Assembly (NCBI GenBank): GCA_002070105.1 | Contig: MWCQ01000015.1 | Coordinates: forward strand, 1 to 55,460 | Reading direction: 5' to 3' | DNA: 55,460 nt | Source of the DNA: Firmicutes bacterium ADurb.Bin193 | Lineage (GTDB): Bacteria; Bacillota; Clostridia; Monoglobales; Firm-18 | Shown: one piece after another, positions 1-55,460 of the stretch | How the letters are laid out: each line of letters starts with the position of its first letter | How positions within the stretch are numbered: position 1 is the stretch's first letter | The notes under the pieces: model-generated | The model's database searches: none | Seen by the model: only the letters and a program-made list of their open reading frames with translations | What the model was told of the DNA's origin: nothing | Program-made: the position numbers and the translations under genes

Positions 1-1278
1 CGCTCCGCCTATACCTTTGCCGATTGTTAATGCTTTATCGGCAAGCCATTTTTGTCCTTTGCTCGACCACCATTCATCAAACGGCTTTGCTATAACATCA
101 CCCCATAGGATTTTTATCTTTCCGCCCATGTTAGCGTTTTTGAATGCATCGGTATTTGTAATTTCAAGCAGTTTTTCTGTAAACTTTCCTAAAGCCGTTA
201 CTGCCCTTGTAGATAGGTCGTACGCAAAATCTTTTGCTCTGTCGCCTAATTTTATTAAGCCTTGCTCATTAGTATTAACAAAATCAACAACCTTGCTTAA
301 ACCGTTTTTTACGCCGTCACGCAAGCCCTCGCCCCACTTGGAGAGTATATTGATTTTAAATGCATCTTTTAATTGTTCCTTCAGCCCCTTAACTGTTAGT
401 TTTGCCGTTTTGTCCATCAGCCCGTCAAATTCCTTCATGCCATCCAAAAGGTATTTAAGCGCTTGGTCTGAACCTATTAAACCATCCTCTATCATTTTTG
501 AAGCTTTGCCTATCCCTGCATCGTCTGTTCCAAACCCTAACCCTTTCGCTATGTATGCTTTTGCTTTTATACCTGCAGAGGCTAACTGGTTAAGGTCCTG
601 TGTGTAAAGTTTTCCCTTTGATTTTATTTCTGAAAGGGCATATGTGATACGCTCCAGTCCTTCCTCGCCCTTGCCGGTCCCTGCGGTGGCATCACCTATG
701 ACTTTAAGGTCCTTTATAACATCCTCGGGCTTCCATCCCATAGCAATCATTTTTTGTGTATATGTTATTACTCCCTCGGTTTCAAATGGTGTAGCCTGCG
801 CGAATTTGTTTATATCGTTCATCATTTTTTGTGCCTTTTCAGCGGATTTAAACATGGTTTCAAAGCCTAATTGTGCATTTGTTATGCTATCCGCCAATGC
901 AATCGGTTCAAATATTGACTTTTTGGCGGCATACCCTGTAAAAATCCCGGTAACTATGCCGCGGAAACTTGTAATAAAATTATACAGGCTGCGGAGTGGT
1001 TTTGTAGCATAGTCAATGACTTTCATTGAAAAACTAAAGGTTTTCCCCGTCATATTTTTAAGCGAATTGCCCACTTTGCTTATGATTTCCGTCGCCTTAT
1101 CTCTTACAGCAAGCGTGGGATTAGCTTTTGCCCCGCTCAATGTATCCATTTGCTTTTTTGCCTTTTTTATGCTTTCGTCGAATTTATCAACCTTTTTTGT
1201 TGCTCCGTCAACGCCTTGACTTGTATTATCTACAAACCGTGCGGCAATGTCTATAACAACTACATCCGGCGATTTCAT
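1..1278 (-). CDS. Phage tail tape measure protein, N-terminal part (truncated by window edge)
   Basis: Open - strand reading frame of 426 codons running off the window. ATG at 1278 follows a weak GAGGTG site. It resembles the tape-measure N-terminal domain of long-tailed phages: about residues 120-260 carry the typical LGFETMF, FAQATPFET, KGKLYTQDLNQLASAG and DGLIGSDQALKYL stretches. Residues 80-110 are rich in basic and aromatic residues, followed by a glycine-rich hydrophobic stretch. The protein sets tail length and threads into the tail tube. The C-terminal part lies outside the window. It is directly preceded by a Rha-like regulator gene rather than by a major tail protein and tail chaperones, which is abnormal for an intact siphophage or myophage. 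Family call is confident; intactness cannot be judged. Confidence 0.8.
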   Translation of the reverse strand, partial: MKSPDVVVIDIAARFVDNTSQGVDGATKKVDKFDESIKKAKKQMDTLSGAKANPTLAVRDKATEIISKVGNSLKNMTGKTFSFSMKVIDYATKPLRSLYNFITSFRGIVTGIFTGYAAKKSIFEPIALADSITNAQLGFETMFKSAEKAQKMMNDINKFAQATPFETEGVITYTQKMIAMGWKPEDVIKDLKVIGDATAGTGKGEEGLERITYALSEIKSKGKLYTQDLNQLASAGIKAKAYIAKGLGFGTDDAGIGKASKMIEDGLIGSDQALKYLLDGMKEFDGLMDKTAKLTVKGLKEQLKDAFKINILSKWGEGLRDGVKNGLSKVVDFVNTNEQGLIKLGDRAKDFAYDLSTRAVTALGKFTEKLLEITNTDAFKNANMGGKIKILWGDVIAKPFDEWWSSKGQKWLADKALTIGKGIGGA

Positions 1279-1313
1279 AATGCATACACCTCTTTTACTT
1301 TGGATTTTTTATA

Positions 1314-1973
1314 TTATGCAGATAACTTAGCTTTGCTTTTGGCTGTGAGTGCTTTTATTTCATGATAGATATACCCCATATCAATTAATGCTATTATATG
1401 ATTTTCTGCAATGCGGACTTGATTTAATTCCCCGGTGCTCAAGAAATCACTCGCTATCGCCCTGCTGTTCGCTCCACGTTCTTTACGCAGCTGTGCAGCC
1501 GTTCTGCCTAAAGCGTTTTTATATGCAAGGTCTGTAAATTGCTTAAAAGCAAATTTTTTATGCGGACTGTCGGGTATTTTCGTATCTATTACCTCAGCAA
1601 GTGTCTTTTGTACGGGTTTTAATTCCTGCTTTGCTATCAGCCTTTCGGTTAATTCCTTCCTCATTTTGTAAAAAGCCTTTACAAGTGCCACTTTAAAGTT
1701 AACTACCGCTTCGGTATTCTTTAAGAATGTTATTAATAGAGTTGCCTGCTGCTCGTTTAGGTATATGCTTTCCTCGGGTCTGCCACCTGTACTTTCGGAC
1801 TCATATGGGACCAAAAGTCCAAACGATTCAAACGCTTTTTTATGCTTATTGATTGCCGCTTTTATTTTTTTATGCCCTATGCCTGTAAAATCTGCAATTA
1901 CTTTTGAAGTAGTCAACGGCACGGCATTAATGCTCTTATTGCTTAAAAAGACCAATTCCTTACTTGCTTTCAA
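1314..1973 (-). CDS. Rha-family phage regulatory protein
   Basis: About 219 aa if it starts at TTG 1973, where a GGGGGCGG stretch sits 4-11 nt upstream; a GTG at 2051 would lengthen it but overlaps the previous gene by 92 bp and has no ribosome site. The N-terminal half has the Rha pattern: a winged-helix-like SKVIADFTGIGHKKIKAAI, then GRPEESIYLNEQQATLL and FKVALVKAFYKMRKEL. Rha proteins are phage-encoded regulators that interfere with phage growth in some hosts; their mechanism is poorly defined. The C-terminal 90 residues are basic and unrecognised. Its location between a small-terminase-like gene and the tape measure is unusual, because Rha genes normally sit in early or lysogeny modules. 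Confidence 0.7.
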   Translation of the reverse strand: MKASKELVFLSNKSINAVPLTTSKVIADFTGIGHKKIKAAINKHKKAFESFGLLVPYESESTGGRPEESIYLNEQQATLLITFLKNTEAVVNFKVALVKAFYKMRKELTERLIAKQELKPVQKTLAEVIDTKIPDSPHKKFAFKQFTDLAYKNALGRTAAQLRKERGANSRAIASDFLSTGELNQVRIAENHIIALIDMGYIYHEIKALTAKSKAKLSA

Positions 1974-2487
1974 TATTTCCGCCCCCTTCGCTCTCTTTCT
2001 CTCTGCCGTTAGTGGGTAAGTATATTTGTACAAGCGGGGCAGTTCCCTCACGGCCGAACAGTTCGGTGCTTTCCGACGGTTCTCCGCGGCTTAGCCTTTC
2101 CAGTTTGCTTGCAACTTCTATCATTCTGCTCACGTCGTTGGGTGTCATAGCATCGTCGGGGATTGCCTGCAGTCCTTTTAATGCTTTTGTCAGCATTGCC
2201 CTTGCCGCCTTAATATGAAGCTGTGCCATTTCTTCCCGTTCTTTTTCGTTCCGCTCCCGCGCCTGCCTGTCAAGTTCTGCATCGTATTGTACGGCTCGTT
2301 CTACCCAGTTATATTTTTTGCACCATTCGGCAATAGTTGTACGGTTTTTGCATAGTTTTTGTGCAGTGCTTCTTATGCTTCTGTCCGTACCGCTATCCCT
2401 ATAATCTATAAATGCCTCAAATGCTCTTGCTGTTTCTTTTGGCAGACGTTCCCACGGTTCGGGCAAAGCGTTTTTATTCGCTGCCAT
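1960..2487 (-). CDS. Phage terminase small-subunit-like protein
   Basis: 175 aa, ATG at 2487 just after the upstream gene's stop (2491). The N-terminal 65 residues form a helix-turn-helix of the kind found in small terminases of clostridial phages (SIRSTAQKLCKNRTTIAEW, then CKKYNWVERAVQYDAEL). A charged helix follows (about 70-100), then a LERLSRGEPSEST segment that I associate with the same family. Small terminases recognise the pac/cos site and load the large ATPase/nuclease subunit. No large subunit follows; the next gene is Rha-like. It could instead be a helix-turn-helix protein of another role. The HTH is clear, the terminase assignment is moderate. Confidence 0.55.
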   Translation of the reverse strand: MAANKNALPEPWERLPKETARAFEAFIDYRDSGTDRSIRSTAQKLCKNRTTIAEWCKKYNWVERAVQYDAELDRQARERNEKEREEMAQLHIKAARAMLTKALKGLQAIPDDAMTPNDVSRMIEVASKLERLSRGEPSESTELFGREGTAPLVQIYLPTNGREKESEGGGNIESK

Positions 2488-2490
2488 AAT

Positions 2491-2886
2491 CTATGCCTCC
2501 TTGTTTAACAAATAGTCGAGAACCTTGCAAATACCCTTTAACGCCCCTTTTATTCGCTCGGTATTATATGGTGAATTACCTTCTACGCTGTCAATGGCCG
2601 CCTTTGTATTGGCGAATGTATCAAGCAACTTTTCAAGGGGTGTTTTTTCCGCATCTGCTTGTTCAGCCGCTATTATCGCCTGCCGTTCCTCTCTTAATTG
2701 CTGTTGGTGTTCCGCCTTAAGCCGTTTATATATTCTATCAAAGTCATCGGCTTCACCGGGAGCGAGTTTTGGATACATTGAAGAATAATATCCCTTTTCC
2801 TTGATAAATTCCAAAACCATGCCTTTTATGCGTTCTTCCTTCTGTGCCTTCATCTGTGCAATTTGTTCCGCTGTATACATTTCCAT
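2491..2886 (-). CDS. Phage protein of unknown function, helical
   Basis: 131 aa with ATG at 2886; AAAGGAG at 2894-2900 lies about 8-11 nt upstream, so the GTG at 2898 that overlaps this site is rejected. The sequence is highly charged and probably alpha-helical throughout (EQIAQMKAQKEERIKGM near the start; LKAEHQQQLREERQAIIAA at about 60-80). There are no cysteine motifs, signal peptide or membrane segments. I do not recognise the family. It lies between an XkdF-like protease and a small-terminase-like gene, so a structural, scaffold-like or packaging role is conceivable but unproven. Confidence 0.6.
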   Translation of the reverse strand: MEMYTAEQIAQMKAQKEERIKGMVLEFIKEKGYYSSMYPKLAPGEADDFDRIYKRLKAEHQQQLREERQAIIAAEQADAEKTPLEKLLDTFANTKAAIDSVEGNSPYNTERIKGALKGICKVLDYLLNKEA

Positions 2887-2902
2887 AATGTAAATCACTC
2901 CT

Positions 2903-3736
2903 TTAATTTTTAATAGTTAATTGTCTTACAAAACCTTCTAAAATGCCCCGCTCCGCTATCAAATCATTATAAAACTGTCTTTCTTCCGGGGTGCTTCCTT
3001 TTTGCGGCTTGCTTTTTTCTATAAGCCTTTCGAGTTCCGTAATGCGTTTTTTCAAGTTCCGCCTTACCGCCTCGGGCTTTTTGGTTTCCAAGTCATTATT
3101 TATTTCGTTTTTCAGCTTGGTCCTAAGGCGTTTATATCTGTCTGTTCGTGTCTGAGCAATTCCGACTTGCTTATTACCTTTTGTAATAATGCGGGTTTTA
3201 TCGCTGTATATAAACCCTTGCGAGGCGGTTGGCTTGCTGTCGGTAATTACAAGCGGTGTTTTGTTTCCGCCTATGATAACGGTTTTACCCTTGCATACCC
3301 CGCTATATACTTGCTTAAATCCTTTTGCAATGCCGTTATTTGGCTTGCCGACTGTTTGGCGGACTGCCTCGCCCTCAATGCTGAACATATTGTATTCACC
3401 GCTTTTTACCTTTTCCCAAACGTCGGCATCGGTAATTTTAAAACCTATCCACCAACCTTGAGGAGTTACAGCGGGGTCAAAGCCCATAGCCTCGATTTTA
3501 TCAGCTGTATATACAACGCTTTCAACAAGTACCGCTACGTCGCTTTTTTTGTGCATTTCGCCCCCGCTCCTGTGGTGCAATACAAAATTGTATGCCGCTT
3601 CCTCGAGGTCTGATATGTCTATAATATCGTCCTGCCAGTCCTGTATAACCTCGCCGTTTGCTCTTGTTGAAATGTTTGCCCAACCAAAGGCAAGCTGTTT
3701 TTCCTCGTTTATTTTTCTGATTTTTACCGGGTTCAT
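2903..3736 (-). CDS. XkdF-like phage prohead serine protease
   Basis: 277 aa. Residues 8-130 match the XkdF / Peptidase_S78_2 type of putative phage serine protease: LAFGWANIS, QDDIIDISDLEEAAYNFV, the histidine-containing GGEMHKK, VLVESVVYT, GWWIGFKITDADVWEKVKSG and MFSIEGEA. Such proteins mature the capsid and usually lie between portal and major capsid genes. The C-terminal part (about 190-270) is a basic helical region with a K/E-rich repeat. ATG at 3736 is the natural family start. Here the protease precedes the small-terminase-like gene and neither portal nor capsid follows, so it is out of its normal context. Family assignment good; function in this element uncertain. Confidence 0.72.
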   Translation of the reverse strand: MNPVKIRKINEEKQLAFGWANISTRANGEVIQDWQDDIIDISDLEEAAYNFVLHHRSGGEMHKKSDVAVLVESVVYTADKIEAMGFDPAVTPQGWWIGFKITDADVWEKVKSGEYNMFSIEGEAVRQTVGKPNNGIAKGFKQVYSGVCKGKTVIIGGNKTPLVITDSKPTASQGFIYSDKTRIITKGNKQVGIAQTRTDRYKRLRTKLKNEINNDLETKKPEAVRRNLKKRITELERLIEKSKPQKGSTPEERQFYNDLIAERGILEGFVRQLTIKN

Positions 3737-3752
3737 TGTGTTGCCTCGCTTT

Positions 3753-4052
3753 CTATGGCAAATTTAATATTGTTGCAACCTTGCAAATAAAACGGTACCG
3801 TGCTTTGGTATAATAGTTACTGTGCTTTTTTATGACCAGTTTCACATCTTCCCATGTTCTTTTTTGAAAATCTATTATAACAACTGCCTTTACGCCGTCT
3901 GGGTTGTCTTTCTCTGCTTCCTGCAGTGCCTGCCTTACAGCTTGTACCTTTGCTTGTTCATTGGGTTGTAGGTAATGTTTTTGTGATAATACAGGGTATT
4001 CCTGTAATATGCTTACAACATAATCATACCAAATAGGGCGGTTCTTACTCAT
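3753..4052 (-). CDS. ArpU/RinA-like phage late transcription regulator (tentative)
   Basis: 99 aa, ATG at 4052 with GGGGAG 7 nt upstream; a longer in-frame start at 4163 overlaps the sigma factor gene and is rejected. It begins inside the last codons of the sigma-factor gene (8-bp overlap), implying translational coupling. The protein has the layout of small ArpU/RinA/DUF1492-type activators: a YPVLSQKHYL helix, a central loop, then VVIIDFQKRTWEDVKLVIKK and TKARYRFICKVATIL, resembling a sigma-region-4-like helix pair ending in a hydrophobic R-F-x-x-x-V-A signature. Such proteins switch on phage late genes. No stronger motif is visible. Confidence 0.5.
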   Translation of the reverse strand: MSKNRPIWYDYVVSILQEYPVLSQKHYLQPNEQAKVQAVRQALQEAEKDNPDGVKAVVIIDFQKRTWEDVKLVIKKHSNYYTKARYRFICKVATILNLP

Positions 4053-4686
4053 ATGCTCCCCGCCTCTCTTGGTAAAACTTATGGAGCGGGGCTGTGCTTT
4101 CCGTTTTCTTTCGCAATTCTTTAATAGCGGTTTTTTCCAGTTGCCTTGCCTTTTCCAATGCAACGCCCATTATGTCGGCGGTATTCTCGACATTATATCC
4201 GTCATAATATCTTAGCTGAATTGCCTGCTGTTGGCTTGGAGTCAATGCCTTTTTAAGTGTGGAGCGGAGAAGGATTTTTATTTCCAAATATTCAAGATTG
4301 TTTAAAACATTATCAATCTCTGCAGCTGCTGCCGGGTCCGCTATAAGGTCTATACCTTCCGTAGGTTCGTTGGCCGCCAAAGGTGCATTAAGCGTTGTTA
4401 AGTCATCTTTGTTCTTGTCGTTATTCCGTAATTTTAAAATATAGCCAATCAAGCATTTATAAAAGTATGTAATGAATTTTGCGCCCTTTGTATCGTCATA
4501 GTCATTTGCCGCCTTAACCAGTGCGAAATATGCTTCTTGCCGTAGGTCATCATGCTCATATTGTAATGCAGGGGCGTATCTGTTAATAACCTTATGAATT
4601 ATGCCAATGTTTTGCTTATAAAGCTGTTCCATTGCCTGTGTGTCGCCGTTTTTTGCTCTGTGTATCAATCTTTCGTTGGTTTCCAT
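4045..4686 (-). CDS. Phage-encoded sigma-70 family RNA polymerase sigma factor
   Basis: 213 aa. Region 2 covers about residues 5-90 (RLIHRAKNGDTQAMEQLY, then YEHDDLRQEAYFALVKAA and KGAKFITYFYKCLIGYIL, the core-binding and -10 recognition helices). Region 4 covers about 145-195 (LTPSQQQAIQLRYYDGYNV, then TADIMGVALEKARQLEK). Region 3 is missing, as in short alternative sigma factors. It probably directs the phage's own transcription of downstream genes together with the overlapping ArpU-like gene. AGGAGG lies about 12 nt before ATG 4686. Immediately upstream on the opposite strand is a consensus promoter for a candidate small RNA. Confidence 0.82.
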   Translation of the reverse strand: METNERLIHRAKNGDTQAMEQLYKQNIGIIHKVINRYAPALQYEHDDLRQEAYFALVKAANDYDDTKGAKFITYFYKCLIGYILKLRNNDKNKDDLTTLNAPLAANEPTEGIDLIADPAAAAEIDNVLNNLEYLEIKILLRSTLKKALTPSQQQAIQLRYYDGYNVENTADIMGVALEKARQLEKTAIKELRKKTESTAPLHKFYQERRGAYE

Positions 4687-4716
4687 TTGACAAGCCGACC
4701 TCCTCTATGATATAAT
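4687..4716 (+). promoter_or_regulatory. Consensus sigma-A promoter firing away from the sigma-factor gene
   Basis: TTGACA (4687-4692), 18-nt spacer, TATAAT (4711-4716). Both hexamers match consensus exactly. It points to the + strand, where no coding region follows; the transcript would start near 4723 and meet an intrinsic terminator at 4753-4791. This is the basis for the ncRNA call. Confidence 0.6.
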
Positions 4717-4722
4717 TTACAT

Positions 4723-4791
4723 AAAGTGGTCGCCCCTTCATTGTTGGAAAAGTACCTTTTTAATCTTTTGCGGTTAGAAAGGTATTTTTTT
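4723..4791 (+). ncRNA. Candidate short phage-encoded RNA (about 70 nt; about 125 nt if read through)
   Basis: Region bounded by the consensus promoter at 4687-4716 and the hairpin plus seven T at 4753-4791. There is no ORF with a ribosome site. The first 30 nt (AAGTGGTCGCCCCTTC...) are unpaired, C-rich and could be a seed. A second terminator at 4808-4847 would catch read-through. I do not recognise a known RNA family. The call rests on promoter-terminator spacing alone. Confidence 0.45.
4753..4791 (+). terminator. Intrinsic terminator of the candidate phage sRNA
   Basis: Arms 4753-4763 and 4774-4784 pair over 11 bp with one G-U and a 10-nt loop, followed by seven T (4785-4791). Read on the - strand no good T-tract follows, so it is directional to +. 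Confidence 0.6.
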
Positions 4792-4807
4792 GCTTTGATG
4801 TCTTTCT

Positions 4808-4847
4808 GCTGTCAATTGTCAGCGATTTGCTGACAGCTGTTTTTTTT
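4808..4847 (+). terminator. Second terminator-like hairpin with competing stems
   Basis: GCTGTCA (4808-4814) pairs with TGACAGC (4831-4837), while TGTCAGC (4817-4823) can instead pair with GCTGACA (4829-4835); eight T follow at 4840-4847. The two stems are mutually exclusive in part, which is the arrangement of an attenuator, though it may simply be a backup terminator. Confidence 0.45.
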
Positions 4848-4880
4848 GCATCTCTCCGTGCAGTAATATTATATTGTTTT

Positions 4881-5297
4881 TTAATCATTAACATTATCAG
4901 TTACATTATCAGTTACATTATCAGTTACATTATCAGTTACATTATCAGTTACATTATCAGTTACATTATCAGTTATTTTTGTTATACTATCTATAACACC
5001 GTTATTTTTGTTATCATCTTCTATAACACTGTTATTCTTCCCCCAGCGACTTGCCATGCCCTTTTTCCCGGCTTCGCTACGCTTTTTTACTTCCAACTCC
5101 CATTTTTCATTATCCCTATCCAAAGCCGATTTTATGAATGAAAACGCCATATTTAAAACCCGGTCGGCAAAAGCAGGAATTTCACCCGTGGAGCTATAGT
5201 TAAAAATTGCGCGAAATAGCTTTCCGAATTCCTCATCAGTAAGCTCCTTGCAATATTCCATGTAGTCATTATAAACGACAAAACTATTTTTTGGCAT
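4881..5297 (-). CDS. DUF6291-type phage replication-associated protein with TDNV repeat tail
   Basis: 138 aa. Residues 1-90 match the conserved N-terminal domain found on clostridial phage replication proteins (NSFVVYNDYMEYCKELTDEEF, AIFNYSSTGEIPAF, FSFIKSALDRDNEKW, KRSEAGKKGM, SRWG). The C-terminus is seven exact copies of Thr-Asp-Asn-Val, encoded by a 12-bp tandem repeat, ending VND. In relatives such Asn/Val repeats are linkers to a further domain; here the protein stops in the repeat, so it may be a truncated form that has lost its C-terminal domain. It lies downstream of the excisionase-like genes, as an early gene. Confidence 0.65.
   Translation of the reverse strand: MPKNSFVVYNDYMEYCKELTDEEFGKLFRAIFNYSSTGEIPAFADRVLNMAFSFIKSALDRDNEKWELEVKKRSEAGKKGMASRWGKNNSVIEDDNKNNGVIDSITKITDNVTDNVTDNVTDNVTDNVTDNVTDNVND
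4891..4974. repeat. 12-bp tandem repeat, seven exact copies, inside a coding region
   Basis: Unit ACATTATCAGTT on the + strand repeats seven times without a mismatch across 84 bp. It encodes (TDNV)7 in the DUF6291-type gene. Exact identity of all copies points to recent slippage expansion. Unit length keeps the frame. Confidence 0.95.
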
Positions 5298-5304
5298 TCA
5301 ACAC

Positions 5305-5559
5305 CTACCTCCCGACCGCTATTTTGCGAATGACTCCTATATGCTGTTCCTGCAGCGGAGCAGGGGGAGCAGGAGCGTAGTCGCCACTTAAAAAGGCTTG
5401 AAGTTTGTCTACATCGACCAGTCGTTTCGATGCCACCTCTACGCACGGGAATTTACCAGTCGCCACCAATTGCCTAAGCCCGGATATGGTTAGTGCTGTT
5501 AGTGGGTCGGCAGCTTTTATTTCTCTCACAGCCTGTGGTATTGTTCTTATTTTGCACAT
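5305..5559 (-). CDS. Small helix-turn-helix phage DNA-binding protein
   Basis: 84 aa, ATG 5559, overlapping the previous gene's end by 13 bp (translational coupling). It has the layout of an excisionase-like winged HTH: MCKIRTIPQAVREIKAADP, TISGLRQLVATGKFPCVEV, then SKRLVDVDKLQAFL. Proteins with this start are widespread in clostridial prophages and bind DNA as small regulators or recombination directionality factors. The tail is proline-rich. Exact target unknown. Confidence 0.65.
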   Translation of the reverse strand: MCKIRTIPQAVREIKAADPLTALTISGLRQLVATGKFPCVEVASKRLVDVDKLQAFLSGDYAPAPPAPLQEQHIGVIRKIAVGR

Positions 5560-5774
5560 TCAATCTCACCTGCCTTTGTTGTAATTGTTTGAGAGTTTAA
5601 CCATTTAAAAAAATTCTCTTTGGTAACTACAATTTTCCTACCTATTCTTTTGCTTTGCATATCCGGGTGATACAAAATATTATAAGCAGTTGGTCTGCTA
5701 AAACCAAGTTTTTGTATATCCTTCGCAGTAATTAGCAATGGCAATTCTTCTTTGTTTATAATTTTCGAGTTCAT
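5547..5774 (-). CDS. Excisionase-like helix-turn-helix protein, first early gene
   Basis: 75 aa, ATG 5774 preceded by AGGAGG. The HTH runs from about residue 13 to 60 (LLITAKDIQKLGFSRPTAY, RIGRKIVVTKENFFKWLN), the MerR/Xis-type architecture seen in excisionases and in small phage regulators. As the first gene of the leftward transcript opposite the repressor it corresponds to the xis/cro position of temperate elements. It may drive excision together with the integrase at 7139, or repress the repressor promoter. Confidence 0.65.
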   Translation of the reverse strand: MNSKIINKEELPLLITAKDIQKLGFSRPTAYNILYHPDMQSKRIGRKIVVTKENFFKWLNSQTITTKAGEIECAK

Positions 5775-5798
5775 GCTTCAACCTCCTTATTATCCATT

Positions 5799-5884
5799 CG
5801 AGTATATTTTATATTATAACACTCGTTTGAAATATTGTCAATGCTTTTGAGTAAATATATTAAAATGTATTGCAATTGAGTAAA
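5799..5884. promoter_or_regulatory. Putative operators of the lysis-lysogeny switch
   Basis: Two exact TTGAGTAAA motifs (5847-5855, 5876-5884), a CGAGTATA variant at 5799-5806 and an inverted ACTCG at 5821-5825 share an ACTC core spaced about 22-29 bp. One overlaps the -35/spacer of the repressor promoter, another sits between the two divergent promoters. They are plausible binding sites of the CI-like repressor; this is inference from motif placement. Confidence 0.5.
5813..5841 (-). promoter_or_regulatory. Early leftward phage promoter (xis/replication operon)
   Basis: On the - strand TTGACA (5841-5836), 17-nt spacer, TATAAT (5818-5813): a perfect consensus promoter directed at the gene starting at 5774. 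Confidence 0.8.
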
Positions 5885-5898
5885 AAATAGTGTATACT
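5870..5898 (+). promoter_or_regulatory. Repressor promoter (rightward)
   Basis: TTGCAA (5870-5875), 17-nt spacer, TATACT (5893-5898), about 23 nt before the repressor ATG at 5921. An operator-like TTGAGTAAA lies inside the spacer, which would allow autoregulation. Confidence 0.7.
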
Positions 5899-5920
5899 AC
5901 ATAATGAAAGGGTGATATGA

Positions 5921-6478
5921 ATGTTAGCAAAAAGAATAAAGGAATTAAGAGTTCAAAAAGGATTAACGCAACAAAAATTTGCTGAAATGATGAGCCTTGG
6001 CATTACTGCAGTAAACAATTACGAGAATGGAAATCGAACACCTTCTGCAGATACAGTCATTAAAATGGCTAAGTTTTTTGGTGTTCCATCTGATTATTTA
6101 TTGGGACTAAGCGATATTAAAAGTTTTGATATTGAAAATATGTCTATTAATAAAAAGCTCGGTCTTACACAAAGCGCAATTAATAAGCTAAAGAAGATAA
6201 ATGCAGAAGGCCTTGATTTCGAAAAAAAGTCATTAAATACTTTGAATTTAATTATAGATAATATGAGGTTTGAAGAATTTTTATATTATGCGACGGCATA
6301 TGCTTTTCCCAAAAGCGATGTGTCCATTAATTGTAAAAAATCTATTGACTTGACTAAAGCAAAATTATTAAATATGCAAGAGGATGATTTTAAAGAATAT
6401 TTTTTACTCCAACTAACACAAAACCTATTACACGACATATTATTTGATATTGAACACGAATACCCAAAGAATGATTAA
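5921..6478 (+). CDS. XRE-family CI-like phage repressor
   Basis: 185 aa. Residues 1-62 are a classic XRE helix-turn-helix (IKELRVQKGLTQQKFAEMM, GITAVNNYENGNRTPSADTV, KFFGVPSDYLLGLSD). The remaining 120 residues are helical and do not resemble a LexA/CI autoprotease: no Ser-Lys catalytic region is seen. Release of repression may therefore not be by RecA-stimulated self-cleavage. It is transcribed divergently from the xis-like gene and in the same direction as the membrane protein and integrase genes, the usual lysogeny module. The gene is clearly AT-richer than the chromosomal neighbours, consistent with acquired DNA. Confidence 0.85.
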   Translation: MLAKRIKELRVQKGLTQQKFAEMMSLGITAVNNYENGNRTPSADTVIKMAKFFGVPSDYLLGLSDIKSFDIENMSINKKLGLTQSAINKLKKINAEGLDFEKKSLNTLNLIIDNMRFEEFLYYATAYAFPKSDVSINCKKSIDLTKAKLLNMQEDDFKEYFLLQLTQNLLHDILFDIEHEYPKND

Positions 6479-6504
6479 TTTTTTTTATAAAAGGGGGCTG
6501 TCAA

Positions 6505-7071
6505 ATGAGTTACTACAAAACCTTCAAAGATGATTTCCTTATCAAAGTAATCACTTGCGGGGAATATACCCAACAGAACATTGACGACGCAATAGCGGAA
6601 GCCAAAAGGCGGGGCTTAAATGTTGACGGCTATTTGAAGTACGCACACCCGGCAGACGGTCAAGGAAAGGATTTGTTTTCAATAAAAGGGTTTAAGCTGC
6701 CATCTTCGCCTTGGCAGGCTGTTTCTATGGCATTGGTAATAGTGGGAATATTCAAGATTTTTATGGTATATCCGGGCTTAGGGTTGGTTTTATTTGCTCT
6801 TGGTGCAGGTGTGGCGTGGGCGTTCATAGAAGATAAGGCAAAAAGCAAGCCTGCCGGAGCGGTCGTCTGTCCTTACTGCGGTAGTAAAAACATTCAAATA
6901 GTTAATGAAACGCATATCAAAAAAAGGGGCTGTTTGGGTAACCTCATACATTTTATGATATTCTTCTTTGTTTGGTGGATATGGATTTTCGTATGGCTGT
7001 TTACGGGTAAAAAGACTGTGAACAAAACAAAGGCCGTATGCCTTGACTGTGGTAAGCAATGGTATATTTAA
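6505..7071 (+). CDS. Membrane protein with a zinc ribbon split by a transmembrane segment
   Basis: 188 aa, ATG 6505 with GGGGGC upstream. The N-terminal 65 residues are soluble. Residues 70-108 form one or two membrane segments, a CPYCG half-ribbon lies at 122-126, a very aromatic membrane segment at 147-166 (FFFVWWIWIFVWLF), and the second half CLDCG at 179-183. If both segments span the membrane, the two CxxC pairs may lie on the same side and form one ribbon. I do not recognise a named family. Its place between repressor and integrase, the lysogenic-conversion position, suggests a gene expressed in the lysogen, possibly for superinfection exclusion; this is inference only. Confidence 0.65.
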   Translation: MSYYKTFKDDFLIKVITCGEYTQQNIDDAIAEAKRRGLNVDGYLKYAHPADGQGKDLFSIKGFKLPSSPWQAVSMALVIVGIFKIFMVYPGLGLVLFALGAGVAWAFIEDKAKSKPAGAVVCPYCGSKNIQIVNETHIKKRGCLGNLIHFMIFFFVWWIWIFVWLFTGKKTVNKTKAVCLDCGKQWYI

Positions 7072-7138
7072 TAATACCAACGTGATATAACGTTAAATCA
7101 CATTAAATCACTATGTTTAACAAAGGACGGTGAGCAAA

Positions 7139-8566
7139 TTGGCAACAATCAGAGAACGAGGCGGAGCGTATCAAATAAGGGTATCGCTTGGCTACAATAT
7201 GCAAGGCAAACAAATATCAAAAACAATGACCTATACCCCCGCTCCCGGAATGACAAAAAAGCAGATTGAGAAGGAAGTAAACAGGCAGGCAACTTTATTT
7301 GAGGAAAAATGCAAAAACGGCTTTGTGTTGGACGGTTCTACCCGGTTTGCTGATTATGCTTTGAAATGGCTTGAAATAAACGAGGGAAACCTCGCCCCTA
7401 AAACCTATATACGGTATAATTCGCTGCTTGATAGAATAAAACCCGCTATCGGGCATATCAAGTTGGAAAATTTGCAAGCACACCACCTGCAGGAATTTTA
7501 TAACAATCTTGCTGAGGACGGCATTATAAATTTAAAGCCAAAGGCAGCGGGGAAAAACTTAGGGGAGTATCTCAAGAAAAACAAAATCACAAAGGCGGAT
7601 ATATCAAGCAAGACTAAAATAGCCACATCAACCATTAAAGCGGCCTGTGACGGCAAAAATATATTACTTGAAAAAGCCGAGGCTATAGCCAAAGCATTGG
7701 GCGTGAATTTCAGCGATGTATTTACTGTCTGTAATAACAATGGCGCCGGCCTTTCAGAAAAGAGCATATTGCACCATCACCGACTAATAAGCGTAATTTT
7801 AGGCAGTGCGTATAAGCAAGGGTATGTTTTCCGCAATGTTTCCACCCTTGCAACCCCTCCAAAAGTCAAGCAAAAAGATGTTGATTTTCTCGACGAAAAA
7901 GAGGCATTATCATTATGTGAAGCATTAAGAGGCGCGCCGATTAAATGGAAAACTGCGCTACTATTGCTTTTATATACAGGTATGCGCCGGGGTGAACTTG
8001 TAGGGCTTGAATGGTCGGACATAGATTTTAAAAACAATCTCATTCACATTAAAAGAACCGTCCAATATGTGGTAGGCACAAAATACGAATATACAGACGA
8101 AAACGGAGTATTTCATAAGGGCAGGCTGATAGAGAAAGAGCCAAAGACAAAAAGCAGTATACGATATATTTCCGTTGATGACGGGGTAATGTATTTGTTA
8201 AACGATTATAAAAAATGGTGGCTGGAGCAGAAGCTATTAAACGGTGATAGGTGGGTAAAGACGAACAAAATCTTTATTAAAGAAAACGGCGGGGTTATGC
8301 ACCCGGATAGCATAACGGAATATACAAAGAAATTTGTTAAACAAAACAACCTGCCGCACTTTACGCCTCACAGCCTTAGGCATACTAATATTAGTATTAT
8401 GATAGCCAACGGGGTGGATATTAAAACCGTATCGGCTCGGGCAGGACATTCAAATATAACGACTACAGGGAATATATATACTCACCAAATACAAAGCGCC
8501 AACGCAAAAGCAGCAGACAAGATAGGGAATATATTCAGCAAAATACAAAAAGAGAAACAAGCATAA
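7139..8566 (+). CDS. Tyrosine integrase with an XRE-like HTH inserted in its core-binding domain
   Basis: 475 aa from TTG 7139 (MATIRERGGAYQIRVSLGY, the family's usual opening), with an AAAGGACGGTGAG ribosome site; GTG 7130 is too close to that site. Domain order: arm-binding N-terminus (1-60); SAM-like core-binding domain (about 68-135); an inserted helix-turn-helix of about 58 residues (140-197; LGEYLKKNK, ISSKTKIATSTI, EKAEAIAKALGVNFSDVF); the rest of the core-binding domain; catalytic domain with Arg283 (TGMRRGEL), His411 and Arg414 (HSLRH), His437 (GHSN) and nucleophile Tyr447 (GNIYTH). All catalytic residues are present, so it should be active. It catalyses site-specific integration/excision, here next to the tRNA-fMet 3' end. 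Confidence 0.93.
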   Translation: MATIRERGGAYQIRVSLGYNMQGKQISKTMTYTPAPGMTKKQIEKEVNRQATLFEEKCKNGFVLDGSTRFADYALKWLEINEGNLAPKTYIRYNSLLDRIKPAIGHIKLENLQAHHLQEFYNNLAEDGIINLKPKAAGKNLGEYLKKNKITKADISSKTKIATSTIKAACDGKNILLEKAEAIAKALGVNFSDVFTVCNNNGAGLSEKSILHHHRLISVILGSAYKQGYVFRNVSTLATPPKVKQKDVDFLDEKEALSLCEALRGAPIKWKTALLLLLYTGMRRGELVGLEWSDIDFKNNLIHIKRTVQYVVGTKYEYTDENGVFHKGRLIEKEPKTKSSIRYISVDDGVMYLLNDYKKWWLEQKLLNGDRWVKTNKIFIKENGGVMHPDSITEYTKKFVKQNNLPHFTPHSLRHTNISIMIANGVDIKTVSARAGHSNITTTGNIYTHQIQSANAKAADKIGNIFSKIQKEKQA

Positions 8567-8597
8567 AAAGCTAAAATTTTATTATTTTTTTGCCCAA

Positions 8598-8619
8598 TAA
8601 AGGACAAATAAAGGACAAA
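8598..8619 (+). repeat. Tandem 11-bp direct repeats, putative integrase arm sites
   Basis: TAAAGGACAAA occurs twice head-to-tail (8598-8608, 8609-8619) between the integrase stop and the tRNA gene. A related ACAAAGGAC stands just before the integrase start (7120-7128). Short direct repeats at this place are commonly arm-type integrase binding sites. Function is inferred from position. Confidence 0.45.
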
Positions 8620-8650
8620 GGGCATTTTTAATTTAATATACCCAAAAAGT

Positions 8651-8687
8651 AAAAACACCGTAAACCCTTATGGCTACGGTGTTTTTT
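8651..8687. terminator. Bidirectional terminator between integrase and tRNA-fMet
   Basis: AAAAACACCGTA (8651-8662) pairs with TACGGTGTTTTT (8675-8686), giving a 12-bp stem with A-tract and T-tract on both sides. It can end the integrase transcript (+) and the tRNA transcript (-). Confidence 0.8.
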
Positions 8688-8689
8688 AT

Positions 8690-8766
<77 letters not shown>

Positions 8767-8803
8767 ACATCTTTTTATCGCCGTATTTTTTAGGCGCTTA
8801 ATT

Positions 8804-8832
8804 ATAATAACACATTTTATGTATTATGTCAA
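8804..8832 (-). promoter_or_regulatory. Promoter of tRNA-fMet
   Basis: On the - strand TTGACA (8832-8827), 17 nt, TATTAT (8809-8804), about 38 nt before the tRNA 5' end at 8766. Confidence 0.7.
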
Positions 8833-8876
8833 GTTTTTTAGCCTATTTACCAATTATTATCAGTCCGTTAAGACAA

Positions 8877-8902
8877 CCTCCGCCTGATTTTGTCGGCGGA
8901 GG
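8877..8902 (-). terminator. Terminator of the acpS-alr-endoA operon
   Basis: CCTCCGCC (8877-8884) and GGCGGAGG (8895-8902) form an 8-bp GC stem; on the - strand it is followed by TTGTCTT. It lies just after the stop of the exported-protein gene at 8905. Confidence 0.65.
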
Positions 8903-8904
8903 CT

Positions 8905-9330
8905 TTAATCTTCAACGGTGTATTTTCCCTTTATCATCAAAATCACATCGCTTTGCGTGACAACGCCCCGACCGTCGGACAGCGGCACGATTAAAAGCGA
9001 ATTCAGAGGAACCGCGCTTCCGTTTTGTAAATCGACACCCGATGTTATATCCGCAAGTCCGCCCTTTTCGGAAGATATAACCGTGGCTTTGCCCATTCTT
9101 AAAACAAGCTCTGTCCCCGCTTCGCAGATAACCCTTTTATCCTGCCCGACATTAACGACCTGAAAAGCCTGTGACTGCTCAATCTGCTTTGTAACCGAGG
9201 GCATAAGTACGCTTTCTATGTAACTGAGCGTTACAACAGGGTCGGACTCGTCCCCCGGTGCGGCGAGCATTACGCCTGTTCCAAACCCGATAATCCCCAC
9301 AAGCATAGCCGAAATCAATATTTTTTTCAT
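8905..9330 (-). CDS. Conserved exported or membrane-anchored protein of unknown function
   Basis: 141 aa, ATG 9330 (AAAGGA about 11 nt upstream; GTG 9339 is too close to it). Residues 1-27 are a signal peptide or anchor (MKKILISAMLVGIIGFGTGVM). The mature part carries the pattern of an uncharacterised clostridial family: AGTELVLRMGKATVIS, GGLADITSGVDLQNG, VPLNSLLIVPLSDGRG, ending MIKGKYTVED. No enzymatic motif is visible. It follows endoA by 33 bp and shares its terminator, so it is probably the last gene of the same transcript. Possible cell-wall-associated role; unproven. Confidence 0.7.
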   Translation of the reverse strand: MKKILISAMLVGIIGFGTGVMLAAPGDESDPVVTLSYIESVLMPSVTKQIEQSQAFQVVNVGQDKRVICEAGTELVLRMGKATVISSEKGGLADITSGVDLQNGSAVPLNSLLIVPLSDGRGVVTQSDVILMIKGKYTVED

Positions 9331-9363
9331 TTGCGGCACATTCCTTTCCCACAGGAATTAATT

Positions 9364-9711
9364 TCAATCGCCTATCCCGAAGCTTATTGCCAATGCCTCA
9401 TTAACCTGTTTCATAAGAGCATCGTCAATATGTCCGATTTTTTCTTTAAGCCGTTTTTTATCAATGGTTCTGATTTGTTCCATAAGTATCACCGAGTCCT
9501 TAGCCAGCCCGTAAGCCGCCGCGTCTATTTCGATATGGGTCGGCATCTTCGCTTTGTTAATCTGCGAGGTTACCGCCGCGGCAATCACTGTTGGGCTGTA
9601 CTTGTTACCGATGTCGTTCTGTACTATAAGCACAGGTCTTACGCCCCCCTGCTCCGAACCGATAACAGGGCTTAAGTCGGCGTAAAATATGTCTCCCCTT
9701 TTTACTATCAC
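9364..9711 (-). CDS. ndoA: MazF-family endoribonuclease toxin EndoA (NdoA)
   Basis: 115 aa from GTG 9711, one base after the antitoxin stop; GGAGTG lies 8 nt before it inside the antitoxin gene. A longer frame to 9771 would overlap the antitoxin and is rejected. The sequence is typical Bacillus Endo[55 protein letters not shown], then [15 protein letters not shown]. MazF/EndoA toxins cut single-stranded mRNA at short motifs when free of antitoxin. Its position in an acpS-alr context is the conserved chromosomal Bacillota arrangement, so it is housekeeping rather than phage cargo. Confidence 0.93.
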
Positions 9712-9712
9712 T

Positions 9713-9988
9713 TTATTCACACTCCGCAAGTTTTTCCTCATACTCAAATTGTTGACAATTATCTGCCTCAAAACACATTTCTGCCCATTTAAGATTAATC
9801 CTTGCCATAAGCTGATACCCCTCTATCAGCTTTTCATCTCTTTCCAATCTTTTACGGTGCGAAACATACTCCCCGATTGCCTCGCGTATCAACCTGCTTC
9901 TGCTCATACCGCAACGATTGACAAAGGCATCCACCTCATCAAGCAGAGTATTTGGCAACGACACCAAAATCCTTTTTGACTCTGCCAC
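9713..9988 (-). CDS. ndoAI: EndoAI-type ribbon-helix-helix antitoxin
   Basis: 91 aa. The N-terminal 45 residues are a ribbon-helix-helix ([37 protein letters not shown]), the C-terminal half an acidic tail that would wrap the toxin. It pairs with the directly following toxin gene, neutralises it and normally represses their common promoter. ATG 9988 follows an AAGGTGG site. A dedicated promoter lies at 10054-10082. Confidence 0.9.
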
Positions 9989-10053
9989 CTTGACCAGTCC
10001 CCCATTCGAGTTGATTTTCTCTATATCTTTTTATATATTATTCATATATACTC

Positions 10054-10082
10054 ATTATATACCTTTTATGTAATATAGTCAA
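10054..10082 (-). promoter_or_regulatory. Promoter of the ndoAI-ndoA pair
   Basis: On the - strand TTGACT (10082-10077), 17 nt, TATAAT (10059-10054), in the 112-bp gap between alr and the antitoxin gene. It allows the pair to be expressed separately from alr. Confidence 0.7.
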
Positions 10083-10100
10083 TGTCAATTTAAGGTAAGG

Positions 10101-11258
10101 TTATATAAGATAATTGAGAATTTCAACCACTCTACCGTCCTGGGTAAAGCATCTGGGGATGCGTTTGCCTACGACACAAAGCAGTTCATAGTTAATAGTG
10201 CCCTCAATACGGGCAAGTTCTTCTATCGGGATTGACAGTCCCTGCGCGGCGCCGAACAGTATGACCTCATCCTCAATGTTTATATTATTGACATCAGTCA
10301 CATCAATCATACATTGATCCATGCAAATTGTTCCCAATACAGGTGCAAATTTCCCGTTTACGATAACCCTTGCTTTGCCTGACAGGAGCCTTGAATACCC
10401 GTCGGCATAGCCTATGGGAATTGTCGCAAGCCTTGTTTTGCGTTTGGTGGTATATATTCCGTTATAGCTTATCCTCTCGCCCGCTTCTACTTCCTTTATA
10501 TGCGCTATCGTTGATTTCAACTGCATGGCGGGACGAAGCTCAAGGCCGTACGGAAAATCCGAGGGATAAAGCCCATAAAGCGAAATCCCGACCCTTATCA
10601 TGTCGAGGTGCATCTCGGGGAACCGCATGGCGGCCGCACTGTTGCAGACATGCTTTATGGGTATGTGAAGTCCACGCCTCTCAATCTCATCCGCAAGCTT
10701 CATAAACCGCTCGAACTGAAGCCTTGTATAGCTTTCGTCAGGGTCATCCGCGCTTGCGAAATGGGTGTAAAGCCCCTCTATCTCAATATTGGGAAGGGTG
10801 GCAAGGTCCATAATAATGTCCGCTGTTTCAAGACCCCAGGGGTACCCGAGCCTGTTCATTCCCGTATCTATTTTGACATGAATTTTTGCGGTTTTGTTCC
10901 GCCGCTGCGCCACATTCGAAACCGCCTTTGCCAGAGAAAAGTTGTAGACGGTGGGCGTTATGTTATAGTCGACAAGCTCTCCCATATACTCCACGGGGGT
11001 ATGCCCCAGTATTAGTATGGGTATGTCAATTCCGTTTTTACGAAGCTGAATAGCCTCGTCCGTAAAAGCGACCGCAAGGGCATCGATTCCGTTGTCGGCG
11101 AGCGCTCTGGAAACCTCACAAACGCCGTGTCCGTAAGCATCCGCCTTAACCACGCCCATAATCTTTTTCCCTTGTGCAAGACCTTTTAGCTGGTTTAAGT
11201 TGTGAATCATTGCATCTAACGAAACCTCACACCAGGTTCTGTATAAATTTTCCCCCAT
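10101..11258 (-). CDS. alr: Alanine racemase
   Basis: 385 aa, full length. Interconverts L- and D-alanine for peptidoglycan, cytoplasmic, PLP-dependent. PLP lysine is Lys38 in VVKADAYGHG; the second catalytic base is Tyr265 in ISYNGIY; LATIPIGYADGYSR and GTICMDQCMIDVTD are the conserved C-terminal-domain stretches. Starts inside the end of nnr (32-bp overlap), so the two are translationally linked. Followed by endoAI/endoA, the arrangement known from Bacillus. Confidence 0.97.
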   Translation of the reverse strand: MGENLYRTWCEVSLDAMIHNLNQLKGLAQGKKIMGVVKADAYGHGVCEVSRALADNGIDALAVAFTDEAIQLRKNGIDIPILILGHTPVEYMGELVDYNITPTVYNFSLAKAVSNVAQRRNKTAKIHVKIDTGMNRLGYPWGLETADIIMDLATLPNIEIEGLYTHFASADDPDESYTRLQFERFMKLADEIERRGLHIPIKHVCNSAAAMRFPEMHLDMIRVGISLYGLYPSDFPYGLELRPAMQLKSTIAHIKEVEAGERISYNGIYTTKRKTRLATIPIGYADGYSRLLSGKARVIVNGKFAPVLGTICMDQCMIDVTDVNNINIEDEVILFGAAQGLSIPIEELARIEGTINYELLCVVGKRIPRCFTQDGRVVEILNYLI

Positions 11259-12762
11259 GGTTTATGACTTCCTCTCTTATAGCATAAGGAATATGGTCTA
11301 AAATATCACCCGCAGTCATACCGTGCGAGCCAAGCTTCAAAGCGGCACTACCGCCCGCCCTTGCGTGTATGAAAACCGCGTTAACGGCAGCATCCGCAGG
11401 GCTTTGACCCTGGGCTATGAAACCTCCTAAAACGCCTGCAAGAACATCTCCGCTTCCCGCCGTTGCCATTCCGCTGTTTCCGTTTGTACTTAAATAAATC
11501 TCACCGTCGGGCAAAGCCACGACTGTCGTTGCGCCTTTTAAGACTGTCACTACATTATATTCACACGCAAAGGTTTTTGCAACCTCAATGGGGTTGTTAA
11601 GAATTTCCCCTGTCGCTATGCCTGTCAGCCTTGACATTTCGCCGATGTGCGGAGTTATGACAATGGGCGCAACCTTCCTTTTTAATATATTTGTATGTCC
11701 CGATACGGCATTTATGCCGTCGGCATCAAGCACGACGGGTATCCTCGAGGACCCGATAATATGCGCCACTATTTCTATTATATCATCATTTAAGCCCAGT
11801 CCACAGCCACAAATTATGGAATCAAAACCATCCGTCGCCTTGTCGATTAGCGGAATACAGTCTGACGACAGAATGCCGTTTCTGTCGGCAAGGGGATAGG
11901 TGATAACCTCCGTAAGTTTCGCCGACATAACATCGCAAAGCGAGTAGGGTATACCGAGCCTTACAAGCCCGCAGCCCGACTTTAACGCGGCAAGAGAGGA
12001 CAGGTATGCCGCGCCCGTAAAGCCCACCGAGCCGCACAGCGCAAAAGCCTTTCCGAAGATTCCCTTGTGGGAGTTTAGGGGGCGGGGGGGTAGGTCGGCT
12101 TTTTCGATAATATTAACCTTTATGTCCTGCCGTTGTACTGCTTCGGGTGCGAAGGATATATCGCAAACCTCAACCCTTCCGGCATATTCGGCGGCGGGAT
12201 AGCACACAAGCCCCACCTTGTAAAGCCCGAAGGTTACGGTAATGTCAGCCCTGACACAAACGCCGGGAACGGCGCCCGTATCACAGTCCGCACCGCTTGG
12301 CACATCAACGGATATAACGGTTTTATTCGCATCGTTAATCGCCGTTATAGCCTCTTTTATGTCGCCGCGCGGCGCACCCTTTGCGCCTATACCCAAAAGA
12401 GCGTCGATTATTACATCACAGCTTTCAAGAGCCTTTTTGTCAAGTCCCTCGGTTATCCTAACACCAAGCTTTTTCAGTATATAATAGTTTACAAGAGCAT
12501 CGCCCGAAAGCTCATCGCCCTTGCCGATAAGCACAACGCAGACATCTTTCCCCGCATTGAAAAGATGCCTTGCCGCAACGCTTCCGTCGCCGCCGTTGTT
12601 GCCCTTACCGCAAACAACCGCATAGCTTCGGACATTTTGGGCTAACGCTGTTTTCGCCACAGCCGCGCCCGCGTTTTCCATAAGAACGGCGCCTTTGATG
12701 CCGTACTCGTTTATGCTTATTTCGTCTATGCTTTTCATCTGTCGGGTGTTTGCCGCCTTCAT
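11227..12762 (-). CDS. nnr: Bifunctional NAD(P)H-hydrate repair enzyme (epimerase + dehydratase)
   Basis: 511 aa. The N-terminal YjeF-type epimerase (about 1-215) has CGKGNNGGDGSVAARHL and VDVPSGADCDTG. The C-terminal ribokinase-like dehydratase (about 220-500) has VITPHIGEMSRLTG and the phosphate-binding MATAGSGDVLAGVLGGFIAQG. Together they repair hydrated NADH/NADPH. Fused form is common in bacteria. 22 bp separate it from acpS; the 3' end overlaps alr. Confidence 0.95.
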   Translation of the reverse strand: MKAANTRQMKSIDEISINEYGIKGAVLMENAGAAVAKTALAQNVRSYAVVCGKGNNGGDGSVAARHLFNAGKDVCVVLIGKGDELSGDALVNYYILKKLGVRITEGLDKKALESCDVIIDALLGIGAKGAPRGDIKEAITAINDANKTVISVDVPSGADCDTGAVPGVCVRADITVTFGLYKVGLVCYPAAEYAGRVEVCDISFAPEAVQRQDIKVNIIEKADLPPRPLNSHKGIFGKAFALCGSVGFTGAAYLSSLAALKSGCGLVRLGIPYSLCDVMSAKLTEVITYPLADRNGILSSDCIPLIDKATDGFDSIICGCGLGLNDDIIEIVAHIIGSSRIPVVLDADGINAVSGHTNILKRKVAPIVITPHIGEMSRLTGIATGEILNNPIEVAKTFACEYNVVTVLKGATTVVALPDGEIYLSTNGNSGMATAGSGDVLAGVLGGFIAQGQSPADAAVNAVFIHARAGGSAALKLGSHGMTAGDILDHIPYAIREEVINHGGKFIQNLV

Positions 12763-12784
12763 AAAACCGCCTCCCGCCTGCGGC

Positions 12785-13129
12785 CTAAAAAACGCCGCTT
12801 ACGGCGACAACGCTTGCCGCCGCATATTCTTTTGTATGCGTTATAGAGACAAAGAATTTTATATCCTCAAAGCCCGCCATCTTAGCCGACGGCCTTCCGC
12901 TTTCGTCCCACCGGAGCTCTACATTCCGGACATATCCGCCGCCCGCCGCCTTAACGGTCGCCTCCTTGGCGGCGAAACAGCCCGCAATCGTGGCTATGTT
13001 GTTTGCGCGCTCCTTAAAATATCTGCGCTCATTTTCGGTAAATATGCGAAAAAGAAGCTGCGGCCTCCGTATTAGCGCAGCCCTTATCCTCTCTATTTCG
13101 ACTATATCAATTCCGTTGCCTGTAATCAT
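12785..13129 (-). CDS. acpS: Holo-[acyl-carrier-protein] synthase
   Basis: 114 aa, normal AcpS length. Transfers phosphopantetheine from CoA to acyl carrier protein. Signature GNGIDIVEIERI (Mg-binding Asp8) and FAAKEATVKAAGGG (catalytic Glu), plus VSITHTKEYAAASVVA near the end. ATG 13129. First of the acpS-nnr-alr run; 23 bp after the DUF6106 gene. Confidence 0.95.
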   Translation of the reverse strand: MITGNGIDIVEIERIRAALIRRPQLLFRIFTENERRYFKERANNIATIAGCFAAKEATVKAAGGGYVRNVELRWDESGRPSAKMAGFEDIKFFVSITHTKEYAAASVVAVSGVF

Positions 13130-13152
13130 ACTGCGAAAACACCCTTCATTTC

Positions 13153-13662
13153 TTATAGGGAACGATTTATTCTCACGGTGCGTGAAAACTCCTCAAGCAT
13201 CCGCTCGTTGGGCTCAAAGGTTATGCATGTTTTTACGCCGTCCGTTCGGAAAATCGCAAAGTAAACCCCGTCGCTTCCCGTATTGCTCGTAAAGTCAAAG
13301 CGTTTTTCAACGGAAGCGTCGTTATACCTCTGTATATGCTCCTTTGTCATCGGGGCAAAGTATTCAAATAAGGAGGAATTAACCGTTAAAATCCGTTTGC
13401 GCTTCCTGCGCGCAGTTATTTTATCAATGTCAAGCTCTCCGTTTGTCAGGGCATACTCATACTCTATGTTCAAAGAGGTTATTCCGATATAAAAAAGATA
13501 AATAATCCCCGCAATGGCAAGCAGAAAAAAGCCGCCGAGTATTTTTATAAGCATAAACGCCGCGCTCACAATAGCAACCAGCATTACAACCATTGCCAAA
13601 GCAAGGATATACTCCTTTGCTCCTTTTTTCCGTCTTACAATGGTTTCGCAAAAAAAGTCCAT
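13153..13662 (-). CDS. DUF6106 family membrane protein
   Basis: 169 aa from ATG 13662 (MDFFCETIVRRKKGAKEY is the usual family opening; the TTG at 13683 is less likely). Two adjacent hydrophobic segments at about 20-65, then a soluble domain with LNIEYEYALTNGELDIDKI, ARRKRKRILTVNSSLFEYFAP and a C-terminal ITFEPNERMLEEF. The family is widespread in Clostridia and uncharacterised; it often lies beside acpS. Bitopic hairpin with a large cytoplasmic part is inferred. Confidence 0.75.
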   Translation of the reverse strand: MDFFCETIVRRKKGAKEYILALAMVVMLVAIVSAAFMLIKILGGFFLLAIAGIIYLFYIGITSLNIEYEYALTNGELDIDKITARRKRKRILTVNSSLFEYFAPMTKEHIQRYNDASVEKRFDFTSNTGSDGVYFAIFRTDGVKTCITFEPNERMLEEFSRTVRINRSL

Positions 13663-13684
13663 ATAGCATACACATCCGTTCAAT

Positions 13685-13854
13685 GTAATCGCTGATTAAT
13701 TCAAGGCTATTAAAAATTTTAGCACCCTGAGCGGAAAAACAAGCGTATCGTGAAGCTTTTTTGCCTCGCTTAAAAGATTTTTCAAGCAAAAAAGCGTAGA
13801 GGAGCGCCAGTTTTTTCGCAAAATATTTAATTGCTACATTAAATCAGCGATTAC
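13685..13854. repeat. 170-bp inverted-repeat element (MITE-like), non-coding
   Basis: GTAATCGCTGATT (13685-13697) and AATCAGCGATTAC (13842-13854) are perfect 13-bp terminal inverted repeats. A second perfect 10-bp pair, GCTTTTTTGC (13755-13764) and GCAAAAAAGC (13786-13795), is nested inside. No ORF fits. No clear target duplication is visible at the ends. It fills the gap between the divergent DUF6106 and pheS genes, ahead of the pheS promoter. Could be a miniature transposable element or a large regulatory stem. Confidence 0.55.
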
Positions 13855-13926
13855 TTAGTTTTTTTATATACTACCATACATACTAACACAAAAGTACGAA
13901 TTTTTCAAGCATAACGAATTTTTTAC

Positions 13927-13955
13927 TTGTATATAACTGGCGGTTATGCTATAAT
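13927..13955 (+). promoter_or_regulatory. Promoter of pheS-pheT
   Basis: TTGTAT (13927-13932), 17 nt, TATAAT (13950-13955). Transcript would start near 13962, leaving a leader of about 90 nt before the pheS ATG at 14051. The leader is too short and lacks the conserved elements of a T-box. Confidence 0.75.
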
Positions 13956-14050
13956 TTAGTGTAATAGTCAAAGCGTGGTGTAAAATGGCGAGGGTCAAAG
14001 AAGCAGGGTTGGCGCCTTCGTAACATGCTTTAAGGGAAAGGGAGTTAAAA

Positions 14051-15070
14051 ATGAAGGACCGTCTTATTAAGATTAAAGAGCAGGCATCTGCGGCTCTGCA
14101 AAATATAACCTCAAAGCAGGAGCTTGAAAGCTTTCGCATTGAGTTTTTGGGCAAGAAGGGTTGCCTGACGGAGGCGCTTCGCTCCATGGGCGGACTTTCC
14201 GCAGAGGAGCGCCCCGCAATCGGCAAACTTGTAAACGATGTGAGGTCGTTTATCGAGGCGGAAATTGAAACGCTTTCGGACAGGCTTGACAAAGAAGAGC
14301 TGTTAAAGAAGCTTGAACAGGAAAAAATAGATATCACCATGCCGGGCAAAAAGAGACCCCTCGGCAAGAGGCACCCTCTTACAACGGTTTTGGACGAGCT
14401 TACGGACATTTTTATCGGTATGGGCTTTACCATTGCGGAGGGGCCTGAAATTGAGCTTGACTACTACAATTTTGAGGCGCTTAACATTCCGAAGGGACAC
14501 CCCGCAAGGGATACCCAGGACACATTTTATATAAACGACAGCGTCCTTTTGAGAACTCAAACCTCGCCCGTTCAGATAAGGGTTATGGAAAATAACAAGC
14601 CCCCCATAAAGATTATCGCCCCCGGGCGCGTTTACAGAAGTGATGCTGTTGATGCGACACATTCCCCACTTTTCCACCAGATTGAGGGCCTTGTCGTCGA
14701 CAAGGGGATTACAATGGGCGATCTTAAGGGGACTTTGGACGCATTTTGCAAAAAGCTCTACGGCGAGAGCATTAAAACCCGTTTTCGCCCCCACCATTTC
14801 CCGTTTACCGAGCCGAGCTGTGAGCTTGATATATCATGCCCCGCCTGCAACGGAAGCGGTTGCCGCGTCTGCAAGGATGAGGGCTGGATTGAGATTTTGG
14901 GTGCGGGAATGGTTCACCCCAAGGTTTTGGAAATCTGCGGGATTGACTCTTCCGTTTACAGCGGTTTTGCATTCGGTATAGGGCTTGAACGAACGGTTAT
15001 GCGCAGGTTCGGGATTGACGATTTAAGACTTTTCTATGAAAACGACCTGAGATTTTTAAGGCAGTTTTAA
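14051..15070 (+). CDS. pheS: Phenylalanine-tRNA ligase alpha subunit
   Basis: 339 aa, full length. Catalytic class II subunit of the alpha2-beta2 enzyme. An N-terminal coiled-coil (1-85) binds tRNA. The catalytic core shows [41 protein letters not shown], motif 2 ([16 protein letters not shown]), [16 protein letters not shown] and motif 3 ([18 protein letters not shown]). It contains the [17 protein letters not shown] cysteine insert typical of bacterial PheS. GGGAG precedes ATG 14051. Forms an operon with pheT 12 bp downstream. Confidence 0.98.
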
Positions 15071-15082
15071 GGAGGCAATATT

Positions 15083-17434
15083 ATGAGAGTACCGCTTAGC
15101 TGGATAAATGATTATGTTGACATAGAGGATATAAGCCCGCGCGATTATGCCGCCGCCCTTACCATGAGCGGCTCCATGGTTGAGCGGATTGAGTGCCGGG
15201 GCGACAACATTATAAATGTCGTGACCGGCAGGATTCTGAAAATAAAGCGCCACCCCGACGCCGACAAGCTCGTCGTATGCGAGGTTGATGTCGGAGGCGA
15301 AACCGTGCAAATAGTAACCGGCGCAACAAATATGAAGGAGGGCGACTGTGTTGCCGTTGCAAAGGACGGCGCAACCCTTCCCGACAAAAAGATTAAAAAG
15401 GGTATGCTCCGCGGGGTTGAAAGCTTTGGAATGATGTGCTCGGAGGATGAGCTCGGTCTTACCAAGGAGCGCGCGGAGGGGATTATGATACTGCCCCCCG
15501 ACACGCCTTTGGGTGTTGATATAAGAGATTATTTGGAGTTAAACGAAAATATAGCTGAATTTGAGATTACCTCAAACCGACCCGACTGCCTCAGCGTTAT
15601 CGGGCTTGCGCGCGAGACCGCCGTAACATTCGGACGGGGCTTTAGCGTGAAAACTCCTAAGGTCACCGAAAGCGGCGGGGATATAAAAGACTTTATAAGT
15701 GTTGAGGTTTTGGACCCCGACCTTTGCCCCCGCTACTGCTGCCGCGTTGTTAAAAATGTCAGGATTGCGCCCTCCCCCGCATGGATGAAAAAAAGGCTTG
15801 AGGACAGCGGAGTTCGCTCTATAAACAATATTGTAGACATAACAAACTATGTTATGCTTGAATACGGTCAGCCCATGCACGCTTTTGACCTTAAAACCTT
15901 AGAAGGCGGAAAAATAATCGTCCGCCGTGCAGCCGAGGGTGAGCGCATGACCACGCTTGATGGCGAGAAGAGAGAGCTTGACACCGATACCCTTGTTATC
16001 GCGGACGGGCGCCGTCCCGTTGCTCTTGCCGGAATCATGGGCGGAGAGAACAGTGAAATACAGGACACAACCGCAACAATTCTTTTTGAAAGCGCGAATT
16101 TTAACGGAATTTCCGTAAGAGCTTCGGCTAAAAAGGCGGGGCTTAGAACGGAATCCTCCGCACGGTTTGAAAAGGGGCTTGACATTAACCTTGCGCCAGC
16201 CGCGCTGGACAGAGCGTGCGAGCTTGTGTGCGAGCTTGGTGCGGGCGAAATTGTAAGCGGTGTGATTGATGTTTGCGCACCCATACCGCAAAAAAAGGAA
16301 ATCGCGTTTGACCCCGACTATATAAATAAATTTTTAGGAACAGATATTGACCGTGAGTTTATGGAAAATGCTTTAACGGCGCTTGAATTTGAGGTCAGGG
16401 AAAAAAGCGTTGTTGTTCCCTCCTTCCGTGCGGACATTGAGGGCGGGGCGGACCTTGCCGAAGAAATCGCCCGCCTTTACGGCTATAACAAAATTCCCTC
16501 AACCCTATACATCGGCGCTGCGACACTGGGAGGTAAAAGCGAAAAGCAGAGGGCAGAGGATCTTATACGGGATACCCTTACATCTCTCGGCTTTTACGAA
16601 ATTATAACCTATTCGTTTGTAAGCCCTAAAATTTACGACAAGCTGAACCTTCCGAAGGATGATTATATAGAGATTGCAAATCCGCTCGGCGAAGAGCAAA
16701 GCATTATGAGGACGACGGCAATCGGCTCTGCGCTTGAGGCTTTGGCGGTTAATTACAACCACCGAAATGAGAATGTGTCGCTTTTCGAGCTTGCCACAAC
16801 CTATAAAAAGGGCGGAGAAAAGGGGCTTGCCATTGAAAAGCAGGAGATTGTTATTGCAATGTACGGTGACGATACGGATTATTACAGCATAAAGGGCGCG
16901 GTTGAACAGCTTTTTGAAAGCTTTGGCATAAATAACTATGACATTGAGCCCGAAAGCAACAACCCTGTGTTCCACCCGGGTCAGACGGCTGTCATAAGCC
17001 TTAGGAGAAAAAGGGCGGCAGTCCTCGGGCGTATTCACCCCTCGGTTTTGAAGAATTTTGAGATAAATAAACAGGCTTATGTTGCGGTAATCGATTTCGA
17101 CCTGCTTTTAGAATGCAAGAAGCTTGAGAAAAAGTATAAGCCTTTGCCGAAATATCCCGCCGTTACAAGAGACCTTGCGCTTGTTGTGCCTGATGATGTT
17201 AATGTGCGCAGTATTGAGGATATAGTTAAAAAGGTGAAGAGCGATATAACCGAAAGCTTCAGTCTTTTTGATGTTTATAAGGGCAAGCAGGTTGAGGAGG
17301 GCTTCAAAAGCGTTGCATACTCGCTTACCTTCAGGGCCTTGGACAGAACTCTTACCGATGACGAGGTCAACTCGGTTATGGATAAAATCCTTTCGGAGCT
17401 TAAGCAAAAGCTGAACGCCAAACTGCGACTATAA
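15083..17434 (+). CDS. pheT: Phenylalanine-tRNA ligase beta subunit
   Basis: 783 aa, normal length. Domain order: N-terminal helix-strand (MRVPLSWINDYVD); EMAP-type tRNA-binding domain (about 40-150; HPDADKLVVCEVDVG, IVTGATNM); B3/B4 editing domain (about 205-385); B5 (about 405-475); catalytic-like core; C-terminal FDX-ACB anticodon-binding domain (about 690-783; YPAVTRDLALVVPDDV, SVAYSLTFRALDRTLTDDEV). It binds tRNA-Phe and removes mischarged tyrosine. AAGGAGG precedes ATG 15083. Co-transcribed with pheS. Confidence 0.98.
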   Translation: MRVPLSWINDYVDIEDISPRDYAAALTMSGSMVERIECRGDNIINVVTGRILKIKRHPDADKLVVCEVDVGGETVQIVTGATNMKEGDCVAVAKDGATLPDKKIKKGMLRGVESFGMMCSEDELGLTKERAEGIMILPPDTPLGVDIRDYLELNENIAEFEITSNRPDCLSVIGLARETAVTFGRGFSVKTPKVTESGGDIKDFISVEVLDPDLCPRYCCRVVKNVRIAPSPAWMKKRLEDSGVRSINNIVDITNYVMLEYGQPMHAFDLKTLEGGKIIVRRAAEGERMTTLDGEKRELDTDTLVIADGRRPVALAGIMGGENSEIQDTTATILFESANFNGISVRASAKKAGLRTESSARFEKGLDINLAPAALDRACELVCELGAGEIVSGVIDVCAPIPQKKEIAFDPDYINKFLGTDIDREFMENALTALEFEVREKSVVVPSFRADIEGGADLAEEIARLYGYNKIPSTLYIGAATLGGKSEKQRAEDLIRDTLTSLGFYEIITYSFVSPKIYDKLNLPKDDYIEIANPLGEEQSIMRTTAIGSALEALAVNYNHRNENVSLFELATTYKKGGEKGLAIEKQEIVIAMYGDDTDYYSIKGAVEQLFESFGINNYDIEPESNNPVFHPGQTAVISLRRKRAAVLGRIHPSVLKNFEINKQAYVAVIDFDLLLECKKLEKKYKPLPKYPAVTRDLALVVPDDVNVRSIEDIVKKVKSDITESFSLFDVYKGKQVEEGFKSVAYSLTFRALDRTLTDDEVNSVMDKILSELKQKLNAKLRL

Positions 17435-17486
17435 GCAGACAATGCGTTGCCCCTCTAAAAAGGAGGGCAAAAAGGAGTGAAGTAAC

Positions 17487-17732
17487 ATGGACGAAACAAG
17501 GAAGGTTCCTGCGCAGGGGAACCTTGACAATGAAGCGAGGACAATTATTCTTACGGTGTATAAGGCTCTTACCGAGAAGGGCTATAACCCGATAAGCCAG
17601 CTTGTGGGTTATATTCTGTCCGGTGACCCGACATACATCACAAGCCACAACGGAGCGCGCGCGCTTATCAGAAAGCTTGAGCGCGATGAGCTTTTGGAAG
17701 AGCTTGTCAGCGCGTATCTGAAAGACGAGTGA
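17487..17732 (+). CDS. ireB: IreB family regulatory phosphoprotein
   Basis: 81 aa. Carries the family's near-invariant block: [40 protein letters not shown]. IreB is the small target of the Ser/Thr kinase IreK in enterococci and affects cephalosporin resistance. Usually it sits beside alaS and ruvX; here it follows pheT by 52 bp, in the direction of an envelope polysaccharide operon. GGAGTG lies 10 nt before ATG. A small hairpin (17448-17470) lies between pheT and this gene. Confidence 0.93.
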
Positions 17733-17783
17733 GGCGGTTTTATTCCGTTTACGACCCACCCCGCATAATTTTATTCGAGCTAA

Positions 17784-17830
17784 AAGCATGAGATATACCA
17801 ATCGGTATAGGCTTTGTATATCTTATGCTT
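17784..17830. repeat. Long imperfect palindrome upstream of murJ
   Basis: AAGCATGAGATATAC (17784-17798) pairs with GTATATCTTATGCTT (17816-17830) over 15 bp with one G-T; a small ATACC/GGTAT pair (17795-17799, 17805-17809) is an alternative inside. It lies in the 123-bp ireB-murJ gap, 26 bp before the TTG start. No T-tract follows, so not a simple terminator. May be an operator or an mRNA structure. Confidence 0.5.
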
Positions 17831-17855
17831 ACGCAGGTGTTTGGAGGATAAAGCG

Positions 17856-19382
17856 TTGAACAAGGCGGTTAAAACTGTAAGCTTTATTGCTGCGGCGACT
17901 ATGCTTGCCAAGGTAATGGGAATGTTGCGGGACATTATACTCGCCCGAAGCTATGGAGCGAATTTTGAGATTGACGCATATATGGCGGCAAGCAGGATAC
18001 CTTTGTTGTTTTTTGACCTTACCCTCGGCGCCGCTATAATTTCAACCTTTATTCCCGTTTTTAACCGCTATCTTCAAAAGGGCGAGGACAGGGCGGCTTC
18101 GGATTTTTCAAACAGCTTTATAAACCTTATACTTATTATCTCAGGCACGCTTTGCGTTTTGGGGATAGTCTTTTCGGGCGCTTTGGTAAACCTTATCGCC
18201 CCCGGTTATGACACAGGGGTTAAGCTTTTGACCTCTCATCTTCTTTCGATAATGCTTCCCGCAATAGTTTTTACATCCCTTGCCTATTCCTTTGTGGGGA
18301 TTCTTCAGTCATTCGGCGAGTTCAAAATACCCGCCGTTATAAGCCTTGTGTCAAACACCGCCGTTATTGCATATCTTTTGTTTTTTAACAAATACTTCGG
18401 GATATACGGTCTTGCAGTTTCCATGCTTGCGGGCTGGGGGCTTCAGGTTGCGGTTTTGATTCCTTCCCTTATAAAAAAGAAATACCGATACCGGTTTATC
18501 TTGAATTTCAAGGACAAAGGGCTTAAGGATGTTTTTATCCTTGCGCTCCCCGTTTTAATAAGCTCATGGCTTCAGCCCGTGTGTGTTTTAATCAACACAA
18601 TATTCGCCTCATATTTTGAGGAGGGCTCCGTCGCCGCACTTGAGCTTGCCAACCGCCTTTACATAATAGTAGTGGGGGTGTTCGTTTTCGCTATTACCAA
18701 TTATACCTTCCCCGCCATGTCAAAAATGAGCGGCAGGGGCGACAGCGACGGTTTTTCGGATATCGCGGATAAATCCCTTCGCGCAATGGTTGCAATAATT
18801 GCGCCCATTATGGCGGGGATTATGCTTTTGTCGAATGAGGTTATTACCATAGTCTACGCAAGGGGAGAATTTGACGAAAGGTCGGTAGCCTTAACGGCAA
18901 CGGCGCTGTTTTTTTACAGTGTGGGGATGGTCTCCTTCGGCGCCAACGAAATACTTAACAAATGCTTTTACGCGATGAAGGACGGCAAAACGCCTATGTA
19001 TTCGACCGTTTTGGGTATAATATGTACTGTTGTCTTTGCCTTTGTCCTAACGAAAATTTTTTATTTGGGAATCGGAGGGCTTGCGCTTGGCGCATCCCTT
19101 TCCTCCGTTGCCGTATCAGGCGTTCTTTTTTATAAAATGCAGCGGGCAACAGGCTTTTTAACGGGGCGCAAAACGGGTATGTTTATTTTGAAAATTATAG
19201 CTTCCACAGCCCTCGGCGTTGTGGCGGCATATATGGCGAAAAGCTTTTTTGCGCCGTATCATATCTTTATTAAAACCACCGTCACCGCGGCGGTTGGCGC
19301 TTTGGCGTATTTTGCGGTTTTGACAGCTTTGAAAACAATTCCGCTTCCAATCCCTGCAAAAAGGAGTGATAAAGCAAAATGA
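17856..19382 (+). CDS. murJ: MurJ-type lipid II flippase
   Basis: 508 aa from TTG 17856, preceded by GGAGG at the ideal 8 nt; a longer frame from 17814 runs through the palindrome and has no ribosome site. Polytopic, about 14 membrane segments. MOP/MviN signatures: VSFIAAATMLAKVMGMLRD, RSYGANFEIDAYMAASRIP, RYLQKGEDRAASDF, NRLYIIVVGVFVFAITNYTF, RGEFDERSV. Flips the peptidoglycan precursor lipid II or another lipid-linked oligosaccharide. In an operon with a ligase-like and a glycosyltransferase gene, so it could also serve a secondary polysaccharide. Confidence 0.9.
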   Translation: MNKAVKTVSFIAAATMLAKVMGMLRDIILARSYGANFEIDAYMAASRIPLLFFDLTLGAAIISTFIPVFNRYLQKGEDRAASDFSNSFINLILIISGTLCVLGIVFSGALVNLIAPGYDTGVKLLTSHLLSIMLPAIVFTSLAYSFVGILQSFGEFKIPAVISLVSNTAVIAYLLFFNKYFGIYGLAVSMLAGWGLQVAVLIPSLIKKKYRYRFILNFKDKGLKDVFILALPVLISSWLQPVCVLINTIFASYFEEGSVAALELANRLYIIVVGVFVFAITNYTFPAMSKMSGRGDSDGFSDIADKSLRAMVAIIAPIMAGIMLLSNEVITIVYARGEFDERSVALTATALFFYSVGMVSFGANEILNKCFYAMKDGKTPMYSTVLGIICTVVFAFVLTKIFYLGIGGLALGASLSSVAVSGVLFYKMQRATGFLTGRKTGMFILKIIASTALGVVAAYMAKSFFAPYHIFIKTTVTAAVGALAYFAVLTALKTIPLPIPAKRSDKAK

Positions 19383-20920
19383 TTGATATAATTAAGCAAA
19401 GCATTTTGTATAAAACGGGCGCTTATTTAAGCAAAATGTGGGAACAAAGCCGTATTAAAAAGTATTTTGCGTCGGAAGGCGGCAAAGTAGCGGCAAACAG
19501 CCGTACCTATCATTTTTTCTGCTTTGCTCTAAATGCTCTGCACGGCTTTTCAATGCGCTTTGGCGACAGGGTTAACTCTGTTGTTGAGGAAAGTTCATTG
19601 GTCAGCGACTCATTAGCCCTCGGAAGAAGGGCGGCGGCGTATTTTAAGGCTTCCTTTTTATGTAGGCTTATTGAGCGGATATCGGAGGTTGAATTTAATT
19701 TTTCCGACCTTCGTCTATATCACATTACGACATTTTTGTTGGTTGCCGCCGCACCTATGGTTCCGACAATGGTTTGTGCGGGGATTGCGGTAATCACGCT
19801 TTTGCTTTACCTTTTGGATATGATTCGCCGCAAGGAGGCTTTATACAGCCCCGGTACAGTCGGCTTTTGGGTTGTTCTTCTTATAGTGATTTTCGGGTTT
19901 TTCGCGTTTTTTTCGCTTACCCCGAAAAGCAGTATCAGGATTTGGATTTTATACTCCGCTTTTATGCTTTTTATCTTTCCGCTTATAAAAACGGCATTAT
20001 CGGCGGACAGGCTTTGCAAAATAGCATCTATTATGACTTTTTCGGGCCTTTTGGTTTCGCTTTTGGGTATATACCAAAGGTTTTTCGGCGATAATTTCGG
20101 TCATGCGTGGCTTGATAAGGAGATGTTTGAGTCTATTACCGTACGCGTTTATTCAACCCTTGAAAATCCGAATGTTTTGGGTGAGTATCTTTTGTTGGCG
20201 ATGCCTGTATGCGCCGCCCTGCTATGCACAAGAAGGACATGGCTTTCAAGGTTTTATTATTCCGGTATTTTAATAACTATGGCGGTGTGTATGATTTTTA
20301 CCCAGTCAAGGGGCTGTTGGCTCGGACTTATTCTTTCCGCCGCCGTTTTTGCGCTTTTTGTAGACCCAAGGCTTGTGGTCTTGGAAATTCTGGCGCTGTT
20401 CGCTCTTCCGTTTGTAATGCCCGAAAGTATAATAACCCGCTTTACAAGCATCGGAAATGTCAATGATTCGTCAACATCATATCGCCTGTTTATCTGGCTC
20501 GGAACGCTTAATATGCTTCGTGACTTCGGGATTTACGGAATCGGGCTCGGAAGCGATGCGTACAATAAAATTTATCCGTTTTACTCTTACAGCGCTATAA
20601 AGGCGCCCCACGCCCACAATATATATCTCCAGCTTCTTTGCGAAACGGGCATTACGGGGCTTGCGGCATTTTTAGCGACAATCTGGGCAGCTCTAAAAAA
20701 GACGCTTATTGCGGTTGTCGAAAGCGAAAAAACTTTTACGGGGGTATTCGCGTCGGCGGTATTTGCGGGGCTTTTGGGCTTTTTGCTTCAGGGCGCATTT
20801 GATTATGTTTGGTATAATTACAGGGTTTTCCTGATTTTTTGGTCGGTTGTCGCCCTTGGCGTGTCGGCGGGAAGTCTTATAGGAAAGTCAAAGGAGGATG
20901 CGCTATGCCGACAGCAATAA
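19379..20920 (+). CDS. O-antigen ligase/polymerase-like membrane protein (Wzy_C)
   Basis: 513 aa, starting within the murJ stop (ATGA overlap). A soluble N-terminal region of about 110 residues (LYKTGAYLSKMWEQSRIKKY) precedes 10-12 membrane segments. The Wzy_C domain has the functional periplasmic loop with APHAHNIYLQLLCETGITGL and GIGLGSDAYNKIYPFY, preceded by STLENPNVLGEYLLLAMP. Such proteins polymerise or transfer lipid-linked glycans. In a Gram-positive, the likely substrate is a wall or exopolysaccharide. GAFDYVWYNYRVFLIFW marks the last segment. Confidence 0.82.
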   Translation: MIDIIKQSILYKTGAYLSKMWEQSRIKKYFASEGGKVAANSRTYHFFCFALNALHGFSMRFGDRVNSVVEESSLVSDSLALGRRAAAYFKASFLCRLIERISEVEFNFSDLRLYHITTFLLVAAAPMVPTMVCAGIAVITLLLYLLDMIRRKEALYSPGTVGFWVVLLIVIFGFFAFFSLTPKSSIRIWILYSAFMLFIFPLIKTALSADRLCKIASIMTFSGLLVSLLGIYQRFFGDNFGHAWLDKEMFESITVRVYSTLENPNVLGEYLLLAMPVCAALLCTRRTWLSRFYYSGILITMAVCMIFTQSRGCWLGLILSAAVFALFVDPRLVVLEILALFALPFVMPESIITRFTSIGNVNDSSTSYRLFIWLGTLNMLRDFGIYGIGLGSDAYNKIYPFYSYSAIKAPHAHNIYLQLLCETGITGLAAFLATIWAALKKTLIAVVESEKTFTGVFASAVFAGLLGFLLQGAFDYVWYNYRVFLIFWSVVALGVSAGSLIGKSKEDALCRQQ

Positions 20921-22041
20921 GGCTTGTTCACGCAATAAGCGATACGAATATCGGGGGCGCAGGGAGGTATCTTCTGACATACCTTTCGTGCCATGACAGA
21001 GAATCCTTTGATGTATCCGTTATAGTGCCGAAGGGGAGCAGGCTTACCGATGAAATAAAAAAACTCGGCTTTAGGGTTGTCGAGGCTGAGGCTATGGCGG
21101 ACAGGTCCGTATCTGTTTTTGACATATTAAAGCTATATAAAATATTAAGGAGGGAAAAGCCTCACATTGTCCATACCCATGCCGCACTTTCGGCAAGAAT
21201 TGCGGCGAGGCTTGCGGGCGTGCCGAGGATTGTATATACCCGCCACAGCGTTTTCCCGCAAAAAAAATACCTTACATCCGGATTGGGCAAACGGATAAAC
21301 GGCTTTGCGGCAAGGCTTCTGTCCGACGGCATTATAGCCGTTGCGGGCGCCGCCGCGAAAAACCTTACGGATACGGGAATCAGCGAAAAAAATATAAGGA
21401 TTATATATAACGGGGTTGAGCCTTTGCCAAGGCTTTCCGAGGAGGAAAAGGACGGTATCAGGCGGAAATTCGGCATATCGCCGGACGAGAAAATTGTTGC
21501 GATTATCGCAAGGCTTGAGGCGGTTAAAGGGCATGAGTATTTTATTGAGGCGGCCGGATTAGTTAAAAAAGCGGGGATTAAGGCAAGGTTTGTAATAGCG
21601 GGTACAGGCTCAAGGTATGAGGAGTTAAAAAGGCTTGTAGAGGGGAAAAACCTTTCGGATACTGTTTTGTTCACCGGATTTTTAAATAATGTAAGCGAGC
21701 TTGAAAACATCATGGACATACAGGCAAACGCCTCATACGGTACCGAGGCGGCAAGCCTTTCGCTTTTGGAGGGAATGAGCTTAGGAAAACCCGCGGTGGT
21801 AAGCGATTTCGGCGGGAATCCCGAACTTATCGAGGACGGAGTAAACGGTTTTGTCGTTCCGATTAAAAATTCGCAGGCTATGGCGGATGCCATTATCAGG
21901 CTTTTGACCGACGAAGCGCTTATGAATGATATGTCGAAACGGTCGGTCGAGATTTTCGAAAGCCGCTTTACATCACAAATTATGACGCAAAAAATGGAGC
22001 AGTTTTATAAATCCCTAACGGAAGGTGTGATAATAATATGA
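20905..22041 (+). CDS. Glycosyltransferase family 4 (GT-B)
   Basis: 378 aa, ATG 20905 with AAAGGAGG upstream; overlaps the ligase gene by 16 bp. Starts with IRLVHAISDTNIGGAGRYLL (acceptor-domain GGxG loop) and HTHAALSARIAARLAGVPRI; the donor domain has IARLEAVKGHEYFIEAA, VIAGTGSRYEELKRLV and the E-x7-E motif SLLEGMSLGKPAVVSDFGG. Transfers an activated sugar onto a lipid-linked or cell-surface acceptor at the inner membrane face. Part of the murJ operon. Confidence 0.88.
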   Translation: MPTAIRLVHAISDTNIGGAGRYLLTYLSCHDRESFDVSVIVPKGSRLTDEIKKLGFRVVEAEAMADRSVSVFDILKLYKILRREKPHIVHTHAALSARIAARLAGVPRIVYTRHSVFPQKKYLTSGLGKRINGFAARLLSDGIIAVAGAAAKNLTDTGISEKNIRIIYNGVEPLPRLSEEEKDGIRRKFGISPDEKIVAIIARLEAVKGHEYFIEAAGLVKKAGIKARFVIAGTGSRYEELKRLVEGKNLSDTVLFTGFLNNVSELENIMDIQANASYGTEAASLSLLEGMSLGKPAVVSDFGGNPELIEDGVNGFVVPIKNSQAMADAIIRLLTDEALMNDMSKRSVEIFESRFTSQIMTQKMEQFYKSLTEGVIII

Positions 22042-22523
22042 CAAGGAAAAAGCCTGGCATTATCGAATTTGTTTTTATTGTCGTTATTATGGCGGCGCTT
22101 ATCGGCGGAAGTATTTTTGTTTTGTCAAAAAAATCAGACTGGGAAAACAGCACAAGGACGACTATTGAATTTGATATCCTTGCCACAAATCTTACAAAGG
22201 ACGAAGCGGACAGCATAAAGGGCGGGGTCGGAAGCAAAATAGTATTCGGCTATTCAAATTCCGATACGGGAACTATAAAAGAGGTTAAGGTCGAGCCATA
22301 TAAAAAGCTTGAGATGGATACCCTGGCAGGGGAGTATATCTGGGCGGTTCATCCCACAAATGTTCAGGCAGTCATAATGGTCACCGCGGAAGTTTATGAA
22401 ACCGAGCATGAAATAAAGGGCGAAAAGGAGGAAATCCGCATAGGTTCGCCCATGCCGTTTTTGGGCAGGGGATTCGGATTTTCGTCGGGGTATATTATTG
22501 ATATGAGGGAGGCAATGCAATGA
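22038..22523 (+). CDS. DUF4330-like single-pass membrane protein
   Basis: 161 aa. N-terminal membrane anchor (residues 8-29, IIEFVFIVVIMAALIGGSIF) and an extracellular domain with STRTTIEFDILATNLTKDEA, GTIKEVKVEP and a GYIIDMREA end. Resembles the following DUF4330 protein in size, topology and strand pattern, so I consider them paralogs. Overlaps both neighbours by 4 bp. Family function unknown; linked to polysaccharide genes in Clostridia. Confidence 0.65.
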   Translation: MTRKKPGIIEFVFIVVIMAALIGGSIFVLSKKSDWENSTRTTIEFDILATNLTKDEADSIKGGVGSKIVFGYSNSDTGTIKEVKVEPYKKLEMDTLAGEYIWAVHPTNVQAVIMVTAEVYETEHEIKGEKEEIRIGSPMPFLGRGFGFSSGYIIDMREAMQ

Positions 22524-23014
22524 TTGACTCAAACGGAAGAATTTTCGGAAAAATCAATATAGTTGATTTAATTGTAATCATAGCCGTAATCATTGCCCTG
22601 GCGGGAGTTTATATCCGCTTTTTCGGAGGACCTGCCAAGACAATCGCAGTGGATACGCGGTTTTATTACACCTTTAAGGTAAGCTCAATAAGGGAAAGTA
22701 ACCTTGAGGCACTTAAAAAAAGTATCGGCAAAAAGTTTTTCTTAAACGAAAGGATAAGCGGCGAAATGGGGCGCCTTTTAAGCGTTGAGGCGTCAAATGC
22801 CGAGAGTGTTATTGAGATGGCAAACGGCGAGCTTAAAAAAGCCGGGATCCCCGATAGATATGATGCGATTCTGACCTTTGAAATGACCGGAAGGGTTAAT
22901 GATCGGGGCTTCTTTTCGCCCTCATTGGAGGATATAAGCGCGGGAATCATATATAATATTAAGGGCAAATACAATGCCTTAACCGGAAATGTGCTCAGGG
23001 TCTGGCAGGAATAA
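22520..23014 (+). CDS. DUF4330 domain membrane protein
   Basis: 164 aa. Family opening IDSNGRIFGKINIVDLIVII followed by a single membrane segment (about 14-36) and an outward domain with RFYYTFKVSSIRESNLEALK. Last gene of the murJ operon; the strong terminator at 23084-23119 follows. Role unknown; the tandem with the preceding paralog suggests a two-component surface or assembly factor for the exported glycan. Confidence 0.75.
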   Translation: MIDSNGRIFGKINIVDLIVIIAVIIALAGVYIRFFGGPAKTIAVDTRFYYTFKVSSIRESNLEALKKSIGKKFFLNERISGEMGRLLSVEASNAESVIEMANGELKKAGIPDRYDAILTFEMTGRVNDRGFFSPSLEDISAGIIYNIKGKYNALTGNVLRVWQE

Positions 23015-23083
23015 AGTTTAGCTTTAAAATAAGCATTCGTATGTAAAACGGGAGGTATTACTAAGCAATTCACTATAAATCAG

Positions 23084-23119
23084 CAAAGAGCTCTCCTCAT
23101 AATTGAGGAGAGCTCTTTG
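23084..23119. terminator. Bidirectional terminator between the murJ operon and the SLH gene
   Basis: CAAAGAGCTCTCCTC (23084-23098) and GAGGAGAGCTCTTTG (23105-23119): perfect 15-bp stem, 6-nt loop, with T-rich flank on the + side and A-rich flank toward the convergent SLH gene. Confidence 0.9.
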
Positions 23120-23144
23120 AATATCTTTTTGTATTTAGCCGTGC

Positions 23145-26048
23145 CTATCTTCTTATAATGTACATAAATCTTGGAACACCGTCTATTTTGAGAACCACAA
23201 TCTCATCAGCTTTAAACGGTTCCATTTCCTTGGTATCCTCATACGAATCAGCCTCGTCAAGACTACCTTCTGTTTCAAATCTGCTGCTTGCGGACTTTTC
23301 TGAATCATATACAAATACATTAACACTTGACGATACGGGAACCTCCTCGGTATCCGCACCCTCTATGGCTTCCTTGGTTTTATCTGTCGTAAGCGCTATC
23401 TGGGCGATATTATCCTCATAGCTCTTCAGGTATCCGTTAAACATGATGAAATGATCATTATCATTCGCATAATTGATGTCTACTTCTTCTATGTTTCCGC
23501 TTACATCAACAGTAATGTCAAGCTTGCCCTCGTTAACATAAATCTCCATTTTATACGGTTTCTTGTCTCCGTCATTGATATCCTTGGTCTCTTCGCTAAA
23601 CGAGGTAAACCTTATAACATCGCCTGCTCCAACATTCTTTGCATCTGCTTCTGTCGCCCATATAAGCACTTTAACATTGTATGACCCGCTCTTGAACATA
23701 TATGCTGTTATCTTCCTGTTGTAATCCGAGTTGTCAGGACTGTTGGCTGTGGATATGCTCTCAACAATAGCCGTAGGTGACCGCTCGTTAATATCGTCAT
23801 TAACCGCTCCGCCATACAGAACAACCGCCTTTGCAAGGTTTGTTGACCCGGTTGCGTCGTATGCTTCAACACAGTATTTGCTGTCACTATAGAATTTCGA
23901 GTATCCTGTAGTCCTTGAGTATTTTTCAAGCTGACTTCTGTCAGACGGTACAGTGAAAACTATAGTCTTTGAATCTATTATGAATTTCGATTGCTTGCCT
24001 TCCTCGGTCTTGCCCACAAACTGTCGGTTTGACGATTTGTAGGTAAGGGTCTTTTCGTCGCCGCTAACATTGTAGCCCAGTTCGGTCTGCTCAAGTTCAT
24101 CACCCGCAAGGGTATAGATATCGGTAACCTCTTTTGATGAATTTAAGCTGTATTTTATCAGCATTGACGGATAACAAGCGTTAATCTCATCATAGATAGA
24201 TGGGTCTACTCCGTCGTTATTTATGGTGTTGATGGAATTTACAATGTCTTTTATTTCACCCACAACATTCTCGGCTTTATAGGATGTTCCGTCTATTCTT
24301 ACCCTTGACGCCCCGTGGTACTTTGTGGCACCCGAACTTGTACCGGTCTGGGGAACGATATAGAATTCAAGACCGTTATTTTCAAGTCCGACAGACTCAT
24401 ACCCTACCGCAGCAAGGAATCCGTAAGAAGCTCCCGCCGATGCCGTCTTGTTAAATGCGGCAATCTTTCCGTCCTTGTCGAGATAGAAGGTTCCGCTGTC
24501 GTCAACTTTAAGCTCGGAGACTGCCCCGTTTCCGATTGCGTACTTCTTAAAATATTTTGAAAGCTTATACTCCTTGTTGTTTATTTCGATTGTATCCTCG
24601 TCCTCAACTGCCGTAATCGACCCGCTTACAGGATTGCTTGTTATTATTACCTCCATGGTATTCCTGCTTGAAGCATTAGTGCTCTTTATGGAAAGAACAT
24701 TCCATTGTGTGATATTGCTAAGTGTTGCTTCTGCTCCGCTTTGCTTTTTAATAGTGATATCCCACGAGGAATCGCTTGTGTCAATCGTTATCGAATTATC
24801 CTGTGATGTGGTGCGGTACTGGTCTATAACCTTTTTGGTTGATGTACTTACCGATTTTACGACATAGGTTTCATATTTGGTAACCATTATCCTGTCAAAC
24901 TTTCCGGTTCTCTCGGAGTCAATAAGCTCAAGCGAACCGGTAAGAGGCTGAAGGTCATCCACATCTGCCGAGCTGTCAATACGACCGTTTATGGAAATCA
25001 ACGGGTTTTTAGCAACCTCTACCGTTGTAGTGCTGTTTCCGTCTTCCCTCCAATACTTAATTTTAAGTCCGTTTTCTATGCTTCCCGTTATTTCTTCAAT
25101 ATCATCTGCATCAATAATCAGTATATCGGAGGATTTTGTCTTATCTTCAATATAGATTAGAGTCTTTAAACCTTCAACATCTTCGCTGTAATAGAATTTG
25201 ACGGAATGACCAACCATGCCGGCAGTGCTTATTCCGCCGTCTTTTAATGTAACATTCTCCTCTTCTGTGTTGTCATAGATAATAACTTCTCCCGCACGAG
25301 CCTTTGAAGATTTAATACTCTCGGCTGAGTTAGCTATAAGCTCACCGTTTCTTACCGTAATACCGAGGTTTTCGCTAAGCAGGGTTTTATCCGGCTTAAC
25401 TTCAAACCTCTCGCGGCCGCCTACAACAGACCTTACCATAAGGTCGACTTCAAGCGAATTATAAACAAGCCTTGCGACCTGCCACCTTTTTGCCGGAACG
25501 CCTTCCGTACCGGCAACACCCGAAACGATATTAAGCTGAACAGCCGCGGCAAGATAGCCGCTCGGCCATACTTTTGATGCGTCGTTTCCAACCTTGCTAA
25601 GAGCAAGCGATTCGTATCCGAGTGCGCAAACTACCATTTTTACAGCCTGTTCGTAAGTTACAAGCGCTTCAGGACCAAATGTGCCGTCGCCAAAGCCGTT
25701 AATTATTCCGAGCGATGACGCAACATTTATGTATCCTGAACCCCAATGATCATCAGCAACATCGGTAAACTGAGTTTTTCCCATCGAAGCTGTTGCGGAA
25801 GGTTCCTGTCCCAAAGCCCTTACGATAACCGCGGCAAATTCGGTACGGGTTATATCGCCGTCAGGCTTAAAGGTTCCGCCGTCATAACCCTTGAGCAGTT
25901 TTAACGCCGCAAGAAACGACACGGCAGTAGCGTATGATTTTGTTTCGTCCACATCGCTGAATGTCGCCGCCGAGCCGACAGTTACAAAACCGCCCACAAC
26001 AAGAGTTGCAGCTAATATAAGCGATAGCAATCTTGATTTTAGTTTCAT
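23145..26048 (-). CDS. Secreted S-layer homology (SLH) domain surface protein
   Basis: 967 aa. Signal peptide 1-28 (LLSLILAATLVVGGFVTVGS-A). Three SLH repeats: about 30-80 (FSDVDETKSYATAVSFL, KGYDGGTFKPDGDITRTEFA), 92-143 (FTDVADDHWGSGYINVA, GFGDGTFGPEALVTYEQA) and 155-200 (WPSGYLAAAVQLNIVSGV). They bind pyruvylated wall polymer. The remaining 760 residues are beta-rich, Ser/Thr/Asp-rich and unrecognised. AAGGAGG precedes ATG, with a promoter at 26107-26135. Size and promoter suggest an abundant S-layer or surface-array protein. Monocistronic. Confidence 0.9.
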   Translation of the reverse strand: MKLKSRLLSLILAATLVVGGFVTVGSAATFSDVDETKSYATAVSFLAALKLLKGYDGGTFKPDGDITRTEFAAVIVRALGQEPSATASMGKTQFTDVADDHWGSGYINVASSLGIINGFGDGTFGPEALVTYEQAVKMVVCALGYESLALSKVGNDASKVWPSGYLAAAVQLNIVSGVAGTEGVPAKRWQVARLVYNSLEVDLMVRSVVGGRERFEVKPDKTLLSENLGITVRNGELIANSAESIKSSKARAGEVIIYDNTEEENVTLKDGGISTAGMVGHSVKFYYSEDVEGLKTLIYIEDKTKSSDILIIDADDIEEITGSIENGLKIKYWREDGNSTTTVEVAKNPLISINGRIDSSADVDDLQPLTGSLELIDSERTGKFDRIMVTKYETYVVKSVSTSTKKVIDQYRTTSQDNSITIDTSDSSWDITIKKQSGAEATLSNITQWNVLSIKSTNASSRNTMEVIITSNPVSGSITAVEDEDTIEINNKEYKLSKYFKKYAIGNGAVSELKVDDSGTFYLDKDGKIAAFNKTASAGASYGFLAAVGYESVGLENNGLEFYIVPQTGTSSGATKYHGASRVRIDGTSYKAENVVGEIKDIVNSINTINNDGVDPSIYDEINACYPSMLIKYSLNSSKEVTDIYTLAGDELEQTELGYNVSGDEKTLTYKSSNRQFVGKTEEGKQSKFIIDSKTIVFTVPSDRSQLEKYSRTTGYSKFYSDSKYCVEAYDATGSTNLAKAVVLYGGAVNDDINERSPTAIVESISTANSPDNSDYNRKITAYMFKSGSYNVKVLIWATEADAKNVGAGDVIRFTSFSEETKDINDGDKKPYKMEIYVNEGKLDITVDVSGNIEEVDINYANDNDHFIMFNGYLKSYEDNIAQIALTTDKTKEAIEGADTEEVPVSSSVNVFVYDSEKSASSRFETEGSLDEADSYEDTKEMEPFKADEIVVLKIDGVPRFMYIIRR

Positions 26049-26106
26049 AAACTTTTATCCTCCTTAGTAAATAAAAAATTTATCTGAATCCCAGTAAATC
26101 ATAATA

Positions 26107-26135
26107 ATTCTAACATCTGCACCATAAAAGGTCAA
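26107..26135 (-). promoter_or_regulatory. Promoter of the SLH surface protein gene
   Basis: On the - strand TTGACC (26135-26130), 17 nt, TAGAAT (26112-26107), about 58 nt before the ATG at 26048. Confidence 0.7.
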
Positions 26136-26193
26136 GCGATTTAATATTATTGTAAAATAAAAGATATTTCCATGTCACATTTTTCTACATTTT

Positions 26194-26853
26194 TCACAAA
26201 AATACAACGGTTTTAACCCCTTCAACCGCACTGATTAAGGCGATTAAATCACTTTTTGCGACAGCCTTTTTGGAATAGCTCTCCGCAATTACCCTGATTG
26301 TATCGTCGTCAGGCACTTGGTTAATCCTGACGGATGCCGTCTCAATCCCAAGACCCGAAAGGCAGGAGAACAAATCGGCTATTGCGCCTCTGCTGCTCAT
26401 TGTAACGCTTATTGTCATGTCATAAGCCTTTTCCTGAAACTTCATGGCTATCGGACGAAGACCCAAAACGGCAAGCAGCATCAAAGCCACAACCGTAATC
26501 GCCACAAGATAATAACCCATTCCGATAACAAGCCCTAAGCAAGCGGTCGCCCAAAGTCCCGCCGCCGTTGTCAGGCCCTTAACCCTGTCACCCGTTACGA
26601 TTATGCAACCTACGCCCAAAAAACCTATTCCGCTTATAACCTGCGCCCCAAGCCTTGCGATATCTATGTCGTAATCATTCATTATATACCTGCCGAGTAC
26701 CATTACCGTTGCAGAACCCAGACATACTAAGATATGAGTCCGAAGTCCCGCATCGTGATTTTTCCCCGCACGCTCAAAGCCTATGATACCGCCGAGTACC
26801 GCCGCAATTACAAGGCTTATAACCGACATAATGTATTGATTGTCAAAGCTCAT
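26194..26853 (-). CDS. MgtC/SapB family membrane protein
   Basis: 219 aa. N-terminal membrane domain of four to five segments with the family block GGIIGFERAGKNHDAGLRTH, ILVCLGSATVMVLG, ISGIGFLGVGCII, GLTTAAGLWATACLGLVIG. The C-terminal 70 residues form an ACT-like soluble domain. MgtC proteins affect growth in low Mg2+ and interact with ATP synthase in some bacteria. ATG 26853 directly follows the prmC stop, so it is the last gene of the DUF1385-prmC-mgtC transcript. Confidence 0.85.
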   Translation of the reverse strand: MSFDNQYIMSVISLVIAAVLGGIIGFERAGKNHDAGLRTHILVCLGSATVMVLGRYIMNDYDIDIARLGAQVISGIGFLGVGCIIVTGDRVKGLTTAAGLWATACLGLVIGMGYYLVAITVVALMLLAVLGLRPIAMKFQEKAYDMTISVTMSSRGAIADLFSCLSGLGIETASVRINQVPDDDTIRVIAESYSKKAVAKSDLIALISAVEGVKTVVFL

Positions 26854-27678
26854 TTATACCCCTCCTTTTGCCGACACAACCCTTTCGATCCCAGACAGGT
26901 CGCAAAATGTCCTAATATCCTTATACCCATTTTTTTTTAGTATATTCACTACATCCTGGCTTTGTCCCATTCCCACCTCAAGCGCGATATACCCGAAGTG
27001 GGTACACCCTTCGGCGATTCGGCGGTAAAACGCAAGCCCGTCATCTCCCCCGTCGAGTGCGGTTGGCGGTTCATAATCCCTCACCTCAGGCATAAGGTCC
27101 GGAATTTTGCCGTTTTCTATATACGGCGGGTTTGACACAACTATATCATATATTTTATTCGGGAAATCCCTCATAATATCCATTTTGGTAAAATTAATTC
27201 GGGAAACACCGTTGTGATCAGCGTTTTGCCTTGCAATATCAAGCGCCTCCTTAGAAATATCGACTGCGTCGATTATAAGGTTCTTGCAGTAGTGTGCAAG
27301 ACTTACCGAGATACAGCCGCTTCCCGTCCCTATTTCAAGCACCGTAAGGGGCCTCTCCCCAGCATACTCGATAACCCTCTGAACAAGCGTTTCCGTGTCG
27401 GGGCGGGGTATTAAAACTTTCGGCGTAACGAAAAATTCAAGCGACATAAACTCGCACCGCCCGGTTATATACTGGAGCGGCTCATGCTTAGCCCTTCGTT
27501 TTACAAGGTTAAAAAAGCCGTCGGTATTTTCGACCTCTCTGTCCCCGTGAGTTATAAGGTACGGGCGGTCTACGCCCAAAAACATACAGAGTAACAGATG
27601 GGTATCCAAGACATAGCTTTGGATACCCTCTTTTTTTAGCATATCGCAGGAAATTTCAATCAGCTTTGATATTACCAT
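26854..27678 (-). CDS. prmC: Peptide chain release factor N5-glutamine methyltransferase
   Basis: 274 aa. Methylates the GGQ glutamine of release factors using SAM. An N-terminal helical domain is followed by the methyltransferase fold: TVLEIGTGSGCISVSLAHY, the catalytic VVSNPPYIENGKI (NPPY), and ALDGGDDGLAFYRRI. Overlaps DUF1385 by 7 bp, the association known from other Bacillota; prfA and rpmE, usual partners, are not here. Confidence 0.95.
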   Translation of the reverse strand: MVISKLIEISCDMLKKEGIQSYVLDTHLLLCMFLGVDRPYLITHGDREVENTDGFFNLVKRRAKHEPLQYITGRCEFMSLEFFVTPKVLIPRPDTETLVQRVIEYAGERPLTVLEIGTGSGCISVSLAHYCKNLIIDAVDISKEALDIARQNADHNGVSRINFTKMDIMRDFPNKIYDIVVSNPPYIENGKIPDLMPEVRDYEPPTALDGGDDGLAFYRRIAEGCTHFGYIALEVGMGQSQDVVNILKKNGYKDIRTFCDLSGIERVVSAKGGV

Positions 27679-28619
27679 TTTGCCTCTTCCTTGTCACTCG
27701 GCTTTACCGCATTAAACGACGCAATCGCAACCTCTATCTGACTGTCATCGGGCTCTCTTGTGGTAATATACTGAAACGCCATTCCCGGTGCGCTTATAAT
27801 ACGGGTTAGGGCATTTGTTTTTCTTCCGGCAAACTTTATAGCCTCATACGCTACGCCCGCAATTAACGGAAGGAGTAAAAGCTTGTAAGCCGCACGCATA
27901 TACCATGCAAGATTTCCGCCGTTGGGAACGAACAAAAACAGTATTATGCTTATAACAAGCACGATAAGAAGAAAGCTCGTCCCGCACCTTGGGTGAAGGC
28001 GTGACTGTTTTTTCACATTTTCAACCGTAATATCCTCGCCCGCCTCATAGCAGTGTATTGTTTTATGCTCAGCACCGTGGTACTCGAATACCCTTTGTAT
28101 ATCCTTTAATCTTGAAATCGCAACAAGATAGCCGAGAAAAAGTAAGATCTTCAAAACGCCTTCAACCGCCGTCTTTGCGGCGTTGCCCTCAATTCCGAAA
28201 AAGCTTGTGATATAAGTGGGCGCAAGTATGAAAAGCCCTATGCTGAAAACAAGCGACAAAAAGATGGAAAAGCCTATCACCACATCCTTAAGTCTGTCGC
28301 CGAGCACACGCTCAAGCCATGTTTCGGTTTTTTCGGCTTCATTCTCTTCCTCGCCCTCGATGTCAAAAAAATCCGCCGAAAACATAAGCGCCCTGGTACC
28401 TATTATCATACTCTCAAAAAAGGAGATACAGCCCCTTATAATCGGAAGGCCGAAAAGTTTATTCTTTTTTGTAATTGATTTGCCCGCCTTTTCTTCTATT
28501 ACAATGTCGCCGTCAGGCTTCCTGACCGCGATTGCGTATTTTTCGGGTCCCCTCATCATTACGCCCTCGATTACCGCCTGACCGCCGATACTCGTACAGT
28601 ATTTTCTTTCGTCCTTCAC
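27672..28619 (-). CDS. DUF1385 family membrane protein (YqhQ-like)
   Basis: 315 aa, GTG start at 28619 with GAGAGGGA upstream. Conserved block SIGGQAVIEGVMMRGPEKYA, FFESMIIGTRALMFSADFF, EYHGAEHKTIHCYE and SRLHPRCGTSFLLIVL; four to five membrane segments from about residue 105. The HGAEHK and HPRCGTSF motifs suggest metal binding. Function unknown. Co-located and overlapping with prmC. Confidence 0.88.
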   Translation of the reverse strand: MKDERKYCTSIGGQAVIEGVMMRGPEKYAIAVRKPDGDIVIEEKAGKSITKKNKLFGLPIIRGCISFFESMIIGTRALMFSADFFDIEGEEENEAEKTETWLERVLGDRLKDVVIGFSIFLSLVFSIGLFILAPTYITSFFGIEGNAAKTAVEGVLKILLFLGYLVAISRLKDIQRVFEYHGAEHKTIHCYEAGEDITVENVKKQSRLHPRCGTSFLLIVLVISIILFLFVPNGGNLAWYMRAAYKLLLLPLIAGVAYEAIKFAGRKTNALTRIISAPGMAFQYITTREPDDSQIEVAIASFNAVKPSDKEEAKW

Positions 28620-28667
28620 AAAATCATCCCTCTCACAAAAAGCAGTCCGCCATCGGTATATACAACA

Positions 28668-28696
28668 ATTATATCAAATTTTTCGGTAAATTACAA
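28668..28696 (-). promoter_or_regulatory. Promoter of the DUF1385-prmC-mgtC operon
   Basis: On the - strand TTGTAA (28696-28691), 17 nt, TATAAT (28673-28668), in the 83-bp gap after mnmE. It separates this operon from the rpmH-mnmE transcript. Confidence 0.7.
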
Positions 28697-28702
28697 TAAT
28701 TA

Positions 28703-30040
28703 TTATTTCCCAACGCAAAAAGCCGAAAAGATTTCGTCTATTATCTCATCGCTGACCGTCATACCGTCAATTTCGCCGAGCGCGGACAGGCAAAGCTCAA
28801 GCTCTCCCATAATTATATCCGAAGGCACTCCGCCGTCCACCGCGGAAATTGCGCTTTCAAGATACCCCTTTGCCTTTATAAGCGCCTGCTTTTGCCTTGG
28901 ACTTGTTATAACCGCACCCGAAACAAGGCCGCCTCTTTTGTATCTGTCCGAAATCTCGGTAAAAAGCCGATCAAGCCCCTCCCCCGTCAGTGCGGAGATA
29001 TGAAATATACGGTTAAACTCCAAATCGTCTATCCTTTGTGGAAGGTCGGATTTGTTCACAAGGCAGATAACATTCTTACCACGCACAAGATCTATAACCG
29101 CTTTGTCGTTTTGGTTCAGTGGGCGTGAGCCGTCAAGCATAAGAAGAATAATGTCGGCATTTTCGACCGCCTTCACGGAGCGCTCTACACCAAGGCGCTC
29201 CGCCTCGTCGCCTGTTTCGCGAATCCCCGCCGTGTCAATCAGGTTAACAAGACAGCCGCGGATGTTCACCGACACTTCCACAGTATCACGCGTTGTACCC
29301 TCTGTTGAGGTTACAATCACCCTGTCCTCACCCGATACGGCGTTCAAAAAGCTTGATTTCCCCACATTCGCCGAGCCGATTATTACAGCATTTATTCCGT
29401 CCTTTATGATACGCCCGTCGTCGGCCGTGTCCAAAAGCGCATTAATCTCACAAAGCGTAGACACAAGCCTTTCTTTCATGGTGTCGCGGGGCATTTCGTC
29501 AACCTCCTCCGAAAAGTCAAGCCCCGCCATGATGTGAGCGGATATCTCCAAAAGCCCGCCCCGAAGTGTTTTGATTTTGTCGGCTAAAATTCCCGAAAGC
29601 TGACCTGCGGCCGTTAAAACCGCCGTTTGCGTTTTTGCGGATATGATATCGGCAACCGCCTCGGCACGGGTCAGGTCAATCTTTCCATTCAGAAAAGCTC
29701 TTTTCGTAAATTCGCCCGCCTCCGCCAAAACCGCGCCGTTTTTAAGTGCGCACTCCAAGACCATTTTGCACACGACCGTACCGCCGTGACAGTAAAGCTC
29801 CACAACATCCTCGCCCGTATAGCTTGACGGCGACTTAAAATAACAGGCTAAAGCCTCGTCTATAACTCCGGCGCCTCCTTCGCACACTACCCTGCCGTAA
29901 ACAATTTTGTGACTTTCCGAAAGCTCTCTGTCAAAGATTTTATTTGCAATGGCCAATGAGTCCGGGCCGCTTATGCGGATAATTCCGACGCCGCCCGTGC
30001 CGGGAGGGGTTGAAATAGCCGCAATTGTATCCGTTATCAT
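28703..30040 (-). CDS. mnmE: tRNA modification GTPase MnmE
   Basis: 445 aa. With MnmG it makes 5-carboxymethylaminomethyl-uridine at the tRNA wobble position. N-terminal folate-binding domain (DTIAAISTPPGTGGVGIIRI, YTGEDVVELYCHGG), helical domain, inserted G domain (G1 GSANVGKSS, G2-3 TEGTTRDTVE and DTAG, G4 NKSD), and the catalytic C-terminal FCVGK cysteine. AGGAGG before ATG 30040. Last gene of the rpmH operon; mnmG and rsmG do not follow in this window, unlike in many Bacillota. Confidence 0.96.
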   Translation of the reverse strand: MITDTIAAISTPPGTGGVGIIRISGPDSLAIANKIFDRELSESHKIVYGRVVCEGGAGVIDEALACYFKSPSSYTGEDVVELYCHGGTVVCKMVLECALKNGAVLAEAGEFTKRAFLNGKIDLTRAEAVADIISAKTQTAVLTAAGQLSGILADKIKTLRGGLLEISAHIMAGLDFSEEVDEMPRDTMKERLVSTLCEINALLDTADDGRIIKDGINAVIIGSANVGKSSFLNAVSGEDRVIVTSTEGTTRDTVEVSVNIRGCLVNLIDTAGIRETGDEAERLGVERSVKAVENADIILLMLDGSRPLNQNDKAVIDLVRGKNVICLVNKSDLPQRIDDLEFNRIFHISALTGEGLDRLFTEISDRYKRGGLVSGAVITSPRQKQALIKAKGYLESAISAVDGGVPSDIIMGELELCLSALGEIDGMTVSDEIIDEIFSAFCVGK

Positions 30041-30084
30041 GTGTAACCTCCTACCAATTCAAATACAGCTCATCTTGAAATAAA

Positions 30085-30126
30085 GGGCCGGCTATAAACA
30101 GATTTTCAATCTGATTAATGCGGCCC
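30085..30126 (-). terminator. Stem-loop between khpB and mnmE (possible attenuator)
   Basis: GGGCCG (30085-30090) pairs with CGGCCC (30121-30126); a second internal stem CAGATT/AATCTG lies in the loop (30099-30113). Read on the - strand it is followed by TTTATTT, so partial termination before mnmE is possible. Confidence 0.4.
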
Positions 30127-30147
30127 CATATAAGACGAAACAGTATA

Positions 30148-30777
30148 TTACTTAGGACTTACTATAATCTTTCGGTTAGGCTCTTCGCCTATGCTTCGGG
30201 TTGTTACGCTGCCATACTCCTGAAGTGCCGAATGGATAATCCTGCGCTCGTAGGGATTCATAGGCTCGAATATCATGTCCCTGCGGTATCTCACCGCTTT
30301 ATCCGCCATACTCTTTGCAAGGCGTATAAGGGTTTCTTCCCTCTTTGCGCGGTAATTTTCGGAATCAATAATCACCCGTTTATAGCCTTCGCCGTGCTTA
30401 CCCTTGTTGACATAAAGGCTTGTAAGATATTGAACGGCATCAAGCGTTTCGCCCCTTCTTCCGATTATTCCGCCAACGCCCTTGCCGGATACGATAATCT
30501 TTACGGATTCGTCATCCTCAGAAGCCTGAAAGGTACAGTCAAGTTTCATATTTTTAATAATTCCGTCAATAAACTCCTTTGCCTTTTCAAGCGAGGTTTC
30601 TTCCTTCTCCTTTACGCTGACCAATACGCGGGCTTCCTTTCCGCCTATGCCGAAAAGACCCTTTGACCCCTCGTCCATTATCTCTATAACCGCTTCCTCC
30701 TCGGAAACGCCAAGCCTTATAAGCGCGCTTCTTACAGCTTCTTCAACCGTCTTTGCGCTTACTTTCACGCTTTTCAT
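30148..30777 (-). CDS. khpB: RNA-binding protein KhpB (Jag/SpoIIIJ-associated)
   Basis: 209 aa. Jag-N domain 1-52 (KSVKVSAKTVEEAVRSAL, DEGSKGLFGIGGKEARV), KH domain about 75-140 with the GIIGRRGETLDAVQYL loop, and R3H domain about 145-209 (MNPYERRIIHSALQEY, SIGEEPNRKIIVSP). Binds RNA and influences cell division and elongation in Gram-positives. Starts within the last 35 bp of yidC; operon partner of yidC as usual. Confidence 0.95.
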   Translation of the reverse strand: MKSVKVSAKTVEEAVRSALIRLGVSEEEAVIEIMDEGSKGLFGIGGKEARVLVSVKEKEETSLEKAKEFIDGIIKNMKLDCTFQASEDDESVKIIVSGKGVGGIIGRRGETLDAVQYLTSLYVNKGKHGEGYKRVIIDSENYRAKREETLIRLAKSMADKAVRYRRDMIFEPMNPYERRIIHSALQEYGSVTTRSIGEEPNRKIIVSPK

Positions 30778-31666
30778 TTTTCTTCCCGCCTCCCTTGTTG
30801 GGTTTGTGTTCCTTTTCTATAACAAGCGGATTTTCCGCCGGTTTTGACTTAAAGTAACGGTTTAACGAATACTGCTGAACTATCTGGATAATGTTTCCCA
30901 TAATCCAGTAAAGACCTACACCCGCAGGCATTTTAAAAGCAAACCATGCGGTCATAAAAGGGAAAATCATGTTCATCGTTTTCATCGTCGCTGCGGTCTG
31001 GTCATCCGATGTATTATTGGTTTGAGCCATTGAAATCTTTGTGGAAAGATATGTGGTAACCGCGGCAAGTACGGGAATCACCCAAAGCGCCGTTATAAGC
31101 GACATGCTTGGGGTGTCGCCGAGGTTTATGCCAAGAAAATTAAAGTTTATCGGAGTTATGTTGCCAAGCCCTACGGAGTTTAATATATCGGTATTAACGC
31201 TTTGGGCAACCATAATTTGACCATTGTAGTCCGCCGCGTCGATAAGAGGCTTACCGCCCGCCGCCAAAACCTCGTTCACCTTTACGGTAAGCTCGGCAAT
31301 TTTCTCGGGGGCTAATTTGAACATATAAGTAAGCGGCTTAATAATAACCTGATAAAGACCTATTATAATAGGAAACTGTATAAGCACGGGCAGACACCCC
31401 CCCGCGGGGTTTACATTGTGCTCTTTATACAGCTTCATCATTTCCTCGTTAAGCTTATCCTTGTCGTTTTTGTATTTTTCCTTTATTTTAGCAAGCTCCG
31501 GATTTATTTTTTGCATTTCCTGCATTGATTTTTGCTGTTTAACGGTGAGCGGCAACAGAATAATCCTTACCAGAACAGTAAAGATGATAAGAGCAAGCCC
31601 ATAGTTGCCCACCAGATTGTTAAGCCAGAACAGCAGGCTGCCGAACGGCGCAGATATAAAACCCAT
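30743..31666 (-). CDS. yidC: YidC/Oxa1 membrane protein insertase
   Basis: 307 aa from ATG 31666 (GGGAG upstream; the longer frame to 31867 runs through a dispersed repeat and yidD and is rejected). Gram-positive short YidC without the large periplasmic domain: GSLLFWLNNLVGNYGLALI, VRIILLPLTVKQQKSMQEM, NPAGGCLPVLIQFPIIIGLY, MNMIFPFMTAWFAFKMPAGV, LYWIMGNIIQIVQQY. The cytoplasmic hairpin helix (about 50-85) carries the conserved charged coiled-coil; the C-terminus is very basic. It inserts and folds membrane proteins. A lipobox Cys is not seen. Confidence 0.94.
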   Translation of the reverse strand: MGFISAPFGSLLFWLNNLVGNYGLALIIFTVLVRIILLPLTVKQQKSMQEMQKINPELAKIKEKYKNDKDKLNEEMMKLYKEHNVNPAGGCLPVLIQFPIIIGLYQVIIKPLTYMFKLAPEKIAELTVKVNEVLAAGGKPLIDAADYNGQIMVAQSVNTDILNSVGLGNITPINFNFLGINLGDTPSMSLITALWVIPVLAAVTTYLSTKISMAQTNNTSDDQTAATMKTMNMIFPFMTAWFAFKMPAGVGLYWIMGNIIQIVQQYSLNRYFKSKPAENPLVIEKEHKPNKGGGKKNEKRESKRKDG

Positions 31667-31684
31667 ATATGTTCTCCCTTCAAA

Positions 31685-31790
31685 ATAAAGCGTTCGGATG
31701 AGTAGCACCTTCCCGAACGCATCCGCTTTGAGCGAAGGCGAAATCCATTTCCGCCGCGGTATGAAATTACCCGTTTTTTGCGTAATTTCG
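31685..31790. repeat. Dispersed multi-hairpin repeat, copy C (yidD-yidC gap)
   Basis: Shares order and sequence with the copies at 45188 and 48314: AATAAAGCGTTCGG, CGCATCCGCT, GAGCGAAGGCG, ATTTCCGCC, GAAATTAC. Stem GCGTTCGG/CCGAACGC (31690-31697, 31713-31720) and terminal stem GAAATTAC/GTAATTTC (31763-31770, 31782-31789) are perfect, although the stem bases differ from the other copies. It lies inside the rpmH operon between yidD and yidC. Confidence 0.75.
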
Positions 31791-31824
31791 AATAAATTAT
31801 AAAGCGGATATTTGTTATATAACT

Positions 31825-32034
31825 TTACGGAACGGGGTCGTCCCCGCCCGCACTCCACGGATGGCACCTTAAAATACGCCGGACGGAAAGATAAAGCCCA
31901 TAGAGAGCACCGTGCTTTGAGACCGCCTCAATCGCATACCTTGAGCAGGTCGGCGTAAAGCGACAGCTTGGTCTTTTAAGCGGCGAAATAAACCATCTGT
32001 ATAGATTTATTGCGGCGATTAATAAGTGTTTCAT
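31825..32034 (-). CDS. yidD: Membrane protein insertion efficiency factor YidD
   Basis: 69 aa, normal length. Signature [56 protein letters not shown] with three conserved cysteines. Small amphipathic membrane-associated protein that assists YidC. Overlaps rnpA by 4 bp. Confidence 0.97.
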
Positions 32035-32366
32035 ATAAACAGACCCGCTTTTTTAATCATTCCGCCGATTACGCGGTAGTAGCGCTCAAAATCCGCCTCC
32101 AGCGCCGAAGCCTTTGCAACTATGACAATATCGAGACCCTTCTTTATCGAAGGCTCATACAGACGAAACGCCTCGTATATACGGCGGCGGACCTTGTTCC
32201 GTTTTACCGCTTTCCCGATTTTTTTGCTTACCGTAATGCCAAAACGGTTGTATCCCAAACCGTTCGGCATACTGTGCATGATTAATATCGGGCTGTGCTC
32301 GACCTTGCCCCGATAGTAAAGCCTCTTAAAAAGCGTATTTTGATTAAGCGAAACGGTGTTCTTCAC
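32031..32366 (-). CDS. rnpA: Ribonuclease P protein component
   Basis: 111 aa from GTG 32366, six bases after the rpmH stop; the much longer frame to 32567 overlaps rpmH and is rejected. Family features: the start [35 protein letters not shown] (RNR-type basic motif), and [19 protein letters not shown]. Protein cofactor of RNase P for tRNA 5' maturation. Part of rpmH-rnpA-yidD-yidC. Confidence 0.95.
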
Positions 32367-32371
32367 CTTTA

Positions 32372-32506
32372 CTATGCCGAAAGGCGTGCGCGCCCCTTTG
32401 CACGGCGGCGGGCAAGAACCTTTCTTCCGTTTGCGGTGGACATCCTTTTTCTGAAGCCGTGGACCTTTTTCCTCTGGCGTTTTTTCGGTTGATAGGTTTG
32501 AAGCAT
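32372..32506 (-). CDS. rpmH: 50S ribosomal protein L34
   Basis: 44 aa, unmistakable: [36 protein letters not shown], ending ARLSA. AGGAGG 9 nt before ATG 32506. First gene of the rpmH operon, with its own consensus promoter at 32630-32658. Confidence 0.98.
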
Positions 32507-32629
32507 AGTGTATTCCTCCTATTGTATATGCTTGATTGGGCTTAGCATAAAAACAGTTTTCAGGCAAGCCCCGATTAACGGATTAAATAAAATGTTATGC
32601 GATAATTATCCCATTTTGACAGTAAAAAC

Positions 32630-32658
32630 ATTATACAGTATAAACAAATTGTTGTCAA
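32630..32658 (-). promoter_or_regulatory. Strong promoter of the rpmH-mnmE operon
   Basis: On the - strand TTGACA (32658-32653), 17 nt, TATAAT (32635-32630): perfect consensus. Leader of about 117 nt to the rpmH ATG. No DnaA boxes or dnaA gene are seen here, although rpmH often neighbours oriC. Confidence 0.85.
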
Positions 32659-32692
32659 CACAAAAATGTCGTATTACAGGGTTTTGTTCGGT

Positions 32693-33832
32693 TTACATTC
32701 TTTCATGCTTAATAAGATACCATGTTGACTCGACAAGATTTTTAAATTCAGGCTCGCTAAGTCTCGGGCAGATAAAGGACTGGCGCGGTGAGTTAATGTC
32801 CTCGCCGCTTATCTGCATAAAGCCGTGTTTGTCGCAAAGTGACCGTACGCGGTCGATTTGTGCGGCAGTGTTGCGCGAAGGCATATATGTAACCGCATCA
32901 AAGTCAAGCCTTTTTAGCTCGTCAAACAGAAGCTCGAGGTAGCTGTCCTCAAAGGTTTGAGATTTTTTATCACCCGTAACGCTGTCGCCCACATCACCCA
33001 AATACGCATACGCCGATATTGCGCCGATTTCCTTTGAAAAGGCAATCAGCTTTTCAATCTTCGGACATTCATCCGTTGCGTTTATATAAAACTTTTCAAC
33101 CATATTACCCTTCAAAACGCCCAGAAGGTCGTATTCGTAATACGGGTTTTCACTGTCTTTAAGATAATCGCACGCCTTACCCTCAACCTTTATGCCAAGG
33201 TCAGACAAAAGCCTTAAAACGCCCTCGCCCTTGCCGAGCTTTTCGGTAATTTTAAGCGACAGGGCATACAAGAGGTGGCGTTCGGTTATGCTTCCGCCCT
33301 CATCGGATTTTGATAGGGGAACAATATCCCCGTCAAAATCAAGCGTTAAACCGAAGCCTGAAACAAGGCTGTTAATTTTTTCTGTCATTGCGCGGTTTCG
33401 CCTGTTTCTGGCCTCACGGTAGGGCTTTAGAAATTCGTCAACCCTGTCAATATTGCGGTGGGGAATCGAATGAAGCGCAATATACGCAACGCCGTCCTGG
33501 TCGGGATTGTTTATTCGTCTTTTTTCAATGGCCGTACCCGAAAAATCCGCGCGGCACTCCACGCCGTTTGTCGTGGCGATACCCACAATTTCGCCCGCCT
33601 CTATAAACTCCTTCGCCCCCGACACGCTGTCATGGTCCATAATACCCGCCGTGGTAAGCCCCGAAAGATATGCAAGCCAAATCGCCTTGGACGGTGAGTA
33701 GGGCGAAAAGGAATAAAAGGTATGGATATGGTTGTTAACCCATTCCCCAGCCGCTGCTTTTTCGCCTGTTTTTACAAGGCGTCTTAATTCCGAAAGCCTC
33801 TCCGCTTTGTCTTTGCTGTTTAATAAATCCAT
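32693..33832 (-). CDS. PHP-domain protein (metal-dependent phosphoesterase type)
   Basis: 379 aa. The PHP fold starts at about residue 30: NNHIHTFYSFSPYSPSKA, GIMDHDSVSGAKEF, TTNGVECRADFSGTA, AYIALHSIPHRN. These histidines and acidic residues form the trinuclear metal site. Family members hydrolyse phosphate esters, or act in polymerase proofreading; I cannot give a substrate. The C-terminal PSRNTAAQIDRVRSL and QISGEDINSP complete the site. Last gene of the eight-gene operon, 11 bp after lplA; the rpmH promoter follows without an obvious terminator. Confidence 0.8.
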   Translation of the reverse strand: MDLLNSKDKAERLSELRRLVKTGEKAAAGEWVNNHIHTFYSFSPYSPSKAIWLAYLSGLTTAGIMDHDSVSGAKEFIEAGEIVGIATTNGVECRADFSGTAIEKRRINNPDQDGVAYIALHSIPHRNIDRVDEFLKPYREARNRRNRAMTEKINSLVSGFGLTLDFDGDIVPLSKSDEGGSITERHLLYALSLKITEKLGKGEGVLRLLSDLGIKVEGKACDYLKDSENPYYEYDLLGVLKGNMVEKFYINATDECPKIEKLIAFSKEIGAISAYAYLGDVGDSVTGDKKSQTFEDSYLELLFDELKRLDFDAVTYMPSRNTAAQIDRVRSLCDKHGFMQISGEDINSPRQSFICPRLSEPEFKNLVESTWYLIKHERM

Positions 33833-33843
33833 AAAAACCTCCG

Positions 33844-34809
33844 TTACTGAATCAACTCTAAAAAGTTATCCAGGCTGATATTAAGAAAGTATTTGTTAAA
33901 ATCAAAGGCGGAAAGTGCCTTTTTAATATCCTCCGCGCCGTGGCGCACGCCCACCAAAGCCCGCTCTATTTCGGCAATTTCGCCCGTGCCGAAAAAGTCG
34001 CCGAAAATTCGGGCGTTTTTTATAATTCCGTCCTTTACATCAAGATGAATTTCGATACACCCTCCGTCAAAGCGCATATTGTTTTTGAAGGAGTATTCGG
34101 GCGAAAAACTGAAGTTCCACTCCCATGTCGAATACTTTTCCCTTTCGAGCCGGGTGATTTTATCAATATCATCATTGTTAAGAGCATACTCCTCAAAGCC
34201 GAAGATTTCGGCAAGAAGATCTTTAAACTCCTCCACGGTTATTTTTTTGTTCATGTGCGGGCTTATGTTTGTAACCCTGCTTTTAACCGATTTTATGCCC
34301 TTGCAGCTTATTTTTACCTCGTGCGGATTAAGCGCGCCCGCAATTTTTGAGATATCGGCCGAAAACAGAAGTGTTCCGTGGTGCAAAATACGGTTCTTGT
34401 AAACCGTCTGGGCGTTGCCCGAAATTTTACAGCCGTCAACTGTTATGTCGTTCCTCCCGCTGTTTTCGGCGTTTACGCCCAGATCGCGCAAAACCTTTAT
34501 CACAGGGTCGGTAAAACGCCCGAAATCGGAAAACCACCCGCCGCTGTTGCTTACTATAAAAGTGAAATTAAGGTTGCCCTTGTCGTGATAAACCGCACCG
34601 CCGCCCGTTAATCGCCTTACGACGGAAATATTGTGCTCTTTGACATACGATGTATTTATCTCCGCGGCGGTGTTCTGGCTTTTCCCAACGACTATCGTAT
34701 TGTCGTTGCGCCAGAGAATAAAGACCTCCATATCGGTCTGTTTGAGGAAATACTCCTCAAGCGCAAGGTTAAAATACGGATTCATGCTTTCGTTATTTAT
34801 GTATTTCAT
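33844..34809 (-). CDS. lplA: Lipoate-protein ligase A
   Basis: 321 aa. Attaches free lipoate to lipoyl domains, here most likely the E2 encoded three genes upstream. Motifs: NPYFNLALEEYFLK, FILWRNDNTIVVGKSQN, VVRRLTGGGAVYHDKGNLNF (lipoyl-AMP binding) and the catalytic Lys in VDGCKISGNAQ, plus a C-terminal accessory domain (WEWNFSFSPEYSF). It starts inside the E1 stop (ATGA overlap), so synthesis is coupled to the complex. Confidence 0.93.
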   Translation of the reverse strand: MKYINNESMNPYFNLALEEYFLKQTDMEVFILWRNDNTIVVGKSQNTAAEINTSYVKEHNISVVRRLTGGGAVYHDKGNLNFTFIVSNSGGWFSDFGRFTDPVIKVLRDLGVNAENSGRNDITVDGCKISGNAQTVYKNRILHHGTLLFSADISKIAGALNPHEVKISCKGIKSVKSRVTNISPHMNKKITVEEFKDLLAEIFGFEEYALNNDDIDKITRLEREKYSTWEWNFSFSPEYSFKNNMRFDGGCIEIHLDVKDGIIKNARIFGDFFGTGEIAEIERALVGVRHGAEDIKKALSAFDFNKYFLNISLDNFLELIQ

Positions 34810-37271
34810 ACGCCGTATTTATTTCTTCTCATCTTTTCCACATCCGTAAAATTGCTCTTGGGGGTATGTCCCGCAATGGGCATTATTCTCTGGTGAATTG
34901 CGTCTATTATCCAGTCGACCTGCGGGAAGAAATCCGCATCAAACTCGTATGCGGGGGTAATCCAGTTTCGCGCGCCCACGCATACGGGGGGAGCATCGAG
35001 CCAGTCAAACGCAAGCTCTGAAACCGCCGCCGCAATGTCTTTAATGTATGAGCCTCTGTCGCACGCATCGCTTGCCAAAACGATTTTACCCGTCTTTTTG
35101 ACGGACTCTATAACCTTCTCATAGTTAAAGGGCACGATTGAGCGCGCATCTATAACCTCAGCCGAAATACCGTACTTTTCCTTAAGTATTTGCGCCGCCT
35201 CTACCGCTTTATAGAGGGTTGCGCCTATTGTGAGAATAGTGACATCGCTTCCCTCGATTTTTACATCGGGCTCGCCGATGGGAACCTCGTAGTAGCCCTC
35301 GGGAACCCCGCCTTTATGAAACTGCTCGCCGACATCATAAATCCTCTGGCTTTCAAAGAACACAACAGGGTCACTGCCCGCAAGCGCACTGTTCATAAGC
35401 CCCTTTGCATCATAGGGCGTCGCGGGGAACACGCATTTAAGTCCGGGTATGTGGGCAATCATGCTCGTCCAGTCCTGCGAATGCTGTGCGCCGTATTTTG
35501 AGCCGATTGAAACACGGAGCACCACCGGCATTTTTATAACGCCCGCACTCATAGCCTGCCATTTTGAAAGCTGATTAAATACCTCATCGCCAGCTCTGCC
35601 GATAAAGTCGCAATACATAAGCTCTGCGATCACACGGCCGCCGCTCATGGCATAGCCGACCGCGCTTCCGACTATTGCGGCTTCGGATATCGGGGTGTTG
35701 AAGAACCTGTGATACGGAAGCGACTCGGTAAGGCCCCTGTATACCGCAAACGCTCCGCCCCAGTCCCTGTTGTCCTCACCGTACGCCACAAGGGTCGGGT
35801 CTTTGTAGAATTTGTCTATTATCGCCTCGAAAAGACCGTCACGAAGCTGATAAACCTTGTTTTTTGAAACGGGCTTTCCGTTTTCCTCAAAGGCGTATCT
35901 TATTTTGTTTTTAATCTGGATTACTCTCGGATTTTCTTCCATGGGGATTAAAACTTCGGGGGCGGAATCCTCCGTTTTTTCGATTTTAAGATTCGAGAAC
36001 ATAAGCCCTTCAATCTCCGAAGGATTTTTCACCAAATCCATTCGGGGCGATACGCTGTCGTCAATCGAAAGTTTAAGCGTTTTTGTAATAAGCTCCTTCG
36101 CATAGGCGTTTAGCTCCTCGATTTTTGCCCTGTCCGTAACCTTTGCCTCTAAAAGATTTGCGCTGTAAAGCTTAAGAACATCATGCTCCGCCCATGCGTC
36201 AAGCTCCTCTTTTGTTCGGTAGCTTCCCGAATCGGAAGGCGAATGTCCCGTCATGCGGTATACAATCGTGTCAAGTAAAACAGGCCCTTTGTTGTTTTTG
36301 ATTATCTCAAGCTTGCGCCTCATTGCATCAATGACCGCAAGGGGATTGTTACCGTCAACGCGCTCGGCGTGCATCTGGTCGGGGTTTACACCCGCGCCCA
36401 CACGGGCAAGAATGTTGTACGCCATTGTTTCTCCTACGGTCTGTCCACCCATACCGTAGAAATTATTGAAGAAATTAAAGATTATCGGAAGTCCGCCTCT
36501 GTAGCCTTCCTCCCATAGCTGGGTAAACTGATCCATGGACGCCATGTTAAGAGCCTCCCACACGGGGCCGCAACCCATTGAACCGTCGCCGATATTCGAA
36601 ACAACCACGCCGCCTTTTTTATTAACCCTCTTAAACAGCGCGCTTCCCATTGCGATTGTTGCGCTTCCGCCGACTATTGCGTTGTTAGGATATATTCCGA
36701 AATCGGTGAAAAATGCGTGCATGGAGCCGCCGAGTCCCTTGTTAAAGCCTGTTTTTCGGGCAAAAATCTCCGCAAGCGCACCGTAGACGAGAAAATCGAC
36801 AGCCGTTTCCTTTACGCTTTTCCGGCCGTTTTCAACCGCCTTCAAAACCGCGCCGCCCATATAGTTTTCCATTACGGACTGAAGCTCGGCATCCCCCATC
36901 TTTTCTATACACGAAAGCCCCTTCGCAAGAATTTCGCCGTGGCTTCTGTGGGAGCCGAAAATATAGTCGTTTCTGTCCAAAAGGTATGCCTGCCCGACTG
37001 CCGACGCCTCCTGACCGAGCGAAAGGTGAGCAGGGCCGGGATTGTTATACTTTATACCGTTATACTCGCCTGCGGTTTTAATGGCAAGCAGCATTGCCTC
37101 AAACTCTCGTATTATCGCCATATCCCTGTAAATACGCACGAAATCGGCATCGGTAAAATTTTTCTTTTCATCTTGAATAGACTTGTTATACCGGTTTACG
37201 GGTATGTCCTTAAATTTAACGAACCCGCTTTTACGAACTTCATTTGGATTTATAAACTGTGATTTTGGCAT
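34806..37271 (-). CDS. Fused E1 alpha-beta thiamine-dependent 2-oxoacid/acetoin-type dehydrogenase
   Basis: 821 aa from ATG 37271 (GGAG about 10 nt upstream). Residues about 30-420 are the alpha part: GPAHLSLGQEASAVG, HRSHGEILAKG, GLGGSMHAFF, NAIVGGSATIAMG, the TPP motif GDGSMGCGPVWEALN ... NFFNN, TGHSPSDSGSYRT. Residues about 480-815 are the beta part: LVAYGEDNRDWGGAF, NTPISEAAIVGSAVGYAM, AELMYCDFIGRAGDEVFNQ, GAQHSQDWTSMIAHIPGL, PFNYEKVIESVKKTGK. In most bacteria these are separate. Decarboxylates or cleaves a 2-oxo substrate and loads the acyl group onto E2. Substrate unknown. Confidence 0.88.
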   Translation of the reverse strand: MPKSQFINPNEVRKSGFVKFKDIPVNRYNKSIQDEKKNFTDADFVRIYRDMAIIREFEAMLLAIKTAGEYNGIKYNNPGPAHLSLGQEASAVGQAYLLDRNDYIFGSHRSHGEILAKGLSCIEKMGDAELQSVMENYMGGAVLKAVENGRKSVKETAVDFLVYGALAEIFARKTGFNKGLGGSMHAFFTDFGIYPNNAIVGGSATIAMGSALFKRVNKKGGVVVSNIGDGSMGCGPVWEALNMASMDQFTQLWEEGYRGGLPIIFNFFNNFYGMGGQTVGETMAYNILARVGAGVNPDQMHAERVDGNNPLAVIDAMRRKLEIIKNNKGPVLLDTIVYRMTGHSPSDSGSYRTKEELDAWAEHDVLKLYSANLLEAKVTDRAKIEELNAYAKELITKTLKLSIDDSVSPRMDLVKNPSEIEGLMFSNLKIEKTEDSAPEVLIPMEENPRVIQIKNKIRYAFEENGKPVSKNKVYQLRDGLFEAIIDKFYKDPTLVAYGEDNRDWGGAFAVYRGLTESLPYHRFFNTPISEAAIVGSAVGYAMSGGRVIAELMYCDFIGRAGDEVFNQLSKWQAMSAGVIKMPVVLRVSIGSKYGAQHSQDWTSMIAHIPGLKCVFPATPYDAKGLMNSALAGSDPVVFFESQRIYDVGEQFHKGGVPEGYYEVPIGEPDVKIEGSDVTILTIGATLYKAVEAAQILKEKYGISAEVIDARSIVPFNYEKVIESVKKTGKIVLASDACDRGSYIKDIAAAVSELAFDWLDAPPVCVGARNWITPAYEFDADFFPQVDWIIDAIHQRIMPIAGHTPKSNFTDVEKMRRNKYGV

Positions 37272-37293
37272 TCTATATTCATCTCCTAGATTT

Positions 37294-38646
37294 TTAGTGC
37301 ACCGCAAAAATTGTTTCCCTTATAATCTCACATACCGTGGGGTGGGGGAACACAAGCTCTTTTATGTCGTCAATTCTCATCTGCATTTCTATCATAAGCC
37401 CCGCTCCGTATATAATCTCGGAGGCGTAGTTTCCTATTAAATGCGCACCGAGAAGTGTTTTTGTCTTTTTGTCGACTATAATCTTGCATATTCCGTCGCC
37501 CGACATATTTTCCGCCACATACCTTCCGCTGTACATCATCGGCATTACGAATGCCTCAAAGTCAAGCCCCGCCTTTTCGGCGCTCTCCTGTGTTTCGCCG
37601 ACCGAGGCAACCTCGGGATTTGTATAGATTACGGATGGAATGGCGTTGTAGCGCATTATGTCCTTTTTGCCGAGAATGTTATTTACCGCAACCTCCGCCT
37701 CACGGTATGCGGTATGGGCGAGCATTGACCTTCCGTTTACATCGCCAGCGGCGTAAATATTCGGTATGTTGGTAAGGCACCTTTTGTCGGTAACGATTGC
37801 GCCTTTTTCGCAGTAAACACCCGCCGCCTCAAGACCTATGCCCTCCGTGCAGGGGCGCCTTCCTACCGACAACAAAACCTTGTCTGCGGGAGCGGAGTAT
37901 TCTTTACCCTCGCTCTCATATACGACGGAGTCTTCGGTAACCTTCGTAACCCTGCACCCCGTTTTGAATGAAATACCCTTTGCGGTATAATTTTTAAGAA
38001 GGATTGACGATATTTCCCTGTCTGTCGGCCCCGCTATGTTGGGCAGCATTTCGATTACCGTAACCGCGCTCCCGACAGAGTTAAAGTACGAAGCCATTTC
38101 AAGCCCGATTACGCCGCCGCCGATTATAACAAGGTTTTTCGGGACACTTTCAAGGTCAAGTATCTCTCGGTTTGTAACAATCATACCGCTTTTTAGTCCC
38201 TCTTTTACGCCCGGAATGGGGGGAATAATCGGCTCGGAGCCTGTGCAAACAATTAGGTATCTTCCCTCATACTCCGTATCGCTAACCTTTACGGTGTTTC
38301 TTCCTGTAATTATGCCCGTATCGTTTATAACCGTAACTTTTTTCGCCTTCATAAGGGACTGTACGCCCGCAACAAGAGTTTTTACAACCTTGTTTTTTCG
38401 CTCGACAACCGCTTTGTGGTCGATTTGAGAATCCGCTACCTTAATGCCGTACTGATCGGCATGCTTTGTATAGTCAAAGACCTTTGCGCAGTGCAAAAGA
38501 GCCTTTGACGGAATACAGCCCTCGTTAAGACACACTCCGCCGAGCGACCTTTTTTCGATAAGAAGAACACTAAGCCCCGCGCTTCCCGCGCGCTCCGCCG
38601 CAAGATAACCTGCGGGACCGCCGCCCAGTACTATTAAATCATACAT
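37294..38646 (-). CDS. lpdA: Dihydrolipoyl dehydrogenase (E3)
   Basis: 450 aa. FAD domain GGGPAGYLAAERAG, redox disulfide GGVCLNEGCIPSKAL (Cys39/Cys44), NAD motif IIGGGVIGLEMASYF, ANIYAAGDV-type AAGDVNGRSMLAHTA, and the C-terminal catalytic His-Glu in HPTVCEIIRE. Reoxidises dihydrolipoamide of E2 with NAD+. One-base overlap with the E2 stop; 22 bp before E1. Confidence 0.96.
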   Translation of the reverse strand: MYDLIVLGGGPAGYLAAERAGSAGLSVLLIEKRSLGGVCLNEGCIPSKALLHCAKVFDYTKHADQYGIKVADSQIDHKAVVERKNKVVKTLVAGVQSLMKAKKVTVINDTGIITGRNTVKVSDTEYEGRYLIVCTGSEPIIPPIPGVKEGLKSGMIVTNREILDLESVPKNLVIIGGGVIGLEMASYFNSVGSAVTVIEMLPNIAGPTDREISSILLKNYTAKGISFKTGCRVTKVTEDSVVYESEGKEYSAPADKVLLSVGRRPCTEGIGLEAAGVYCEKGAIVTDKRCLTNIPNIYAAGDVNGRSMLAHTAYREAEVAVNNILGKKDIMRYNAIPSVIYTNPEVASVGETQESAEKAGLDFEAFVMPMMYSGRYVAENMSGDGICKIIVDKKTKTLLGAHLIGNYASEIIYGAGLMIEMQMRIDDIKELVFPHPTVCEIIRETIFAVH

Positions 38647-39971
38647 CAGAATATGCCCCCCGTCAGTGCAAGTGTTATACTGAAGTTTTCAAGGATATGC
38701 ACAACCTCCTGCAAAAACCTTGCCGCAGGCGCACCGTCCACCGCCCTGTGGTCAAAGGTGAGCGACAGACCCATAGCCGAATAAGGCACTCCGTTTTTTG
38801 TGCGCTCCGTAAGTGCACACACGCCGAGAATACCTGTCTGAGGCGGGTTTAACACGGGGGTGAAAGACTCAACCCCAAGCGTTCCGAGATTTGTAACCGT
38901 AAAGGTTCCGCCGGTCAGAAGGTCGGGGCTTATCGTACCCTCCCTGCATGCACCCGTCAAAGCCTTGGAGCTGTTTGAGATTTCCGCAAGCGAAAGCCTG
39001 TCTGCGCCGAACAGCGTCGGCACCATCAGTCCGCGCGGAGTGTCACACGCTATACCGACATTCGCCGTATTGAAAAGGCGCATTGTATCGCCCATAAAGT
39101 GGGCGTTAAACTCTCTATGCTTCATAAGCGCGCGGGATACCGCCCAGACGATTATATCGGTTATTGTTATGTTTATATTCCCCGCCGCCTCGGCATTTTC
39201 TTTAAGCTTTTTGCGGAAGGATAATATGTCTCCCGCGTCAAAGGATGAATTTAATGTAAGCTGTGCACTGTTTGACAGCGAGGCGTGCATCGATTTTGCG
39301 ATTAACTTTCGTATATTTGAAAGCTTAACCTCATCATACTGCGAGGTTGAGGCTAAAACCGACTGCGCCTGCGGTGAGGATAGATCCGCGGTGGTAACCC
39401 TTCCGCCGATACCCGTTCCCGAAACCGCAAAGGACGACTTTGAATACTGCTCCTTCGCACCGACCGTCACCAGCTTTCCCTCGGCTATCGCGCCCTGCAC
39501 ATCACGCTCAATAATCCGACCCATCGGCCCTGTGGGGGCTATTTGCTTTATATCCACTCCGCTTTTTTCGGCAAGGTTTCTTGCGCGGGGTGAAATTTTT
39601 ATTCCGCCGTCCTGACTTACAGGCTGAATTTCAATCGTCGCGGGTTTAACCTCCTCAGCTACCGCCTCTTTAACCTCGGCAGGAGGTTCTTTTTCGGCTT
39701 CGCTGTTTGGCGCGTATACTGAAAAGTCCTCTCCCTCCTGTCCGATTACACAGACATTTGTAAGGCACTCGACATCGTCACCCTCATCGAAGAATATCGC
39801 AAGCATTTTACCCTCTACCTTGGATTCCTCCTCAAACGAGGCTTTATCCGTTTCGTAGGAAAACAGTACATCCCCTACGCTTACGCTGTCACCGACCTTT
39901 TTGTTCCATTTTGTGATAATACAGCTTTCTACCGACTGACCCTGTTTTGGCATAATTATCGGTGTTGCCAT
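38646..39971 (-). CDS. Dihydrolipoamide acyltransferase (E2)
   Basis: 441 aa from ATG 39971 (GGAG 8 nt upstream). One lipoyl domain (1-80) with lipoylated Lys43 in YETDKASFEEES; Ala/Glu/Pro-rich linker; peripheral-subunit-binding domain about 128-165 (ISPRARNLAEKSGVDIKQI, PTGPMGRIIERDV); catalytic core with TDIIVWAVSRALMKH, GTFTVTNLGTLGVESFTPV and the active DHRAVDGAPAARFLQEV. Acyl carrier core of the complex. Note SPRAR-N and a second shorter basic linker GIGGRVTTADL that mimics a partial second binding segment. Confidence 0.93.
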   Translation of the reverse strand: MATPIIMPKQGQSVESCIITKWNKKVGDSVSVGDVLFSYETDKASFEEESKVEGKMLAIFFDEGDDVECLTNVCVIGQEGEDFSVYAPNSEAEKEPPAEVKEAVAEEVKPATIEIQPVSQDGGIKISPRARNLAEKSGVDIKQIAPTGPMGRIIERDVQGAIAEGKLVTVGAKEQYSKSSFAVSGTGIGGRVTTADLSSPQAQSVLASTSQYDEVKLSNIRKLIAKSMHASLSNSAQLTLNSSFDAGDILSFRKKLKENAEAAGNINITITDIIVWAVSRALMKHREFNAHFMGDTMRLFNTANVGIACDTPRGLMVPTLFGADRLSLAEISNSSKALTGACREGTISPDLLTGGTFTVTNLGTLGVESFTPVLNPPQTGILGVCALTERTKNGVPYSAMGLSLTFDHRAVDGAPAARFLQEVVHILENFSITLALTGGIF

Positions 39972-39985
39972 TATCATTTCTCCTT

Positions 39986-41008
39986 TCAGTTAAGCATTAC
40001 CTGTCCGCCTGTTACGGGAACCGCCTGCCCTGTTTCGTATTTTTGTTCTACTATATAATATATTGCCTTCGCAACATCCTCACACTCACAGCCTCTGCCC
40101 ATGGGGACCTTGCTTTCGTAAAACCTTTTAACATCATCCACCGTTTTTGCGCCGGGAACCTTGCCTGTGTTAAGATACTGCACAAAAAGACCTTTTTCGG
40201 GGTCGCTCCACAGCGGGCCGTCAAAAAAGTTCCCAGGACAAATCGAATTTACCTTTATGTTATAGGGCACAAGCTCAAGCGCAAAGCTTTGGGTAAGACC
40301 TATCCCGCCGAATTTCCCTCCGGCGTAGGCAAAGTTTTTATTGCTTCCCTCAAGACCGGATTTTGAATTAATCTGGATTATGTCCATATAATAATCCTTT
40401 TTATACTCATGCTGTATTTTCATTACCTCCGAGGCGTATTTTACACACAAAAAATATGCCGTATAATTTATCCTTGTGACAAACTCGAAGGTTTTTGTAT
40501 CCATCTCTTCAAGGCTTCCCGCCTTTAAGACACCCGCATTGCTAATCAGAATGTCAAGCCCGCCGTATGCTTTAACGGTTGCTTTAACCATATCGCTGAC
40601 CGATGTGTCGTCGCCGACATCTACCTTTACAGCAAGGGTGCGCCCCCTGCCGTATTTTTGATTGAAGTCATCCGAAACCTTTTGGGCAAGGTCAAAGTTT
40701 AGGTCGGCTATGACGACATAAGCCCCGTTTTTCAGCATTTCCTCCGCTATGCCATGACCGAAGCCCTGTGCGCTTCCCGTTACTATCGCAATTTTTCCGC
40801 TAAGCCTTCCCGAAAGCAGCTCGTTTTCATATTCGAAAAGACCTGTACCTTCAACATATACTTTTTTATAGCCTTTTGCGTTTTCAAGGCAGTCGGGGGT
40901 TACTATGACCTCGGCATTCTCCCTGCCGCCTTCGATTCTTTTGAGTATTCCGCCGTCTTTGTCGCCCATCATTATCATTCTTAACGCAGGCTCTGTCATT
41001 TTTGACAT
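39986..41008 (-). CDS. SDR oxidoreductase, sorbitol-6-phosphate-dehydrogenase-like, with N-terminal extension
   Basis: 340 aa. Residues 1-68 are an extra N-terminal domain (MTEPALRMIMMGDKDGG, VTPDCLENAKGYKKVYVEG) not part of the classical fold. The SDR core has VTGSAQGFG (77-84), NAG (157-159), Ser217, catalytic Tyr228 and Lys232 (YAGGK) and PGNFFDGPLW. Reversible NAD(P)-dependent alcohol/ketone oxidation; sorbitol-6-phosphate is the best guess for polyol phosphate. Second enzyme gene of the operon, 17 bp after the zinc dehydrogenase. Confidence 0.75.
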   Translation of the reverse strand: MSKMTEPALRMIMMGDKDGGILKRIEGGRENAEVIVTPDCLENAKGYKKVYVEGTGLFEYENELLSGRLSGKIAIVTGSAQGFGHGIAEEMLKNGAYVVIADLNFDLAQKVSDDFNQKYGRGRTLAVKVDVGDDTSVSDMVKATVKAYGGLDILISNAGVLKAGSLEEMDTKTFEFVTRINYTAYFLCVKYASEVMKIQHEYKKDYYMDIIQINSKSGLEGSNKNFAYAGGKFGGIGLTQSFALELVPYNIKVNSICPGNFFDGPLWSDPEKGLFVQYLNTGKVPGAKTVDDVKRFYESKVPMGRGCECEDVAKAIYYIVEQKYETGQAVPVTGGQVMLN

Positions 41009-41025
41009 TTCAAGTCCTCCTTTTG

Positions 41026-42282
41026 CTATCCTTTTTTACTAAGAAGGTATTTCTCCGCCTTTGCACACCAAAGTCCGTTGTTTTCCTTTATAATTTTCGC
41101 AAGCTCTCTGTAAAATTCATCATCCTTACCGAGGGCTTCAAAATCGGCAATCGCGGTAAGCGGCATATTTATATTGGTATAAATAAGCTTTTTCCCGCCC
41201 GGAATGTTCGGAAGGTTAAGCGTTGTTCCGATAACGGAGTCAAGCCCGCCTATATGCGTAACCATTGCCGCCGGGTTAATTCTTCCCTTTTCCATCATTT
41301 CAAGCGATTCAATCATATCCGCCGTGTTGCCTCCGCTTGTTCCGACGATATGGGTTGAGGCGTAATGCACATTATAGAAATTAAACATTGCCGAAAATTC
41401 GGGGTCTGTCGGGCCCGCAAAAAAGTTAAGGCAACCGTCCCTCGATAGTATTTTGTCGCCAAGCTCAACAACCTGCTTTACGGGAGCGAAAACGAAAACA
41501 TCGTCATACCCCGCTCCATCGGTCAGCGACATAAGATATTCCTTTGCATCCGCAACCCTTGCAGTGTTGACATATACAAGCTTTACGCCGTTTTTCGCCG
41601 CCTCGGACACGGGCAAAATCTCTTCACACCTTTTAAGCCTTGCATCGTCAATATCCGTTACAACAAGGAATGAGGGCTTTAGATCGCAGTGAACGGCATA
41701 GTCAATCGCGCCCATACCCATCGGGCCGGCGCCCGCAAGAATAGCCATTTTCCCGCCCTGTTTTATGCCCATTTTATGCTCATAGCTCCCCGCCGTCGTA
41801 TGATAATTGGCGTGAAATGCGCCGACGATACAGCTCATGGGCTCGGCAAGCGAGCCGTAGAAAAACGCCTCGCCGCCATAGGGAAGAAGGCAACCCTGCT
41901 CCATTACCTCGTTCGGAATTATAATATATGTCGCATCGCCGCCTATGTATTGATACGAATAACCGGGGGCGTCAAGGCTTCCCTTATAATTAAGCGCAGG
42001 CTGAATGGAAAACTTGTCGCCCGCTTTGAATTTATCGCGCCACTTTTTACCGACCTCAACAAGCTCACCACAAAATTCATGCCCTATTATGACGGGGTTT
42101 TTGTCTATGTCATCGGGAACCCTTTTGTGTGCGCTCCCCTGCTTTGCCGCCTTGTAGTTTGACATGCAAAGGCTGTCGGACACTACCCTTGCCAGAATTT
42201 CGTTTTCCTTTATCGGCGGAAGGTCAAATTCCTCAAGCCTTAAATCCTCATTTCCGTAAAAACGAACCGCTTTTGTTTTCAT
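41026..42282 (-). CDS. Zinc-type dehydrogenase, L-sorbose-1-phosphate-reductase-like
   Basis: 418 aa, longer than typical MDR enzymes. Opening KAVRFYGNEDLRLEEF, SDSLCMSNYKAAKQGSAHKR, GHEFCGELVEVGKKW, the nucleotide-binding ILAGAGPMGMGAIDYA, and VTHIGGLDSVIGTTLNLPN. I associate this set, including the insertion after the first cysteine, with SorE-type sorbose-1-phosphate reductases. No phosphotransferase genes are near, so a free or other phosphorylated polyol or sugar acid is possible. First enzyme gene after the DeoR regulator. Confidence 0.72.
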   Translation of the reverse strand: MKTKAVRFYGNEDLRLEEFDLPPIKENEILARVVSDSLCMSNYKAAKQGSAHKRVPDDIDKNPVIIGHEFCGELVEVGKKWRDKFKAGDKFSIQPALNYKGSLDAPGYSYQYIGGDATYIIIPNEVMEQGCLLPYGGEAFFYGSLAEPMSCIVGAFHANYHTTAGSYEHKMGIKQGGKMAILAGAGPMGMGAIDYAVHCDLKPSFLVVTDIDDARLKRCEEILPVSEAAKNGVKLVYVNTARVADAKEYLMSLTDGAGYDDVFVFAPVKQVVELGDKILSRDGCLNFFAGPTDPEFSAMFNFYNVHYASTHIVGTSGGNTADMIESLEMMEKGRINPAAMVTHIGGLDSVIGTTLNLPNIPGGKKLIYTNINMPLTAIADFEALGKDDEFYRELAKIIKENNGLWCAKAEKYLLSKKG

Positions 42283-42341
42283 AATCGTTATCTGCTCCGT
42301 TCTGCCGCAACGGCATATATTTAAAAATCAGGGTGAAAAGC

Positions 42342-43112
42342 CTAATTTATTTTTGCCATACCGCTTTTGCGTACCCCCTGACAAAGTTTCTTTTTTATCT
42401 CCTCGGATACGCCGTCGTCGGTTATGACAAGGTCGACATCCGAAAGCTTTGCGAAGGTAAACGGGAGATTCTTTCCGAATTTTGTGTTGTCCATAAGCAC
42501 AATCGTCCTGCTCGCCTTTTCGATAACCTTTTTTTTGATTTCGCCCTCGCTGTAATCGCCGCAGGTAAACCCGTTTTTGAAGGAAAATCCCGACGAGGCG
42601 ATAAACGCCGTGTCAATGTTAATGTTGTCAAGGAAATTAAGCGCCGTTATCCCCGACAGCGACAGGTTGTCGCGGTTTAGATTCCCGCCAATCAGGTTTA
42701 TTACCGCATTCTGGTCTTTCGCACACTCCAGCGCAACATTGGGTGCGCTTGTGGTTATGAAAAGCTTTTGGTTCTCAATAAGTCGGGCAAGATACATAAC
42801 CGTTGTTCCCGAATCTATGAAAATCGAGCGCCCCTCTTCAACATATTCCAAAGCCTTTTTGGCAATTGCGTATTTTTCCGCGGTATTCTCGGAGGAACGC
42901 TTTGAATAAAGCTCTTCCTTTATCCTCGAAAGATGAGAAATGCTTTTTGCGCCGCCTCTCGTTAAAACAACATCACCCGACTCCTCAAGCTTTTTAAGGT
43001 CACGCCTTAATGTCATCGAAGATACACCTTCGAAGAATACCTCAAGCTCCGAAAGTTTTACCTCGCCTTTTTCCTGTATATGCTGTCTGATAAGCGAAAT
43101 TCGTTCATTCAC
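42342..43112 (-). CDS. DeoR-family transcriptional regulator
   Basis: 256 aa from GTG 43112 (GGTGGAAG upstream; an upstream extension reads as a hydrophobic non-family sequence). N-terminal winged HTH 1-55 (ERISLIRQHIQEKGEVKLSE, VSSMTLRRDLKKLEESG, VVLTRGGAK) and sugar-phosphate sensor domain (IFIDSGTTVMYLARLI, INLIGGNLNRDNLSLSG, DTAFIASSGFSFKNGFT). DeoR regulators sense phosphosugars, in line with the enzyme neighbours. First gene of the operon, 59 bp ahead of the SorE-like gene, so it probably autoregulates via the palindrome at 43201-43228. Confidence 0.88.
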   Translation of the reverse strand: MNERISLIRQHIQEKGEVKLSELEVFFEGVSSMTLRRDLKKLEESGDVVLTRGGAKSISHLSRIKEELYSKRSSENTAEKYAIAKKALEYVEEGRSIFIDSGTTVMYLARLIENQKLFITTSAPNVALECAKDQNAVINLIGGNLNRDNLSLSGITALNFLDNINIDTAFIASSGFSFKNGFTCGDYSEGEIKKKVIEKASRTIVLMDNTKFGKNLPFTFAKLSDVDLVITDDGVSEEIKKKLCQGVRKSGMAKIN

Positions 43113-43176
43113 ATCTTCCACCCCCACCCACATGATGTTACAAATTAACAAAAATATTAAAATTATTAACATATTT

Positions 43177-43205
43177 ATGATACAACATAAAATAGAAGTT
43201 GTCAA
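43177..43205 (-). promoter_or_regulatory. Promoter of the deoR-led operon
   Basis: On the - strand TTGACA (43205-43200), 17 nt, TATCAT (43182-43177), about 65 nt before GTG 43112. The -35 is inside one arm of the palindrome 43201-43228. Confidence 0.75.
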
Positions 43206-43228
43206 TAATTTTAATAAAAATTATTGAC
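43201..43228. promoter_or_regulatory. Perfect 12-bp palindromic operator over the deoR promoter -35
   Basis: GTCAATAATTTT (43201-43212), 4-nt centre AATA, AAAATTATTGAC (43217-43228). It covers all but one base of the -35 hexamer. Best candidate binding site of the DeoR protein. Further TGTTAAT half-sites lie downstream of the -10. Confidence 0.65.
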
Positions 43229-43249
43229 TTTTTTATGAAAAATACAAAA

Positions 43250-43273
43250 CCCCCTCCGAATTATCAGAGGGGG
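43250..43273 (-). terminator. Terminator of the symporter operon
   Basis: CCCCCTC (43250-43256) pairs with GAGGGGG (43267-43273); the - strand reading continues TTTTGTATTTTT. It follows the symporter stop at 43308 by about 35 bp and separates it from the deoR operon. Confidence 0.85.
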
Positions 43274-43307
43274 CAGTGCTGGTATAAAGATTCTATTTTG
43301 TCGTATC

Positions 43308-44903
43308 TTACATTACGGATTTGTTTTCCTTTGCATTGCCGATTATTACCCAAGCAAGCCCCGCCGCAATAAACGAAAGCGGAAGCCCGATAACAATCGC
43401 GTCTACCATTGAAAGCGTGTTAAGCGGCGTACCCTTTACGATTGATGTTGTGTTAAACAACAATTTGCAAAGTGAAAGACTTGCCGCAGTTTTCTCCTGA
43501 ACGAAGAAAAGCCAAAACAGGCTTGAAACCGAGCCTGTAAGCATGCTTGTGATTGCGGCGCCTCTGGGGAATTTTTTGATATACAAGGCCGCAATATATA
43601 CCGGCAAAAAGGCTGAGGCGCAAAGTCCGTAAAACAGCGAGGTTCCGATTGCGATAATTGCCATGCTGACATCTAATTTTGACGACAGCCATGCCACGAT
43701 TATGCTTATCAAAAGCCCGATTATCATAGCTATTTTTGTAAGCTTTATGGTATCGGTTTTAAGATTTAACGATTGCTTTAGGAAATCACGGCCGAGCGCA
43801 GTCCCCATTGTATGTCCGAGCGCATTCAATGTTGACATTGCCGCCGCCATAAGCACGACAAGGAATGCCCCGCCGAACCATTTGGGCAGAAAATCTCTTA
43901 TAAATACGGGTATAATGCTGTCATTTGCGCCTGCGGCAACAATCGCTATTTTACCCGTGGCATTATAAAAAGCCACATTTGAAAGCGCACCGACCGTAAA
44001 AGCCACACCCGTCATAAACAGTATGAAAATTCCGCCCGAAAGCACGGCGCGGTTAAGCTCTTTACTGCTTTTTACCGTCATAAATTTAACCGAAAGCTGA
44101 GGCTGCGCCAAAACGCCGATTCCGACACCCGCTACGAGGGTGGTTACAATGTTCCACCAAAGCGGCGTACCCGCTTTCGGCATTGATGTCCAGCCGGTAA
44201 AACCTATTTTTGCAAGCCCTCCTATCTGCTCAGCCACGCCAGGCATCTGCGGAAGAACGGAAAGCGAGGAGTGTGCACCTACAATACCGCCCAAAATCGA
44301 ATATGTGTAAATAATCAAAAACGCCATGCCCGCAAACAGTATTCCGCCCTGAAAGGCGTCCGAGTACATGATGCCCTTTAAGCCGCCGAAAATAACCATA
44401 ACAGCGGCGAGCAAGCCCAAAACAATAAGCACCACTCCGAAGCTTATCCCCGTATACTGCGAAACATAGTCAACAATACCCTTTAATACTGCGGAAGCGT
44501 ATATAGGCATAAACAGGAAGATTAGCAAGCCGGCATAACCCTGCATAAATTTTGAGCCGAAGCGAACGGCAAAAAATTCGGGCATTGTGTTTGTGCCAAG
44601 CTCATGGCCGATTTTTCTGGTCCTCTTGCCGAACACAACGAATGCGATAAAAACGCCGGCAATTATGTTAAATACGGTAAGCCACAACAGGCACATTCCG
44701 AACTGTCCCGCCGCACCGCCGAAACCGACTATCGCCGATGTACTTATGAAGGTTGCGCCGTACGAAAGTGCCATTACTACGGGATGAATTTTTTTGCCCG
44801 CAAGAAGAAAGTCACCGGAATTTCTTGTATTCTTATATCCGATGTAAGAAAGCGCAACCATTATAATTATGTAAACTATCAAGCCTAACAAAACATAGGT
44901 CAT
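43308..44903 (-). CDS. Sodium:solute symporter family transporter
   Basis: 531 aa, about 13 membrane segments. SSS family signatures: NTRNSGDFLLAGKKIHPVVM, LSYGATFISTSAIVGFGG, GQFGMCLLWLTVFNII, MPEFFAVRFGSKFMQGYAG, FGGLKGIMYSDAFQGGI (the conserved sodium-symporter stretch), AMSTLNALGHTMGTALGRD. Uses Na+ to import a small organic acid, sugar or amino acid; most like pantothenate/monocarboxylate-type members, but substrate is not readable. Starts inside the stop of the small upstream gene (ATGA). Its closeness to the 2-oxoacid dehydrogenase operon suggests it may feed that pathway. Confidence 0.9.
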   Translation of the reverse strand: MTYVLLGLIVYIIIMVALSYIGYKNTRNSGDFLLAGKKIHPVVMALSYGATFISTSAIVGFGGAAGQFGMCLLWLTVFNIIAGVFIAFVVFGKRTRKIGHELGTNTMPEFFAVRFGSKFMQGYAGLLIFLFMPIYASAVLKGIVDYVSQYTGISFGVVLIVLGLLAAVMVIFGGLKGIMYSDAFQGGILFAGMAFLIIYTYSILGGIVGAHSSLSVLPQMPGVAEQIGGLAKIGFTGWTSMPKAGTPLWWNIVTTLVAGVGIGVLAQPQLSVKFMTVKSSKELNRAVLSGGIFILFMTGVAFTVGALSNVAFYNATGKIAIVAAGANDSIIPVFIRDFLPKWFGGAFLVVLMAAAMSTLNALGHTMGTALGRDFLKQSLNLKTDTIKLTKIAMIIGLLISIIVAWLSSKLDVSMAIIAIGTSLFYGLCASAFLPVYIAALYIKKFPRGAAITSMLTGSVSSLFWLFFVQEKTAASLSLCKLLFNTTSIVKGTPLNTLSMVDAIVIGLPLSFIAAGLAWVIIGNAKENKSVM

Positions 44904-45034
44904 TTTCCCCCACCCCCGTTTTCACCGTTGTCATCACGGTTCCAATAAACAGCCCCGTAGACAATACACAAAATCGCTCCACCTATCGAAAGTAAATAAG
45001 CAAGCCACACAGATGCGTCGGGCAATCCTAACAT
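44900..45034 (-). CDS. Symporter small accessory membrane protein
   Basis: 44 aa, ATG 45034 with GGGAGGGAAGG upstream. One membrane segment (about 10-30, VWLAYLLSIGGAILCIVYG), then a polar Gly/Asn tail. It begins LGLPDASV like the tiny proteins encoded just before SSS symporters in Bacillota, and overlaps the symporter by 4 bp, so the two are made together, probably as a transporter complex. Confidence 0.85.
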   Translation of the reverse strand: MLGLPDASVWLAYLLSIGGAILCIVYGAVYWNRDDNGENGGGGK

Positions 45035-45140
45035 ATTACCTTCCTCCCTTTTTTTATTCCTCATTTTATAAAGAATTTTCTATGAATACACGGTGGTCGT
45101 CACCATTATAATTCTATTGTTAAAAAATGTGATTGAAATT

Positions 45141-45169
45141 ATTATATTTGAAAAAATTTTGTATGTCAA
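45141..45169 (-). promoter_or_regulatory. Promoter of the symporter operon
   Basis: On the - strand TTGACA (45169-45164), 17 nt, TATAAT (45146-45141): perfect consensus, leader about 100 nt to ATG 45034. Confidence 0.82.
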
Positions 45170-45187
45170 CAAAAACTTTTGCATATT

Positions 45188-45307
45188 AAATAAAGCGTTT
45201 CGGCGCGATGCGATTTCGTAAAACGCATCCGCTCGCCCCGCGAGGGTAAGCGAAGGCAGATTCATTCCGCCTAAGCGCGGAAATTACGCGAATTTCGCGT
45301 AATTTCC
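45188..45307. repeat. Dispersed multi-hairpin repeat, copy A
   Basis: AAATAAAGCGTTTCGGCGCG start, then AAACGCATCCGCTCGC, GCGAGGGTAAGCGAAGGC and CATTCCGCC. Ends in a perfect 14-bp palindrome, GGAAATTACGCGAA (45279-45292) / TTCGCGTAATTTCC (45294-45307). It lies upstream of the symporter promoter and downstream of the araC-type gene. Same orientation as copies B and C. Confidence 0.8.
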
Positions 45308-45727
45308 TATGAATTGACAAAAAAAGCGCCCCGACACAGTTTTCACCACTAATGTCGAGACGGCTTGTTTTGCAATCCAAAACAAAAGAGGAGCTTGCCT
45401 CTTTCGTTTTCAGGCTTGCTTAAAAAATGCTTCATCAGCAATATCAAGACTTGCAATGGTTTTACATTTTCCCCGACCGCTCCCATAAAAATGTGCGCAA
45501 ACCCCTTCAAAACTGCCAAAACCGAGAGGTTTCGAAGGGATATGCTTACATTTTAAGGCATACAGCCGGAAAACAGAGTTTTTCAGCTTAGCATGCTTTA
45601 GCACTTTTTAATGTCGTCAAATTCATTTTTCTGCGGCGGGAAAAATTCGTCAAGCGGGAACCGAAGCGAGTTAAACAAATCGCAGGGGTTTTCATCGGTA
45701 CCCGAAATCCCATAAACACAAAACCGC
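45308..45727. other. Non-coding or decayed 420-bp stretch between copy A and the AraC-type gene
   Basis: No gene with ribosome site. On the - strand two short open stretches look coding-like: one ending near 45604 (residues GTDENPCDLFNSLRFPLDEF, FFPPQKNEFDDIKKC) and one at 45410-45604 (KHIPSKPLGFGSFEGVCAHF, KTIASLDIADEAFFKQA). They lack starts and known domains. A hairpin AGGAGCTTGCCTCTTTC-type region lies near 45390. It may be part of a larger mobile or repeat unit together with copy A. Confidence 0.35.
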
Positions 45728-48052
45728 TTATGCGTTTCTGTAACTTCCGGGGGTTACGCCCTCGTACTTTTTGAATGTTCTGATAAAGGTATTGCTGTTG
45801 TAGTATCCGACTATCTGAGCAATTTCACCGATATTGTATTTTTCATGCTTTAACAGGTATTTCGCTTTAACAAGGCGCACCCTGTTAAGATAATCCAAAA
45901 GCCCCTCACCTATCTGAGTTTTGAAAACGCGGGAGATATAATCGGGGTGCATCGAAAACATTTCGGCAATTGTTGAAATATTAAGGTCTGCGTTTTCATA
46001 GTTTTCGTCAATAAATTTCTTTACCCTAAGCCCGATAGAATCCGGTCGGATTCCCTTCTCCTCAAGCATATAGTGGCACATCTGCCTTATAATTTTTTTG
46101 ATTGTCTCTTTCATGTCTATTATCGTACTGCATTTCAAAAACGATTCCACCGAATCCATCTGCTCAACCAAAATATTTTCACGGTGGCTGCCGATTTCGT
46201 CAAGCGTCTTAATAACCGTGCTCATAATATCGAACATGAGACATCTTGCAAGAGAAATTGAGAGGGAAGCCGATGAAGGTTTTTTGGAAAAATTCCTCTC
46301 GAAAATATCCTCCAAAACAAGCTCCGCATTCTCACAGTCCCCTGATTTTATATTCATAATAAGTGCCTGTTCTGTTTCAATCGGATAGTAATAATTCTGT
46401 TCGGCGGTAACGATTGTATTATACGGAATTACTATTCCGTTGCCCTTTATAAGCCTGTATTCCATTGCCTCAAACGCCTCGGAATAGGCTTTGGGTATTC
46501 CGCTGAAGGTCTTGTGAATATCGCTTACCGATGCCGTCAGCTTAATGTTGAAATTCTTATATACAAATTTTAAAGCTTCGTTCACCGTTCGGATTATGTC
46601 CTCAAGACTGTTTGTACTTTTGGTACCGAGATTTACAAGACAGGTCATCATTGATTCCGATTCAACCATAATTCCGACCATATCATTAAGCTCCAGCATT
46701 TCTTCAACGGCGTGGGTTATAACCAAATTCACCATTGCAAGCTCCTTTTGGTTTTTTCCGTCCCTCGCACGGTGAAAAATGTCGCCGCAGTCGTCTATGT
46801 GAAGGAGTACCACCGCGAAGCTGTCGGACTGAAACTTTATGTCAAGCGCCGCAAGCATGTCGTTAACGGATGAGTAGTTCCCCGCCCTTCCTTTTAAGAG
46901 CCTGCTTATAAAGCTTGATTTGAGCGCCTCGTTCTGATGACCGAGAACATTGCGTATTTTCTTCTTTTCATCTACCATTTCATGAACGGCCTTTGTTATG
47001 AGCTCGTATTCGTTCGCCCCTTTTTCGTTGTGCCCCTTCCCCTCAAAAACTTCCTCCATAATTTCCTTTACGGGCTTGTAATTTCGTTTGGCAAAGAACA
47101 CGGACAAGAATACACCCACAGCCAGCAACAAAAGCGCACCGATCCATAAAAGACCTTGCAAAGAGCCACTCTCAACACCGAAAGCGCTTTTCGGCGTTAT
47201 AACAAGGTAAGAAAGCTCCGCAACCTCTGACGGTATGTATGAAATCAATACGCTCTTGCCGAGCAGGGTTGTGCTTGTTACCCTGTAATTACCCTCAAGG
47301 ACCTTATGGGCGGTTCGTTCAGGCAACGCTGCCGGTAAGGTGGACACCAAAATGTTTTTGAATTTATCCAAAATTGTAACATTGCTGCCTTGTTTAGCTG
47401 TGATATCGGACAGTCTTTCCGAATCAAGCCGTGCGACAATCGCGCCGAGGACTTCGTTTCCGTCGGGAGCGGCAAGGGATTGTATGTATAAAAGCAAGCC
47501 CTCTTTTGCGCTTTCATCGGTATCGGTCGTTTTTCTGATATTAAGATAGGTTTTTGAATGTTCCCCTGTAAGAAGGCTGATCCATTGTCTGTAGGAAAGA
47601 TAATCTCCCATTTTTAAAGCGCTGTACATTGGTTCGCTTTGGGCATGGGAATCGGGTGACAAAACAAGATCGAGCGGCTTAAAATATATGTAAATGTCGC
47701 TTATTGCTTCGTTTTTTGAAATATCATTTTTTAATCGGTCCGAAAGTTGCGTGGCGGTATCGCCGATAGTCCCGGACATTTGTCCGCTTGATGCAAGCAT
47801 AAAAGAAACCCGACCGTCGGAAGCTATATCCGAAACAAGCCTTTGTGCATTCTTCAAATAGCTGTCAACAACAACCCCGACACGACCTGCCGCATTGTAG
47901 CCCGATTCTTCAGCCATATTGCTTATAATCGAGTGCGCGACAAAAAGGCTCATTCCCGCAAAAGAATTATAAATAAGCATAAAAATAATATATGAAAATA
48001 TCCATGATGCAAAAACAGTTTTTCTTTTGCTCCATAGTTTTTTAATGCCCAT
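45728..48052 (-). CDS. Membrane-bound AraC-family regulator with extracytoplasmic sensor
   Basis: 774 aa, ATG 48052. Two membrane segments (about 12-35 and 300-325) flank a roughly 260-residue outside sensor domain (helix-rich, double-Cache-like start GRVGVVVDSYLKNAQRLVSD). A cytoplasmic GGDEF-free middle region (about 370-620) follows, then a C-terminal AraC domain (about 670-774): NISTIAEMFSMHPDYISRVF, RVRLVKAKYLLKHEKYN, IGEIAQIVGYYNSNTFIRTF, YEGVTPGSYR. Typical of one-component sensors for extracellular sugars that activate glycan-use genes. It lies directly downstream of, and co-oriented with, the GH43-sulfatase genes, which it probably controls. Confidence 0.88.
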   Translation of the reverse strand: MGIKKLWSKRKTVFASWIFSYIIFMLIYNSFAGMSLFVAHSIISNMAEESGYNAAGRVGVVVDSYLKNAQRLVSDIASDGRVSFMLASSGQMSGTIGDTATQLSDRLKNDISKNEAISDIYIYFKPLDLVLSPDSHAQSEPMYSALKMGDYLSYRQWISLLTGEHSKTYLNIRKTTDTDESAKEGLLLYIQSLAAPDGNEVLGAIVARLDSERLSDITAKQGSNVTILDKFKNILVSTLPAALPERTAHKVLEGNYRVTSTTLLGKSVLISYIPSEVAELSYLVITPKSAFGVESGSLQGLLWIGALLLLAVGVFLSVFFAKRNYKPVKEIMEEVFEGKGHNEKGANEYELITKAVHEMVDEKKKIRNVLGHQNEALKSSFISRLLKGRAGNYSSVNDMLAALDIKFQSDSFAVVLLHIDDCGDIFHRARDGKNQKELAMVNLVITHAVEEMLELNDMVGIMVESESMMTCLVNLGTKSTNSLEDIIRTVNEALKFVYKNFNIKLTASVSDIHKTFSGIPKAYSEAFEAMEYRLIKGNGIVIPYNTIVTAEQNYYYPIETEQALIMNIKSGDCENAELVLEDIFERNFSKKPSSASLSISLARCLMFDIMSTVIKTLDEIGSHRENILVEQMDSVESFLKCSTIIDMKETIKKIIRQMCHYMLEEKGIRPDSIGLRVKKFIDENYENADLNISTIAEMFSMHPDYISRVFKTQIGEGLLDYLNRVRLVKAKYLLKHEKYNIGEIAQIVGYYNSNTFIRTFKKYEGVTPGSYRNA

Positions 48053-48196
48053 AACATCCACTCTCTTTTGTATGTATTTCAATGGATAAACCCGATTTAA
48101 TCATTTTATGAATAATGCCTTGATAACGGATTGCCGACACGGTACTAATTCTTTATTTGTAGGATTTTCGTGATATAAGTACAGAGTTTCAATATA

Positions 48197-48225
48197 ATTA
48201 TAATACAAATTATCGATTATTGCAA
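48197..48225 (-). promoter_or_regulatory. Promoter of the AraC-type regulator gene
   Basis: On the - strand TTGCAA (48225-48220), 17 nt, TATAAT (48202-48197). Leader about 140 nt to ATG 48052. Confidence 0.7.
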
Positions 48226-48255
48226 ATAAAATTTTAGTTACAACGCAAAACATAA

Positions 48256-48297
48256 AATAAACGCCTTCGGCTAAACACAAAAGCCGAGGCGTTTATT
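48256..48297 (-). terminator. Terminator of the GH43 operon
   Basis: AATAAACGCCT(T)CGGCT (48256-48272) pairs with AGCCGAGGCGTTTATT (48282-48297): 16-bp stem with one bulge. The - strand then reads TTTATGTTTT. Repeat copy B lies between the GH43 stop and this terminator, hence in the 3' untranslated region. Confidence 0.85.
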
Positions 48298-48313
48298 AAG
48301 AATCCTATATCAT

Positions 48314-48412
48314 AAAAAAGCGTTTCGGCGCGTAGCGCTTTCCGAAATGCAACTGCTCGCCGCGCGAGCGTGAGCGAAGGCGGAATTCATTTCCGCCGAA
48401 GCGTGAAATTAA
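48314..48412. repeat. Dispersed multi-hairpin repeat, copy B
   Basis: Stems: GCGTTTCGG/CCGAAATGC (48320-48328, 48342-48350), GCTCGC/GCGAGC (48355-48360, 48364-48369), GGCGGAA/TTCCGCC (48379-48385, 48391-48397). The terminal stem is lost: only GAAATTAATT remains. Same orientation as copies A and C. Confidence 0.8.
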
Positions 48413-48454
48413 TTAAAACATACTCAAAATCCGACTATTGACTATCGCTTTTTG

Positions 48455-49960
48455 TTATAGCAGTCCGCCGCAGGGTCCGTCATGAAGGTATATAAACCTG
48501 TTAAAATCCGCGCTTCCTCCGGAGCCGTTAAAGCTAAACAAACCAAGCCTTGCGCCCTTCCAAAATCCGTTTTGCAGAATAACGCCTTCTCCGAGCCGTA
48601 TATATTTCTCGCCGTCAAAGCTGTATGAGAAGTATGCGGGCTTTGGCACATTGATTTCCGCCCGCAGCCAGATTGTATCACCGCTTAATTTCGGCCCGCG
48701 AACGCTTACCCCCTCCGTAAGGCAGGATACCCAAAGGCCGTCATCGCACTTTTCAACGCCTATCCAATGCCCTTGTTTACCCGATATAAAGGCAAGCCCC
48801 GCAACCTGACCCAAAGCCATGTTTTCAACGCTTAGTTCTGTCGTTGCCACTCCCCTGTTTCCCATAATCTTTTGTGTAATGGTGTTTCGCGCAAGGAGCA
48901 AATCCTGTGCGGGTTTTGCCTTTATTCTGAAATAGCCCTTCCTTTCGGTAAGCGACCAGTCCGAATCAGCGGGATTGTGGTTCCACTGCCACCCAAGCCC
49001 CAAACTTTCCCCCTCAAACTCGTCGCTTGTCTGCGGTGCGGTTATGGGATGTTCGCCGTCTATCGCGGGCTTTTTATGTATCATCACGGGCTCATTGTTG
49101 ATTCCCATCATCGGCCAGTCATCCACCCACTCCACGGGCTGAAGATGACATACCCTTCCCAACGCTCCTACCGACTGAAAATGGTAGAACCATGTTTCAC
49201 CGTTTTCAAGCTCTATAAGCGCGCCCTGATGAGGCCCGTTAATTTCCGTGGAGCCCTGCTTCAGTACAACTTTTCGCTCATAGGGCCCGTAAATATTCCC
49301 GGAACGCAGCACTGTCTGATAGCCCTCGCTGACTCCGCCCTCAGGAATACTGAGGTAGTAATATCCGTTTCGCTTGTGAATTTTCGTTCCCTCCGCAACA
49401 GGGCCTTCATATATGGTAACACCGTCGTCCAAAAGCGTTGTTCCGTCGGGGCTCATTTTATGAAGGATAATGGGTCCCGCCCCAAGTACGCTGTGCCCGA
49501 GATATGCCGTCCCGTCATCGTCCCAGAAGGGACAGGGGTCTTCCCAGCGTGCTACCCGTTTTACCTCATGAAGAGGCGACCACGGCCCCGCAGGGTTTGT
49601 TGCCTTGGACATATAAAGCCCTTCCCTCGGAGTGCAGAAATAAACATAAAACTCTCCATTGTGGTATCTTATTGACGGCGCCCAGCTTCCCTTTCCGTAG
49701 CCGTCCATGTTATCATAGCGCTCATCTATATCCAGACGGTTGTAGACATGCGCAATAATCGTCCAGTTGACCAGATCCTTTGAGTGCAGAACAGGCATGC
49801 CCATATAGTGAAATTCGGAGCATACCATATAAAAATCTATTCCGACCCTGATTACATCAGGGTCGGAATAGTCGGCATTAAGTACGGGGTTTTTATAGCT
49901 TCCATTACCCATATCCCCCCATGCGCCGGGGGTACTGTTTGTTAAAGGGTTGTTTTCCAC
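48455..49960 (-). CDS. Glycoside hydrolase family 43 (beta-xylosidase/arabinofuranosidase type)
   Basis: 501 aa, GTG 49960 with AAGGAG 9 nt upstream. No signal peptide, so cytoplasmic. Five-bladed propeller (about 20-320): YKNPVLNADYSDPDVIRVG (general-base Asp33), LHSKDLVNWTII, GSWAPSIRYHNGEFYVYF, PCPFWDDDGTAYLGH, GPVAEGTKIHKRNGYYYL (acid Glu), INGPHQGALIELENG. The C-terminal 180 residues form the beta-sandwich usual on GH43 beta-xylosidases (FRIKAKPAQDLLLARNTI, AGLAFISGKQGHWIGVE). Cleaves xylose/arabinose oligomers after import. Operon with sulfatase. Confidence 0.88.
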   Translation of the reverse strand: MENNPLTNSTPGAWGDMGNGSYKNPVLNADYSDPDVIRVGIDFYMVCSEFHYMGMPVLHSKDLVNWTIIAHVYNRLDIDERYDNMDGYGKGSWAPSIRYHNGEFYVYFCTPREGLYMSKATNPAGPWSPLHEVKRVARWEDPCPFWDDDGTAYLGHSVLGAGPIILHKMSPDGTTLLDDGVTIYEGPVAEGTKIHKRNGYYYLSIPEGGVSEGYQTVLRSGNIYGPYERKVVLKQGSTEINGPHQGALIELENGETWFYHFQSVGALGRVCHLQPVEWVDDWPMMGINNEPVMIHKKPAIDGEHPITAPQTSDEFEGESLGLGWQWNHNPADSDWSLTERKGYFRIKAKPAQDLLLARNTITQKIMGNRGVATTELSVENMALGQVAGLAFISGKQGHWIGVEKCDDGLWVSCLTEGVSVRGPKLSGDTIWLRAEINVPKPAYFSYSFDGEKYIRLGEGVILQNGFWKGARLGLFSFNGSGGSADFNRFIYLHDGPCGGLL

Positions 49961-49988
49961 TTTGATACTCCTTGGTATTAAATCGGTT

Positions 49989-51440
49989 TTATTTTAGTCC
50001 TAGTCTTTCAAACTGTTCCGAAGGGCAATCATTTTCCTTCATCAGCTTAATCATAAGCTCTGTCATTCGACGCTCAACCTTCGAATCGGTAATGGGGTTT
50101 TGCTGACCGGGGTCACTATCAAGGTCGAAAAGAAGGGTTGGGTAGGAATGGTTTTCTTTCTTATCCCGCCCTGCTATCTTCATTACCTTGCACCCCTTCG
50201 TAAAGGAAAACGGGCCTGCAACCTCAATATCCTGAAGCTCGGATATGCTAAACATATTTCTCATATGAGTAGGCATAAGCGTATACTCATAAAGCGGAGT
50301 GTTGTCGTCAGACTTTGGCGCACGCATATAAACATACCTTCCGTCAGTGCAGTTTACATGCCCGCCGTGTATTCCGAAAAGCGCACCGTCGCGAATCTTT
50401 CGGTCGCACTCAATAACCTCTTTAAGCGGTTTACCTTGCATATCCTTGGGAATATCGACATTGAAAAAGTCCAAAAGTGTGGGCGCAATATCAATCGTCT
50501 GAACAAGCGCATTCCTGCGCTCTGCCTTTATGCCGGTTCGGGGGTCCCATACAAAAAGCGGCGTATGGGCGATTTCCTCATAAAACGGCATACGGCATTT
50601 TGCCCACCAGTCATGCTCACCGAGAAGGAACCCGTGGTCGGTGTTGACAATAAGCATCGTGTCCTTCCACATATCATGCTTGTCCATCATATCGAGCACC
50701 TTGCCGAGATTGTGGTCACACATGCTGATAAGCGCAGCATTTTCATACCTTACATGCTCTATGTAAGGACGCTCTTCCTCACTTACGGGACTATACCGAG
50801 GCCAGTCAAAAGGCGGTCCTTTATAATCATGGGGGTAAAGGTCTTTGTAATGCTGTTGTGTAAAGAAGGGTTCATGCGGGTCAAAGGTTTCGATCTGTAT
50901 GAACCAATTATCGCAGTCAACATTTTTTTCGATAAACTCAAGCCCAAGACTAAAGGTAACGCTTTGAGGCTGATCCTCTTCTTTTTGCATATACTTTCTG
51001 TTTATCGCGTCCTGCCTCAGGCGCTGACCGAGGTGCTCCACAGGCTCAGGGTCGGCAACCTCACCCTTCCAGCGGTCACCCTCCTGCCCCCTGACAATTT
51101 CCCACGAGTTGTAGCGGTGGTGATAGGTACATCCGCCGTCCTCCCAATAATGTTGATGGTCGCTTACCAAATGTGTGTAGATTTTGTTTTTTCGCAATAT
51201 CTGTGGCATCGAGTCGTCAAAAGGCTCCAAAGGCCCCCAGCTTCGATGCAAAAAGTTATACCTTCCCGTATGAAGCTCCCGCCGTGCGGGCATGCATGGC
51301 ATACTTCCCACATAGCATTTGTCAAATACTACGGTCTTTTCCGCCAATCTCTTGAAATTCGGCGCCTTAACCCAGTCACACCCGTAGGGCGGAAGCATAT
51401 GTCGGTTAAGAGAATCATACATAACCATAATTGCACGCAT
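49989..51440 (-). CDS. Arylsulfatase-family sulfatase, Cys-type
   Basis: 483 aa, ATG 51440, GGAG upstream. Formylglycine site Cys49 in CMPARRELHTGR (C-x-P-x-R), so it needs a maturating enzyme; no anSME gene is in the window. Metal ligands: Asp9 (MYDSLN), TDHGFLLGEHDWWAKCR, VQTIDIAPTLLDFFNVDIP. No signal peptide is visible, so it would act inside the cell on sulfated sugar fragments. 28 bp before the GH43 gene. Confidence 0.88.
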   Translation of the reverse strand: MRAIMVMYDSLNRHMLPPYGCDWVKAPNFKRLAEKTVVFDKCYVGSMPCMPARRELHTGRYNFLHRSWGPLEPFDDSMPQILRKNKIYTHLVSDHQHYWEDGGCTYHHRYNSWEIVRGQEGDRWKGEVADPEPVEHLGQRLRQDAINRKYMQKEEDQPQSVTFSLGLEFIEKNVDCDNWFIQIETFDPHEPFFTQQHYKDLYPHDYKGPPFDWPRYSPVSEEERPYIEHVRYENAALISMCDHNLGKVLDMMDKHDMWKDTMLIVNTDHGFLLGEHDWWAKCRMPFYEEIAHTPLFVWDPRTGIKAERRNALVQTIDIAPTLLDFFNVDIPKDMQGKPLKEVIECDRKIRDGALFGIHGGHVNCTDGRYVYMRAPKSDDNTPLYEYTLMPTHMRNMFSISELQDIEVAGPFSFTKGCKVMKIAGRDKKENHSYPTLLFDLDSDPGQQNPITDSKVERRMTELMIKLMKENDCPSEQFERLGLK

Positions 51441-51492
51441 ATTATCAGCTCCTTATTTCAGTTCGGCAATCAGGCAATTATTTTGACTTATC

Positions 51493-52455
51493 CTATCTCC
51501 ACGGCAAAACGATTCCCTTTATATAATCTTTCGGCTTATTCTCAAGCATCCGGAATCCCTCGTTTATTTCATCAAGCGAAAACTCATGCGTAATCATACC
51601 GTCTATCTTAAACGAACCCTTTTCAAGCAGGGAAACAGCGCGTCTTAAGTCCTCCATTTGATTGAGCGAATGACCGGGGTGAGGAACACGCAGGTCAATC
51701 GACCTTTCAACGGCGGGGCGGAAATCAAATTCCTTGGTAGCCGTTTCATGCGAGCTCATAAGAAGAAGCCTGCCTCTGCCCGTAGGCTTCAGATAGTATA
51801 TGCACTGGTTTAAAACACCGGGATTTCCTGTGCCTTCTATAACAAAGTCACCCATGTGTCCGCCCGTTATGTCCGAAATAGCCTGTATTGCATCACAGTT
51901 TTTCGGGTTTACCGTATGGGTCGCGCCAAACTTCTTTGCCAACGCAAGCTTTGAATCATCAATATCAACAGCTATAAGACAGGACAGCGTATTCCCCGAA
52001 AGCGCTTGTGTGCACCACAACCCCATAGGACCGCAGCCCACTACTATTCCGCAATCGCCAGGTTCGGCAGCCGCAGCCTTCAATACAGTTACAATGTCTT
52101 TTAAGGGTTCACCCAAAACCTTATGTATGTCAAACTCTTCACTTATCTTTATACATCTGTCTTCGCTTGCCGCGGCGTATTGAGAAAACCCTTCGAGTTT
52201 CCCCGGCAAATAGCAAATCTTATCGCCTACCTTAAAATTTGTCACCCGTGAGCCAACCTCAACAATCTCTCCTGCCCACTCATGCCCTAATGTCTGGGGG
52301 CATGTTCCGAGGTAACCGAACCAATGGTTAAGCTCCCAATTACACAGGCCGCATACCGCTACCTTTACCAGTACCTCATCCTGATTATAGCTGACCTCCT
52401 CTTCCCTTATCTCAAATTTACCCGGCTTAACAAGATATGCACGCTTACCTTTCAA
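51493..52455 (-). CDS. Medium-chain zinc-binding dehydrogenase
   Basis: 320 aa from TTG 52455 (GGGAG 8 nt upstream; GTG 52464 is too close to that site). Catalytic zinc ligands Cys35 (CGLCNWE), His58/Glu59 (GHEWAGEIVEVGSRV); Rossmann segment VVGCGPMGLWCTQAL, AVDIDDSKLALAKKFGATH. The structural-zinc four-cysteine lobe is absent. Sugar or polyol oxidation is plausible given the GH43-sulfatase neighbours; substrate unknown. First gene of the glycan operon. Confidence 0.8.
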   Translation of the reverse strand: MKGKRAYLVKPGKFEIREEEVSYNQDEVLVKVAVCGLCNWELNHWFGYLGTCPQTLGHEWAGEIVEVGSRVTNFKVGDKICYLPGKLEGFSQYAAASEDRCIKISEEFDIHKVLGEPLKDIVTVLKAAAAEPGDCGIVVGCGPMGLWCTQALSGNTLSCLIAVDIDDSKLALAKKFGATHTVNPKNCDAIQAISDITGGHMGDFVIEGTGNPGVLNQCIYYLKPTGRGRLLLMSSHETATKEFDFRPAVERSIDLRVPHPGHSLNQMEDLRRAVSLLEKGSFKIDGMITHEFSLDEINEGFRMLENKPKDYIKGIVLPWR

Positions 52456-52493
52456 TTGTAACACTCCCTATTATAAAATATGATTTATATACT

Positions 52494-52522
52494 ATTATAA
52501 TTGTTTTATATAAAAAAAGCAA
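52494..52522 (-). promoter_or_regulatory. Promoter of the dehydrogenase-sulfatase-GH43 operon
   Basis: On the - strand TTGCTT (52522-52517), 17 nt, TATAAT (52499-52494), about 38 nt before TTG 52455. Its -35 abuts the terminator of the upstream gene. Confidence 0.55.
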
Positions 52523-52552
52523 CATAAAGGGGTAAAATTTTGCCCCTTTATG
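52523..52552 (-). terminator. Terminator after stalk-discoidin protein 1
   Basis: CATAAAGGGG (52523-52532) pairs with CCCCTTTATG (52543-52552); inner AAAA/TTTT can extend it. The - strand continues TTGCTTTTTTT. Confidence 0.85.
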
Positions 52553-52572
52553 CGTGTAGTTTTTTAGATTAG

Positions 52573-53529
52573 TTATCTAAGCCCGATTTCAACCTCATGG
52601 ATAGTCAGCCAGGCATTTTTTGTATTCCCCTTGTTTATAATCCTGATATAGCGGACGGTCTGCGCCGAAAAGCCGTACAACTCCATATCATCGTTTGTTC
52701 CGCTGCTTGACAGGTCCGCTATGGTGGTGAAATCCGTTCCGTTTACAGAGCCTTGAATCTCAAAACTCTGTACTCGTACAGCTCCGTTACCCCATCCGAT
52801 TGCTACGCAGTCAACCTTCTTTTCGCTTCCAAGGTCAAAGGTAACATAAATACCTATATTTTGTTGAGTATAATAAGTTTCCTTGTTTTTGTCAATCATT
52901 TCTTCGGGTACTGCTCCTTTATGTCCCTCTACACTTGCCGTTGCTTCCACTATAGTGTATTTTTCCTTCATAACCGTATTCGCAGGAAGAATACCTGCTT
53001 CGACGGCAGGAACGGTTGTTGCCGTCGGTGTGGGTGTCGGTGTAGGTGTCGGCGTCGGTGTAGGTGTAGGTGTGGGCGTAGGTGTTGGTGTGGGCTTTTG
53101 GGTCGTTATTACAACCGTGCTTGTTGCCTCTACCCACTGCACATCAGCGCCGAGCGACTCCGAAACAAACCTTAGCGGTACCATTGTCCTGTCCTGATAC
53201 AGCATTGCGGGTGCGTCCAATACCTTGGTAACACCGTTTACCGTCGCATTAACGCTTCCGATCTGAAGGACTATTTTTGTACTGCCTTTCATAGCCGTTA
53301 CAGTTTCGGTAGCTTCCTCCCACGATACGGCTGCGCCCATTATCTCGAAAATAAAACGCATAGGTACCATTGTACGGTCATTTACAAGGATGGGCGCCGG
53401 GTCAAAGGTGTACGATGTGCCGTCAATCACGACCTTAATCGGATCATCCGCAAAGACCGTGCCGAAAGACAGCAACATTGAGCCAACCATAAAGATGCCG
53501 AACAGTTTTGAAAGAACCTTTTTCTTCAT
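52573..53529 (-). CDS. Secreted stalk (copper-amine-oxidase-N) + discoidin-like protein 1
   Basis: 318 aa. Signal peptide 1-28 (LFGIFMVGSMLLSFGTVFA). Copper-amine-oxidase N-terminal-type domain 30-142: PILVNDRTMVPMRFIFEIMG, SWEEATETVTAMKGS, LYQDRTMVPLRFVSESLGAD. Twelve Pro-Thr repeats (about 148-171) as a flexible spacer. The C-terminal 130 residues resemble an F5/8 type C (discoidin) carbohydrate-binding domain: VTFDLGSEKKVDCVAIGWG, FEIQGSVNGTDFTTI, QTVRYIRIINKGNTKNAW, IHEVEIGLR. No catalytic domain: probable surface or secreted glycan-binding protein. Confidence 0.85.
   Translation of the reverse strand: MKKKVLSKLFGIFMVGSMLLSFGTVFADDPIKVVIDGTSYTFDPAPILVNDRTMVPMRFIFEIMGAAVSWEEATETVTAMKGSTKIVLQIGSVNATVNGVTKVLDAPAMLYQDRTMVPLRFVSESLGADVQWVEATSTVVITTQKPTPTPTPTPTPTPTPTPTPTPTPTATTVPAVEAGILPANTVMKEKYTIVEATASVEGHKGAVPEEMIDKNKETYYTQQNIGIYVTFDLGSEKKVDCVAIGWGNGAVRVQSFEIQGSVNGTDFTTIADLSSSGTNDDMELYGFSAQTVRYIRIINKGNTKNAWLTIHEVEIGLR
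53023..53094. repeat. Hexanucleotide repeat encoding (Pro-Thr)12
   Basis: Twelve CCN-ACN dicodons, 72 bp, in paralog 1; third positions vary, so it is an old repeat kept by selection rather than a recent slippage array. Confidence 0.9.
53063..53385. repeat. 323-bp perfect duplicate of 54153-54475
   Basis: Base-for-base identical to 54153-54475 (offset 1090), spanning the end of the Pro-Thr linker and most of the stalk domain. The first differences appear at 53386 and 53392. Discoidin parts of the same genes differ widely. Recent gene conversion or duplication. Confidence 0.95.
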
Positions 53530-53595
53530 AATTTTTCACCTCTCATAATTTTTTATTATATTTGAATTACATCATTTATTGTCAATAATAAAGAA

Positions 53596-53627
53596 GTTCC
53601 TAAAGGGAAGGCTTTCCCTTTAGGAAC
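53596..53627 (-). terminator. Terminator after stalk-discoidin protein 2
   Basis: GTTCCTAAAGGGAA (53596-53609) pairs with TTCCCTTTAGGAAC (53614-53627), perfect 14-bp stem with a 4-nt loop, followed on the - strand by TTCTTTATTATT. Confidence 0.88.
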
Positions 53628-53644
53628 AAAATTTGTTCTAATAT

Positions 53645-54619
53645 TTATCTATGCCCTACTTCAATCTCATGGATATTCATAAAGGTATTCTTTGTATTTC
53701 CTTTGTTTGTAATCCTGATATAGCGGATGCTTTGTTCGGGTATTGCGTAATACTCCAAATCACTGCCTCCCGCTGTCGCTCCGGTACTCTCAAAGCTTGT
53801 TGCAATCGGGGTAAAGTCCGTTCCGTTTACCGAAACTTCAAGATCAAAGGTGTATTTTCTCTCATTGCTGCTTGCCCATGCTATTGCTATACAGTCAACC
53901 TTCTTTTCACTTCCGAGGTCTATTGTTGCAGTTACGCCAAGATTTTTGTTTGACCAGTTTGTTGTTAAATCTCCGTCAAACAAATTTTCTGCGGGAAGAC
54001 CGTTGTTGCCGGGCTCGCTTGTGTCAATATTAGCGATAGTAAATTTCTCTTTCAAAGCAGTACCCGCAGGAAGAATACTTATTCCTCCGGCAGGAGCGGT
54101 TGTTGCCGTCGGTGTGGGTGTCGGAGTTGGTGTGGGTGTGGGTGTCGGTGTGGGTGTAGGTGTGGGCGTAGGTGTTGGTGTGGGCTTTTGGGTCGTTATT
54201 ACAACCGTGCTTGTTGCCTCTACCCACTGCACATCAGCGCCGAGCGACTCCGAAACAAACCTTAGCGGTACCATTGTCCTGTCCTGATACAGCATTGCGG
54301 GTGCGTCCAATACCTTGGTAACACCGTTTACCGTCGCATTAACGCTTCCGATCTGAAGGACTATTTTTGTACTGCCTTTCATAGCCGTTACAGTTTCGGT
54401 AGCTTCCTCCCACGATACGGCTGCGCCCATTATCTCGAAAATAAAACGCATAGGTACCATTGTACGGTCATTTACGAGGATAGGCGCCGGGTCAAAGGTG
54501 TACGATGTGCCGTCAATCACAACCTTGATTGCATCCTCAGCAAAAGCTGTGCCGAAAGACAGCAGCATTGAGCTAACCATAAGAATGCAAAGCAGTTTTG
54601 AAAAAGCTTTTTTCTTCAT
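53645..54619 (-). CDS. Secreted stalk + discoidin-like protein 2
   Basis: 324 aa. Same layout as the protein at 52573: signal peptide, stalk domain 30-142 almost identical, (Pro-Thr)13, then a discoidin-like domain that is only moderately similar (ATIDLGSEKKVDCIAIAWAS, FDLEVSVNGTDFTPIATSF, YIRITNKGNTKNTFM, IHEIEVGHR). The binding face therefore likely differs while the stalk is kept. Own ribosome site and terminator, so separately transcribed. Confidence 0.85.
   Translation of the reverse strand: MKKKAFSKLLCILMVSSMLLSFGTAFAEDAIKVVIDGTSYTFDPAPILVNDRTMVPMRFIFEIMGAAVSWEEATETVTAMKGSTKIVLQIGSVNATVNGVTKVLDAPAMLYQDRTMVPLRFVSESLGADVQWVEATSTVVITTQKPTPTPTPTPTPTPTPTPTPTPTPTPTATTAPAGGISILPAGTALKEKFTIANIDTSEPGNNGLPAENLFDGDLTTNWSNKNLGVTATIDLGSEKKVDCIAIAWASSNERKYTFDLEVSVNGTDFTPIATSFESTGATAGGSDLEYYAIPEQSIRYIRITNKGNTKNTFMNIHEIEVGHR
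54107..54184. repeat. Hexanucleotide repeat encoding (Pro-Thr)13
   Basis: Thirteen CCN-ACN dicodons, 78 bp; one unit more than the copy at 53023. Unit order matches the other copy near the stalk-domain side. Confidence 0.9.
54153..54475. repeat. 323-bp perfect duplicate of 53063-53385
   Basis: Second member of the duplicated segment described at 53063-53385. Confidence 0.95.
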
Positions 54620-54783
54620 AGTTTTTGACCTCCAATATGTATTTTTTTATATTATACAAACAGAAAATAACTCTTCCATTTATAAATAATATACCCAAAT
54701 CATGCCGCTTAATGTCAATGGTAAAACGGTGAGCTTAGGAAGAAAGATTTTCACCCTTTAGAAATAAGACTTGTTTTATGTAT

Positions 54784-55460
54784 TTATCTGAGTCCTATTT
54801 CAGCCTCGAATATGTTTATCCACGCGCCTGCTGAGTTGCCCTTATTTATAATTCTGATATAGCGGACGGTCTGCGCCGGAAAGCCGTACAGCTCTTTTTC
54901 GGTGGTCGTTCCGCTGCTTGTAAGGCTTACTATGGGGGTGAAGTCTTTTCCGTTTACAGAGCCCTGCAGTTCAAAGTTCTGCGTCCGTTCGTTTCCCTTG
55001 CCCCATGCGATTGCAATGCAATCAACCTTCTTTTCGCTTCCGAGATCAAATGTAACAAAAATATCGAGGTTTTGCTGAGTCCAGTTTGTTTCCATATTGC
55101 CGTCAATCATATTTTCGGGGACGGTTGCATTATGTCCTTTTACGCTTGCCGTCGCCGCTGTTATGGTATACTTCTCCTTCATTTTAGCGTCCGCCGGAAG
55201 AATACCTGTACCGCCGGCAGAAGCGATAACGGGTTTAGGTTCATCTTTCTTGGTTGTTATTACAACCATGTTGTTTGCTTCTACCCATTGTACATCCGCG
55301 CCGAGCGACTCGGAAATGAACCGAAGAGGTACCATTGTCCTGTCCTGATACAGCATTGCGGGCGCATCCAATACCTTTGTAGCACCGTTTACCGTTGCCT
55401 CTGTGCTTCCGATTTTAAGAACTATTGTTGTATCGCCCTTAACAGCCGTTACCGTTTCGG
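54784..55460 (-). CDS. Secreted stalk + discoidin-like protein 3 (5' end outside window)
   Basis: Frame open to the window edge; 225 codons visible. Stalk-domain end TVNGATKVLDAPAMLYQDRT, MVPLRFISESLGADVQWVE, then a short linker EPKPVIASAGG in place of the Pro-Thr repeat, then a discoidin-like domain (VTFDLGSEKKVDCIAIAWGK, FELQGSVNGKDFTPIV, YIRIINKGNSAGAWINIF). Third tandem paralog, more diverged; it did not take part in the recent exchange seen in the other two. Confidence 0.82.
   Translation of the reverse strand, partial: ETVTAVKGDTTIVLKIGSTEATVNGATKVLDAPAMLYQDRTMVPLRFISESLGADVQWVEANNMVVITTKKDEPKPVIASAGGTGILPADAKMKEKYTITAATASVKGHNATVPENMIDGNMETNWTQQNLDIFVTFDLGSEKKVDCIAIAWGKGNERTQNFELQGSVNGKDFTPIVSLTSSGTTTEKELYGFPAQTVRYIRIINKGNSAGAWINIFEAEIGLR

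Follow-up and report, generated by a model that had tools for sequence, protein, structure and literature searches.

We identified a predicted short antisense RNA encoded opposite the leader of a phage sigma factor gene, with a sigma-A-type promoter placed directly at the sigma start codon, and found that the same arrangement recurs at other phage sigma genes. The analysis started from 55,460 nt of contig MWCQ01000015.1 of Firmicutes bacterium ADurb.Bin193 (the whole stretch is referred to as the window, and coordinates are those of the window unless a locus is named). The recurring start-codon arrangement probably gates the timing of sigma expression; the existence of the RNA has not been shown. 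As to the mode of action, we put forward, at about even confidence, that a recurrent short sigma-A-driven cis-antisense RNA gates the phage sigma factor as a brake or threshold, with transcription, action in cis, the sign of the effect and the role of RNase III all being inferred. If true, this would be a general way in which temperate phages of Clostridia silence, and then release, a committing and potentially toxic sigma factor. It would also mean that a noncoding RNA without sequence conservation can be recognized by its place and geometry. The original prediction had proposed a phage small RNA at this site; it missed that the RNA is antisense to the sigma leader, that the Shine-Dalgarno sequence (SD) of the sigma gene is hidden in a leader hairpin and that the arrangement recurs across phage sigma genes.

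The TTGACA-N18-TATAAT promoter on which that prediction was built is present on the + strand (4687-4716). TTGACA at 4687-4692 and TATAAT at 4711-4716, separated by an 18-nt spacer, match the consensus at 12 of 12 positions, and TG at 4708-4709, one base 5′ of TATAAT, provides an extended -10. The -35 element, which begins at 4687, directly adjoins the sigma start codon (4686-4684), and promoters at the same position are found in relatives. Based on 300 and 2000 dinucleotide shuffles, perfect promoters with spacers of 16-18 nt are expected by chance 0.047 times in the whole window, where four are observed, and 0.009 times in the prophage part (1-8692), where there are two, namely 4687-4716 (+) and an early promoter at 5841-5813 (-). 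The whole genome contains 89 such matches versus none for the reversed pattern. The 18-nt spacer occurs in just six of the 89 (manual count), an off-spacing control with spacers of 19-45 nt returned 72 matches (~2.7 per spacer length), and four of the five other perfect N18 matches overlap ORFs of at least 80 aa. Since N18 spacers are rare, off-spacing matches occur and most of the other N18 matches lie inside ORFs, an N18 match alone is weak evidence. The TG and the intergenic location strengthen the promoter assignment here. That this promoter would be among the strongest of the element in the lysogen, as was also proposed, is plausible and has not been shown.

Downstream of the promoter there are two hairpins. 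The first (hairpin 1, 4746-4791, +) had been described as an 11-bp hairpin with seven T; the hairpin and its T7 run (4785-4791) exist, whereas the stem is really 19-20 bp long and partly includes the T7 run. Hairpin 1 has one 6-nt loop and a fold z-score of -5.8, and it ranks 5th by hairpin energy among the 134 T-runs (at least six T) of the window. It resembles an intrinsic terminator on the + strand only; no sense-strand terminator was found. Hairpin 2 (4813-4847, +), with T8 at 4840-4847 and a stem of 8 bp (10 with an internal mismatch), indeed has the competing stems noted originally, with arms 4808-4814/4831-4837 as the alternative to 4817-4823/4829-4835. It ranks 13th of the 134 T-runs by hairpin energy, and its fold alone is nothing unusual compared with shuffled sequences (z -1.2).

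Placing the RNA start ~7 nt past the -10 element and the end of the short form at T7 defines a predicted RNA of ~69 nt (4723-4791, +), and read-through of hairpin 1 to T8 would give a longer form of ~125 nt (4723-4847, +). The short form (folded as 4723-4792) has a z-score of -4.3, and a 127-nt RNA (4723-4849) has a z-score of -5.2, with 0 of 200 shuffles equally low. A search of the whole window against Rfam returned nothing at gathering score except a tRNA, and in 4600-4950 at E-values up to 5 the best match was PyrR, with 22.2 bits versus the 54 required. The region had been considered noncoding, and we agree, as it contains only unsupported ORFs: a GTG-initiated 35-aa ORF (4726-4833, +), which would be leaderless, 3 nt from the predicted transcription start, and minus-strand ORFs of 41 and 44 aa. 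In the absence of transcript data, the claim of a phage small RNA that has a strong promoter and ends at intrinsic terminators is upheld as a prediction from sequence, as are two properties of cis-antisense phage RNAs, namely, full complementarity to the target and possession of a promoter and a terminator of its own.

The presumed target is a 213-aa phage sigma factor (4045-4686, -) with Sigma70 r2 and r4 regions (phrog_351, E 2e-37). Upstream of it, in the early operon, lies a gene for a 138-aa replication-type DUF6291 protein (4881-5297, -). The 194-nt gap between the two genes houses the antisense unit: 4723-4847 (+) falls wholly opposite the leader, between sigma (which ends at 4686) and DUF6291 (which starts at 4881). 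Lying in this gap on the opposite strand, the unit therefore encodes an RNA antisense to the leader of sigma. The early operon has its own promoter, TTGACA-N17-TATAAT (5813-5841, -), matching the consensus at 12 of 12 positions. As the promoter scan listed no minus-strand promoter between 4881 and 4686, transcription of sigma presumably comes by read-through from the early operon.

At the level of DNA sequence, we found no homologues of the region in 100 genomes of relatives, 51 genomes of the order or 391 of the class (each set including the genome itself), nor in phages and plasmids. None of the 50 other genomes of the order has the region, except for one 26-bp chance match. Short DNA hits (G043, G037 and nine other genomes), where inspected, were chance matches or a tandem repeat. 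One hit (L002) lies inside an ORF that we take to be a D-alanyl-D-alanine carboxypeptidase-like gene, and the hits in L168 and L170, once read, look unrelated. IMG/VR scans with the window sigma, 107-aa and 84-aa proteins gave no relatives, and the exact 24-nt piece of hairpin 2 was not found in IMG/VR. The 76 loci with DUF6291 relatives, of which 25 were inspected, point to replication loci and not to the sigma leader. Searches via the integrase and sigma did reveal relatives of the element that share its gene order (integrase, repressor, 84-aa protein, sigma).

The sigma relatives share the layout of the locus and are unrelated in sequence, so the expected conservation of promoter and hairpin in relatives is borne out for the architecture and not for the sequence. 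In locus L175, for example, the strand opposite the sigma start carries TTGACA-N17-TATCCT with TG beside the start codon, followed by a terminator hairpin. Scanning IMG/VR with aligned sigma proteins produced 27 loci, in which antisense promoters at the start codon match the consensus at 12 of 12 positions in L196, L199 and L213 and at 11 of 12 in L197. A first test, requiring at least 11 of 12 matches, was passed by 5 of 45 sigma loci; among the controls, 11 of 9000 random positions passed it and none of the starts of 209 other ORFs. We then defined a promoter at the start as at least 10 of 12 matches, or 9 of 12 with TG. By this definition it is present at 8 of the 26 non-redundant sigma loci (window plus IMG/VR) and, in a set collected separately from genomes, at 6 of 15 loci. 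Of the 291 SD-defined control starts, which belong to other phage genes in the IMG/VR sigma loci and in the other phage loci, only 1 has it (Fisher p 6e-9, or 6e-8 when the window is left out; 3e-8 for the genome set). A promoter together with an antisense terminator, counted if 50-165 nt upstream, occurs at 7 of 26 and 6 of 15 sigma loci and at none of the 291 control starts. Perfect promoters (12/12) are found at four window plus IMG/VR loci and one genome locus, and among the 45 SD-defined starts of the window the sigma gene alone has both promoter and terminator. In all, 14 loci with short leaders carry the start-codon antisense promoter. Terminators in these leaders are antisense only, with a sense terminator in 0 of 14. 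A sense sigma-A-like site (at least 9/12) within 250 nt is absent in 12 of the 14, and, apart from A/T-rich words, the only sense motif that the leaders share is ATTATA, which is complementary to the antisense -10. The sigma proteins themselves are mostly 22-39% identical, the exceptions being the pairs L192/L193 (64%) and L222/L223 (88%).

Several choices define these counts. The genome set was collected with a protein alignment (A3) and cut, by judgement, at E ~1e-36, where housekeeping sigma factors start. Since A3 was built from eight promoter-bearing sigma proteins, the search may favour their kin; the promoter DNA that was tested played no part in it. Three genome loci (L233, L234 and L236) coincide with loci that had been returned earlier (L008, L009 and L010) and were promoter-untested until then. 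Duplicates (L175, identical to L192; L202; L218; L113) and L224, in which no start was found, were dropped, and L235 was reassigned to the RpoD-type group. For divergent sigma genes, the start was placed by alignment. For comparison we relied on the SD-defined controls, as RpoD-type loci represent internal positions and not true gene starts.

The arrangement is by no means universal. The promoter test is failed by 18 of 26 and 9 of 15 sigma loci, and it is passed by none of the 17 annotated-phage loci and neither of the two syntenic genome loci (L112 and L114). The trait does not cluster on the sigma tree, where it requires 10 changes, with 286 of 500 shuffles as low. Such scatter may reflect either repeated loss and gain or a trait that often falls under the threshold. 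A case of the latter kind is L223: it fails by its -35, TTGTAG, yet -10, terminator and SD hairpin are all present. This locus was treated as lacking the promoter in the counts and leader models and as having it in the tree. As a separate observation, L213 has an ORF of 107 aa (3541-3861 of that locus, -) past the terminator on the antisense strand, with a hydrophobic start (MTNYIGSILGMIVGSLTISFIIYAI) and with a TATAAT and an SD-like sequence of its own.

The sigma mRNA leader of the window folds into an 18-bp hairpin (4688-4740, -) of -20.9 kcal/mol (z -5.2, with none of 200 shuffles this low), which is 14th by z-score among the 561 of 5540 62-nt windows whose MFE is -17 or lower. The sigma SD, AGAGGAGG (4699-4706, -), lies in the 3′ arm of the hairpin, 12 nt before the ATG; the 5′ arm (4740-4720) is mostly under the antisense RNA, and the loop (4719-4710) is complementary to the antisense -10. 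In the folding model, the mean unpaired probability of the SD is 0.25-0.33 in the free leader versus 0.56-0.65 with the antisense target covered. Covering 4723-4792 lifts it from 0.25 to 0.56; covering just 4733-4792 or 4750-4848 leaves SD pairing unchanged. The gap between the inverted-repeat arms is 10 nt in the window and differs among relatives; judged by eye, such variation suits an RNA loop better than the dimer site of a DNA operator, which we had considered as an alternative to the RNA hairpin. The leader also contains the start of the 41-aa minus-strand ORF (4741-4616), which runs out of frame across the sigma SD and start codon, and an AUG-UAA start-stop at 4722-4717 within the hairpin; translational coupling through either of them is possible.

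The same features were modelled across loci, with L233 omitted because its leader is too close to the contig end. The SD is unpaired with a probability of 0.12 in leaders with the antisense promoter (n=13) compared with 0.41 in those without it (n=21, p 3e-4), and the leader fold z-scores are -2.35 and -0.66, respectively (p 0.008). For the genome set alone, SD hiding does not differ significantly (5 versus 9 leaders, p 0.22). When the antisense target is covered in the models, SD access rises by 0.36 on average and by at least 0.12 in 11 of 13 leaders, L200 and L213 being the two misfits with no rise. The same covering of the 21 leaders without the promoter changes access by -0.03 (p 1.3e-4 for the difference), and control blocks on the next 70 nt upstream and on the coding start result in mean changes of 0.03 and 0.02. 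In all 13 modelled leaders the predicted antisense start lies 29-44 nt before the AUG and the SD at -12 to -20. Because of this constant position, the 5′ arm falls within the RNA and the SD outside it. Simple SD masking can be excluded, as the predicted RNA covers neither the SD nor the AUG in any of the 13 leaders.

How, then, might the RNA act? According to the brake model, host sigma-A polymerase would start at the near-perfect promoter touching the sigma start codon and make an RNA of ~70 (or 125) nt complementary to the sigma leader, with the terminators stopping transcription before the upstream gene. On the sigma mRNA, which would come from read-through of the early operon, the antisense target would be the 5′ arm of the hairpin that holds the SD. 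In the lysogen and during early induction, the antisense promoter would stop stray sense transcripts from giving sigma, both by polymerase blocking and collision and by duplex formation leading to RNase III cleavage or to loss of a ribosome standby site, which would lie next to the hidden SD. Strong induction, followed by capture of polymerase by the phage sigma, would override the brake. The main rival reverses the sign: by pairing with the 5′ arm, the RNA would free the SD and turn on sigma translation, and, once the phage sigma displaced sigma-A, the antisense RNA would fade and the sigma gene would be off again. We regard activation as possible, but clearly the less probable of the two signs. 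The folding models favour it, in that binding is predicted to free the SD: access increases in the 11 of 13 leaders mentioned above, and the predicted RNA always takes the 5′ arm and leaves the SD free. However, these are folding models only, L200 and L213 do not conform, a constitutive promoter opposing the very gene that it activates would be costly, and long perfect duplexes usually invite RNase III. A brake is the more likely sign, although the sign itself is unproven; our preference rests on the constitutive-type promoter facing incoming early transcription and on precedents that repress, namely, the SigN antisense transcripts, aQ, OOP, sar and IstR-1. Should activation nevertheless prove correct, we would be dealing with a riboregulator that activates phage sigma genes, is widespread in Clostridia and their phages and ties sigma synthesis to the amount of free host sigma-A, a conclusion that we can offer only tentatively.

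The remaining explanations give the antisense RNA a lesser role, a different one or none. The SD hairpin by itself might silence read-through mRNA, with translatable sigma mRNA made from a phage-specific late promoter inside the hairpin, as for T4 gene e, and the antisense unit contributing only interference or being incidental. The significant SD hairpin of the window is consistent with this, and the 12 of 14 leaders lacking a sigma-A-like sense promoter leave room for a promoter of another type. There is also precedent in T4, where the SDs of gene e, soc, 49 and I-TevI are sequestered in read-through transcripts, cases that the available part of the source describes without an antisense RNA, unlike the window (PMC3014915). 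On the other hand, 14 start-codon antisense promoters with matching terminators would remain unexplained, and the leaders share no sense motif apart from the A/T-rich words and ATTATA; we therefore consider this explanation improbable as a whole, while SD hiding of the T4 kind could coexist with an antisense gate. A role in trans, in which the 5′ C-rich segment pairs with other mRNAs, such as that of the prophage's own CI-like repressor, and favours induction, seems more doubtful still. The predicted duplex with the repressor SD (gene start at 5921; 5890-5925, +) has an energy of -19.5 kcal/mol, second among 57 gene starts, and only 0.25% of 2000 shuffled seeds are equally good. Yet the top rank belongs to a host gene, equally good pairing is found for 1.7% of 9236 random windows, pairing with the different repressor of G328, a genome with a near-identical prophage, is weaker (-12.8), and what relatives retain is the position opposite sigma and not the sequence. 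Finally, there may be no functional RNA at all, only a chance promoter in a decaying prophage. Perfect N18 matches do occur elsewhere within ORFs, and the prophage seems to be without replication genes present in relatives, but the expectation of 0.009 per prophage part and the recurrence in two sigma sets, with a single case among the 291 controls, make this the least credible reading.

In phage P22, sar RNA maps to the 5′ end of a regulatory gene transcribed by read-through from the gene before it. The predicted RNA of the window is likewise a short antisense RNA at the 5′ end of a read-through regulatory gene. As far as the accessible part of the source goes, sar is a phage antisense RNA of 68/69 nt, and lambda provides two further examples, aQ, which opposes the late-gene activator Q, and OOP, a 77-nt cis RNA (PMC12197685). 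Unlike the RNA of the window, which leaves the SD and AUG uncovered, sar is described as pairing with the ant mRNA and inhibiting its synthesis. Similarity to aQ and OOP consists in being antisense to a phage development gene; however, aQ is ~220 nt long and has a promoter referred to as CII-dependent, whereas the window RNA is ~70 nt, has a consensus sigma-A promoter and targets a sigma leader. IstR-1, one of the divergent type I antitoxin RNAs, is reported, in the portion of the source available, to repress the tisB mRNA, whose SD is hidden, without touching the SD (PMC4147584). Here too the RNA is complementary to the 5′ UTR upstream of a hidden SD, off the start site; the differences are that in the IstR-1 system the target is a toxin mRNA and just 21 nt pair, while in the window the target is a sigma factor. 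For the same reason, namely, that the target is a 213-aa sigma factor and not a small toxic peptide, we rejected a type I toxin-antitoxin RNA. A parallel regarding the target is sigN on the plasmid/prophage-like pBS32 of Bacillus subtilis, where antisense transcripts raise the expression threshold of the mobile-element sigma factor SigN, a mode of control that its authors, in the part of the article available, call perhaps a first (PMC10601692). In the window, the geometry is that of an antisense RNA opposing a mobile-element sigma gene, its transcription being a prediction. The SigN promoters, however, are located downstream and read back through sigN, whereas the window promoter lies on the start codon and reads away from the gene, and its RNA is short, terminated and confined to the leader. 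The SigN-type arrangement with downstream antisense promoters is not matched in the window, where the 3′ side of sigma was covered by the promoter scan only. Antisense RNAs to phage genes are known, and the literature searched contains one case (SigN) in which a sigma gene is under antisense control. We did not encounter in it a recurrent, terminated antisense RNA on the start codons of phage sigma genes; as this literature leaves out most subscription journals, absence is unproven. The antisense RNAs cannot be aligned in sequence, which left no basis for covariance models.

The prophage itself shows signs of both loss and transfer. Its DUF6291 protein has 138 aa, compared with 183-289 aa in most of the 25 inspected relatives, and L114 and L175 have ~2.5 kb of extra genes between the DUF6291 or 84-aa gene and sigma. 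Judging by these differences, the prophage probably once lost replication genes between DUF6291 and sigma. A prophage in G328 (JAAZFB01), another species with host DNA only ~71% identical, is 99.5% identical to the window over 67-4349 and 98.9% over 6504-8770. It is present as two pieces, L117 (C505) and L127 (C221), with no contig spanning the antisense region, and its repressor gene (L127 73-636) differs from that of the window; we interpret the comparison as a recent transfer with the immunity region exchanged. An ORF at 7186-8388 of L117 is presumably an IS256-like transposase. A tRNA gene (8693-8766, -) adjoins the integrase gene of the window and is likely the attachment site, as the stretch shared with G328 ends there (8770), with a different host gene beside it. 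The 3′ end of the DUF6291 gene contains a perfect 12-bp tandem repeat, ACATTATCAGTT, in seven copies (4891-4975), which encodes a TDNV-type tail of the protein. A 20-nt double unit of this repeat occurs in one copy in nine DUF6291 relatives, and the repeat could be either a set of origin iterons or a linker grown by slippage.

What the first reader, a model, noticed from the sequence alone, without database searches (positions are those of the whole stretch)
52573..55460. Tandem stalk-discoidin family with identical stalks and diverging binding domains
Paralogs 1 and 2 share 323 identical bases covering stalk and linker, while their discoidin domains differ throughout. This is the pattern of gene conversion that homogenises the anchor part and leaves the binding part free to vary. 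Paralog 3 has another linker and did not take part. The arrangement could be a cassette system for diversifying surface glycan binders.
Basis: partly seen in the sequence, partly recalled or inferred. Interest (0 to 1): 0.6.

Follow-up and report, generated by a model that had tools for sequence, protein, structure and literature searches.

The report
Recombined modular sugar-binding secreted proteins
Two neighbouring genes for secreted, probably sugar-binding proteins share an exactly identical middle stretch because DNA was copied between repeated modules, which this bacterium does in many of its modular secreted proteins and in any domain, so it is ordinary recombination rather than a dedicated diversification system.

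Summary
P1 (52573-53529, -) and P2 (53645-54619, -) share an exact 323-base tract (53063-53385 = 54153-54475) covering most of the Cu_amine_oxidN1 'stalk' domain (PF07833) and part of a (Thr-Pro)n linker. Their signal peptides (dS 0.51) and CBM32-like F5/8C domains (dS 1.29) are old and diverged. The two parts have different trees: the stalk groups P1 with P2, the F5/8C domain groups P1 with P3, and each data set rejects the other's grouping. Recombination/gene conversion is well supported.

Paralog 3 is a contig-end fragment, most likely the C-terminus of a 1085-aa Sortilin/BNR-like protein whose first 864 codons end contig C20. The genome holds about 50 stalk domains, many fused to sulfatases or BNR-like proteins. 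Identical tracts (131-394 bp) also hit a C-terminal cap, a 3' flank and a catalytic part, so homogenisation is not specific to an anchor. F5/8C pairs show dN/dS of about 0.2-0.4. I found no silent cassette array, no recombinase nearby, no surface anchor. A single-contig relative also has long identical tracts. Best reading: ordinary ectopic recombination and module shuffling among polysaccharide-degradation proteins.

The parts
52573..53529 (-). P1: 318-aa secreted protein: signal peptide (53446-53529), Cu_amine_oxidN1 domain (53107-53430), Thr-Pro linker (~52999-53100), F5/8 type C / CBM32-like domain (52591-52944)
53645..54619 (-). P2: 324-aa secreted protein, same layout: signal peptide (54536-54619), Cu_amine_oxidN1 (54197-54520), linker (~54083-54190), F5/8 type C (53663-54028)
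54784..55460 (-). P3: fragment cut by the contig end; second part of Cu_amine_oxidN1 (55258-55455), short non-repetitive linker, F5/8 type C (54805-55155). Most likely the C-terminal 224 aa of a 1085-aa Sortilin/BNR-like protein that continues on contig C20
53063..53385 (-). P1 copy of the 323-bp identical tract (stalk codons 49-144 plus first linker codons)
54153..54475 (-). P2 copy of the 323-bp identical tract
53596..53627 (-). 14-bp-stem hairpin between P2 and P1 (intrinsic-terminator-like, T-rich tail): P2 and P1 are probably separate transcripts
   Evidence: -22.1 kcal/mol, z -5.7
52523..52552 (-). hairpin after P1 (terminator-like)
   Evidence: -18.4 kcal/mol for the region, z -4.5
51493..52464 (-). 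neighbour: zinc-type alcohol dehydrogenase family
49989..51440 (-). neighbour: sulfatase
48455..49960 (-). neighbour: GH43 (arabinofuranosidase/xylosidase family) with GH43_C2
45728..48082 (-). neighbour: AraC-type transcriptional regulator

Best explanation
P1 and P2 are secreted two-module accessory proteins: a signal peptide, a Cu_amine_oxidN1 (PF07833) module, a flexible Thr-Pro linker and a CBM32-like F5/8C domain that probably binds a glycan. They sit at the end of a sulfatase/GH43 polysaccharide-use locus (glycan binding is inferred). The same stalk-linker-cap set is attached to sulfatases and BNR/Sortilin-like proteins elsewhere in the genome (shown). Because dozens of stalk copies are similar at the DNA level, ordinary RecA-type homologous recombination copies blocks between them. 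One recent event copied at least 323 bp between P1 and P2, from within the stalk into the repetitive linker; a P1-like donor is slightly favoured. Other events copied C-terminal caps or catalytic segments. The outcome is domain shuffling plus patchy homogenisation with no dedicated machinery. Tract identity and mosaicism are shown; the recombination mechanism and the lack of selection for variability are inferred.
For: Tract bounded on both sides: P1/P2 differences 15/84 in the signal peptide against 6/348 in the stalk, Fisher p 1.4e-7; F5/8C dS 1.29; permutation p <= 5e-5. Tree conflict: the stalk data reject P1+P3 (p-AU 8e-53), the F5/8C data reject P1+P2 (p-AU 1e-8). Genome-wide exact tracts in any domain: 394, 353, 323, 309, 255, 131 bp. 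About 50 PF07833 hits in a 2.63-Mb genome, some attached to sulfatases and Sortilin/BNR proteins. Relative G018, assembled as a single contig, has exact tracts of 428-1289 bp in regions around its own PF07833 genes. CBM32 structures are the nearest fold and sequence matches for the F5/8C domain. In the 5' flank of the tract P1 is closer to its stalk sister C3:100147 (58/60) than P2 is (52/60).
Against: No second strain or raw reads were available, so neither the event nor its direction can be observed, and exactness of the identity could be raised slightly by consensus merging in a draft assembly. The F5/8C grouping of P1 with P3 has modest support (73/87), although the alternative is rejected. 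The signal-peptide comparison rests on 28 codons. Whether G018's long tracts are conversion or recent duplication was not examined gene by gene.
Confidence: 0.8

Rival explanations
1. Selected cassette/diversification system: recombination keeps a constant anchor and shuffles or diversifies F5/8C binding domains on the cell surface.
For: P1/P2 have a constant stalk and different binders; P2's binder resembles those of C2:55282 and the C3 remnant, P1's resembles P3's; linkers are repetitive and could serve as crossover sites.
Against: Reverse polarity at other loci (constant cap, diverged stalk). dN/dS about 0.2-0.4 in F5/8C. No silent cassettes beyond one out-of-frame deletion remnant. No recombinase among annotated neighbours. 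No surface anchor motif in P1/P2.
Confidence: 0.07
2. Recent tandem duplication of one gene followed by replacement of the F5/8C domain in one copy from another locus, rather than conversion of the stalk.
For: Also gives an identical stalk with different binders; mosaic binders exist in this genome.
Against: The signal peptide and the intergenic upstream sequence should then be near-identical too, but the signal peptide has 18% nt difference (dS 0.51) and the 60 bp upstream show no evident similarity by eye.
Confidence: 0.08
3. Assembly artefact: the identity or adjacency comes from collapsed or misjoined repeats in a draft genome.
For: Draft of 58 contigs; contigs C15 and C20 do break inside this repeat family.
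Against: Two copies on one contig with unique sequence on both sides allow only one linear order (A-R-B-R-C), so a misjoin cannot easily create it; diverged flanks on both sides; similar long tracts in a single-contig relative.
Confidence: 0.05

Closest known systems
Gene conversion between paralogous surface-protein genes (Helicobacter pylori homA/homB, PMC2795765; mycobacterial PE_PGRS pair, PMC1762029)
   Same: Paralogs in one genome share recombined segments while other segments stay diverged.
   Different: Here the proteins are secreted accessory modules of polysaccharide degradation; no strain variation is known; homogenised segments fall in any domain. These papers were found by search and seen as abstracts only; the detailed comparison is from general knowledge.
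Modular clostridial carbohydrate-active enzymes with CBM32 modules (e.g. C. perfringens CpGH89, PMC3313936)
   Same: Mobile CBM32-like F5/8C modules attached to catalytic domains; CpGH89 CBM32s are among the structural matches.
   Different: Here a PF07833 module and a Thr-Pro linker accompany the CBM, and stand-alone stalk-CBM proteins exist.
Cu_amine_oxidN1 (PF07833) secreted proteins of Gram-positive bacteria (Desulfotomaculum reducens surfaceome, PMC4137172; Paenibacillus lautus PaSOD-1, PDB 8IMD, PMC10432803)
   Same: Same Pfam domain without an amine oxidase catalytic domain, fused to unrelated partners.
   Different: In PaSOD-1 the domain is a homodimerisation module; here the domain is the longer 108-aa form with two similar halves, and its role was not tested.

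Membership tests
Cu_amine_oxidN1 (PF07833) domain proteins | Match above Pfam gathering cut-off | tested here: met
   131.8, 135.5 and 76.0 bits against a cut-off of 24.2
CBM32 / F5/8 type C (PF00754) | Pfam match above cut-off and CBM32-like fold | tested here: met
   60-69 bits against 28.2; Foldseek best hits are alginate-lyase CBM32s 5zu6 and 7d29, on a model that is confident only in the F5/8C part
CBM32 / F5/8 type C (PF00754) | Binds a carbohydrate | not testable with these tools
   Needs binding assays or a glycan array
Gene conversion between paralogs | Near-identical tract bounded by diverged flanks on both sides, with conflicting phylogenies | tested here: met
Gene conversion between paralogs | Non-reciprocal transfer seen across strains | not testable with these tools
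   No other genome of the genus among those searched and no close relative in two genome-contig scans
Diversity-generating cassette system | Silent donor copies or an array of partial genes | tested here: not met
   15 F5/8C hits, nearly all in long open frames; one partial out-of-frame remnant
Diversity-generating cassette system | Excess nonsynonymous change in the variable domain | tested here: not met
   dN 0.38 / dS 1.29 for P1-P2, 0.20 / 1.11 for P1-P3, 0.21 / 0.59 for P2-C2:55282; dS is near saturation, so this is a rough guide
Diversity-generating cassette system | Dedicated recombinase or reverse transcriptase nearby | tested here: not met
   None among the larger genes given to Pfam at 23-55 kb; smaller genes were not scanned
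Cell-surface anchored adhesin | SLH, LPXTG, lipobox or transmembrane anchor | tested here: not met
   Only a signal peptide is visible in P1/P2; no SLH domain by Pfam; no LPXTG or lipobox by reading the sequence

The most novel reading that the evidence does not exclude
The Cu_amine_oxidN1 module could be a shared association domain through which stand-alone binders (P1, P2) pair with sulfatases and BNR-like enzymes that carry the same module, a simple exchangeable complex, and recombination keeps these interfaces compatible. PaSOD-1 shows that a member of this domain family can dimerise (PMC10432803).
Probability: 0.07. Interest if true: 0.6.

Novelty: new member of a known kind. Interest (0 to 1): 0.25.

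Why it matters
It shows how a bacterium with dozens of copies of one secreted-protein module mixes and homogenises it by ordinary recombination, so identical 'stalks' should not be read as evidence of a purpose-built diversification system. It also warns that draft contigs break inside such modules and can make enzyme fragments look like stand-alone paralogs. The role of the very abundant PF07833 module remains open, and this genome offers natural fusions for testing it.

Tried and rejected
Two scans of genome contigs, with P2 and with the three-protein alignment, found no relative outside this genome. Sixty relatives gave no full-length orthologue, only stalk-domain matches of about 38-55% identity, so a test by conserved arrangement was impossible. 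The AlphaFold model from three sequences was poor for the stalk (mean pLDDT 53), so no structural claim is made for it. Literature search found no paper on gene conversion in PF07833 + F5/8C proteins. P3 as a third stand-alone tandem paralog was rejected: its contig end and the end of C20 are the only two stalk domains cut by contig ends, are complementary, overlap by 11 bp in frame, and together match 130 bp of C2:55282 exactly; the joined frame is 1085 aa without a stop and 61% identical to that protein over its full length. This join is strong inference, not proof.

Full report
OBSERVATION. The window is an entire contig (C15, 55,460 bp) of a 58-contig, 2.63-Mb draft genome. On the minus strand lie P1 (52573-53529), P2 (53645-54619) and a fragment P3 (54784-55460) cut by the contig end. 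P1 and P2 have a Thr-Pro linker; P3 has a short different one. The 323-bp exact identity is confirmed: 53063-53385 = 54153-54475. It covers codons 49-144 and about 11 linker codons.

IS IT MORE THAN CHANCE OR CONSTRAINT? Yes. P1/P2 dS is 0.51 in the signal peptide, 0.06 in the stalk, 0.25 in the linker and 1.29 in the F5/8C domain. Inside the tract there are no synonymous differences over more than 100 codons. A permutation of polymorphic sites gives p <= 5e-5, and the signal-peptide/stalk contrast gives Fisher p 1.4e-7. Both flanks are diverged, which favours conversion (or a double crossover) over a simple recent duplication. Trees conflict: stalk data put P1 with P2 (100/99) and reject P1+P3; F5/8C data put P1 with P3 (73/87) and P2 with C2:55282 and a C3 remnant, and reject P1+P2 (p-AU 1e-8). 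In the 5' flank of the tract P1 is closer to C3:100147 (58/60) than P2 is (52/60), a weak sign that P2 was the recipient.

WHAT SURROUNDS IT. In the direction of the plus coordinates the locus reads AraC-type regulator, GH43, sulfatase, alcohol-dehydrogenase-like protein, P1, P2, P3, all on the minus strand. Hairpins with terminator character follow P2 and P1, so these are probably separate transcripts. The genome has 50 PF07833 matches and 15 F5/8C matches. The stalk module is attached to sulfatases (C20:27702 with linker and cap; C2:53292 with the stalk only) and to ~1,100-aa Sortilin-Vps10/BNR-like proteins (C2:55282, C3:94908).

PARALOG 3. Contig C20 ends inside the stalk of an 864-codon Sortilin/BNR-like frame, and C15 ends inside the stalk of P3. 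These are the only stalk domains cut by contig ends. The ends overlap by 11 bp in frame; the joined sequence matches C2:55282 exactly over 130 bp across the break, which explains why the assembler stopped there; the joined frame is 1085 aa without a stop and 61% identical to C2:55282 over its full length. P3 is therefore most likely the end of an enzyme-like protein and not a third stand-alone binder. The join is inferred and needs reads.

IS IT A SYSTEM THAT PROTECTS THE ANCHOR AND FREES THE BINDER? The evidence is against it. C3:100147, C3:94908 and the C20 sulfatase share a C-terminal cap of about 140 aa that is 99% identical in DNA (exact tracts 394, 353 and 309 bp, the 353-bp one running past the stop codon into the 3' flank) behind stalks with dS 0.38-0.60. 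C27 and C4 proteins share 255 bp exactly in the catalytic part; C3:93858 and C3:94908 share 131 bp in the stalk. So any domain can be homogenised. F5/8C pairs show dN/dS of about 0.2-0.4, roughly estimated because dS is near saturation. C3:101237-101970 looks like a deletion remnant that joins the start of a BNR-like gene, out of frame, to a linker and F5/8C domain, which fits error-prone recombination among repeats. A relative assembled as one contig (G018) also has exact tracts of 428-1289 bp in regions around its PF07833 genes, so such tracts are not peculiar to a draft assembly.

FUNCTION. The F5/8C domain is CBM32-like; best matches are CBM32s of alginate lyases and a pectin-binding CBM32. 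Glycan binding is likely but untested, and the target is unknown. The stalk is not an established anchor: P1/P2 show a signal peptide but no SLH, LPXTG or lipobox. In PaSOD-1 (PDB 8IMD) a PF07833-type domain is a dimerisation module (PMC10432803); in D. reducens PF07833 proteins are described as often associated with cell-wall hydrolases (PMC4137172). A profile of this genome's stalks matches E. coli amine oxidase domain 1 (E 9e-8) and weakly 8IMD (E 0.01).

VERDICT. The pattern is real and best explained by ordinary ectopic recombination and module shuffling in a large family of secreted polysaccharide-degradation proteins. It is a new example of a known kind. The most novel reading not excluded is that the stalk is an exchangeable association module.

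Noticed in passing
L010:10148-10567 (C3:100147-100566), C3:94908-95327, C20:29592-30011: A 140-aa C-terminal cap domain with no Pfam match follows the stalk and linker in a BNR-like protein, a sulfatase and a stand-alone protein; 5 of 100 genomes searched, the window's own included, carry a match, in long frames; weak similarity to the C-terminus of a GH2 beta-galactosidase (6hpd, E 0.012).
   Followed up: partly
C3:101237-101970 (L010:11238-11970): Apparent deletion remnant: the start of a Sortilin/BNR-like gene fused out of frame to a linker and F5/8C domain.
   Followed up: partly
C2:70470-78567 (L035): Tandem array of five ~500-540-aa PF07833 proteins, another expanded branch of the family.
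   Followed up: no
window 55460 and C20:44880: Two contigs of the draft break inside the same repeat family and probably belong next to each other.
   Followed up: yes
window 23145-26048 (-): 967-aa protein with S-layer homology domains, a likely surface-anchored protein in the same window.
   Followed up: no
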